From: an uncultured Holophagaceae bacterium | GTDB taxonomy: Bacteria > Acidobacteriota > Holophagae > Holophagales > Holophagaceae | Assembly: GCA_903839205.1 (NCBI GenBank) | Contig: CAIMBM010000026.1 | Coordinates: forward strand, 1 to 33,050 | DNA: 33,050 nucleotides | Direction of reading: 5' to 3' | Shown here: piece by piece, positions 1 to 33,050 of the stretch | Layout of the letters: the number at the start of each line of letters is the position of its first letter | How positions within the stretch are numbered: position 1 is the stretch's first letter | Position numbers and translations under genes: made by a program | The notes under the pieces: model-generated | Seen by the model: only the letters and a program-made list of their open reading frames with translations | Told to the model about the DNA's origin: nothing | Databases searched by the model: none

Positions 1-22
1 CAGCTTCCACGGGGTTCAGTGC

Positions 23-99
23 TGGTGGTCCCTCCCGGACTCGAACCGGGGACCCTCTGATTAAGAGTCAGATGCTCTAACCAGCTGAGCTAAGGGACC
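23..99 (-). tRNA. tRNA-Lys (anticodon CUU), CCA encoded
   Basis: Read on the minus strand, the 7-bp acceptor stem (GGTCCCT with AGGGACC) is followed by TA and a 4-bp D stem GCTC/GAGC. The 5-bp anticodon stem TCTGA/TCAGA encloses the loop CTCTTAA, so the anticodon is CTT (lysine). A normal T arm with GGTTCGAGTCC follows. The discriminator A at position 26 is followed directly by an encoded CCA (25-23). The gene lies 60 bp downstream of trpS on the same strand. Confidence 0.95.
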
Positions 100-110
100 A
101 CGAGAAGAAG

Positions 111-138
111 AGTCTATCAGGGAAGCCCCGGAACACAA
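111..138 (-). promoter_or_regulatory. Possible promoter of the tRNA-Lys gene
   Basis: On the minus strand a TTGTGT hexamer (138-133) and a TAGACT hexamer (116-111) are 16 bp apart. The -10-like box ends 11 bases before the tRNA 5' end, a suitable distance for a tRNA promoter. The match to sigma-70 consensus is only partial and read-through from trpS is equally possible. Confidence 0.35.
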
Positions 139-159
139 GACCCCGTTCTGGGCTTGGCT

Positions 160-1149
160 CTAGAGCGTCGGCAGGTGCATGGCCTCGCGGACCTCGACCA
201 TGGTCTCGGCCGCCACGGCCCGGGCCCGGGCGCTGCCATCCCGGAGGACTTCCTGGATGTTCTCGGGGCGGGCCAGGTGGGACTCGATCTGCTCCCGCAC
301 AGGTTCGACCCGGCGGGTGATGGCCTCGGCCACGCGCTTCTTGCAGTCGAAGCAGCCGATGCCGGCCCGGCGGCACTCGGTGTTCACCAACGCCAAGGTC
401 GCGTCATCGCTGAAGAGCTTGTGAAACTCGAAGACCGGGCAGATGTCGGGGTTGCCCGGATCAGTCTTGCGCACCCGGGCCGGGTCCGAGGCCATCTGGC
501 GGGTGCACTTCTCCAGGATCTCGGCGTTGGTGTCCCGCAGGTAGATGCAGTTCCCGTAGCTCTTGGACATCTTGCGGCCGTCCAGGCCCGGCACCTTGGG
601 GGTCTTGGTGAGGACCGCCTCAGGCTCGGGGAAGACCTCGCGCTTGAAGAGGAAGTTGAAGCGCCGAACCACCTCCCGGGCCAGCTCCAGGTGGAAGAGC
701 TGGTCCTCGCCCACGGGCACCTTGTGGGCCCTGTAGACGATGATGTCGGCGGTCTGCAGCAGGGGATAGCCCAGGAAGCCGTAGCTGCCCAGGTCCGCCA
801 CGGCGTTCTGCAGCTTCTCCTTGTAGGTGGGCACGCGTTCCAGCCAGGAGAGCGGCGTCACCATGGAGAGCAGCAGGTGCAGCTCCGCGTGCTCCTTCAC
901 CAGGCTCTGCACGAAGATCGTGGCCTGGCTGGGATCCAGCCCCGCGGCCAGGTAGGTGGCCGTCAGCTCCTGGGTGGCCGGCCAGATCTCCTCCACGGAT
1001 TCATACTTCGAGGTCAGGGCATGCCAGTCGGCGATCATGTAGAAGGCCTCGCCCTGGCCCTGCAGGCGGGTGAAGTTGTCCAGAGCCCCCACCAGGTGGC
1101 CGATGTGCTGGGAGCCCGAGGGCTGGATGCCGGAGAGGACACGATGCAT
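160..1149 (-). CDS. trpS: Tryptophan-tRNA ligase
   Basis: This cytoplasmic class I aminoacyl-tRNA synthetase charges tRNA-Trp with tryptophan using ATP. The 329-residue protein has the family's normal length. It starts MHRVLSGIQPSG, with the ATP-binding HIGH motif at residues 15-18 and the KMSKS loop at 193-197. The segment GYPLLQTADIIVYRAHKVPVGEDQ at about 127-150 is typical of TrpS. The frame stays open far upstream, but the ATG at 1149 is the natural start because it gives the conserved N-terminus. Only five bases separate it from the stop of the protease gene upstream, so the two are probably cotranscribed. A site-2 protease next to trpS is, from memory, a recurrent pairing in several bacterial phyla. 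No missing motifs were seen. Confidence 0.97.
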   Translation of the reverse strand: MHRVLSGIQPSGSQHIGHLVGALDNFTRLQGQGEAFYMIADWHALTSKYESVEEIWPATQELTATYLAAGLDPSQATIFVQSLVKEHAELHLLLSMVTPLSWLERVPTYKEKLQNAVADLGSYGFLGYPLLQTADIIVYRAHKVPVGEDQLFHLELAREVVRRFNFLFKREVFPEPEAVLTKTPKVPGLDGRKMSKSYGNCIYLRDTNAEILEKCTRQMASDPARVRKTDPGNPDICPVFEFHKLFSDDATLALVNTECRRAGIGCFDCKKRVAEAITRRVEPVREQIESHLARPENIQEVLRDGSARARAVAAETMVEVREAMHLPTL

Positions 1150-1154
1150 GGGGG

Positions 1155-1904
1155 TCAGGCTCCCAGGAAGAGGCGGGCGATCAGCACGAGGCCTGTTTGG
1201 ACCACGATGAAGACGGGACTGAGGAGGTAGCCGAGGATCCCCGTGAGGGCCAGGACGATGAGCAGCCCGCCCATCCAGGGCTGGACACGGTCGAACTTCG
1301 GCAAGTACCTCCAGGGCAACATGCCGCGCAGGATGCCGGCCCCATCCAGGGGACCCATCGGCAGCAGGTTGAAGAGGGCGAGGCCGATGTTGATGAGCAC
1401 CAGGCGGCCACAGAGCGCCAGGGCCAGCGTCGTCCCCGTGCCCATTCCAAGGGCCTGGAGGCCTTCGACCCTCCCCATGAAGATCGCGTGGAGAAAGAGG
1501 GGGACCTGGACGCTCGGAGCGGGGGCCAGGACCCGGGCCAGGACCAGGAGGATGCCGATGAAGATCACCGAAAGGGCCAGGTTCGAGGCGGGACCGGCGG
1601 CGGCCACCATGGCATAGCCCGTCCGCTGGTTGAAGCGCCGGGTGAGGTTGCGGGGGTCCACGGGCACGGGCTTGGCCCAGCCGATGAAGGGGAACCCGGT
1701 GGTCATGCCCAGGAGGGGGAACACGAAGGTGCCCAGGAAATCCATGTGGGCCAGCGGGTTCAAGGTCATCCGCCCGAGCCTGGCAGCGGTGTCGTCCTCC
1801 AGCAGGTAGGCGGCCGAGGCGTGGCTGGCCTCGTGCACGCTGAGGCTGAAGAGCAGCGCCACGTAGCTGACAAGGATGGTGGGGATGGAAATGCTGTCGA
1901 ACAC
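1155..1904 (-). CDS. Site-2-type zinc metalloprotease, M50 family
   Basis: A multi-pass inner-membrane protease predicted to cut within transmembrane segments; its substrate cannot be read from the sequence. The 249-residue protein has the zinc-binding HExxH motif (HEASH, residues 24-28) in its first hydrophobic segment and the family motif NPLAHMD at 49-55. A GPASN motif lies at about 104-108, and the third ligand region NLLPMGPLDG at 179-188 carries the Asp at 187. It looks catalytically complete. No PDZ or CBS domain is present, so it belongs to the compact S2P group rather than RseP. The start is GTG at 1904, preceded by GGAG at six bases. It is the first gene of a likely operon with trpS and is divergent from the aldehyde-dehydrogenase-like gene across a 161-bp gap. 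Confidence 0.93.
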   Translation of the reverse strand: MFDSISIPTILVSYVALLFSLSVHEASHASAAYLLEDDTAARLGRMTLNPLAHMDFLGTFVFPLLGMTTGFPFIGWAKPVPVDPRNLTRRFNQRTGYAMVAAAGPASNLALSVIFIGILLVLARVLAPAPSVQVPLFLHAIFMGRVEGLQALGMGTGTTLALALCGRLVLINIGLALFNLLPMGPLDGAGILRGMLPWRYLPKFDRVQPWMGGLLIVLALTGILGYLLSPVFIVVQTGLVLIARLFLGA

Positions 1905-2065
1905 CCGGACTCCGGCAATTCTCCAGTGTACAGGCCCGGGGCCGGTCCAAGACAGGGGGAGTCTGCCGCGTCCAAACTACTGGGCGGGCGCCCCTGGCCG
2001 ATGACGGGTGCAGGGTCTGCCTTCCAGGCGCCCACGTTGCGACCCTCCCCACTCAGGAGTCCGGC

Positions 2066-3640
2066 ATGTATCTGAAAGCCAACTCGCCCCATGCTGCCAC
2101 CGCCGGAAAGAGCATCATCGGGTTCAACGTCGTGAATGGGAAGGAGATCGAGGGCGACCTCTCCCTGATCCAATGCAAGTCCGCGGTGGACCACCGGGAC
2201 CTGGTGGGCATGTTCCCCGACAGCGGTGAGAAGGACGTGGCCCGGGCCGCCAAGGCCGCGGCCGACGCGTTCAAGGACTGGGCCGGAACGAATGCCGCGG
2301 CCCGGGAGGGCGTGGTGCACCGCACCGCCGGGATCCTGGCCGCCCACCAGGACGTATTCGCCCGCATCATCACCCGGGAAATCGGCATGTCCCCTCCGGA
2401 AGCCCGGGCCGAAGTCCAGGAGGCGATGGATGCCTGTGCGCACTTCATCGCCGAGTCCCGCCGCAACCAGGGCCGGAAAGCCAGCCCCGGCCGCACAGCC
2501 CACCGGCGCCCCGCAGGCGTCTGCGGCCTCCTCGCCACCGGGAGCTCGCCGCTGGCGGCCCCTGGGCGGAGGCTGCTCCAGGCGATCCTGTGCGGCAACA
2601 CCGTGGTCTGGAAACCCAGCGACAACGCCCCCGCCACGGCCTACCTCCTGCTGTGCGCCATGATGGAGGCGGGCCTTCCGCCCGGCGTGGTGAACACCAT
2701 CAACGGCCGCGGGCGGGCGGGCTGCGGGAAGCACTTCCTCGCGGGGATCGACAAGGGGCTCTTCCAGTCCTTCAGCTTCATCGGGTCCGCGGCCCTGGGT
2801 CGGACCGTGGGCGAGATCTGCGGCCGCAACCTTCTCCTCCCGAACCTCGACCTGGTCGGCCGGGGCACCCTGGTGGTCCTGCCCGATGCTGACCTGGACC
2901 GGGCCGTCGAGGATGCCCTGGTCGGCGCCTTCGGCCAGGCGGGGCAGCGGCCCATGGGCCTGGTCAACATCCTCCTGCATGAAGCCAGTGCCCTGCCCTT
3001 CAGGCAGCGCTTCCTGGACCGGGTGGCCACCCTGGAGGTGGGCAATCCCCTGAGTGATCCCCAGGTCGCCTACGGGCCCATGATCAATGCCCGCGCCGCC
3101 ACGGCCTTCCGCGACCACTGCAAGGCGGGGCAGGACGAGGGCGCCGCTCTATTGTGCGGTGGCGACCAGTGGACCGAGGCCAACCGGGACGGGCGGGTGA
3201 AGGGGAACATCAGCCATGGCGTCTACCTGCAGCCCTGCGTATGGGACGGGGTGAGGCCCGAGATGGGGCTGTTCCGGGACCAGGTCCCTGGCCCCTCGGC
3301 GAACCTCTCCACGTTCAGGGACATCGAAGAGGCCCTGGCCTGGATCAGTGGCGGCGCCTGCGGCCCCATCCTCAGCGTCCATACCGAGGACCGCACTTCG
3401 GTCGGCCGCTTCAAGCGGGAGACCCGGACGGACATCCTCCTCGTCAACGCCGGCTCGGAGCAGCCGGGGGCCCGCCTGCCCTATACCGGCCAGGGCACCT
3501 ACCCGGGCGGCCACCTGGCCATCGAAGGATTCACCAGGTGGCAGACGTCGAACGAGGACCCTGCACTCGACTCCGAGCCCGGGGCCACCGTGGCGCCGGC
3601 GCCCAAGGGTGCCATCCACACCGACTGGTCCAGTCTGTAG
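2066..3640 (+). CDS. Aldehyde dehydrogenase fold protein lacking catalytic residues (probable pseudoenzyme)
   Basis: An intact 524-residue protein of the aldehyde dehydrogenase superfamily, closest by eye to the ALDH7/aminoadipate-semialdehyde group. Recognisable parts are CGNTVVWKPSD near 173-183, the FIGSAALG cofactor segment and PDADLDRAVEDA. The AGQR motif normally ends in the catalytic cysteine, but here it reads AGQRP, with Pro at 296. The catalytic glutamate motif ELGG is LDLVG, with Asp at 262. That is exactly 34 residues before position 296, as Glu268 to Cys302 in ALDH2. The PWNFP motif carrying the oxyanion Asn is TGSSP (158-162). Three core catalytic positions are therefore changed in an otherwise open frame, so normal dehydrogenase activity is unlikely. 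AGGAG lies six bases before the ATG. It ends seven bases from convergent tlyA. Its real role is unknown. Confidence 0.88.
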   Translation: MYLKANSPHAATAGKSIIGFNVVNGKEIEGDLSLIQCKSAVDHRDLVGMFPDSGEKDVARAAKAAADAFKDWAGTNAAAREGVVHRTAGILAAHQDVFARIITREIGMSPPEARAEVQEAMDACAHFIAESRRNQGRKASPGRTAHRRPAGVCGLLATGSSPLAAPGRRLLQAILCGNTVVWKPSDNAPATAYLLLCAMMEAGLPPGVVNTINGRGRAGCGKHFLAGIDKGLFQSFSFIGSAALGRTVGEICGRNLLLPNLDLVGRGTLVVLPDADLDRAVEDALVGAFGQAGQRPMGLVNILLHEASALPFRQRFLDRVATLEVGNPLSDPQVAYGPMINARAATAFRDHCKAGQDEGAALLCGGDQWTEANRDGRVKGNISHGVYLQPCVWDGVRPEMGLFRDQVPGPSANLSTFRDIEEALAWISGGACGPILSVHTEDRTSVGRFKRETRTDILLVNAGSEQPGARLPYTGQGTYPGGHLAIEGFTRWQTSNEDPALDSEPGATVAPAPKGAIHTDWSSL

Positions 3641-3647
3641 GGCCCCT

Positions 3648-4427
3648 TCAGAACCCGAGCGCGGCCAGCGCAGCGCCCAGATCCCCGGGTGCCTGGCCCA
3701 GCCCCAGTCGCATCAGGAATTCCGTATTCCCCTCCCCGCCTTTGATGGGGCTCAGGGCGAGGTCTCCGGGCCGGAGTTCCGTGGCAGCGAAATAGGCCCA
3801 GACCTCCCGCAGGACACGGTGGTGGACCGCCGGATCGCGCACGATGCCGCCGGCGCCCACGTCGTCCCGGCCCGCCTCGAACTGGGGCTTCACCAGCAGC
3901 ACGGCCTCGGCTCCCGGAAGGAGGCTGGGCAGCACCGGGGGGATGGCCAAGCGGAGCGAGATGAAGCTCAGGTCCGCCACGAGCAACTGGCAGCGTTCGG
4001 GGATGGAGGCTGGATCCCAGGTGCGCAGGTTCACCTGCTCCAGGGAGACGACCCGCGGGTCGCTGCGCAGCTTCCAGTGGAGCTGGTTGGTGCCCACGTC
4101 CACCGCATAGACCCTTGCCGCCCCGCGCTGGAGCAGACAGTCCGTGAAGCCCCCGGTGCTGGATCCGGCATCGAAGCAGGTGAGCCCGGCTGGATCGATG
4201 CCCCACCGGTCCAGGGCCCCGGCCAGTTTCAGCCCCCCCCGGCTCACGAAGGGCAGCGCGTCGCCCCGCAGGCGGATGTGGGCGGCCTCATCCACCGCCG
4301 TCCCGGCCTTGGTGACCGGGCGGTCCTCCACCAGCACCTCGCCCGCCAGGATGCGGGCCTGGGCCTTGGCCCGGGTCTCGCAGAGCCCGCGCTGCAGCAG
4401 CAGGTGATCGAGGCGAAGTTTAGCCAC
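3648..4427 (-). CDS. tlyA: TlyA family rRNA 2'-O-methyltransferase
   Basis: Predicted to methylate ribose 2'-hydroxyls of cytidines in rRNA using S-adenosylmethionine; family members are also annotated as hemolysin A. The 259-residue protein has an N-terminal S4 RNA-binding domain (about 5-65) and an FtsJ/RrmJ-like methyltransferase domain. The SAM motif DAGSSTGGFTD is at 86-96. The presumed catalytic-tetrad positions are present: GGLK near 64-67, ADLSF at 151-155, VKPQFE around Lys180, and KGGEGNTEF near the C-terminus. The start is GTG at 4427, overlapping the last eight bases of mltG, which implies translational coupling. It ends close to the convergent gene at 3640 with no terminator hairpin seen. 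Confidence 0.94.
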   Translation of the reverse strand: MAKLRLDHLLLQRGLCETRAKAQARILAGEVLVEDRPVTKAGTAVDEAAHIRLRGDALPFVSRGGLKLAGALDRWGIDPAGLTCFDAGSSTGGFTDCLLQRGAARVYAVDVGTNQLHWKLRSDPRVVSLEQVNLRTWDPASIPERCQLLVADLSFISLRLAIPPVLPSLLPGAEAVLLVKPQFEAGRDDVGAGGIVRDPAVHHRVLREVWAYFAATELRPGDLALSPIKGGEGNTEFLMRLGLGQAPGDLGAALAALGF

Positions 4428-5436
4428 GAACGACCCGCTTCTGCCGGGCCAGCTCCTTGCGGTAGGCCCCCACGTTCTGGTTGTGGTCCCTCAGGCTGGG
4501 CGCGAAAGCGTGGCCGCCCCTGCCGGTGGCCACGAAGTAGAGGTCCCTTCCGACCAGGGGAGCCTTGGCGGCCTCGATGGCGGTGGGGCTGGGAATGGCA
4601 ATGGGTGTCGGGGGAAGGCCGGTCACCGAGTAGGTGTTGAACCGGTGGAAGTGGCGAATGTCCTCGGCCATGGGCGCGGTGAAGCGCAGGTCGCCGCTGA
4701 GCCAGCGGGCGTAGAGGCTGGTCGGATCACACTGCAGGCGCATGCCGAGATCAAGGCGCTTCTTGTAGACCCCGGCCACCTTTGGCTGCTCCTCCGCCAG
4801 TTTCGTCTCCTTCTCCACCAGGCTGGCCAGGACCAGGGTCTGGTAGGGCGGGAGTGCCCCGCCCACCAGCTCCGGACCCACCTGGTCGTGGAAGGCTTCC
4901 ACCAGCATGAGCATCACTTCCTCGGGTTCGAGGGCGTGGTTCAGCCGGTAGGTGGCCGGGGCGATGAGCCCTTCCAGGCTTTCGGCCTGCTCGAAGCCCG
5001 CCGTCTTGGCCAACCGCGGGCTCTTCCAGAGGATCCAGAAGGCCTCCTCGGGCACGAAGTCCTTCAGCCGCTTCTGCACTGACCAGGCGTTGGCGCCGTC
5101 GGGGATGGACACGAGGGTGTAATGGATTTCGGCGCGTCGCAGCTTGCCCGCCACTTCGGAGAGGCTGGCCCTGGGTGTGAAGGTGTACTCGCCGCGGATG
5201 AGCTGGAGCTTGCGGGCCCTGGCCCAGAGCTTGAACAGCGAGGCCGAACGGATCACCCCGTCCCGCTCGAGCTGGTCCGCCACCTGGTTGATGCTGGTGC
5301 CCCGCTTGACCAGCACCGTGGCCTCCTGCTGGAGCGGTCCCTGCCCCTTCCAGGCCCACCACCCTCCCAGCCCCGGCAGCAGGGCCAGGATCAGGATGGC
5401 CAGGAGGAGCCGGAAGGAGATGGGGGAACGCGCCAT
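4420..5436 (-). CDS. mltG: Endolytic murein transglycosylase MltG
   Basis: Inner-membrane lytic transglycosylase that cleaves nascent peptidoglycan strands and so limits glycan length. The 338-residue protein has one N-terminal membrane anchor (about 9-27), a LysM-like region (about 40-90) and the YceG catalytic domain. The catalytic motif ASLVEKE is at 204-210, with Glu208 matching Glu218 of the E. coli enzyme, and MRLQCDPTSLYA is at 232-243. The frame extends to a GTG at 5472. I chose the ATG at 5436 because it places the charged MARSPISFR just before the membrane segment. The GGAGG upstream sits only one base from this ATG, so the start is not certain. It overlaps tlyA by eight bases and is divergent from the dehydrogenase gene at 5484. 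Confidence 0.94.
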   Translation of the reverse strand: MARSPISFRLLLAILILALLPGLGGWWAWKGQGPLQQEATVLVKRGTSINQVADQLERDGVIRSASLFKLWARARKLQLIRGEYTFTPRASLSEVAGKLRRAEIHYTLVSIPDGANAWSVQKRLKDFVPEEAFWILWKSPRLAKTAGFEQAESLEGLIAPATYRLNHALEPEEVMLMLVEAFHDQVGPELVGGALPPYQTLVLASLVEKETKLAEEQPKVAGVYKKRLDLGMRLQCDPTSLYARWLSGDLRFTAPMAEDIRHFHRFNTYSVTGLPPTPIAIPSPTAIEAAKAPLVGRDLYFVATGRGGHAFAPSLRDHNQNVGAYRKELARQKRVVRG

Positions 5437-5483
5437 GCCTCCAGAATGCCGTGATAGCGTGGATTGATCCACCAGGGGGACCC

Positions 5484-6605
5484 ATGACCCATGTCGTCAT
5501 TCTTGGAGCCGGACGGGTCGGCGGGGCCATGGCCAGGGACCTGGCCCAGGATTTCAAGGTCACGGTGGTGGACCGCTCCGAGGCGGCCCTGTCGAGGTTG
5601 CGGGAGGAGGGCCTGGCCACCCGGGTGGCGGATCTGTCAGGCCCGGCGGACGTGAGAGGCGCCGTCGCGGACGCCGACCTCGTGGTGGGCGCAGTGCCAG
5701 GCTTCATGGGCTTCGCCACGGCCAGGGCCGTGCTGGAGGCCGGCAGGCCCCTGGTGGACATCTCCTTCTTCGACGAGGACTGCTTCGAGCTGGATGCGCT
5801 GGCGAAGGGCCAGAACCTCACAGCCATCGTGGATTGCGGCATCGCCCCTGGCTGCGGGAACCTCATCCTGGGCGATGCCTCCCGCCAGTGGGACCGCATC
5901 ACCCGCTTCGAATGCCTCGTGGGCGGCCTGCCCGTGGTCCGCACCTGGCCCTACGAGTACAAGGCCGGCTTCAGCCCCATCGACGTCATCGAGGAGTACA
6001 CGCGCCCGGCCCGCTACGTGGAGGCCGGCCAGGTGGTCACCCTCCCCGCCCTGTCCGAGCCTGAACTGCTGGACTTCGAGGGCCTGGGCACCCTGGAGTC
6101 CTTCAACACCGATGGCCTGCGCAGCCTCATCAGGACCTTCCCGCAGGTCCCAGACATGAAGGAGAAGACCCTGCGCTACCCCGGCCACATCGAGAAGATG
6201 CGGGTGTTCCGCGAATCCGGCTTCTTCGGCAAGGGGAAGATCCGAGTGGCCGGCACGGAGATCAGCCCCCTGGACCTGACCACGGCCCTGCTCTTCCCCA
6301 TGTGGTCCATGCAGGAAGGCGACGAGGACTTCACCGTCATGCGGGTCACCGTCGAGGGCGAGCAGGGCGGCCGGCGGGTGCGGAAGGAACTGAGCCTGCT
6401 GGACCGCTACGACCGCACCACCAAGATCACGTCCATGGCCCGCACCACGGGCTACACCTGCACGGCCGCCGTGCGCCTGGTGGCCCAGGGTGGCTACACC
6501 CGCCCAGGCATCAGCCCGCCGGAACTTGTGGGCCAGCAGCCCGGCGCCTGGGACTTCATCAGGGCAGACCTGGCGAGACGGGGTGTGGTTTTCACTGAAA
6601 AGTGA
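5484..6605 (+). CDS. Saccharopine dehydrogenase family protein, lysine 6-dehydrogenase-like
   Basis: A soluble NAD(P)-dependent oxidoreductase of the saccharopine dehydrogenase superfamily. The 373-residue protein opens with a Rossmann nucleotide-binding motif (VILGAGRVGG) and has the DCGIAPGCGN segment near 122-131 that I associate with lysine 6-dehydrogenase-like members. These are single-domain enzymes of about 370-390 residues, matching the length here. If the assignment is right it would oxidise an amino acid such as lysine towards the aminoadipate semialdehyde level. The substrate is inference. The start is the ATG at 5484 after AGGGGG; an upstream in-frame ATG at 5451 has no such site and would add residues before the Rossmann strand. 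It ends base-to-base against convergent rapZ. Confidence 0.85.
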   Translation: MTHVVILGAGRVGGAMARDLAQDFKVTVVDRSEAALSRLREEGLATRVADLSGPADVRGAVADADLVVGAVPGFMGFATARAVLEAGRPLVDISFFDEDCFELDALAKGQNLTAIVDCGIAPGCGNLILGDASRQWDRITRFECLVGGLPVVRTWPYEYKAGFSPIDVIEEYTRPARYVEAGQVVTLPALSEPELLDFEGLGTLESFNTDGLRSLIRTFPQVPDMKEKTLRYPGHIEKMRVFRESGFFGKGKIRVAGTEISPLDLTTALLFPMWSMQEGDEDFTVMRVTVEGEQGGRRVRKELSLLDRYDRTTKITSMARTTGYTCTAAVRLVAQGGYTRPGISPPELVGQQPGAWDFIRADLARRGVVFTEK

Positions 6606-7457
6606 TCAGCCTTCCAGCTCCCGGTGCTTGATGGTCAGCGCCGCCACATCGCCCTGGAGCCGGTGGGCCAGCATTTCGACCAGCGCCACGGAGCGGTGCC
6701 TGCCCCCCGTGCAGCCGATGGCCAGGGTGTGGTAGGCGCGGCCCTCCTGCTGGACCAGGGGCAGGGACCACCGGAGCCAGGCTTCCGCCCGTTCCAGGAA
6801 TTCCCGGAACTCCGGAGACTCCAGCAGGAATTCCTGGACGGGCCAGTCGCGGCCCGTGAGGGGTTTCAGGGCCTCAACGTAGAAGGGGTTGGGCAGGAAC
6901 CGGGCATCGAGGACCACGTCGGTATCCGCCGGGACGCCCCGCTTGAAGCCGAAGCTGAGCAGGCGCACGGCCGTGCTGCGGGTCGGCGCCTGGGGTACCA
7001 GCTTCGCGATCCTGAGGCGCAACTCCGACAGGCTCAGCTGGCTGGTATCGAGGACGGTGGTGGCCAGGGCGCGGATGGGAGCGAGCATCTCCCGCTCCCG
7101 GCGGACGCCCTCTTCGGCGGTCCCGAGCATGGCCAGGTGGTGGGGGCGCCTGGATTCCGAGAAGCGGCGCAGCAGGACCTCCTCGGCGGCCTCCACGAAG
7201 ATCACCTGCACGGACACATGGCCAAGGTTCAACCGCTCCAGCAGCGGACCGAACTCCTGCACGAACTCCGCCTGCCGGCTGTCCATGCCGACCACCAGCC
7301 GGTCCCGGTTCGGCTGCAGCTTGGATTCCAGTTCCAGCAGGGGTTCCAGGAGGCGGGTCGGCACGTTGTCGAGGGCCGTGCAGCCGCTGTCCTCCAGGGC
7401 CCCCAGCACCGAGTGCCGGCCTGCGCCTGAGAGTCCCGTCACGACGATGAGTTCCAT
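6606..7457 (-). CDS. rapZ: RapZ/YvcJ family nucleotide-binding RNase adapter
   Basis: Cytoplasmic protein of the RapZ family. In E. coli it delivers a small RNA to RNase E and so controls GlmS and cell-wall precursor supply; in other bacteria the role is less clear. The 283-residue protein has the N-terminal P-loop GLSGAGRHS at 8-16 and the conserved C-terminal motif [10 protein letters not shown]. The Walker A lysine is arginine (Arg14) and the following Ser/Thr is histidine. An Arg variant also occurs, to my knowledge, in actinobacterial members, so ATP binding may be altered. AGGGGG lies directly against the ATG at 7457, which is unusually close. Upstream is the secA terminator, so it probably has its own promoter. 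Confidence 0.94.
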
Positions 7458-7495
7458 CCCCCTAGTGTGAAACAGGGCCCCGGGCCCTGCCTAAG

Positions 7496-7531
7496 AAAAT
7501 CGCAGGGGGCCTGGCGGCCCCCTGCGATTTT
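7496..7531 (-). terminator. Rho-independent terminator after secA
   Basis: A perfect 16-bp stem (7496-7511 with 7516-7531) encloses the loop TGGC. T-rich tracts lie on both sides, TTTTCTT on the minus strand and TTTTTT on the plus strand. It is placed 20 bp after the secA stop and before rapZ, so it should end secA transcription. Confidence 0.85.
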
Positions 7532-7552
7532 TTCGAGAAAGCGCTGGAGGGA

Positions 7553-10171
7553 TCAGTCCTCCAACCCGCCGGCGGTGAAGCGGAGCACCCGCTGGATCCC
7601 TTCGGGGGCATTGCCCTGCTCGTCGGGTCCCAGTTCAATGGTCTCGGTGGGCACCCGGAAGAAGTCCTCATCCGGCACGTACTGGGGCTGGGGTTCCACG
7701 CGGTAGAGGTAGGAGATGATCTCGTCCTCGTAGCCGAAGCGCATCTGCTCGAAGTACTCGTAGCTTTCCCGCTTGTACTCGACCAGGGGGTCCTTCTGGC
7801 CGTAGCCGCGGAAGCCGATGGCCTCCTTCAGGTGGTCCATGACCAGGAGGTGCCGCTTCCAGGCCGCGTCAATGATCTGGAGGATGGACCAGCGCTCGTA
7901 GCTGCGCATGCCCTCGCCGCCCAAGCGCTCGTCCTTGCCCTCGTAGTAGCGCTGCACCAGCGCCACCAGGGCCTCGCTGGCCTGGGCCTGGGGCAGCCTG
8001 CCCACGGCATCCACCTCGTCACCACCGAGGGTGAACAGCTGCTCCACCCGCTCGCGGAACCCGGCCTGGTCACGCTCGCCCTTGTCGGCCAGGAAATCGT
8101 TGGCGAGGCCCTCGGCGATCTCGCCCGCCACCCGCAGCACGTACTCCTTGGTGTTGCCCTTGAGGATCTCGGTCCGGAGCCCGTAGAAGAAGATGCGCTG
8201 CTTGTTCATCACATCGTCGTACTCGAGCAGGTGCTTGCGGATCTCGAAATGGTGGGCTTCCACGCGTTTCTGGCTGCGCTCGATGGCCCTGGTCACCATG
8301 CCCGCCTCGATGGGCTCGTCATCATTCATGCCCATGGCGCCCATGAGGTTCTTGATGCGGTCGCCGCCGAAAATCCGCATCAGGTCGTCCTCGAGGGACA
8401 GGTAGAAGCGGCTGGACCCGGGATCGCCCTGGCGGCCCGCCCGGCCCCGGAGCTGGTTGTCGATGCGGCGGCTCTCGTTGCGCTCCGTGCCCAGGATGTG
8501 CAGCCCGCCCAGGGCCACCACCTCCTCGTGTTCGGCGGCCGTCTGGCCCCGCATCTTTTCCACGAGGGCCGAGAACTCCGGCGTCTCGAACCCTTCGGCG
8601 TCGTAGAGGACGATGTTCTTCTTCTTGGCCTCCAGCCGGGCCAGGCCCTCGGGATTGCCGCCCAGGATGATGTCCGTCCCACGACCCGCCATGTTGGTGG
8701 CGATCGTGACGGCCCCCTTGCGGCCGGCCTGGGCCACGATCTCCGCCTCGCGCTCGTGGTGCTTCGCGTTCAGCACCACGTGGGGAATCCGGGCCGCCTT
8801 CAGGGCATCTGCCAGGTCCTCGCTGCTCTCGATGCTGGCGGTGCCCACCAGGACGGGCTGACCCTTCGTGTGCAGCTCCTTGATCTCTTCGACGACGGCC
8901 TTCTTCTTGCCGGCCCGGGTCGAATAGACCGTGTCCGCGAAATCCTTCCTGACCATGGGCATGTTCGTGGGCACCACGATCACGTCCAGCTTGTAGATGG
9001 AATGCAGTTCCGTGGCCTCGGTCTCGGCCGTGCCGGTCATGCCCGCCAGCCTGTGGTACATCCGGAAGAAGTTCTGGAAGGTGACGGTGGCGAGGGTCTG
9101 GTTCTCCGCGTTCACCTCCACGCCTTCCTTGGCCTCGATGGCCTGGTGCAGGCCGTTGGACCAGCGGCGCCCCGGCATGAGTCGCCCCGTGAACTCGTCC
9201 ACGATGACCACCTCCATGCCCTTGCCGTCCTCCTTGGGATGGACCATGTAGTCCACGTCCAGCCGGTACAGGTTGTGGGCCAGGAGGGCCTGGTTGAGGC
9301 CGTGGAGAATCTCGATGCTGGCGGGCTCGTACAGGTTCGTCACGCCCAGCAGATGCTCGGCATGGTGGATGCCCTCGTCCGTCAGCATCACCTGACGGTC
9401 CTTCTCGTCCACCTTGTAGTGCAGCTCCGGCTTGAGCTTGGGAACAATGGCATCGATGCGGAAGTACTTGGAAGTGTCCTCCTCGCTGCTGCCCGCGATG
9501 ATGAGCGGGGTGCGCGCCTCGTCGATGAGGATGCTGTCCACCTCGTCCACGATGGCGTAGTTGAAGCCGCGCTGGGTGAACTCCTCCAGCTCCCACTTCA
9601 TGTTGTCGCGAAGGTAGTCGAACCCCAGCTCGTTGTTCGTGGCGTAGGTGATGTCGCAGGCATAGGCAGCCCGACGCTGCTGATCGTCCAGGCCATGCTG
9701 GATGATGCCGACGCTGAGCCCGAGCCAGGTGTAGAGGCGGCCCATCCACTCGGCATCACGGCGGGCCAGATAGTCGTTCACCGTGACCAGGTGGGCTCCC
9801 TTGCCTGCCAGGGCGTTCAGGTAGAGGGGTAGCGTGGCGGTGAGGGTCTTGCCTTCACCCGTCCTCATCTCGGCGACTTTGCCCTCGTGCAGCGCCATGC
9901 CCCCCACCAGCTGCACATCGAAGTGGCGCATCTTGAGCACGCGCTTGCTGGCCTCGCGCGCCACGGCGAAGGCTTCGGGCAGGATGTCCTCCAGGGTGGC
10001 CCCATTCGCCAGCTTCTCCTTCAGGAACGGGGTCCGGGCCTTGAGGGCCTCGTCGCTGAGGGCGGCAAGCTCTGGCTCCTGCACGTTGATAGCCTGGACC
10101 TTGGCCCACAGCCGCTTCAGCTCCCGGTCGTTCTTGGATCCGATGAGTTTCTTGAGGAAGTTGTCGAGCAT
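7553..10171 (-). CDS. secA: Preprotein translocase ATPase SecA
   Basis: Motor ATPase that drives unfolded preproteins through the SecYEG channel at the inner membrane. The 872-residue protein begins [18 protein letters not shown]. It has Walker A MRTGEGKT at 102-109, a Walker B/DEAD-type region reading [14 protein letters not shown], the second motor-domain motifs [10 protein letters not shown] and [10 protein letters not shown], and the arginine-finger region [13 protein letters not shown]. It ends in GGLED without the C-terminal cysteine-rich zinc tail that binds SecB in E. coli, so SecB or lipid contact through that tail is not expected. An upstream in-frame extension to 10447 has no SecA character, hence the ATG at 10171. 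It is divergent from ndk. Confidence 0.97.
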
Positions 10172-10198
10172 GAAGCCGTCCAGTCGCGTAAACCATCG

Positions 10199-10227
10199 AT
10201 TGTAGCGCGATGGACCCCCATTTCCCA
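10199..10227 (-). promoter_or_regulatory. Candidate secA promoter
   Basis: On the minus strand a -10 box TACAAT (10204-10199, five of six consensus bases) is preceded at 17 bp by TGGGAA (10227-10222, three of six). This would give a leader of about 20 bases before the secA ATG. The -10 match is good and the -35 match is weak. Confidence 0.45.
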
Positions 10228-10257
10228 GCGCTGGAAGCGGCTGCCAAGCTTCCGTGG

Positions 10258-10286
10258 TTGCCGAACTTACCGACCCAGGGCAGACT
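10258..10286 (+). promoter_or_regulatory. Candidate ndk promoter
   Basis: TTGCCG (10258-10263) and CAGACT (10281-10286) are 17 bp apart and lie about 25 bases before the ndk ATG. They match four and three of the six sigma-70 consensus bases, so the assignment is tentative. Confidence 0.35.
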
Positions 10287-10310
10287 GGATGTTTGGATTC
10301 TGGAGAAGCC

Positions 10311-10730
10311 ATGGCCCTCGAACGCACCTTTGCCATCATCAAGCCCGATGCCGTCCAGGACGGCCACATCGGAGAGATCCTCACCGCCATCGAACAGGGG
10401 GGGCTGAAGGTCGTGGGGCTCAAGCTGACCCGCCTGACTCCCGCCATCTGCCAGGGTTTCTATCACGAGCATGTGGGCAAGGGCTTCTACCCGGAACTCG
10501 AGGCCTTCATGACCGAGGGTCCCGTGGCCATCATGGTCTTGGAGGGCGAGAATGCCATCCTGCGCTGGCGCGATTTGATGGGCGCCACCAACCCGGCGAA
10601 CGCGGCGGAAGGTACACTGCGCAAGCGGTTCGGGGCCAGCATCGGCCGCAACGCCACCCATGGCAGCGACAAACCCGAGAGCGCAAGGTTCGAAGTAGGC
10701 TACTTCTTCAACGCCTTCGAACAGTTCTGA
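10311..10730 (+). CDS. ndk: Nucleoside diphosphate kinase
   Basis: Cytoplasmic enzyme that transfers the gamma phosphate of ATP to nucleoside diphosphates through a phosphohistidine. The 139-residue protein starts [15 protein letters not shown], the family's usual N-terminus, and has the active-site motif NATHGSD with the phosphorylated histidine at 117. GGAG precedes the ATG at 10311. An upstream in-frame start at 10254 would add a tail without family similarity. The gene stands alone between divergent secA and its own terminator. Confidence 0.97.
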
Positions 10731-10750
10731 CCCGGGGCGCTCCCCCCATG

Positions 10751-10777
10751 AAAATCGGCGCCAACGGCGCCGATTTT
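10751..10777 (+). terminator. Rho-independent terminator of ndk
   Basis: A perfect 12-bp stem (10751-10762 with 10766-10777) has a three-base loop AAC. The distal arm ends in TTTT and is followed by CGTTTC. It lies 20 bp after the ndk stop and may also act on convergent transcripts. Confidence 0.8.
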
Positions 10778-10803
10778 CGTTTCAACAGATAGAGGTTGAA
10801 GTC

Positions 10804-11277
10804 TCAACCTTCCAGAATCGCTTGCAGGGCCGACTGGCAGAGGCGACGGACGCCTGGCAGAAGGTCGGCGCTCTGGAGGCCCTTTTCACTCAGCCACTGG
10901 CCGCCCGCTGGCGGCGGGGGCAGCAGGTCCTCCGGGGCCTTGGTGCGTAGCAGGTGGCTGAGGTAGAGGCGCTGCTGCCCTTCAAGACCCTCCAGGCGCA
11001 GGAGCCACGGCGTCGGCAACCGGCTGGTACGCTCGTCGAATACCACCGGCAGGACCGACTTGTCCACGAAACGGAAGGGCATGCCCCAGGCGGCCTCGAT
11101 CTGCGCATTGAGAAGGGAGGTCGGCAGGAAGCCTGGTGACCACGGGATCTGGGCGGGCATGAGGAGGCCGCGGTGGGGGCTGTGCGGCGAAGGCACGAGC
11201 AGGACGAAGGGCGTCTGCTGCCCATGGACCAGCACCCCTTCAATGAACGTGGTGAGGTGGACCCGGCCCTCGGCCAT
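10804..11277 (-). CDS. Protein of unknown function, 157 residues
   Basis: I do not recognise this family. The 157-residue protein has no signal peptide, clear membrane segment or metal-binding cysteine cluster. The middle is proline- and leucine-rich (for example LVPSPHSPH and PEDLLPPPPAGG). It is translated with good coding character on the minus strand. The last part (GGQWLSEKGLQSADLLPG) faintly recalls the C-terminal part of NUDIX-type proteins, but no NUDIX box is visible, so I do not assign that. AAGGGAGG, six bases before the ATG at 11277, is a strong ribosome-binding site, and it belongs to the terminal inverted repeat of the element next to it. It probably follows proS in one transcript. 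Confidence 0.7.
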   Translation of the reverse strand: MAEGRVHLTTFIEGVLVHGQQTPFVLLVPSPHSPHRGLLMPAQIPWSPGFLPTSLLNAQIEAAWGMPFRFVDKSVLPVVFDERTSRLPTPWLLRLEGLEGQQRLYLSHLLRTKAPEDLLPPPPAGGQWLSEKGLQSADLLPGVRRLCQSALQAILEG

Positions 11278-11550
11278 TAGGGCCTCCCTTCAAATTGGAT
11301 GTGAGCCGCGACGCCGGCCAGCCGCGCACATGGCAAGGCGCCGGCCGCAGGGCGATGCGGCACATCGTTCAAGGCCGGCAACGCCGCCAGGGGTGCGGCT
11401 GGCCACCTCCCGGAGGGCAAGGGGTGGCGGCCGACGCGATGCTGCGTCGAACTCCTCGTCGATAGTGCCGCTATCGCCATCGTCGTTCTCCTTGTCTCGC
11501 TTGGGCGGCGCCCCTTGCGCGGCCGCACCCCAATTTGAAGGGAGACCCTA
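11278..11550. repeat. 273-bp element with 21-bp terminal inverted repeats (MITE-like)
   Basis: The two ends, 11278-11298 and 11530-11550, are inverted copies that match at 20 of 21 bases; the core is CCAATTTGAAGGGAG. Similarity then fades, with a shared GCCGCG near the 33rd base of each arm. The interior is GC-rich and holds smaller hairpins at 11432-11449 (CGACGC/GCGTCG) and 11461-11475 (GATAG/CTATC). There is no transposase and the short ORFs inside look spurious. The outermost bases of the right end form the proS stop codon. The left end carries the ribosome-binding site of the next gene and abuts its ATG. It may be a non-autonomous element or a regulatory/processing structure. Confidence 0.75.
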
Positions 11551-13455
11551 GCGTCCTCCTGCAGTCTCGAGCTCTTGCATGATGCGGTCCCGGGCCACGG
11601 AGACTTCCGCCACGGCGGCCTCGGGCCTGAGCTTCACCACCGCCTTGGTGCGGCGGTCGCGCAGTTCCACCATGCCCTCCTTCAGGCCCTTGGCGCCCAC
11701 CGTGAGGCGCAGGGGGAACCCCAGCAGGTCCGCGTCCTTGAACTTGGCGCCGGGGCTCAGCCCTTCACGATCGTCATGCAGGACCTCGAATCCAGCGTCC
11801 TCGAGGTCCTTCTCCACCTGGTTGGCCACGCCGGCGACTTCCGCGCTGCCGGGATCCAGACAGACCACGTGCACCTGGTAGGGAGAGATGGGCCAGGGCC
11901 AAATGATGCCGTCGGCGTCGTAGTTCTGCTCCACGGCCGCTGCCACGGTCCGGGTGATGCCGATGCCGTAGCAGCCCATCACCATGGGGTGTTCCTTCCC
12001 CAGTTCGTCGAGGAAGGTGCACGACATGGATTTCGAATACTTGGTTCCGAGCTTGAAGACCTGGCCCACCTCGATGCCGCGGAAGGCCTGGTAGCGGCCC
12101 TTCCCGCAGCGGGTGCAGAGATCCTCCTCGGCCGCCATCCGCAGGTCCGCAAAGGTGCAGCCAGGCAGGTCCCGCTTCGGATCCAGGCCGAAGTGATGGT
12201 AGTCGGTGCGGTTGGCACCGCAGGTCAGGTTGACCGCCCCCTCGAGGCTGCGGTCCACCAGCATGCGCACCTGGGAGCGCAGTTCGGAGAACCGGGTGCC
12301 CTCGGCGGGGACCGGGCCCATGAAGCCCGATTTCGCGCCGGTAAAGGCCTCCGCCTCCACGATCTCCATGAGTTCAAGGCCCGTGGCTCCGAGGAGGTTC
12401 TTCACCTTGACCGGGTTGAGTTCATGGTCGCCCCGCAGCACCACGCCCAGGAGCAGCACCTTGTCCTGGCCGGCGTCGGCGGGATTCGACTTTGAGGCTT
12501 CGGGGCTGCCCTGGAACTCAGCCTGCATCAGGTAGAACTTGCTGGTCTGGGTTATGGGCATGCCGTCGTGTTCCGCATCCTTCATCCCGGCGGCCTGCTC
12601 CACCTGCCCCAGGACGCCGGGTGTGCAGAAATGGTCCTTTTTCAGATCAATCCTGTCTCCGCACGGGCCGGCCGGCAATTGCGGAGCCTCGGTCTTCTCC
12701 ATGTTCGAGGTGTACTCACAGGCATCGCAGCTGAGGATGGCGTCCTCGCCGCTGCCAGCCAGCACGTGGAATTCGTGGGTGAAGCTGCCACCGATGGCCC
12801 CGCTGTCGGCTTCCACGGGCCGGAACTTCACGCCCAGGCGGGAGAAGATCCGATTGTAGGCGTTGAACATGGCCCAGTACCCGCGATCCGCGCAGGCATC
12901 GTCCACATGGAAGGAATAGCCATCCTTCATCGTGAACTCGCGGCCCCGCATGAGGCCGAAGCGGGGACGGCGTTCGTCCCGGAACTTGGTCTGCACCTGG
13001 AAGAGGTTCATGGGCAGCTGCTTGTAGCTCCTCACGTTCTTCCGGACGATGTCCGTAACCGCTTCCTCATGGGTGGGCCCCAGGCAGAAGTTGTAGAAGT
13101 CCCGCTCATCGGGTGTCTCGCCCCGCTTGCGCCGCTCGGCGACCTCGGCCTTGGCCTTGCGATCGCAGAAGCGGAGCAGCTCGTCTCCGTAGAACTTCCA
13201 CCGCCCGCTCTCCTGCCACAACTCCGCAGGCAGCACCGCGGGCATGAGCAGTTCCTGGCAGCCGTCCTTGGCCAGCTCCTCGCGGACGATCTCCTCGAAC
13301 TTGCGGATGCTCCTGAAGGCCAGCGGCAGGTAGCTGTAGATGCCTGCGGCCACTTTCTGGATCATTCCGGCCCGCATCATGAGCTGCTGGCTCACCACAT
13401 CGGCGTCCCGGGGGGTCTCGCGCAGGGTCTGTATCAGGAGCTTCGACTGCTTCAT
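11548..13455 (-). CDS. proS: Proline-tRNA ligase, bacterial type with editing domain
   Basis: Cytoplasmic class II aminoacyl-tRNA synthetase that charges tRNA-Pro. The 635-residue length includes the inserted editing domain that removes mischarged alanine. Class II motifs are visible: motif 1 around EEIVREELAKDGCQELLMP, motif 2 FRDERRPRFGLMRGREF, and motif 3 MGCYGIGITRTVAA. The region from about 230 to 410 corresponds to the YbaK-like editing insert, and the anticodon-binding domain is C-terminal. The start is the ATG at 13455 (MKQSKLL), the conserved N-terminus, with GAGG upstream. The final stop codon TAG is formed by the end of the adjoining inverted-repeat element, so the last residues could have been altered by its arrival. 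Confidence 0.96.
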   Translation of the reverse strand: MKQSKLLIQTLRETPRDADVVSQQLMMRAGMIQKVAAGIYSYLPLAFRSIRKFEEIVREELAKDGCQELLMPAVLPAELWQESGRWKFYGDELLRFCDRKAKAEVAERRKRGETPDERDFYNFCLGPTHEEAVTDIVRKNVRSYKQLPMNLFQVQTKFRDERRPRFGLMRGREFTMKDGYSFHVDDACADRGYWAMFNAYNRIFSRLGVKFRPVEADSGAIGGSFTHEFHVLAGSGEDAILSCDACEYTSNMEKTEAPQLPAGPCGDRIDLKKDHFCTPGVLGQVEQAAGMKDAEHDGMPITQTSKFYLMQAEFQGSPEASKSNPADAGQDKVLLLGVVLRGDHELNPVKVKNLLGATGLELMEIVEAEAFTGAKSGFMGPVPAEGTRFSELRSQVRMLVDRSLEGAVNLTCGANRTDYHHFGLDPKRDLPGCTFADLRMAAEEDLCTRCGKGRYQAFRGIEVGQVFKLGTKYSKSMSCTFLDELGKEHPMVMGCYGIGITRTVAAAVEQNYDADGIIWPWPISPYQVHVVCLDPGSAEVAGVANQVEKDLEDAGFEVLHDDREGLSPGAKFKDADLLGFPLRLTVGAKGLKEGMVELRDRRTKAVVKLRPEAAVAEVSVARDRIMQELETAGGR

Positions 13456-13583
13456 CGGGGGCCTCAAACCTTTGAGTTTAGCCCAGGACGGCACCCCTAC
13501 CCGCCTGGAAAGCACGGAGCTTCCGGCCGGGCCTGGGGATCTGCTGGGATGCCGGGGAATCGTCGCAGTCGGCCTGCAGGGCA

Positions 13584-14033
13584 TCAAGCCAGGTGGGACT
13601 GCACGAGGGTGCTGGCGGCCTTCCCGTCGATGGCTCCGCCGTGGGTGGCCTGCAGCAGCTTCATCACCAGGCCCATGTCCTTCTTCAGCTTGGCCCCGCT
13701 CTCGGCGATGGCGGCCCGTACCGCCGCTTCCAGGGCCGGACCTTCGAGCATGGCCGGAAGGTAGGGCCTCAGCATCTCGATTTCGGCCCGCTCCTGGGCG
13801 GCCCGGTCTGCCTGGCCCACCTTCTCGAACTGGGCGACGCTATCCTCACGGGACTTGACCAAGCGCTTGAAGACGGCCAGGGCATCGGCATCGGCGAGGA
13901 CCCCCTGGGGGCCCAGCCCCTTGGCCACGGCCTCGTTCTTGTAGGCGGCCAGGGCCATGCGGAGCACCTGGGTCCTGGGGGCGTCCTTGGCCAGCATGGA
14001 GGTCTTCAAGTCGGCCTGCAGGCGCTCGAGCAT
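13584..14033 (-). CDS. yqeY: GatB/YqeY domain protein
   Basis: A 149-residue protein that is one GatB/YqeY domain, the tRNA-binding tail domain of the GatB amidotransferase subunit found alone here. Free-standing members are thought to bind tRNA but have no settled function. Characteristic parts are LERLQADLKTSMLAKD at the N-terminus, RLVKSREDSVAQFEKVGQ in the middle, and GLVMKLL with the DGKAAS segment at the end. Two ATGs are possible, 14039 and 14033. I chose 14033 because ACGGAG then sits at a normal six-base spacing. It lies upstream of proS on the same strand, a fitting tRNA-related pairing, and is divergent from the cheX-like gene. Confidence 0.9.
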   Translation of the reverse strand: MLERLQADLKTSMLAKDAPRTQVLRMALAAYKNEAVAKGLGPQGVLADADALAVFKRLVKSREDSVAQFEKVGQADRAAQERAEIEMLRPYLPAMLEGPALEAAVRAAIAESGAKLKKDMGLVMKLLQATHGGAIDGKAASTLVQSHLA

Positions 14034-14151
14034 GGGCATCTCCGTGTGCGAAGATCCATGTTGACGCGAGAGCCACCGGCCCTCAATGCAAGAAGTCATG
14101 CCAAATCACTCCCCGACCGAAACAGCCCTCAGTCACTTGGCCTGGAGTCCC

Positions 14152-14613
14152 ATGAACGTCGCCTTCATCAATCCCTTCATCGAATCCACCCTCCGCAGCC
14201 TGGAGATGATGGCCAGCATCACCGCCGAGAAGGTGGGCCTGTCGGTGAAGGAGGATCTCATCACCACCTACGACATCTCCGCCATCATCGGCATCACCGG
14301 GGACACCTCCGGCTCCATCATTCTCAGCTTCCCCGTGGGATTGGCCTGCCGCATCGCCAGCAACATGCTCATGGAGGAGATCTCCACCCTGGACCGGAGC
14401 GTGGAGGATGCCATTGGCGAGATCGGCAACATCGTGGTGGGCGATGCCCGGCGTCTGCTCATCCAGGACGGGTTCAGCCTGTCCATCTCGGTGCCCACGG
14501 TGGTGGTCGGGAAGGGGCACAAGATCAGCCGCAGCGGAGACATCCCCTGCATCGCCATCCCCTTCAAGACGGAATCCGGGGATTTCGAGGTGAATGTAGG
14601 GCTCAAGGAGTAG
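14152..14613 (+). CDS. CheX-like chemotaxis phosphatase
   Basis: A 153-residue protein of the CheC/CheX/FliY phosphatase family, which removes phosphate from CheY-type response regulators. The active-site signature is present at 86-93 (DAIGEIGN), with the acidic Glu90 and Asn93 used by the family. Only one such motif is present, as in CheX. The fold suggests a dimer. No chemotaxis or flagellar genes are visible in the window, so the target regulator is unknown; it might act on pilus-linked motility. The start is the ATG at 14152 with GGAG upstream; an in-frame extension to 14086 overlaps the region divergent from yqeY. A strong terminator follows. Confidence 0.85.
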   Translation: MNVAFINPFIESTLRSLEMMASITAEKVGLSVKEDLITTYDISAIIGITGDTSGSIILSFPVGLACRIASNMLMEEISTLDRSVEDAIGEIGNIVVGDARRLLIQDGFSLSISVPTVVVGKGHKISRSGDIPCIAIPFKTESGDFEVNVGLKE

Positions 14614-14630
14614 TCAGCCAACCTCAGCAC

Positions 14631-14666
14631 ATAACAAAAGGGCGCCCTGCGGCGCCCTTTTGTTAT
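14631..14666. terminator. Bidirectional terminator between cheX-like gene and ferredoxin
   Basis: A perfect 16-bp stem (14631-14646 with 14651-14666) with a four-base loop CTGC carries a run of A on one arm and a run of T on the other, so it can stop transcription from both convergent genes. Confidence 0.88.
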
Positions 14667-14684
14667 TGAACCGGCTTAGCCGTA

Positions 14685-14939
14685 TCAGGCCTTCTCGAAC
14701 TTGATGACTTCCACGGGGCAACCGGCGACGGCGGCCTCGATGGCGGCTTCCAGGTCCGTGCCGTTGCTGCCGGAAAGGGGGCTCTGCTCGTCCCGGTTCT
14801 CGTTGTCCACGCCATCCTCGCGCACGGAGCCGTTGACGTTGCAGCTGGTGTCGGTGACCTTGAACACCTCGGGGCACTCGGCCTCGCAGGCGTTGCACAC
14901 GATGCAGCCTTCTTCGATCCAGACTTTGGTGATGGCCAT
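14685..14939 (-). CDS. [4Fe-4S] ferredoxin
   Basis: A small 84-residue electron carrier. Cysteines lie at 12, 15, 18 and 22 (CIVCNACEAECP), with a further CP motif at 74. This fits a single-cluster ferredoxin in which 12, 15, 18 and 74 hold the cluster and 22 may pair with another cysteine such as 33. The part between (about 35-65) is acidic and not cluster-binding. GGAG precedes the ATG. Its redox partner is not indicated by the neighbours, which are a cheX-like gene and thiL. Confidence 0.92.
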   Translation of the reverse strand: MAITKVWIEEGCIVCNACEAECPEVFKVTDTSCNVNGSVREDGVDNENRDEQSPLSGSNGTDLEAAIEAAVAGCPVEVIKFEKA

Positions 14940-14988
14940 GGTCGTCTCCTAGAGATCCAATTGGGGCCCGGCATGGGCGTACTTAACC

Positions 14989-15017
14989 AAACTAGCATCG
15001 CTGCCGCCCGGGACCAA
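14989..15017 (-). promoter_or_regulatory. Candidate promoter of the [4Fe-4S] ferredoxin gene
   Basis: On the minus strand TTGGTC (15017-15012) and TAGTTT (14994-14989) are 17 bp apart, about 50 bases before the ATG. Each matches three of six consensus bases, so this is tentative. Confidence 0.3.
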
Positions 15018-15072
15018 GCGTCGCCTCTCCCCCGGACCCGTGGGAGACTGGACTTGTGACGGAGGTCCGCCC

Positions 15073-15990
15073 ATGCACCTGAAGGAGGCAGACGTGCTTG
15101 CCCGGATCCGGGCCCGCCTGCCCGGAGGGGGGAGCCTCCTGGATGACTGCGGGGCCCTGCCCCCGGTCCCGGCGGGCCACAGGCTGCTGGTCACCACGGA
15201 CCTCATGGAATCGGAGCAGCACTTCCGCCTCGACTGGCATCCGCCGGACCTGCTGGCCCGCAAGCTCCTGATGGTGAATCTCTCGGACCTGGACGCTTCT
15301 GGGGCCCGGCCCTTCGGCTTCACGCTGACCCTGGCCCTGGGCCCCGGGGTCGATGAGCCCTGGATGGACACCTTCCTGGAAGGCCTGGCGAGGGCCTCCC
15401 GGCAGGCTGGCGTCGAGGTTCTAGGCGGCGACACCGTGGGCCGCCCCGCGGGCCTGGGCCTTGGGCTCACGGCCTTCGGCTTCGCAGCCCGGTGGCTGAG
15501 ACGCGACGGCCTGAGGGCCGGTGATCTCATCTTGGTGGATCAGCGTCCCGGGGCCAGCCTGCGGGGGCTGCGGAAGCTGGAGGCCGGGCAGCGCTGGGAT
15601 CCGGCCCGACCCGACCCCGACCTGAAGGCCCACCTGGATCCAACGCCCAACCTGGGCCTGGGGCCGAGGCTGGCCGCCCTGCCCGAGGTCCATGCCTGCC
15701 TCGATCTCTCGGACGGACTCAGCCGCGACCTCCACAATCTGGCGGAGGCCTCCCACCTCAGCATCCTGGTGGATCCGGACCTGGACGAGGACTCCCTGCG
15801 GGGGGGCGAGGACTATGCCCGCTGCTTTGGCACCAACCTGAGCCAGGCGGAGTTGGAACGGCGACTCGGTCAGCCCTTCTTCCCTGTGGGCCGGGCCGTG
15901 GAAAAGGGGTCGGCCCCCCTGCTCGTCTATGATGGGAGTGGAACGCGCGCCCTGCCGGACCTTGGATTCGACCATTTCGCCCATGACTGA
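15073..15990 (+). CDS. thiL: Thiamine-monophosphate kinase
   Basis: Phosphorylates thiamine monophosphate with ATP to give the cofactor thiamine diphosphate. The 305-residue protein of the PurM/ThiL fold has the N-terminal metal/ATP segment LLDDCGAL, the LVTTDLM and VNLSDLDASGARP motifs, LGGDTVGRP near 118-126, and DLSDGLSRDL in the second half. The start is the ATG at 15073 with GGAGG upstream. The stop overlaps the start of the next gene (ATGACTGA), which suggests an operon thiL, DUF2062, ybaB, recR. No other thiamine genes are nearby and no TPP riboswitch was seen in the short leader. Confidence 0.93.
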   Translation: MHLKEADVLARIRARLPGGGSLLDDCGALPPVPAGHRLLVTTDLMESEQHFRLDWHPPDLLARKLLMVNLSDLDASGARPFGFTLTLALGPGVDEPWMDTFLEGLARASRQAGVEVLGGDTVGRPAGLGLGLTAFGFAARWLRRDGLRAGDLILVDQRPGASLRGLRKLEAGQRWDPARPDPDLKAHLDPTPNLGLGPRLAALPEVHACLDLSDGLSRDLHNLAEASHLSILVDPDLDEDSLRGGEDYARCFGTNLSQAELERRLGQPFFPVGRAVEKGSAPLLVYDGSGTRALPDLGFDHFAHD

Positions 15991-16564
15991 TCTAACCGAA
16001 GCGTTCATTCCGCCGCCCGTTCCGGCGGCCCCCCCCAAGGGAATCTGGTGTCGCCTCAGGGCCCACATCCTCCACCCGGAATTGAGTCCCGAGCAGGTGG
16101 CCTGGAGCTTCAGCCTGGGCCTCTCCATCGCCTGGAACCCGCTCCTGGGTCTCCATACGGCCATGGTCTTCCTGTTCTGTCTGATCTTCAGGCGCCTGCA
16201 CCGCCCTCTGATGATCATGGCCATGCTCATCAACAACCCCTGGACCACCATTCCCATCGCCACGGCCAGCACCTGGGTGGGCAACCTCGCGCGTGGACGG
16301 TTCAGTGTCGCCAACCTGGCCAAGGTCCAGTGGCACGAGATCGGCTGGAGGAGTTTCCTCACCTGGAGCGGGTTCGAGGCCATGACCACCATGCTGAGAC
16401 CGATCCTTAGGTCCTACCTCGTGGGCGGGTTGATCTGCACCGTTTTGGCGCTCCCTGTCGGATACTTCTTCATGCTCTGGCTGGCCAAGCGCCTGCGCCG
16501 CATCCACTGGCCGCACCTTCATGGTCACGCCTGCACCCCACCCAATAGCTCCCCCGGAGGTTGA
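15983..16564 (+). CDS. DUF2062 family membrane protein
   Basis: A 193-residue inner-membrane protein with DUF2062 features: a short soluble N-terminus, the segment SPEQVAWSFSLGLSIAWNPLLGLHTA, a second hydrophobic segment, and the family motif NNPWTTIPIA. A final membrane helix lies near the C-terminus (about 150-175). The function of the family is not established. The start ATG at 15983 overlaps the thiL stop by eight bases; the longer in-frame ORF from 15929 would run inside thiL. It is followed four bases later by ybaB, whose GGAGG lies within this gene's last codons. Confidence 0.88.
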   Translation: MTDLTEAFIPPPVPAAPPKGIWCRLRAHILHPELSPEQVAWSFSLGLSIAWNPLLGLHTAMVFLFCLIFRRLHRPLMIMAMLINNPWTTIPIATASTWVGNLARGRFSVANLAKVQWHEIGWRSFLTWSGFEAMTTMLRPILRSYLVGGLICTVLALPVGYFFMLWLAKRLRRIHWPHLHGHACTPPNSSPGG

Positions 16565-16568
16565 TCCC

Positions 16569-16871
16569 ATGGACATGCGGTTCCTCATGAAACAGGCCCA
16601 GCAGATGCAGGCGAAGCTGGCCGAGACCCAGGCCAACCTGCGCGTGGAAGGTACCGCCGGCGGCGAACTGGTGAAAATCACCCTCAACGGTTCCAAGGAA
16701 CTGGTGGGCCTCTCCATCGGCAAGGACGCCATGGATCCCGAGGATCCCTCCATGCTCGAGGACCTGCTCCTGGCCGCCTTCCGGGACGCGGCCACCAAGG
16801 TCGATGAGGCCATGAAGAAGCAGATGGGCGGCATGGGTGCCGGCCTCAACCTGCCCGGGCTGGGGCTATAG
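16569..16871 (+). CDS. YbaB/EbfC nucleoid-associated protein
   Basis: A 100-residue DNA-binding protein that forms dimers and coats DNA. It starts MDMRFLMKQAQQMQAKLAETQANL, the conserved N-terminal helix, followed by the beta-rich GTAGGELVKITLNG segment and a Met/Gly-rich tail. GGAGG lies about nine bases before the ATG. The classic pairing with recR directly downstream (10-bp gap) supports the identity. Confidence 0.94.
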   Translation: MDMRFLMKQAQQMQAKLAETQANLRVEGTAGGELVKITLNGSKELVGLSIGKDAMDPEDPSMLEDLLLAAFRDAATKVDEAMKKQMGGMGAGLNLPGLGL

Positions 16872-16881
16872 GAGCTCCACC

Positions 16882-17481
16882 ATGAAGCTGCCGCCGCCCC
16901 TCGAGGCCGTGATCGAAAGCCTCCAGAAGCTGCCTGGTGTGGGCGCCAAGTCCGCCCAGCGCATGGCCCTGCACCTGCTGAAGGAGGGCCCCGAGGCCAT
17001 GAACCACCTCGCCCACCAGCTGCAGCAGGCGGCGGAGAAGGTGGGCTTCTGCGGCGTATGCGGCGCCTTCACGGACCAGCCCATCTGCCCCATCTGCCTG
17101 GATCCCCGCCGGGACCCGGCCAGCCTGGTCATCGTGGCCGAGGCGTCCAATGTCCTCAGTTTCGAGCGCAGCGGGCGTTTCCGGGGCCGCTACCACGTGC
17201 TGGGGGGCCTCATCTCGCCCCTGCGGGGCGTGGGGCCTGACCAGCTTCGGGTCCGCGAGCTGCTGAAGCGCCTGGAGGACCACACGATCCAGGAGCTCAT
17301 CCTGGCCACCAACCCAACTGTCGACGGCGAGGCCACGGCCAGCTGGCTGGCCCGCATCCTCGAGCCCATCGGCATCCGCACCACTCGTATAGGGCTGGGA
17401 CTCCCCATCGGCAGCGACCTGGAGTACGCCGACGAGCTCACCCTGGACCGCGCCATGGAGGGTCGCCGGCCCGTCGGGTAG
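16882..17481 (+). CDS. recR: Recombination mediator RecR
   Basis: Works with RecO (and RecF) to load RecA on gapped single-stranded DNA. The 199-residue length is normal. It has a helix-hairpin-helix (LPGVGAKSAQRMA, 17-29), a C4 zinc finger with cysteines at 57, 60, 69 and 72, and a Toprim domain (about 80-175). The usual end of the protein (GLPIGSDLEYADELTLDRAMEGRR) is intact here. AGGAG precedes the ATG at 16882. The last 77 bp of this gene are repeated 171 bp further on, which is unusual; the functional copy appears to be this first one. Confidence 0.96.
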   Translation: MKLPPPLEAVIESLQKLPGVGAKSAQRMALHLLKEGPEAMNHLAHQLQQAAEKVGFCGVCGAFTDQPICPICLDPRRDPASLVIVAEASNVLSFERSGRFRGRYHVLGGLISPLRGVGPDQLRVRELLKRLEDHTIQELILATNPTVDGEATASWLARILEPIGIRTTRIGLGLPIGSDLEYADELTLDRAMEGRRPVG

Positions 17482-17575
17482 CCGATGGGGTCCCTTGGAC
17501 TACCCCCCGATCGCACGGCGCCCCGCGCCCTGCTCCCGCTCCCCGGCTTCGCCGGATCGCGGAGGGGGCCCCGTT
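17482..17575. other. 94-bp spacer between the two recR 3' ends
   Basis: A very GC-rich, apparently non-coding stretch bounded by CCGATGG at the left and CCATCGG starting just after its right edge, that is, inverted 7-mers. It resembles neither flank and no ORF or clear terminator is seen. It could be the remains of an inserted segment. Confidence 0.5.
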
Positions 17576-17652
17576 CCATCGGGAGCGACCTGGAGTACGC
17601 CGACGAGCTCACCCTGGACCGCGCCATGGGAGGTCGCCGGCCCGCCGGGTAG
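17576..17652 (+). pseudogene. Duplicated 3' end of recR
   Basis: These 77 bp repeat 17405-17481, the recR tail including its TAG stop. The only differences I count are four substitutions and no gap: CGGC to CGGG, AG to GA, and GTC to GCC. There is no start codon or upstream recR sequence, so it cannot make RecR by itself. The offset of 171 bp is a multiple of three. Confidence 0.9.
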
Positions 17653-17658
17653 CAGGGA

Positions 17659-17940
17659 CTAGTACTTCACGCTCACATCCCCCCTGGCCCAGGTCTGGCA
17701 GGCCAGGCGCTGGTCCGGGTTTGCCTTCAGCGCCCTGAGAACGCGGGTCTCGGCGGCACCCATCTCGCTCAGGTGTTCGGCCCCCGACTGGACCGTGACC
17801 AGGCAGGTGCCGCAACGGGCATGCCCACCACAGGTGTGGGGCAGCGGAACCGAAGCCTTGGCGCTGGCGGCGAGAAGGGCCGTCTCTCGGTCACATTCCG
17901 CAACGCCCGCAGTCTTGCCCTCGAATTTGATCGTGTGCAT
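17659..17940 (-). CDS. [2Fe-2S] ferredoxin
   Basis: A 93-residue electron-transfer protein. The cluster cysteines are at 37, 43, 46 and 81 (CGGHARCGTC then, 34 residues on, ACQT). This C-x5-C-x2-C spacing is that of adrenodoxin/Isc-type and related bacterial ferredoxins. The long AETRVLRALKANPDQRLAC segment is typical of that group. The ATG at 17940 lacks a clear ribosome-binding site; GGGTAG lies close by. It follows the PII gene on the same strand after a hairpin, so it may or may not be cotranscribed. Its partner protein is unknown. Confidence 0.92.
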   Translation of the reverse strand: MHTIKFEGKTAGVAECDRETALLAASAKASVPLPHTCGGHARCGTCLVTVQSGAEHLSEMGAAETRVLRALKANPDQRLACQTWARGDVSVKY

Positions 17941-17975
17941 GCACTACCCGTAAGTCATTAAAAGCAGGATAAATA

Positions 17976-18012
17976 GGGACCACCGTCCCAACCACTCTAT
18001 CAGGGTGGTCCC
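17976..18012 (-). terminator. Hairpin between PII gene and [2Fe-2S] ferredoxin gene
   Basis: A perfect 9-bp stem, GGGACCACC (17976-17984) with GGTGGTCCC (18004-18012), encloses a 19-base loop. On the minus strand it is followed by TATTTATCC, a weak T tract. It may be an attenuating terminator after the PII gene or a leader structure of the ferredoxin mRNA. Confidence 0.45.
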
Positions 18013-18107
18013 CACCCATGGGTTCTTTTGCCAGCTCCCAGGCCCCACCTCTCGGCGCACTGGCTCACTGGGCTCCCTGGAGGGGCCCCCAAGGCTTCGA
18101 TCTGGGT

Positions 18108-18449
18108 TCAGATGGCCTGCCCGCCGCGTTCCCCGGTGCGGATCCGGACGCATTCCTTCAGGTCCTGGACGAAGATCTTGCCGTCACCTACGGCGCCCTC
18201 GCCATGCCGTGCGGTGCGGACGATGGTATCCACGGTGATGTCCTCGAACTCGTCATTGCAGGCGATGGTGATCTGCACCTTGGGGATCAGGTTGGGCACG
18301 ACCTTCTTGCCCCGCTGCACCACGATCTCCTGCTGGCGGCCATGGCCGCTGACCCGGGCCACGGTGATGCGTTCAATTTCAGCTTCGATCAGGGCCTCCC
18401 GGACCTCGTCGAGCTTTTCTTCGGGAATGATGGCGGTGATCAGCTTCAT
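18108..18449 (-). CDS. PII family nitrogen regulator
   Basis: A 113-residue PII signal protein (GlnB/GlnK type) expected to sense ATP/ADP and 2-oxoglutarate and, next to amtB, to gate the ammonium channel. Conserved parts are MKLITAIIPEEKLDEVREAL, the base of the T loop (GHGRQ at 35-39), IPKVQI, the B loop TARHGEGAVGDGKIFV, and the C-terminal RIRTGERG. The tip of the T loop reads QEIVVQRGKKVV. The tyrosine uridylylated in enteric PII (Tyr51, in LYRG) is absent, with Gln at the matching place, and the loop is one residue shorter. Control by GlnD-type uridylylation is therefore unlikely. GGAG lies six bases before the ATG; the gap to amtB is 12 bp. Confidence 0.93.
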   Translation of the reverse strand: MKLITAIIPEEKLDEVREALIEAEIERITVARVSGHGRQQEIVVQRGKKVVPNLIPKVQITIACNDEFEDITVDTIVRTARHGEGAVGDGKIFVQDLKECVRIRTGERGGQAI

Positions 18450-18461
18450 GGTCCACTCCGG

Positions 18462-19784
18462 TCAGTTCAGGTTGTTCAGGCCGTAGGCGCGCTCGCCATG
18501 GATCTCATGGTCAAGGCCGGTCTTCTCCACGGCTTCGTTCACCCGGAGCCCGACGAACTTCTCCACCAGGAAGGCGATGAGGAGCGTCATGCACACGGAA
18601 AACACGATGGTTGAGCCCACCGCGAAGACCTGCACCTTCAACTGGGAGAGGATCCCCCAGCCCGGGGCCTTGGCCGCGGCTTCGGCCCACCAGCTGTCAC
18701 GGATGAAGAAGGTGAGTCCCAGCGCGCCGACAATGCCTCCGGTCCCGTGAATCCCGAAGGCGTCCAGGGAGTCGTCATAGCCCAGACGGTTCTTCAGCAG
18801 GATCATGCCGAAGCAGCAGCAGGAAGCGATGGCCGCAAGCGCCATGGCTCCGCCCACCTGCACCACTCCGGCGGCCGGTGTGATCACCACCAGGCCAGCC
18901 AGGATCCCCGAGGCCATGCCCAGGCTGGTGGGCTTGTCGTCCCGGATCGTTTCGATGAGCACCCAGGTGAGCGCCCCGGTGGCGGCCGCCACCTGGGTCA
19001 CGGTGAGCGCCCGGGCGGTGTCCAGGTTCGAGGCGATGGACGAGCCGGCATTGAAGCCGAACCAGCCCACCCAGAGCAGCCCCGCGCCGATGAGCGTGAA
19101 CGTGAGGTTGTTGGGTGCCATGGCGGTCTTGGGATACCCGTGGCGGGCGCCCAGGAACAGCGCGAGGGCGAGGCCAGCGACGCCCGAAGAGATGTGGACG
19201 ACGGTGCCACCCGCGAAATCAATGGCCCCCTTGGCGCCCAGGTTGTAGAAATACCCATCTGAGGCCCACACCCAGTGACAGAGCGGGCAGTAGACGAAGA
19301 TCACCCACAGGGTGATGAAGACCACCCAGCCGCGGAAGGAGATCCGTTCCGCCACCGCCCCGGCGATCAGGGCCGGGGTGATGATGGCGAACTTGCCCTG
19401 GAACATCGCGAAGGCGTATTCCGGCACGCCCGCCGGAAGGATGGTGTGATCGATGCTGCGCAGAAGGACCAGTCCGCGGCTCCAGCCGATGAGACCGCCC
19501 AGGACGTTGGGACCGAAGCTGAGGGCATATCCCAGGACGGCCCACAGCACACCCACCACGGCCATGGCCGCGAAGGAGTGCATCATCGTGCCGAGCACGT
19601 TCTTGGTGCGGACCAGGCCCCCGTAGAACATCGCCAGCCCGGGCACCATCAGGAGTACCAGCGTGGTGGACGTGAGCATCCATGCCGTGGCCCCGGAATC
19701 GTTGACAGGGCCACTGCCCTGGGCAAGGAGCGGGAACCCCACACCAAAGGCGGCCACACAGCCCAGAGTTCGCTTCCAGGTCAT
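18462..19784 (-). CDS. amtB: Ammonium transporter Amt
   Basis: Trimeric inner-membrane channel for ammonium/ammonia. The 440-residue protein has a cleavable signal sequence (ending about LLAQG, 19-23) and eleven predicted membrane segments. The pore histidines are in GGTVVHISSG (His197) and FGIHGTGG (His346), and the ammonium-site Asp is at 189 (IDFAGG). All core residues are present. The start is the ATG at 19784 with GGAG at seven bases; a possible earlier start at 19808 would place extra residues before the signal sequence. The PII gene directly follows, the typical amtB-glnK arrangement in which PII plugs the channel. Confidence 0.96.
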   Translation of the reverse strand: MTWKRTLGCVAAFGVGFPLLAQGSGPVNDSGATAWMLTSTTLVLLMVPGLAMFYGGLVRTKNVLGTMMHSFAAMAVVGVLWAVLGYALSFGPNVLGGLIGWSRGLVLLRSIDHTILPAGVPEYAFAMFQGKFAIITPALIAGAVAERISFRGWVVFITLWVIFVYCPLCHWVWASDGYFYNLGAKGAIDFAGGTVVHISSGVAGLALALFLGARHGYPKTAMAPNNLTFTLIGAGLLWVGWFGFNAGSSIASNLDTARALTVTQVAAATGALTWVLIETIRDDKPTSLGMASGILAGLVVITPAAGVVQVGGAMALAAIASCCCFGMILLKNRLGYDDSLDAFGIHGTGGIVGALGLTFFIRDSWWAEAAAKAPGWGILSQLKVQVFAVGSTIVFSVCMTLLIAFLVEKFVGLRVNEAVEKTGLDHEIHGERAYGLNNLN

Positions 19785-19832
19785 CGGATTCTCCACAAAA
19801 TGCAGCAAGAGTACCCAATGATTCTGGCGAAA

Positions 19833-19894
19833 AAATTAATCATCCATATGCAATTCATCAAATAATAAATTTATTTAATTAAATTATAAATCAA
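19833..19894 (-). promoter_or_regulatory. AT-rich promoter region of amtB
   Basis: A 60-70 bp island made almost only of A and T stands out in a GC-rich genome. On the minus strand TTGATG (19861-19856) and TAATTT (19838-19833) are 17 bp apart. The A/T block immediately upstream of the -35 box (19862-19893) resembles an UP element. It lies about 50 bp before the amtB ATG. The exact boxes are tentative. Confidence 0.5.
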
Positions 19895-19914
19895 CCTGGG
19901 GGTCGCCCACGCCC

Positions 19915-20427
19915 TCAGCCGTTGGTGCCACTGCCAAGCGCCGCCTGCCAGAGACCCGTGGGATCCGGGTGCATCAGCCACTCAGACACGAGGGGGCGCC
20001 GTGTCCAGGCGCCCAGGTCCAGTTCCTCATCCAGCTGACCGGCGCCCCAACCCGCATAGCCCAGGAAAAGCCGGTACCGGGCCGAAGGATCCCCCAGCAG
20101 GGTCTCGAGCAGATCCTTGCGGTGGCTCACGAAGTGGGTGAGATCCACCACGGTGTCCTCCTCCGCGGGGAGTCCCCCCTGCACCAGGAGAATCCCCCGC
20201 TGGGGATCCACGGGACCGCCCCGCCAGGCCGTAGCCTCGTCGGAGCCCCGAAAGGTCATGCCGCCTTCCTCGCTCACCTGGGCAAGGGCCAGGGGCAGCG
20301 GGCGATTGAGGATCACCCCCAGGGCGCCCTCCTCGTCATGTTCCACGATCAGCACGACGCTGTGCAGGAAATTGGGATCCAGCAGCGCGGGGCTGGCCAC
20401 CAGGAGGCAAGGAGCTTCGTACACCAT
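19915..20427 (-). CDS. YqgE/AlgH family protein
   Basis: A 170-residue cytoplasmic protein of the YqgE/AlgH (DUF179) family, whose biochemical role is unsettled. Family features are the N-terminal CLLVASPALLDPNFLHSVVLIVEHDEEGALGVILNRP, GGPVDPQRGILLV, and RLFLGYAGWGAGQLDEEL near the C-terminus. The frame is open to a GTG at 20454. I chose the ATG at 20427 because the homologous region begins there, although no convincing ribosome-binding site is visible for either. It is divergent from a membrane-protein gene across 43 bp and lies upstream of amtB on the same strand. Confidence 0.9.
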   Translation of the reverse strand: MVYEAPCLLVASPALLDPNFLHSVVLIVEHDEEGALGVILNRPLPLALAQVSEEGGMTFRGSDEATAWRGGPVDPQRGILLVQGGLPAEEDTVVDLTHFVSHRKDLLETLLGDPSARYRLFLGYAGWGAGQLDEELDLGAWTRRPLVSEWLMHPDPTGLWQAALGSGTNG

Positions 20428-20470
20428 GATGCCGATGATGATAGCCCAGCCCACCAGTTAGGCTGGGAGG

Positions 20471-21208
20471 ATGCGTGTAGCCCTGCCCTCCCACCTGGGT
20501 GCCCTTCGCGAGGGGATCACCCTCCTGCGACGACATCCGCCTCTGTCGCTGGGCCTTGCCCTGCTGGCCATGCTCCTCGCCCAGCTGGGCCCGGCCCTGG
20601 AACTGGCTGCGGGCGCGGGACCGAGCCTCCTGCTCCAGCCCATCTTCGCCTTCGCGGGCCTGCTGCCCCTGGAGATGTATTTCATTCCCCGCCTGCAGGC
20701 CCAGCTGGATGCCGAGGGCCTGAATTCCAGCGGGAATCCAGTGGCCCGGTGGCGTGAGACCTTCGACGGCCGCTGGCTGCAGACCTTTCTCCTGCGCCTT
20801 GGCCTCAGCCTCGCCATCGGCCTTGGACTGCTCATGTTCCTGGTGCCCGGGGTCATCATCCTCATCCTGTTCGGGTGGGCCCCCATGCGGATGCTCCTCC
20901 GTGGGGACAGCCTGCTGCCTGCCCTGAAGTGGAGCCGGTCCGCCATGGCCCGCCACTGGCCCAGGATCGTCCAGGCGGTCCTGGCCATGATGCTGGTGGC
21001 CCTGGCCTACCAGGTCGGGGCCGGCTGGGTCCTGGACCGCCTCCTGCCGGCGGCGGACCCCGACCTGGGGCCCGCCGCCATGGTCCGCCTGAGGCACCCG
21101 GCCTTCTGGGTCTTCAACCTGCTGGGGGGGGGACTGAACCTGTGGCTCAGCTGCGCCCTGCTGGCCCTGTACCAGCGGCTCGAGGCGGCGGTTTCCGGAC
21201 CGGCCTGA
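20471..21208 (+). CDS. Membrane protein of unknown function, about five helices
   Basis: I do not recognise a named family. The 245-residue protein has hydrophobic segments at about 25-45, 52-70, 105-135, 160-185 and 210-235. The loops are rich in Arg and Trp (for example ARWRETFDGRWLQTFLLR). The stretch LLMFLVPGVIILILFGWAPMRMLLRGDSLLPALKWSRS looks like the glycerophosphodiester-type/DUF975-like membrane proteins that help fill the bilayer, but this is only a resemblance. GGGAGG lies directly against the ATG at 20471, so the true start may be slightly different. It is divergent from the YqgE gene and ends three bases from the convergent small gene. Confidence 0.75.
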   Translation: MRVALPSHLGALREGITLLRRHPPLSLGLALLAMLLAQLGPALELAAGAGPSLLLQPIFAFAGLLPLEMYFIPRLQAQLDAEGLNSSGNPVARWRETFDGRWLQTFLLRLGLSLAIGLGLLMFLVPGVIILILFGWAPMRMLLRGDSLLPALKWSRSAMARHWPRIVQAVLAMMLVALAYQVGAGWVLDRLLPAADPDLGPAAMVRLRHPAFWVFNLLGGGLNLWLSCALLALYQRLEAAVSGPA

Positions 21209-21211
21209 AGC

Positions 21212-21427
21212 TCACTCCTCTTCATCGAAGAAGCCGGGATCATCGATCTCCACCAGTTCCCCATCCTTCAACCCCTGGCGCTGACCCTCGGACAGGGCGG
21301 CCTCGACCCAGCGCGGGTCGCTGCGGCTGTTGAAGTAGTGGGCGGAGGGCTCGGCGCTCTCGAAGTCCTCGCGACGAAGCCAGAGGTGCACCCAGCCCAC
21401 ATGGTTGATCCGGGCCCAGACCCTCAT
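21212..21427 (-). CDS. Small acidic-tailed protein of unknown function
   Basis: A 71-residue soluble protein with no family that I recognise. The N-terminal half is Trp- and Arg-rich (MRVWARINHVGWVHLWLRR) and the last fifteen residues are strongly acidic (ELVEIDDPGFFDEEE). Its ATG overlaps the mogA-like stop as ATGA, so it is probably translationally coupled to that gene. Coding reality is supported by this overlap and by the tight packing. Confidence 0.65.
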   Translation of the reverse strand: MRVWARINHVGWVHLWLRREDFESAEPSAHYFNSRSDPRWVEAALSEGQRQGLKDGELVEIDDPGFFDEEE

Positions 21428-21909
21428 GTGCAGGGACCCCCGGCCACCCCTTCCTTGCGGAGGACGGCCACGGCGTGGCTGAGCAGAGGCCAGGCCAGCT
21501 GGATCTGATCGAGGGCGGCCGCAGGCCGACCCGACAGGTTCAGGATCACCGTGCCTCCGGCGATGCCGCAGACCGCGCGGCTGGCGAAAGCCAGGGGGTG
21601 GCCGCCCTTGGCACGGATCAACTCGCAGATGCCCGGGGCCTCCCGCTCGATGACCCGGCGGGTGGCTTCCGGTGTGGTGTCCCGCGACCCGAAACCCGTT
21701 CCTCCGCAGGTGAGCACCAGGGGGAAGCCTGCCGCCACGGCGGCACGGAGGTCCCGCTCCAGTTGCCCCTGATCATCGGGCATCAGGGCGGCGGTCACGG
21801 TCTTCACCCCCTGCCCCTTGAGCCAGGAAGAGAGCAGCGGCGTGGACTGGTCCTGGTACTCGCCCCGGGAGGCCCGGTCCGACAAGGTGATGAGGTGCAC
21901 GGAATCCAT
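21424..21909 (-). CDS. MogA/MoaB-type molybdopterin adenylyltransferase
   Basis: A 161-residue protein of the MogA/MoaB fold, which binds molybdopterin and, in MogA, adenylates it during molybdenum cofactor assembly. The signature TCGGTGFGSRDTTPEAT is at 67-83. The start region VHLITLSDRASRGEYQDQS is typical. The ribosome-binding site before the ATG at 21909 is weak. No other molybdenum cofactor genes are in the window. MogA and MoaB types cannot be told apart safely by eye. Confidence 0.9.
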   Translation of the reverse strand: MDSVHLITLSDRASRGEYQDQSTPLLSSWLKGQGVKTVTAALMPDDQGQLERDLRAAVAAGFPLVLTCGGTGFGSRDTTPEATRRVIEREAPGICELIRAKGGHPLAFASRAVCGIAGGTVILNLSGRPAAALDQIQLAWPLLSHAVAVLRKEGVAGGPCT

Positions 21910-21972
21910 GTCAAGGCCCTGGTTGGAGGGACAACAGGCAGGTGGCCTCCCAGGGGCAGCCGGGCCCCCCGC

Positions 21973-22470
21973 TCAAGGCATCACCAGATTGTCATCCTCA
22001 AGGGCCCTGGCCACCTGGGCCTGGCGCCAGGAGAGGTAACGTTCCCGAAGGGGGGCATCACCCAGGGACAGGATCGATGCGGCCAGGAGGGCCGAGTTGA
22101 TGGCGCCGGCCTTTCCGATGGCAAGGGTGCCGACGGGAATGCCAGCGGGCATCTGCACCGTCGAGAGCAGGGCGTCCATGCCCTCGGTGGCCCATCCCTT
22201 CATGGGGACGCCCAGCACGGGCAGGTGCGTCTTGCTGGCGCAGACACCCGCCAGGTGGGCCGCCCCACCCGCCGCGGCGATGATCACCTTCAGGCCCCGG
22301 CCTTCGGCCTCCTGGCAGAAGGCCACCACCTTTTCAGGCGTGCGGTGGGCACTGGCCACATGGGCCTCGAAGGGAATGCCCAGGCTCTTGAGGGTCAGGG
22401 CCGCATGCTGCATGGTCTCCCAATCGGATTTGGAACCCATCAGAAGGCCCACCAGGGGATTCGCCGTCAT
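21973..22470 (-). CDS. purE: N5-carboxyaminoimidazole ribonucleotide mutase
   Basis: Class I PurE, which converts N5-CAIR to CAIR in purine synthesis. The 165-residue protein has MGSKSD at 11-16, SAHRTP with the catalytic His at 40-45, and AAAGGAAHL at 65-73. GAGG lies six bases before the ATG. The partner purK is not in the window. It is in line with mogA-like downstream and the lipoprotein gene upstream, with an 88-bp gap that may hold its own promoter. Confidence 0.96.
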
Positions 22471-22558
22471 GGATGCCTCGGGGTTGAGCTACGCGACCAG
22501 TGGAAGGGTGAGGAAGGGCCATTCTACCTGGGTGCGGGCCCCATGGGCACGGAGGGAA

Positions 22559-22972
22559 TCAGTGCCTCACCCACGAGAGCACCCAGAGCACCCCCAGCAG
22601 GCTCAGGGCGTCGCGTTCGTCGGGGTCCAGCCGCTCGTTGCGGCGGGCGAGTTCCTCGGGGCAGGGTCCGCGCATGACCACGCGGTGGACCTCCTGGTCG
22701 GGGGCCTCCAGCATGACCCAGTCCGGTGCCGTGCGACCCACCACCGCAGCCCCGATGGGCGGCGAACCCGGCTTCCACCGGATCTCAAGGGGTTCCCACA
22801 AGCCCGCGTTCATGAGGCGCCAGGCCCCTGCCGGGGGTACGGCGGCGAGGTCCAGCACCGCATCCCGGTCCAGGAACCGCACGATCAACCTGGCGGGGGG
22901 CGGTGCCACCGGTGCGGGCCTCCGGCAGCCGAACCCGGCAAACAGAAGCACCGCCGCAAGCACCCAGCGCAT
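22559..22972 (-). CDS. Small predicted lipoprotein of unknown function
   Basis: A 137-residue exported protein. MRWVLAAVLLFAGFGC looks like a lipoprotein signal with the acylated Cys at 16; the residues before it (AGFG) fit the lipobox only loosely. A proline-rich stretch follows (RRPAPVAPPPA). The rest has no recognised domain but includes GAAVVGRTAPDWVMLEAPDQEVHRVV. It ends in a short hydrophobic tail (SLLGVLWVLSWVRH). The ATG at 22972 has GGAGGGGG upstream; a longer in-frame ORF to 23212 runs into the amidase gene and looks spurious. It lies 74 bp after the amidase gene. Confidence 0.75.
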   Translation of the reverse strand: MRWVLAAVLLFAGFGCRRPAPVAPPPARLIVRFLDRDAVLDLAAVPPAGAWRLMNAGLWEPLEIRWKPGSPPIGAAVVGRTAPDWVMLEAPDQEVHRVVMRGPCPEELARRNERLDPDERDALSLLGVLWVLSWVRH

Positions 22973-23046
22973 GCTGCCCCCTCCGCCCTCATTCTGACGC
23001 CTTTCCCTTTTGCGCACAGGGATCCTTCCGGAGCGGCGCGGAAGCA

Positions 23047-24711
23047 TCATTTCCGGTAGTAGGCCCGGATGGCGGTCACCACCGCCGCCGCATACCGCTC
23101 CCGGAAATCCGGATCCTTCAGGTTCGCCGCATCCTCGCCGTTGGTGAGGTTGGCCACCTCGATGAGGGCCTTGGTGGCGCCGGTGCTGTAGCGGATGACG
23201 GCGGGCACCCACTTCCCCCTGCCGCGGTAGATGACGTTGCGGATGGGGCGGTTGGCGTGGATGGGGATGCGGTCCCTCTGCAGGGCCGTCAGCAGCGCCT
23301 CGGAGAACTGGCGGCTGCGGGCCTCGCCCTGCAGCTTTTCCCGGCCGGTGAAGGCCACACGGGCTGAGCGCTTCGCCTCGGCCACTTGGCCGGCCTTGGC
23401 CCCAGCCAGCGCGAAGGTGTAGGGGACGAGGGAGGCCCCCGGCACGTAGATCATGGAGCCCCGGGCGGAGGGGTGCAGGCTGTCGGCATGGAAGCTCAGG
23501 AACAGCGTCTTCTGCATGTCACCCTTCGACTTCCGGAAGGTTGCAAAGAGATCGTTGGCCAGGACCCAGCGCAGGTGGACGCTCACGGCCGATGGACTTT
23601 CCCCATCCACAGCAAAGGGCGGTGTGGTGAGGATTTCTGCCGCATGGCTTGGGCCGCTGATCTCCTCGCGGCTCTTGAAGCCCAGCCCTGGATAACGGAT
23701 GGTGCTGCTCACCTGGGCGTCCGTTCCCTGTTCGAGCAGGCGGCGCACCCGCATGGCGATGTCATAGACATAGTCGGATTCCCAGATGCCGTTGGCCCGG
23801 GCGCCGGGGTCCACCCCGCCATGGCCCGCGTCAAGGATGATCCGCACGCCCTTGAGCTTCGGGCCTGCTTCCACGCGTCCGATCCGGCGCACTTCGGCCC
23901 GGACTTCCCGCTCCTCCGCCAGTCCTGAGCTGCCTTCGGACTGGAAGGGGTCCGCCAGGAAGCTCACGGGAATCTTGATGAGCTGGCCGGGCTGGATGCC
24001 GCGTACGTCGGCGATGCCGCTCCGCTGGGCGATGCGTTCCGCCAGGTCGTTCACCCCCTTGGGATCCACGCGATCGGTATAGCGGATGACCACGCTCGAG
24101 TAGAGCGCCTCGCCCTTGCGCATGCGGTAGGCAGCGAATTTTCCCTGGGCGTCCTGGCCGAAGGACAGCAGGCCCCGGTAGGCCTCGACCCGGGCCTCGT
24201 CATCCAACTCGTCCTCGGGCTGGACGCGGACCGGCTTGGGGCCGGTTCCTCCCAGATCCCTGGAGAGCAGGCTGCGGGGAATGCGCCAGGTGTCGCCCTC
24301 CTTCAGCTTCTCGGGCAGGCCGGGATTCTCGGCCATCAGCTTGTCGTAGTTCTGCCCATGGCCCGTGAACAGCGCTGCCAGGGTCCACACTGACTCCACC
24401 TCGGGTTGGCGGACGACATGCCGTACCTCCTCCTGCCGCCACTGGTCCCCGGGGAACAAGGCGGAGAGGGCCCAGCGTTTGCCGTCGGGACTGAGGTTCT
24501 CGAAGGGCACCCAGCCCTTGGGCTCCGTACCCTGGGCCAGGAAGGCCCGGGGCAGCGCCTTTCCCTCCACGCTGAGCCCCTTCCTGAACTGGAGCCGGAG
24601 GAGGATGGGGCGGCCCTCCGGCGTGCGGGCATGGGCCAGGACAGGCGGGGGATCCTGGGCTACCGGCGCGGCAAGGACCGCCGGAAGCAGCAGGAGGCTC
24701 AGGCCTCCCAA
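23047..24711 (-). CDS. N-acetylmuramoyl-L-alanine amidase with LysM-like regions
   Basis: Predicted periplasmic zinc amidase that removes stem peptides from peptidoglycan. The 554-residue protein has a hydrophobic N-terminus ending near AAPVAQ. Two LysM-like regions follow (about 97-150, and about 195-252 with GIQPGQLIKIPVSFL). The Amidase_3 domain runs from about 288 to the end. Zinc ligands appear in DAGHGG (His297), WES (Glu311) and SFHADS (His408), and the catalytic Glu in IEVANLTN (Glu518). The start is a TTG at 24711 inside the end of the previous gene, with GAGG just before it. The signal peptide has no positive residues, so a different start cannot be excluded. Confidence 0.88.
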   Translation of the reverse strand: MGGLSLLLLPAVLAAPVAQDPPPVLAHARTPEGRPILLRLQFRKGLSVEGKALPRAFLAQGTEPKGWVPFENLSPDGKRWALSALFPGDQWRQEEVRHVVRQPEVESVWTLAALFTGHGQNYDKLMAENPGLPEKLKEGDTWRIPRSLLSRDLGGTGPKPVRVQPEDELDDEARVEAYRGLLSFGQDAQGKFAAYRMRKGEALYSSVVIRYTDRVDPKGVNDLAERIAQRSGIADVRGIQPGQLIKIPVSFLADPFQSEGSSGLAEEREVRAEVRRIGRVEAGPKLKGVRIILDAGHGGVDPGARANGIWESDYVYDIAMRVRRLLEQGTDAQVSSTIRYPGLGFKSREEISGPSHAAEILTTPPFAVDGESPSAVSVHLRWVLANDLFATFRKSKGDMQKTLFLSFHADSLHPSARGSMIYVPGASLVPYTFALAGAKAGQVAEAKRSARVAFTGREKLQGEARSRQFSEALLTALQRDRIPIHANRPIRNVIYRGRGKWVPAVIRYSTGATKALIEVANLTNGEDAANLKDPDFRERYAAAVVTAIRAYYRK

Positions 24712-25247
24712 GGGACCTCACCCGCGGGCATGGACTCCCCTGAGCGACCCGCACGCACCCAGGCCCGCAGGGTTTCCTGCAGGGCTGCCGGGTCCTGGGA
24801 GCGGGCGTAGATGAAGCGCTTCAGGCGCCGCTCGAGGTGCCCGGCGCCTTCTTCGAGCAGGAAGATCCGGTCGTGGAGCCGCTCATGGGGGGCCTTGCCG
24901 GTGCTGGGCGGGAGCTTCAGGGTACCCATGTCCAGGGTGGCGGCGTTGAGCGTGAATACCCATTCCAGATCGCCCGAGAGGATCCGAAGTTTGACCTTAG
25001 CGGGGCGCATGCCTCGGCTGAGGGCCTCGAAGGCTTCCCTGCTTTCCGAAGGATTGCCCTTTCGAAGGGAGATCTCCTTCACCTCGCCGCGCTCTGAGAC
25101 CAGCTGGATGGCATCGTCCACGAAGCAGCCGGAACCGTCGCCGTCCTCCCCGCTCGCGCCGCCCTCGGTCATGCTGCGCATCCAGAGCCAGAGCAGGAAC
25201 TCCTCGCCGAGGAACCGTCCCTGTTCCATGAGTTCAAGGGGCTTCAA
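24699..25247 (-). CDS. Putative C-terminal half of a split RdgC-like protein
   Basis: A 182-residue soluble protein. Short parts line up by eye with the second half of E. coli RdgC: EFLLWLWMRS with the LTEWV region, FVDDAIQL with its FQLLDEAEL, and RPAKVKLRILSGDLEWVFTL...LKLP with GKVVTKLALDWQQRIQFV...LKRLKF. It directly follows the RdgC N-terminal-like gene. AGGAGG at the end of that gene points to a TTG start at 25247, one base past its stop. A TTG at 25262 or an ATG at 25229 are the alternatives. The gene overlaps the amidase start by 13 bases. Function is inferred only from context and weak similarity. Confidence 0.65.
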   Translation of the reverse strand: MKPLELMEQGRFLGEEFLLWLWMRSMTEGGASGEDGDGSGCFVDDAIQLVSERGEVKEISLRKGNPSESREAFEALSRGMRPAKVKLRILSGDLEWVFTLNAATLDMGTLKLPPSTGKAPHERLHDRIFLLEEGAGHLERRLKRFIYARSQDPAALQETLRAWVRAGRSGESMPAGEVPWEA

Positions 25248-25248
25248 C

Positions 25249-25860
25249 TCAGACCTCCTCAAGTTCGAGATCCAGCGGATCCAGCGCCATCAGGGACTCC
25301 ACGGACAGGTCCGGGCAGAGCCTTCCCGAAAGGACCAGGGGCGCCAGGGGATGGACCTCGCAGCCGAAGGACTTGATGAACAGACTTGCGAGGGCGCCCT
25401 GGGCCTTACTGGACGAGGCGGTGGTCCAGAGGATCCCGCCTTTGAGGTCCCAGGCCACCTCCACCACCTTGGGTGAGGGCAGTACCTTGCGCAGAAGTTC
25501 GACTTTCACCTCGTCGGCCAGGGAGATGCGGGCTTCCTTGCCGACGAAGGTGAGGTCCTTCTCCTTTTGGAGCGCCTGCAGCCGCAGGTCCACATGGGCC
25601 TTCAGCAGCGTGGGCGGCACCCGGCGGGTGTCGATGCGCAGGCCAAAGACCGCAAAACGCTCCTGGCTGACCCAGTTCCCATCGGGAGGGGTGATGAGCG
25701 GATTCCGCCAGTCGCACCAGCCCATGCGCTCTTCCTCGAGCCCATCCTGGAAGGGGCGGAACTGATCCTGGGCCAGGCCAGCCAGGAGGTCCTCCTCACC
25801 GGGCACGGGGCCCAGCACCAGGAAGCGTTTGAGGGACACGGTCCCCTGAAGCATGCTCAT
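25249..25860 (-). CDS. RdgC-like protein (N-terminal half)
   Basis: A 203-residue protein resembling the first two-thirds of RdgC, a ring-shaped DNA-binding protein that modulates RecA. Matching features are the start with a hydrophobic strand followed by MGW at about 46-48, the cysteine-free FGLRIDTRRVPPTLLKAHVDLRL region, SLADEVKVELLRKVLP, and GGILWTTASSSKAQGALASLF. E. coli RdgC is about 300 residues; here the remainder appears in the next ORF. The ATG at 25860 overlaps the phosphatase stop as ATGA. A second Met two codons on is possible. The identity is by eye and moderate in strength. Confidence 0.72.
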   Translation of the reverse strand: MSMLQGTVSLKRFLVLGPVPGEEDLLAGLAQDQFRPFQDGLEEERMGWCDWRNPLITPPDGNWVSQERFAVFGLRIDTRRVPPTLLKAHVDLRLQALQKEKDLTFVGKEARISLADEVKVELLRKVLPSPKVVEVAWDLKGGILWTTASSSKAQGALASLFIKSFGCEVHPLAPLVLSGRLCPDLSVESLMALDPLDLELEEV

Positions 25861-26837
25861 GGGGCACCGCCACCAAAAAGGCTGCGAAACCGTTCCCATA
25901 GCCCTCGGCTGGGCGCGGGAGATTCAGGGTGCACGAGATCGAGGGCTATCCGTCCCGGCAGCCGCGGCAGACAAGGATCGTTGAGGGAGAGGAGCACACC
26001 GGTGATGTTGTCGCGCCCCCCGTGGGCGAGGGCCTCGTCCACCAGCAGCTCGAGGCTGCGCTTGGGGCTGAGTCCTTTATTGAGCACATCCTGGATGATG
26101 GAATCAGGCACCTCGCCATGCATCCCATCTGAACAGCAGAGGAGCCGGTCGCCCCGGCACAGTGTCAGGCGAGAAAGGACCACCTGCAGGGGCTGAGGGG
26201 AGCCCAGCGCCTGGGTGATCATGTTGCGCTGGGGATGGGTCCGGGCCTGCTCCCTGGTGAGGGTGCCCTGGGCCACCAGTTCATTCACGAGGGTCTGGTC
26301 CACGGTGATCTGGTGGAGGGTCCCCTGCCTCAGGAGGTAGGCCCTGGAATCCCCGATCTGCGCCAGGTAGGCACAGCCGTTCCAGATGACCGCCGCGGTC
26401 AGCGTGGAACCCATGCCCCTGGCCGTTCGATCGTCATCGGAATAGCGCAGCACTGCGTCGCTGGCCTTCTCGACGGCGGTCTCCATGGCCCTCAGGAGTT
26501 CGGCCTCCATGGCCCGGGGAGAGCAGCCCCAGTGGCCGAAGAGGAACAGCGAGACCGCGGCCAGGCCTTCGCGGCTGGCGACTTCTCCGGCCGCCGCCCC
26601 TCCCATGCCGTCCGCCACCGCCACCAGGAGGCCGGAATCCCCCACGGTCAGGGACTGGGCTGGTCCGTTGATGATGGGCTCCTCGCCATCCAGCGCGCTG
26701 AGCAGGTAGGCATCTTCGTTGTTCTTCCGGACTTTGCCCGGATGGGTGATGGCGGCGAATTCGAGGAGCATGGGTTGGAGTGGCCCTGGGTGGGGCTCGG
26801 TTGCAGTGACGTACTGGAGGCCCTTTCCGTTCATCAT
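25857..26837 (-). CDS. PP2C-type serine/threonine phosphatase
   Basis: A 326-residue metal-dependent protein phosphatase. All PP2C motifs are visible in order: GKVRKNNEDAYLL, VADGMGGAAAGEVAS, GMGSTLTAAVI, IGDSRAYLLRQG, DRLLCCSDGMHGEV and GGRDNITGVL. The aspartates that hold the two metal ions are present. There is no membrane segment. The start is uncertain. ATGs at 26837 and 26834 precede a leader of about 22 residues, and the conserved domain begins at a third ATG, 26771. None has a clear ribosome-binding site. Bacterial members usually oppose Hanks-type kinases, but no such kinase gene is in the window. It heads a tightly overlapping run with the RdgC-like genes and the amidase. Confidence 0.93.
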   Translation of the reverse strand: MMNGKGLQYVTATEPHPGPLQPMLLEFAAITHPGKVRKNNEDAYLLSALDGEEPIINGPAQSLTVGDSGLLVAVADGMGGAAAGEVASREGLAAVSLFLFGHWGCSPRAMEAELLRAMETAVEKASDAVLRYSDDDRTARGMGSTLTAAVIWNGCAYLAQIGDSRAYLLRQGTLHQITVDQTLVNELVAQGTLTREQARTHPQRNMITQALGSPQPLQVVLSRLTLCRGDRLLCCSDGMHGEVPDSIIQDVLNKGLSPKRSLELLVDEALAHGGRDNITGVLLSLNDPCLPRLPGRIALDLVHPESPAPSRGLWERFRSLFGGGAP

Positions 26838-26926
26838 AGCGGGTGGAGGATCAATTCCATGCCTGAAAGGCCTGTGCACGCGCATCCGATCAATCTGCCC
26901 TTCCCGGGTCCAGGGGGGAGACCTTG

Positions 26927-27790
26927 ATGGGTCCGCTGGCCATCCTGGGGCCGGGGGCCCTGGGCCTGTCCACGGCCCAGTGGGCGGCGGAATGCGGGCT
27001 TGCGACCCGGCTGCTCGGCCGGGATCTGGAGCACGCCCAGGCAGGAGTGTGCGAGATCCACCGGCGCTGGCAGAGGTCCTGCGCCAAGGGCCGCCTGAGC
27101 CTCGAGGCAAGGGACCGCTGCATGGAGAGGCTCGGGGCTGCGCCCTTCACGGCCTCGGCCCTGGAGGGCGTATCCGCACTGCTCGAGGCCCTGCCAGAAG
27201 ATGCGGGTCTCAAGGTTCCCGTCCTGGCCTCGGCAGCCCTCTGGGGTTCTAGCGACCTGCTGCTCCTGACCGGGACTTCCTCCCTTCCGGTGTCGGGGCT
27301 GGCCCGGCAGTCCGGCTTGGCGGGGCGGCTGGTGGGCTTCCACCTCTTCGTCCCCGTGCCCCGGATGGGAGTGGTCGAGATGGCCGTCCCGACCGGGACC
27401 CCGCCGGTCTGGGTGGATGGAGCTCGGGCCCTGGCCCGGGTGCTCCATAAGCGGGTGGTGCAGGTTCGCGATCAGCCCGGCTTTGCCGCAGCCCGGATGG
27501 CCCTGGCCCTGGGCCTGGAGGCCATCCGCCTGGTGGAGGCCGGGGTGGCCTCCGCAGAAGACCTGGACGCCCTCATGACCCTGGGCTACGGACATCCCAT
27601 CGGGCCCCTGGAACTCTCGGACCGGATCGGGCTGGATCTGCGCCTGCGGATCGCCGAAGGACTGGCCGCCTCGGGTGAAGCGCGCTTCCAGCCTCCGGCC
27701 CTGCTCCGCACCAAGGTGACGGAGGGGAACACGGGATCGAAGGCTGGCCAGGGTTTCTTCGGATGGGAGCCCCAGGGGAACCGCACATGA
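26927..27790 (+). CDS. 3-hydroxyacyl-CoA dehydrogenase-like protein with altered active site
   Basis: A 287-residue protein with the two-domain 3-hydroxyacyl-CoA dehydrogenase architecture: an N-terminal NAD-binding GPGALG (8-13), the SNTSS-like TGTSS (115-119), GFHLFVPVP (137-145) and a C-terminal helical domain (PGFAAAR, then GHPIGPLEL). Compared with the human enzyme, Ser118, His139 and Glu151 occupy the catalytic positions at the correct spacings. The catalytic Asn (VNR) is Ala189, and the NPVP Asn is Val142. Activity is therefore doubtful or altered. The ATG at 26927 has GGGGGGAG at six bases; a TTG precedes it. It overlaps the next small gene (ATGA). No beta-oxidation partners are nearby. 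Confidence 0.85.
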   Translation: MGPLAILGPGALGLSTAQWAAECGLATRLLGRDLEHAQAGVCEIHRRWQRSCAKGRLSLEARDRCMERLGAAPFTASALEGVSALLEALPEDAGLKVPVLASAALWGSSDLLLLTGTSSLPVSGLARQSGLAGRLVGFHLFVPVPRMGVVEMAVPTGTPPVWVDGARALARVLHKRVVQVRDQPGFAAARMALALGLEAIRLVEAGVASAEDLDALMTLGYGHPIGPLELSDRIGLDLRLRIAEGLAASGEARFQPPALLRTKVTEGNTGSKAGQGFFGWEPQGNRT

Positions 27791-27939
27791 CAAGCATCAC
27801 CCTCGTCCTCGGCCTGCTGGCGGCGCTCTTCGTGATCTATGTCGCATATCAGATAGGCAAGGTGCTGCTGCGGGTCTTCATCGGCCTATCCGCCCTGGCT
27901 CTGCTAAGCTGGGGGCTCTGGAAACTCTTCCATTCCTGA
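27787..27939 (+). CDS. Small membrane protein, 50 residues
   Basis: A very short ORF with two hydrophobic segments (about 4-20 and 27-45) separated by the basic turn QIGKVLLR. Its ATG overlaps the stop of the upstream gene as ATGA, which argues for translational coupling and a real gene. I do not recognise a family. It ends 25 bp before the small CxxC protein gene. Confidence 0.6.
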   Translation: MTSITLVLGLLAALFVIYVAYQIGKVLLRVFIGLSALALLSWGLWKLFHS

Positions 27940-27964
27940 ACCCCTGCCTATCCGAGGAGCAAGC

Positions 27965-28165
27965 ATGGCCGCCATTTCCTGCACCCACTGCGGCGCCGAT
28001 CTCACCGCCCCCCAGAGCGCGCGCATCGCCGAGTACCACTTCGGCCACCTGGAGAAGGTCGCCGAGGATCCCGGCTTCAAGTACCACTTCGAGCAGGCGG
28101 ACAATTTCACCATTCTCTGCAACAGTTGCAAGCGCCTGGTCCGAACCCTGCCCATCGCCAAGTAG
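27965..28165 (+). CDS. Small CxxC-CxxC protein, probable zinc ribbon
   Basis: A 66-residue protein with CTHC at 6-9 and CNSC at 52-55, which could bind one zinc ion or a redox centre. The middle is charged (RIAEYHFGHLEKVAED). GAGGAGC precedes the ATG. It is the last gene before a strong terminator. The specific function is unknown. Confidence 0.78.
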   Translation: MAAISCTHCGADLTAPQSARIAEYHFGHLEKVAEDPGFKYHFEQADNFTILCNSCKRLVRTLPIAK

Positions 28166-28177
28166 GCTCATTCTGTT

Positions 28178-28213
28178 CCAAGGAAACGGCCCCGGAAGGG
28201 GCCGTTTCCTTGG
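28178..28213. terminator. Terminator between small CxxC gene and pilQ
   Basis: A perfect 16-bp stem (28178-28193 with 28198-28213) has the stable tetraloop GGAA. The T-tract is weak on both strands. It sits between two convergent genes and probably serves both. Confidence 0.7.
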
Positions 28214-28226
28214 TTCGGGCCAGGAG

Positions 28227-30275
28227 TTACTGGCGCAGGATCCGTGGCGTGATGAAGATCAGCAATTCGGTGTTCTGTTCCTGCTTCGTGTTGTTGCGGA
28301 AGAGGAACCCGATCAGCGGAAGGTTCATGAGGAAGGGCACGCCGGTGGATTGCAGCGTGGAGTTGTTGACGTAGACCCCACCGAGCACGGCCGTTCCACC
28401 ATCCCGGACCAGCACCTGGGTCTCGATGGATTTCGTGTCGATGGTGGGCGTCCCGTTCACGGTCTGCGTGAAATCGGCGGCGGCCTTCTCCACCTTGAGA
28501 TCCATGATGATCGTGCCTTCGTTGGTGATCTGGGGCGTCACATCCAGCTGGAGATTCGCATTGATGAAGGCCACGGTGATGGCACCACCCGCCGCGCCGC
28601 CCTGCTGGGTCGGATAGGGGATCTTCTGACCGCTGAGGATGGTGGCCTTCCGGTTGTTCTGGGTCACGAGCTTGGGCGAGGACACGATCTTGATCGTGCC
28701 GTTGGTCTCCATGGCCTGCAGGATGGCGTTGATGCTGAATTTGTTGCTGATGAAGGAAAGCCACATCTCCCCTGCGGGGGCCGAGATGGACGTCGAGCCA
28801 TCGATGCCGGGTGCCCAACCAATGGCGGCCTGCTGGCCCGAGGCCGGGCTGCTGAAACCGTTGGCACCATTCCAGAAGGGCGCGGTCGTCCCAACCCACG
28901 GGGTGCTGGTGGACGTGCTGCTGGTGCTGGTAATGGAAGCGTTGCCACTGTTGGTTTCCGGCCACTTCACGCCGAATTGCTGCTGCCAGTTCTTGTTGGC
29001 TTCCACGATGCGGGCTTCGATCTGGACCTGCTGGATCTGGACATCCAGGGTCTGGATGAGGTCGTCGATGACCGAGATATTCCGGGGAAGGTCCGTGATG
29101 ATCAGGGTGTTGGTCCGATCATCCAGGATGGCCGAGCCCCGCTTGGTGAGGATGTCCTTCAGGATCTTCTGGACCTCAGAGACCTTGGCATAGGAGAGGG
29201 GGCGGGTGATGGTCTGAAGCTGCCCGCCCAGGGCCTTGGTCTCATCCAGCTTCTTCCGCTCTTCCTCTTCCTTCTGAAGCTTGTCGATCTTCGCAACCCG
29301 CAACACGCCGTTCTGGATCTCTTTGCCAAGTCCCGCATTCTTCAGGACCACATCCAGCACCTGGTCCCAGGGCGTGTCGGTGAACTTGAACCCGAAATTC
29401 CCCTGCACGTCCGGATCCATCACCAGGTTGAGCTTCCCTGTGTCGGCCAGAATCCGCAGGAAGTCACGAATGTCCGTATTCTGGAGATCAATGGTGATCT
29501 TGGATCCCGAATAGTTCGTGAGGCCTTCCCCCAGGGTCCGGCCACCGCCCCGCCCTTGGGCTTGGGGGGCCATGTGGGGTTTCTCCGCCTCGGGCGCTTG
29601 CACGGCTTCGGGGGCGGCTGTGGTCAAGGCCGTGGAAAGGGCCAGTTGGGGAAGGGACTGGAAAGGAGTTCCCAAGGATGGAAGGGCCGCCAGAGGCTTG
29701 ACGCCAACCGCGGGAGCCAGCTTCGGAAGGAACACTGGTTCAGGTGCAGCGGGAGGCATGGAGGCGATTTCGAGCACTGGCGCAGGGGAAATCACCCTTG
29801 GCTGCAGCGATTCCTCGAGCCGCGCCTGGACACGCCCTTCACCGGGCGTGAGGAGAAGCTGGACCCCCTCAGGATTGGAGGACACGAGCACCTGGGTTCC
29901 CGGCACCACCTCCAGAACCAGACGGGTCACCGGCTTGGGAGTGGTGACGAACTGGGCGAGGCGGGCCTTCTGGATCAGGGGGTGGATCAGGAGGCCGAGG
30001 TCCTTGCGGGTCACCGAGGTCCCGCGAATGACCCCGGGAAGATCCACGACCACCCGATGGGGGTTGATGAGGACCTGGACCCCAGGCTGCCCGACCATCC
30101 CTGGCACGCGGAGGAAGATCTTGGCATCATTCCCATTTGATTCAAGGGAAGTTGAAAGCAGGGTGACCTTCTGGGCCAGGGCTTCCAGGGAAGGCGCTGC
30201 GTGGAGGGATCCCGTGTGGATCCCCGCCAGGACCACGCCCCCTGCGACCAGCAAGGAACTCAGGCGAGCATTCAT
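28227..30275 (-). CDS. pilQ: Type IV pilus secretin PilQ
   Basis: Forms the outer-membrane channel through which the type IV pilus passes. The 682-residue precursor has a signal peptide (cut near SLHA, 26). An AMIN domain (about 35-140) should bind peptidoglycan. A Pro/Ala-rich linker (about 165-250), an STN/N0 domain (about 262-330), an N1 domain (about 355-420) and the secretin barrel domain to the C-terminus follow. The barrel includes VSSPKLVTQNNRKATILSGQ and VPFLMNLPLIGFLFRN. A Ser/Thr-rich insertion lies around 455-470. The ATG at 30275 overlaps the pilP stop as ATGA. It is the last gene of the pilMNOPQ operon. Confidence 0.96.
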   Translation of the reverse strand: MNARLSSLLVAGGVVLAGIHTGSLHAAPSLEALAQKVTLLSTSLESNGNDAKIFLRVPGMVGQPGVQVLINPHRVVVDLPGVIRGTSVTRKDLGLLIHPLIQKARLAQFVTTPKPVTRLVLEVVPGTQVLVSSNPEGVQLLLTPGEGRVQARLEESLQPRVISPAPVLEIASMPPAAPEPVFLPKLAPAVGVKPLAALPSLGTPFQSLPQLALSTALTTAAPEAVQAPEAEKPHMAPQAQGRGGGRTLGEGLTNYSGSKITIDLQNTDIRDFLRILADTGKLNLVMDPDVQGNFGFKFTDTPWDQVLDVVLKNAGLGKEIQNGVLRVAKIDKLQKEEEERKKLDETKALGGQLQTITRPLSYAKVSEVQKILKDILTKRGSAILDDRTNTLIITDLPRNISVIDDLIQTLDVQIQQVQIEARIVEANKNWQQQFGVKWPETNSGNASITSTSSTSTSTPWVGTTAPFWNGANGFSSPASGQQAAIGWAPGIDGSTSISAPAGEMWLSFISNKFSINAILQAMETNGTIKIVSSPKLVTQNNRKATILSGQKIPYPTQQGGAAGGAITVAFINANLQLDVTPQITNEGTIIMDLKVEKAAADFTQTVNGTPTIDTKSIETQVLVRDGGTAVLGGVYVNNSTLQSTGVPFLMNLPLIGFLFRNNTKQEQNTELLIFITPRILRQ

Positions 30276-30721
30276 CGTTTACCCTCCTCACGCTTGAACG
30301 TCTTCGTGATGGTTCGGAATGTGGAACGGTTGGTGGAATTAATTTCCCATTGATGAAAAATCACGGCCTTGTCGGTGATGGCGGTGATTTCCGCATCCTT
30401 GAAGCGGTGCCCAACAGGTAGCCAACGGACATTGCCGCGACTATCGGAGATAATTGCGAAATTCTTGCCATCCTTCTTGATCATGCCTTTCACGGCGATG
30501 TCATCCAGCACGTCCACGGCATCGGCCGGGCGCTCATCTCTCGGAGCAGCGAAGGGATCTCTCTGAATTGAAGGATGGTAGGGCACGGCCTTGATGACAG
30601 CCACATCGTCTGCGGCAGCAGGGGCAGAGGCTGGCGGGGGAACCGGTGCCGAGTGGGCGGTACCCTGGGCGAAAGCTGCGGTTCCTGCAAAGAGGAGGAT
30701 TGATAGGCGTAGTAGGCTCAT
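30272..30721 (-). CDS. pilP: Type IV pilus assembly protein PilP
   Basis: Periplasmic protein linking the inner-membrane PilNO complex to PilQ. The 149-residue precursor has an N-terminal signal (cut near AFA-QG), a Pro/Ala-rich stretch, then the PilP domain (DPFAAPRDE, then IAVKGMIKKDGKNFAIIS). In many Gram-negative bacteria PilP is a lipoprotein. This protein has no cysteine at all, so it cannot be lipidated. GAGG precedes the ATG; it follows pilO after 9 bp. Confidence 0.92.
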   Translation of the reverse strand: MSLLRLSILLFAGTAAFAQGTAHSAPVPPPASAPAAADDVAVIKAVPYHPSIQRDPFAAPRDERPADAVDVLDDIAVKGMIKKDGKNFAIISDSRGNVRWLPVGHRFKDAEITAITDKAVIFHQWEINSTNRSTFRTITKTFKREEGKR

Positions 30722-30730
30722 GGCGATTCC

Positions 30731-31339
30731 TCAGTCCTCTTTGGCATTCGCCTTGGGGGCGGCGCCAGTTGGCTTCTTCGCGGGGACGGCTGGAGGAGGC
30801 TCGGGGTTGTAGATGAATGCGCTGATGGTGCACTTGACCGCAGCCGGATAAGCGCTGCGGGCATCCGGCTTGCGTGCGAATTCGATATTCGAGATGTTGA
30901 CGATCTTGTCGTAGCCGGAGACCAGGGAGGCGAACTGGCCAAAGGAGTGGTACCCCACGCGGAACTCGAACTCCACCGGCTTTTCGGTGTAGTACGTGTC
31001 CCTCCGTTCGGGTTTCAGAGAGAACGACACTTGATCAATGCCCGCATCATCGGCGATCTTCTTGATCCGGTACGGAATCTCGCCGTAGTCGGTCTCTGAC
31101 GGCATGATCTTGATCAGTTCCTCGATCCGCTTGTCCTGCTTGGCCACTTCCTCGCGGAGCTTTTCATAACTGGCCTTGAGGAGCTTGCCCTTGTCGACCT
31201 GATCCTGGAGGTTCTTGATGTCCGCATTGATGGCCTCAAGGTCGCCCCGCTTGCCGCCAAGAAGGAAGTAGACCAGTCCGGCCAGGACAATGCCAGCCAC
31301 TGCGCCCACACCTATCTGTTTCTGAAGTTGAGGATTCAT
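30731..31339 (-). CDS. pilO: Type IV pilus assembly protein PilO
   Basis: Bitopic inner-membrane partner of PilN in the alignment complex. The 202-residue protein has one N-terminal membrane helix (about 9-27), a coiled-coil (about 33-78, with EAINADIKNLQDQVDKG), and a C-terminal ferredoxin-like domain with YHSFGQFASLVSGYDKIVNIS. It ends in a Pro/Ala/Lys-rich tail. GAGG lies before the ATG; the gap to pilN is 8 bp. Confidence 0.94.
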   Translation of the reverse strand: MNPQLQKQIGVGAVAGIVLAGLVYFLLGGKRGDLEAINADIKNLQDQVDKGKLLKASYEKLREEVAKQDKRIEELIKIMPSETDYGEIPYRIKKIADDAGIDQVSFSLKPERRDTYYTEKPVEFEFRVGYHSFGQFASLVSGYDKIVNISNIEFARKPDARSAYPAAVKCTISAFIYNPEPPPAVPAKKPTGAAPKANAKED

Positions 31340-31347
31340 GGCCTACC

Positions 31348-31947
31348 TCAGACGGCGTTCTGGAGTTCAAAGGAGATGGTGAATTCGAAAGCGCCGGAGG
31401 TGCCCCGCTTCGCACCTGGATAATTGATTTTCTTGAACCAGCGGGTCCGGGACTGGAGGTTCCCATAGAAGGAATTGATGGATTCGAAGTTCCGCGCTTC
31501 TCCCTCAACGGTGACGGTCATGCCCTTCTGAGAGACTTTCTTGAACCAGACGTCGTCAGGCAGGCTATTGGCCAGCTCCTCCAGGAAATGGACCGGCAGG
31601 GCCTGCTGGCGCTTGAGGGTGCTCATCACCTCTTCTTTTTTCTGGAGTGTTTCCTTCTTTTCCCGGAATTTCTTCTCCAGCGCGATGTAGGGCTCGTACT
31701 GCTTCTTGTCCTGCTCCAGGCGGGCCTTCTTCTGCTCGGCCCGGGTGAATTCGCTGTTCAGCCAGAGGTAGTAGACGCCGCCAAGGGCGGCAAAGACGAG
31801 TCCCACCACGACCCCGGCGATGGGCAGGCTGGCCCGACTGCCGCCCTCTCCCGTGTAGACCTGGACGGGTTCTGCAGAACCTTTGTCACCGCCCTTTTTG
31901 GCTCCCGCCGGAGCCAGCGCGTCACCGAGCAGGTTGATCTTGATCAT
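31348..31947 (-). CDS. pilN: Type IV pilus assembly protein PilN
   Basis: Inner-membrane protein whose cytoplasmic tip binds PilM. The 199-residue protein begins MIKINLL, matching the conserved PilM-binding INLL motif. After a Gly-rich tail it has one membrane helix (about 42-64), a charged coiled-coil (about 66-115) and a C-terminal domain related to PilO. Its ATG overlaps the pilM stop as ATGA. Confidence 0.95.
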   Translation of the reverse strand: MIKINLLGDALAPAGAKKGGDKGSAEPVQVYTGEGGSRASLPIAGVVVGLVFAALGGVYYLWLNSEFTRAEQKKARLEQDKKQYEPYIALEKKFREKKETLQKKEEVMSTLKRQQALPVHFLEELANSLPDDVWFKKVSQKGMTVTVEGEARNFESINSFYGNLQSRTRWFKKINYPGAKRGTSGAFEFTISFELQNAV

Positions 31948-33026
31948 CGGTCCCCCACTTGGCGCATGGCCAGCCCAACCACCACCGCTGCGCCTCCGCC
32001 AATTTCACGGACCGTGACGGGATCCTCGGTGCGGCCATCGACCTCGATGAGTTGGAAGGGATTGAACCGGTCCACGGACACGCGCAGGCGGTCGGCCAGC
32101 ACCTCCAGGAGACCGTGGATCATGGAGCCGCCTCCACAGATCAGCACGCGATCCATGCGATCGACCTTGAAGCTGCTTTTGAAAAAATCGAGAGTTCTCA
32201 CAAGTTCATCGGCAAAGGCTGTGGACACTGCATTGATCGAGGGCTGGACCTCTTCAGGCTCCCGCCCCTCCGAGGCCTGGTTCCGCTTCAACTGCTCAGC
32301 CGCCTCAGGGGTGACGCCCCAATCCTCCATCAGTTTTTCCGAATACCGACTGCTGCCCCAGGCCATGTCGCGCCAGAACACGGACTTGCCTCCGACCATC
32401 ATGGTCAGGTTGGTGAAGGTCGCCCCCATGTTCACCAGGGCCACGACTTCATCCCGTCCTGCCCCCATGGTGTTGATCTCATAGGCATTCTGAACGGCAA
32501 AGACGTCCACATCCACGACTTTGGGACTGCAACCCGCCTGTGCGACACAGCTGACATAGGCCTCCAGCTTGTCCTTGCGGCAGGCCACGAGCACCACATC
32601 CATGTTGCCTTCCCCTGCCCGCTCCTCGATGAGGTAGTAATCCAGCGCGTAGGAATCGAGTCCCTGACCGGCCGGGAAAAAGCTTTCCGCCTCCCAGCGT
32701 ACGGATTCCGCCAACTCGGCTTGGCTCATCAGGGGGAATGTCACTTTTTTGACCATCACCTGTTGGCCGGATAAAGAAATGGCCACTTCCTTGGCCTTGA
32801 TTTTCTGTTCCGAGAGAACCTGCCGGATGGCCGCCGCAACCGCGTTGCTATCCATGATATCCCCGTCCACGATTGCATCCGATGGAAGGGGGACCTGACC
32901 CAATTTCTGGAGCCGGTAGCGAACGTTGGCGCCCTTTCCCATCTGCTGAAGTTCGCAGACTTTCACGGAACTGGAACCAATATCCAAGCCGACAAGACTT
33001 TTGGTTTTGCTTCCGAAAAGACCCAC
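31944..33026 (-). CDS. pilM: Type IV pilus assembly protein PilM
   Basis: Cytoplasmic actin-like ATP-binding protein that couples the pilus motor to PilN. The 360-residue protein has the phosphate-1 motif GLDIGSSSVKV near the start, an SHS2-type insert, and the later motifs ALVNMGATFTNL and LICGGGSMI. I prefer the GTG at 33026, with TGAGG at six bases. The frame also allows a GTG at 33038, which has no such site. It is the first pil gene seen; the operon promoter lies beyond the window edge or just upstream. Confidence 0.95.
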   Translation of the reverse strand: MGLFGSKTKSLVGLDIGSSSVKVCELQQMGKGANVRYRLQKLGQVPLPSDAIVDGDIMDSNAVAAAIRQVLSEQKIKAKEVAISLSGQQVMVKKVTFPLMSQAELAESVRWEAESFFPAGQGLDSYALDYYLIEERAGEGNMDVVLVACRKDKLEAYVSCVAQAGCSPKVVDVDVFAVQNAYEINTMGAGRDEVVALVNMGATFTNLTMMVGGKSVFWRDMAWGSSRYSEKLMEDWGVTPEAAEQLKRNQASEGREPEEVQPSINAVSTAFADELVRTLDFFKSSFKVDRMDRVLICGGGSMIHGLLEVLADRLRVSVDRFNPFQLIEVDGRTEDPVTVREIGGGAAVVVGLAMRQVGDR

Positions 33027-33050
33027 CGGACGCCTCACTTGGAGAAAAGA

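What the first reader, a model, noticed from the sequence alone, without database searches (positions are those of the whole stretch)
2066..3640. Intact aldehyde dehydrogenase gene with the catalytic Cys, Glu and Asn all replaced
The frame is open and well translated, but the AGQRC cysteine is Pro296, the ELGG glutamate is Asp262, and the PWNFP asparagine position is Ser160 in TGSSP. The Asp262-Pro296 distance (34) equals Glu268-Cys302 in ALDH2, so the alignment of the two key sites is firm. Loss of three separate catalytic positions with the fold conserved suggests a selected non-enzymatic role, such as ligand binding or partnering with a dehydrogenase.
Basis: partly seen in the sequence, partly recalled or inferred. 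Interest (0 to 1): 0.62.

Follow-up and report, generated by a model that had tools for sequence, protein, structure and literature searches.

The report
Bacterial aldehyde dehydrogenase turned pseudoenzyme
A bacterium and about two dozen related species keep an intact aldehyde dehydrogenase gene whose catalytic machinery has been dismantled, while six close cousins keep the working version at the equivalent gene location, so this "dead enzyme" and its possible non-enzymatic job can be studied by direct comparison.

Summary
ORF 2066-3640 (524 aa) is a full-length ALDH-fold protein (Pfam Aldedh 2.7e-84; nearest solved relative Thermus thermophilus ALDH, 39% identity). The three catalytic positions read Ser160, Asp262 and Pro296. 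It is not an error or a recent accident: 23 species of one GTDB genus carry orthologues, all without Cys and Asn and mostly with Asp for Glu; the nicotinamide-ribose Glu, the gating Phe and 5 anchor-loop residues are also gone. Six species of the genus and 15 phylum outgroups keep an intact site, and active and dead copies share one locus beside trpS and an M50 peptidase. Catalysis was thus lost once on the stem of this clade, and independently in genus g9 (AU p = 1.2e-49). No dead copy has a stop; dN/dS is about 0.14-0.27; the Shine-Dalgarno is kept in 23/23; the adenosine-phosphate half of the NAD site (99.5%) and both terminal arms are kept. Best reading: a selected, non-catalytic, dinucleotide-binding oligomer. 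Caveats: faster evolution, several clean deletions in sister species, and loss of the ancestral -10 box in the window's own lineage. The kind (pseudo-ALDH, as human ALDH16A1) is known; I found no report of this bacterial series.

The parts
2066..3640 (+). pseudo-aldehyde dehydrogenase gene, 524 aa, stop included
2055..2059 (+). Shine-Dalgarno AGGAG, 6 nt before ATG; GGAG at the same place in 23/23 dead orthologues
2543..2545 (+). Ser160 codon, position of the oxyanion Asn (ALDH2 N169)
2849..2851 (+). Asp262 codon, position of the general base Glu (ALDH2 E268, ALDHTt E261)
2951..2953 (+). Pro296 codon, position of the nucleophile Cys (ALDH2 C302, ALDHTt C295)
3281..3283 (+). Gln406 codon, position of the Glu that holds the nicotinamide ribose (ALDHTt E404)
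3482..3487 (+). site of the 5-residue deletion in the substrate anchor loop (active: PFGGNGWSG; here PY-TG), between residues 473 and 474
   Evidence: anchor loop defined in PMC6127216
2612..2620 (+). Lys183-Pro-Ser185, retained adenosine-ribose/2'-phosphate contacts (ALDHTt Lys182, Ser184)
2783..2788 (+). Gly240-Ser241, retained pyrophosphate-binding turn (ALDHTt Ser240)
2066..2095 (+). conserved N-terminal 10 residues, expected partner of the C-terminal arm in the oligomer
   Evidence: arm contact described in PMC6127216
3620..3637 (+). conserved C-terminal end TDWSSL of the arm
1155..1904 (-). M50 site-2-protease-like gene, divergent neighbour that marks the ancestral locus (named from own knowledge of the sequence)
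160..1149 (-). trpS, second marker of the ancestral locus
3648..4427 (-). tlyA-like (S4/FtsJ) gene; directly abuts the M50 gene in species that have lost the ALDH gene (named from own knowledge of the sequence)

Best explanation
The gene encodes a pseudoenzyme that descends directly from a working ALDH of the Thermus-type, C-terminal-arm subfamily. Shown at sequence level: Asn and Cys were lost on the stem of one clade within the genus, the base Glu became Asp in most of it, and nicotinamide-side and substrate-anchor residues were replaced or deleted, while the coding frame, translation signal, fold, adenosine-phosphate half of the coenzyme site and both terminal arms stayed under purifying selection. 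Inferred: the protein no longer oxidises aldehydes; it still folds into an ALDH-like oligomer and binds NAD(P)(H) or another adenosine nucleotide in an unreactive way, acting as a ligand sensor, sink or scaffold rather than as a dehydrogenase.
For: Residues. 23/23 orthologues lack Cys and Asn; 20/23 have Asp at the base. The active state is ancestral: 15/15 phylum outgroups and 6 same-genus species intact. Orthology by shared locus. Sister clades in the SecA tree, 100/100. Constraint: no stop in any copy, NG86 dN/dS 0.14-0.27, third/second-position change ratio 3.4-5, similar to active pairs, SD in 23/23. Adenosine/pyrophosphate set 0.995 conserved and 8/8 same residues as active, about 0.0001 of random sets reach this; catalytic/nicotinamide set 0/6 same. 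N-terminal 10 residues 0.887 and C-terminal TDWxxL 0.899 conserved against 0.378 for the middle of the arm. Fold: AF2 pLDDT 68, pTM 0.72, Foldseek best 6fjx TM 0.80. A second, independent loss of Cys in g9 with the gene kept.
Against: No ligand, partner or expression was shown. The dead lineage evolves faster: distance ratio to trpS 3.98 against 1.11 for active copies. The gene was cleanly deleted in several sister species. The ancestral -10-like box TAT(G/C)CT is absent upstream of the window copy and 9 other dead copies, and the window lineage has about twice the usual changes at conserved sites. Adenosine-side residues may also be kept for folding. The two residue sets were chosen by me from the literature, not blind.
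Confidence: 0.55

Rival explanations
1. A gene in slow retirement: catalysis was lost when its pathway became redundant, and the coding sequence is now under weak, declining constraint and is being deleted lineage by lineage.
For: Faster evolution than active copies; clean absence in 10 sister genomes with M50 abutting tlyA and no relic, at least four to six deletions on the SecA tree; promoter-like box lost in 10/23; the genome has four other ALDHs, including P5C and piperideine-6-carboxylate dehydrogenases.
Against: No stop or frameshift in the 25 dead copies; simulated neutral drift of 0.1 substitutions per site leaves only 12-19% of copies free of stops, and many independent branches are that long; dN/dS well under 1; clade-specific invariant residues such as T158, G159, S161 and D456.
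Confidence: 0.22
2. An enzyme with changed chemistry: the remodelled pocket catalyses something other than aldehyde oxidation, with new residues such as Ser161, Asp262 and Asp456.
For: Dead-clade-specific invariants T158, G159, S161, D456 and F489, nearly invariant G267; the whole pocket is replaced rather than one residue.
Against: The Cys position is variable (P15 S2 L2 Q2 T1 A1) and no new nucleophile sits there; Asp262 is not universal (E in 3); the substrate anchor loop is shortened and poorly conserved (0.635).
Confidence: 0.14
3. A regulatory subunit that forms mixed oligomers with one of the genome's active ALDHs.
For: Terminal arms used in subunit contacts are conserved; mixed tetramers with an inactive chain are known for human ALDH2 (PMC10211241).
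Against: The other ALDHs detected in the genome are only 28-30% identical over the match; mixed ALDH oligomers are known between near-identical chains (own knowledge).
Confidence: 0.06
4. Sequencing or assembly error, or a single-strain mutation.
For: The window is from an 86%-complete draft genome in 279 contigs.
Against: The same pattern in 22 other species, several on closed or near-closed genomes such as G011, G021 and G036.
Confidence: 0.01

Closest known systems
Thermus thermophilus ALDH (6fjx/6fk3/6fku, PMC6127216)
   Same: Fold, length, C-terminal arm, adenosine-side coenzyme contacts; best sequence and fold match (39% identity, TM 0.80).
   Different: ALDHTt is an active NAD(P)-dependent dehydrogenase with Cys295, Glu261, Glu404 and an intact anchor loop; all are changed here.
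Human ALDH16A1 (pseudoenzyme without the catalytic triad, PMC10650815)
   Same: ALDH fold with Cys, Glu and Asn all missing, thought to act through non-catalytic interactions.
   Different: ALDH16A1 is a longer protein with an additional ALDH-like region (own knowledge); here a single-domain bacterial protein of another subfamily, with active orthologues in the same genus.
Omega-crystallins of molluscs (PMC10650815; loss of activity in some from own knowledge)
   Same: ALDH-derived protein reused for a non-enzymatic purpose.
   Different: Animal lens proteins; no relation in locus or subfamily, and no sign of bulk structural use here.
ALDH-like non-catalytic domain of long PutA proteins (own knowledge)
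   Same: An ALDH fold kept without catalysis; a proline dehydrogenase gene lies near the dead gene in many genomes.
   Different: Here a free-standing protein, not a domain of PutA; the PRODH gene is separate.

Membership tests
ALDH superfamily (PF00171) | Sequence profile above the curated cut-off over most of the length | tested here: met
   283.8 bits against cut-off 23, residues 43-476
ALDH superfamily (PF00171) | ALDH fold | tested here: met
   AF2 model pTM 0.72, Foldseek top hits all ALDHs, TM 0.80; local confidence low in 465-517
Catalytically active ALDH | Nucleophilic Cys, general-base Glu and oxyanion Asn | tested here: not met
   P296, D262, S160
Catalytically active ALDH | Aldehyde oxidation with NAD(P)+ | not testable with these tools
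   Needs purified protein
Thermus-type ALDH with C-terminal arm | C-terminal extension that ends in a segment packing on the N-terminus of another subunit | tested here: inconclusive
   Extension present, ends TDWSSL; TDW end conserved together with the N-terminal 10 residues, middle variable; packing itself not modelled
ALDH16 family | Long protein with a second ALDH-like region (own knowledge) | tested here: not met
   524 aa, single Aldedh match
Pseudoenzyme (defined by lack of conserved catalytic motifs in sequence, PMC10211241) | Catalytic motif positions replaced while homologues keep them | tested here: met
Pseudoenzyme (defined by lack of conserved catalytic motifs in sequence, PMC10211241) | Gene maintained by purifying selection rather than decaying | tested here: met
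   weaker than in active copies
NAD(P)-binding protein | Binds NAD(P)(H) | not testable with these tools
   Adenosine-side contacts conserved, nicotinamide-side contacts lost

The most novel reading that the evidence does not exclude
In one bacterial family, one ALDH lineage has twice and independently been converted at its native locus, without gene duplication, from an enzyme into a selected non-catalytic adenine-dinucleotide-binding protein, with living intermediates (active; Cys-to-Gly with Glu kept; full triad lost), so that the new function must have been present already in the active ancestor.
Probability: 0.35. Interest if true: 0.72.

Novelty: new variant of a known kind. Interest (0 to 1): 0.5.

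Why it matters
Many known pseudoenzymes arose from a duplicate while an active copy went on working. Here the dead protein sits at the ancestral locus as the only copy of that subfamily in its genome, with active orthologues in sister species and an intermediate in between. That is a clean natural series in which to ask which non-catalytic property of an ALDH was selected before catalysis was dropped. It also warns annotation pipelines, which would label these genes 'aldehyde dehydrogenase' and count them in metabolic models.

Tried and rejected
Single-strain mutation or error: rejected by 22 further species. Dead extra paralogue beside an active copy: rejected, one copy per genome at E<=1e-90 and at the locus of the active orthologues. 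Translocated Cys: no position near 296 gains a conserved Cys in the dead clade; only L048 (G069) shows a GQCRA variant. All catalytic losses as one event: rejected by AU test, p = 1.2e-49. First AF2 run with 3 sequences gave pLDDT 40 and was not used. A species tree from M50+trpS+tlyA was disturbed by probably displaced M50 copies and replaced by a SecA tree. YN00 dN/dS was unstable at high GC, so NG86 and position-wise counts were used. Substrate of the active ancestor: no NCBIfam equivalog reached (best 2,5-dioxovalerate dehydrogenase, 384 of 750 bits). Literature searches found no bacterial case of this kind, within an open-access library only.

Full report
WHAT IS THERE. It is an ALDH by profile (PF00171, 283.8 bits). 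Its nearest solved relative by sequence is the Thermus thermophilus ALDH with an extended C-terminal arm (6fk3, 4.6e-98). In that alignment TGSSP stands on AGNFP, LDLVGRG on LELGGKN and GQRPMG on GQRCTS, so Ser160, Asp262 and Pro296 stand at the oxyanion Asn, the base Glu and the nucleophile Cys. In ALDHTt the base and nucleophile are Glu261 and Cys295, with Lys182 as a third conserved residue, Ser240 and Glu404 as coenzyme contacts and residues 464-466 as aldehyde anchor loop (PMC6127216).

HOW WIDESPREAD. In the GTDB family 48 of 77 genomes hold an orthologue at E<=1e-90, one per genome. In the genus of the window, 23 sequences (the window and 22 orthologues 58-81% identical to it) all lack Cys (P15, S2, L2, Q2, T1, A1) and Asn (S16, A3, T2, C1, I1), and 20 have Asp and 3 Glu at the base. 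Two more (L033, L034; genomes G016, G027) have Gly for Cys and Thr for Asn, with Glu kept. Six same-genus species (L028-L032, L037) and 15 of 15 phylum outgroups have the complete site. Four species of genus g9 have Arg for Cys and a hydrophobic residue for Asn, with Glu kept. Forcing all Cys-less sequences into one clade is rejected (AU p = 1.2e-49; parsimony gives two losses of Cys).

THE WHOLE POCKET IS REMODELLED. Besides the triad, the dead clade replaced residues that are invariant in the active sequences: F161 to S, W168 to R, T239 to V/I, G264 to V, N267 to G, T291 to Q/H, T297 to I/V, E406 to Q/P, F408 to L/P and others. It also lost 5 residues of the anchor loop. By contrast K183, S185, G240, S241 and the neighbouring adenosine/pyrophosphate positions are 99.5% conserved and identical to the active family (8 of 8; about 1 in 10,000 random sets of positions is as conserved), whereas 0 of 6 catalytic/nicotinamide positions keep the active residue. 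The first ten residues and the last six (TDWxxL), which in ALDHTt belong to the region where the tail meets the N-terminus of another subunit, are more conserved than average (0.887 and 0.899 against 0.770), although the middle of the arm drifts (0.378).

SAME LOCUS, NO DUPLICATION. Active and dead copies are both divergent from an M50 peptidase gene followed by trpS. The dead gene is thus the orthologue of the active one, not a spare copy. In species that lack the gene, M50 abuts the tlyA-like gene with no relic (10 genomes). A SecA tree splits the genus into 6 active species and 38 species with a dead, Gly-type or missing gene (100/100 support each). Deletions happened several times inside the second group. 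SecA was not recovered for G016.

CONSTRAINT. None of the dead copies has an internal stop. NG86 dN/dS of close dead pairs is 0.14-0.27, of active pairs 0.03-0.18. Third positions change 3.4-5 times as often as second positions in dead pairs, similar to active pairs. Simulated drift of 0.1 substitutions per site leaves 12-19% of copies without a stop, so survival of all copies by drift is not credible. A GGAG Shine-Dalgarno lies 5-6 nt before ATG in 23/23. But protein distances relative to trpS are 3.98 in the dead set against 1.11 in the active set, so constraint is weaker or different. A -10-like TAT(G/C)CT at about -27 to -36, found upstream of most active copies and 13 dead copies, is missing in 10 dead copies, the window included; the promoter scan finds nothing in the window there. 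The window and its nearest relative also show about twice the usual rate of change at otherwise conserved sites. The window's own copy may therefore be further down the road than its relatives.

STRUCTURE. With 18 sequences the AF2 model reaches pLDDT 68 and pTM 0.72; the nearest PDB chains are all ALDHTt, TM 0.80. Residues 465-517 are not modelled with confidence.

FUNCTION. The own genome holds further ALDHs with the Cys motif intact, among them P5C dehydrogenase (TIGR01236, read as a fragment at the edge of the fetched locus), piperideine-6-carboxylate dehydrogenase (NF050084, above cut-off), ExaC (above cut-off) and an MdlD-like one. A proline dehydrogenase gene lies beyond trpS in most dead-clade genomes, and an FAD oxidoreductase of the DAO family stands next to the ALDH in several other genera. 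The active ancestor may have served amino-acid or amine catabolism, but no specific family is reached. The best-supported reading is an oligomeric, non-catalytic adenine-dinucleotide binder. Loss of the catalytic residues, retention of the adenosine half and retention of the frame are shown at sequence level; inactivity, binding, oligomer and role are inferred.

NOVELTY. Pseudo-ALDHs are a known kind: human ALDH16A1 lacks all three catalytic residues (PMC10650815). A bacterial case with active orthologues in the same genus, a living intermediate and an independent parallel was not found in the library, which lacks most subscription journals. I rate it as a new variant of a known kind.

Noticed in passing
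L045, L046, L047, L050 (genomes G065, G066, G068, G070, genus g9): Independent loss of the ALDH Cys (to Arg) and Asn (to Ala/Ile/Val) with Glu and the anchor loop kept; a second pseudo-ALDH lineage.
   Followed up: partly
L048 (G069) and L051 (G071): Further odd active sites: GQCRA with Asp for Glu in G069; Asn replaced while Cys and Glu stay in G071.
   Followed up: no
window 2030-2060 and upstream of orthologues: A TAT(G/C)CT box about 30 nt before the ALDH start is shared by active and many dead copies but missing in the window lineage.
   Followed up: partly
L055-L059, L073, L074, L035 and others: Proline dehydrogenase gene placed beyond trpS in most genomes with a dead ALDH; in same-genus genomes with an active ALDH it lies on another contig or far away.
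   Followed up: partly
L062, L064, L066, L070, L071, L072: DAO-family FAD oxidoreductase between the M50 peptidase and the ALDH; not seen in the loci of the window's genus.
   Followed up: partly
L073 (G031), also G020 and G022; trpS of L063/L064 (g9): The M50 copy of G031 is only 56% identical to the window's, where most of the genus has about 70-82%; G020 and G022 group with distant copies in the M50+trpS+tlyA tree; trpS of g9 is only 36% identical. Probable gene displacement at this locus.
   Followed up: no
window 5451-6605 (+): Saccharopine-dehydrogenase-like gene near the dead ALDH; kept at this locus also in most species without the ALDH gene.
   Followed up: partly

Follow-up and report, generated by a model that had tools for sequence, protein, structure and literature searches.

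A folded repeat element between two copies of the recR end: a candidate family of small, non-autonomous mobile DNA with gene-restoring duplications

The window analysed here is a stretch of 33,050 nucleotides from an uncultured bacterium, and our attention was focused on the end of its recR gene (16882-17481, plus strand; NCBIfam TIGR00615, E 3e-73). The gene is intact, and the left copy of a direct repeat (17405-17482, plus strand) forms its 3' end; this copy carries the stop codon at 17479-17481 and represents the functional recR end; the right copy of this terminus lies at 17576-17653 on the same strand. A repeat search, which reported a single two-copy repeat family at the recR end, found that 74 of the 78 positions agree (95% identity), with 171 bp from start to start. 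This extends by one position the preliminary description, which had counted 73 agreements over 77 positions, stop codon included, and both its 171-bp spacing and its 94-bp spacer (17482-17575) were confirmed on the sequence, as was its statement that the spacer starts with CCGATGG (17482-17488) and runs into CCATCGG (17576-17582).

The spacer is composed of a left arm, or left part, of 15 nt that starts with CCGATGG (17482-17496, plus strand), and a core element of 79 bp (17497-17575, plus strand), matched by a covariance model, R1, with 88.2 bits. Three helices, P1, P2 and P3, make up the core, all given here on the plus strand. The 5' strand of P1 (17504-17508) pairs with its 3' strand (17564-17568), the hairpin of P2 (17513-17533) pairs 17513-17521 with 17525-17533, one pair being broken in the recR copy, and P3 (17536-17562) pairs 17536-17539 with 17559-17562 and bears an apical hairpin. 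After P1 comes a tail, CCCCGTT, whose end is the exact junction with the second recR-end copy, and the first 7 nt of that copy, CCATCGG, pair with the left arm. Native sequence resumes after the right copy (17653), followed by a 2Fe-2S ferredoxin-like gene on the minus strand (17659-17940; Pfam PF00111, E 9e-12). An assembly artefact is very unlikely to be the source of the repeat, because five further genomes show the same arrangement at recR, and genomes that consist of a single contig, such as G015 and G008, show it at other genes.

In a MAFFT alignment, 96.6% of the cells in the helices pair, and both sides have changed in 11 of 18 pairs, with 99 such cells as compared to 23 in shuffled controls and no more than 19 in slid ones. 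As single-sequence folding of the core with its flanks gave weak z-scores, the fold rests on covariation. Within the helices, A.C mismatches far exceed G.T pairs: A1 has 18 of the former and 1 of the latter, and the 86 best matches of A2 have 44 and 7. A single base pair contributes 6 and 23 of these A.C cases, respectively; leaving it out reduces the ratios to 12 to 1 and 21 to 6. The p-values of this strand bias are too optimistic, as the copies of the element are related by descent. This excess suggests that the folded strand would be the complementary one, i.e., the minus strand of the window, where G.T would be tolerated.

The element belongs to a dispersed family. In a BLAST search, the repeat together with its spacer was found in six places in the source genome (G000), and the spacer alone matched 38 of 47 genomes of the same genus (E<=1e-5). 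Model R1, built from 38 cores and comprising 79 model positions, has 28 matches in the source genome and detects the element in 63 of 77 genomes from the bacterial family, spread over 9 of 11 genera (E<=0.01). That family is probably Holophagaceae, judging from the best named RecR relative (L037), which is 90% identical. A scan of 396 genomes of the phylum (E<=1e-5) yielded 37 with matches, 34 of the same family and three of another one; these three (G078, G107 and G177) have one match each. Cores range from approximately 65 to 90 bp across the element family, and their ends differ by class, with GGACTA, CTGGC or CACACC at the 5' end and CCCCGTN, CCTCC or CCCCG at the 3' end. Left parts vary from locus to locus despite similar cores. 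Phage, plasmid and viral collections gave no match, the viral scan consisting of one exact 17-nt pattern; Rfam gave no match at E<=0.5 among 16 loci, and only chance-level hits in the window. No description of such an element family was found in the literature searched, most of it available short of full text, and it would be an unrecorded bacterial repeat family.

We then compared 30 recR ends from the same genus. Six are filled (in G000, G001, G007, G016, G019 and G024), one (G018) holds a deletion footprint, and 23 are single ends, i.e., the unoccupied form that the preliminary description had proposed to look for in relatives. At recR, the element is an insertion that duplicated the gene end, which supports the earlier view that an insertion had recreated it. 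The left arm is present in all six filled genomes and, minus its last bases, in the footprint, and in none of the empty sites; the footprint reads left copy, CCGATGGGG and tail of the second copy. In most empty sites, the end of the ferredoxin-like gene lies only a few bp past the recR stop. Filled genomes are scattered over the recR tree, mostly near empty ones. Within a genome, the two recR copies share 98.3% identity, as compared to 90.3% for left copies between genomes; this difference and the left arm common to the filled sites suggest a single old insertion that would have been homogenised and frequently lost, instead of six separate ones, and we favour this over repeated insertion at the same point. 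Several of the recR ends counted as empty (L013, L016, L017, L030 and L032) hold another insert, of approximately 100 bp to 1.2 kb, before the ferredoxin gene, which marks the gap after recR as a hotspot.

Empty sites were also found at miaB, where 15 of the 44 matching genomes are filled, 28 are empty and one is cut by a contig end, and at a third gene; at both genes, the empty sites that were read contain neither the core nor the left part. The possibility that the left part is decayed native sequence was rejected, as it is missing from the empty sites at three loci. At one locus (L186), the left part includes a native-looking terminator. At the third locus, one genome (L382 in G034) carries a truncated element, which keeps its left part and 17 nt from the start of the core before unrelated sequence takes over. 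Most loci look old, and none was caught close to the insertion event.

To see the flanks at other loci, four genomes (G000, G001, G015 and G046) were surveyed, with 120 R1 matches read, of which 86 reach at least 45 bits. A flanking direct repeat with a score of at least 18, a cut-off chosen after initial inspection of the scores, accompanies 74 of these 86, the maximum in reversed-flank controls being 14 (n=119); the remaining 12 lack a clear flanking repeat. The onset of the second copy lies no more than 3 nt from the 3' end of the core in 60 of the 74; the repeat is instead flush at the 5' end in 6 and at neither end in 8. Among the 34 weaker matches a repeat was found in 11, flush at the core's 3' end in 3. 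The core's last base often equals the native base preceding the repeat, and the true junction may therefore sit one base inside the core as drawn.

The repeats are approximately 20 to 200 nt long, vary by locus and span from the gene interior to the start or stop codon. After removal of near-identical starts, 42 loci remained, among which the same gene occurs twice in some cases. For 22 non-tandem loci, the gene was read from the translation and the values were entered by hand, tandem loci, tRNAs and unclear frames accounting for the 20 excluded; here, the length of the repeat tracks the distance to the codon with r 0.975, and the misfit has a median of 2 nt (27 in permutations), with 15 of the 22 within 4 nt and 19 within 10 nt. 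A script that inspected the left side of the element found an intact gene there in all 22. Family searches identified recR, ruvB, clpB, prfA, metK, uvrA, rsmI, mnmG, miaB, queE and ybgC as hosts, as well as genes for a XerC/D recombinase, YebC, superoxide dismutase, MoaE and a semialdehyde dehydrogenase. Moreover, mutL hosts copies at both its start and its end, the latter identified via a Pfam domain, and tRNA-Arg genes host three loci (L294, L302 and L338). A small number of copies (L319, L336 and L342) are located in terminators or in other non-coding sequence.

The pairing between CCGATGG and CCATCGG at recR, which is the inverted repeat flagged in the preliminary description, has its counterpart at other loci. 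Over 20 loci, complementarity between the bases to the left of the core and the opening of the second copy attained a level that was reached in none of 20000 permutations (controls, p 0.08 and 0.33), and over the 42 loci arm pairing gave p values from 0 to 1.5e-4, as compared to 0.11-0.86 in controls.

Several loci are built in other ways. Tandem units of repeat, left part and core occur at some of them (L164, L165, L138, L122, L202 and L345), and partial units were found too. One superoxide dismutase gene end (L186, 500-1400; L180 and L198) carries a stack of three cores that belong to different classes, and behind each core comes another stretch of the gene; at L186, one of the three sits in a natural hairpin loop with no duplication. 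One core of 83 bits in G015 (L224, 1501-1580) has no duplication and lies in phase (81 nt) inside an open frame, which we take to be an ORF6N-like protein gene. In addition, inverted pairs of weak cores, 6-8 bp apart and with no flanking repeats, were seen at L301 (967-1113), L306 (869-1009), L326, L328, L350 and L356, in sequence that resembles the long attC sites of integrons, with ends of the GCCTAAC and TTGAACG types.

Searches for a mobilising enzyme covered the same 77 genomes. Y1_Tnp (PF01797) was found in 13 of them and not in the source genome, RVT_1 (PF00078) in 22, with one match in the source genome, and the TnpB-type domain (PF07282) in 10, with none in the source genome. Y1/RAYT enzymes, reverse transcriptases and TnpB were rejected as mobilisers, being missing from most carriers. 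Three carriers (G046, G015 and G008) have none of the three domains, and as G046 and G015 are rich in elements, such enzymes need not be resident. No open reading frame near the cores that could represent an autonomous partner was common to the loci, except for same-region neighbours or weak paralogues. A site-specific integrase was likewise not found within the unit: the recR insert measures 94 bp, and the other loci share no open reading frame.

Altogether, we consider it somewhat probable that these copies form a family of small, non-coding, non-autonomous mobile DNA elements with long, gene-restoring duplications. We propose that an enzyme supplied in trans would join the folded strand of the element, more likely the minus strand of the window, to a site within a gene but close to the gene's edge, which at recR would be immediately ahead of CCATCGG (17576), and that pairing between arm and target would position the element's precise end. 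The other end would be closed tens to approximately 200 bp further out, duplicating the intervening stretch, by which the gene would stay whole, and insertions whose duplication does not cover the gene edge would be purged. Later recombination between the two copies could homogenise them, amplify them into tandem units or delete one, and deletion between the copies would restore the empty site. Against this proposal, the repeat fits the gene edge to within a few nucleotides, which would be unexpected from a plain staggered cut. Selection, with later erosion and homogenisation of the sequence outside the gene, is a likelier source of such a fit than a travelling gene-end cassette, as the repeat copies match their own genome. 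The proposal is further weakened by the searches that found neither an autonomous partner near the cores nor Y1, RVT_1 or TnpB-type domains in most carriers, by left parts that vary where cores agree, by the 12 of 86 matches that lack a clear repeat and by the old look of most loci. A bolder claim, to which we give little credence for now, is that a gene-free folded strand that picks its site by arm pairing with the inside of a gene or tRNA edge and remakes the terminus, independently of every transposase and reverse transcriptase that was looked for, would be a new class of mobile DNA.

Among the other explanations, one that we find unlikely, while giving it real weight, is a mini integrative element, in which gene-end copy, left part and core would form an attP-like circle used by a tyrosine recombinase, the gene being attB and the element's own copy restoring its end, perhaps acting as a folded single strand like integron attC sites. 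Such an element would account for repeats that halt at a start or a stop codon (15 of 22 to within 4 nt, r 0.975), for the use of tRNA-Arg ends, for the tandem arrays and for an arm that pairs with the crossover side. However, one core is common to dozens of unrelated target genes, the unit has no integrase and, as the gene-end copy at recR matches its own genome, no travelling cargo is seen there. It is less probable still that the core is a functional cis element, an mRNA or DNA structure held at gene edges by selection with the duplication being incidental; the strong covariation and the filling of the same loci in many species (miaB in 15) agree with this, but clean absence is frequent in close relatives, and the element follows gene ends as well as preceding gene starts, meaning that its orientation to transcription differs.

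The remaining explanations have very little to recommend them. The preliminary description saw what is left of a large integrative element after the loss of everything between its ends, in line with insertion at gene and tRNA ends and with the recreated gene end. This is very improbable, as the 94-bp insert is alike in all six filled genomes, the same core recurs at approximately 40 other loci in many genomes, and no larger insertion bounded by the recR repeat was found; the small form is thus the element itself. Local tandem duplication by replication slippage, which the preliminary description had offered as the simpler alternative, would explain a direct repeat and the tandem units at other loci; we regard it as hardly credible, because the spacer is a dispersed repeat that is missing from empty sites. 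Equally hard to credit is the guide RNA of a TnpB/OMEGA-like system, with the gene copy after the core serving as the guide: a structured core with a precise 3' end followed by host-gene sequence resembles such an RNA, but the TnpB-type domain occurs in only 10 of 77 genomes and is not found in the source genome, the copies far exceed guide length, and the strand bias favours the opposite strand.

If the mobile-element reading holds, insertion into essential genes would be harmless through the duplicated gene ends, and gene-end fragments otherwise annotated as pseudogenes would be explained by the element. Many housekeeping genes offer natural filled, empty and excised alleles, by which the origin of long, variable target duplications becomes testable.

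Genomic islands at gene and tRNA ends also restore the gene end, leave a second copy past the insert and accrete in tandem, and they carry an integrase and use one target. The element shares with them the restored gene end and the copy at its far side, but it is gene-free and has dozens of targets. MITEs are small, non-autonomous and dispersed; the element has no fixed short duplication and apparently no family-wide terminal inverted repeats at its unit ends; stems are formed by P1 and by arm pairing, but the outer arm differs by locus. REP/RPE repeats are nearest in kind, being short, dispersed and structured, located near gene ends and in repair genes, and partly arranged in inverted pairs (PMC3733652). 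According to the accessible part of that source, REPs are single palindromes of 20-40 bp with a GTAG or CGTC tag at one end, thought to be mobile in trans; the element, in contrast, has a core of 79 model positions with three helices, ends that vary by class with no family-wide tag, and the corresponding RAYT (Y1) transposase in only 13 of 77 genomes and not in the source genome. On size, tag and transposase, as far as this partial account goes, the element is set apart from REP/RPE and BIME repeats as small non-autonomous mobile DNA. The long gene-end duplication also appears to be the element's own, the words 'target site' and 'duplicat' being absent from PMC3733652. Long flanking repeats of variable length are known from IS1549 and IS1634, which generate direct repeats of 8-514 bp on insertion, with no mechanistic model given in the accessible part of PMC2266710, and those of the element (approximately 20 to 200 nt) are similar in this respect. 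Nevertheless, from what is accessible of that source, these are full insertion sequences with a DDE transposase, whereas the element is non-coding and its repeats end at gene edges.
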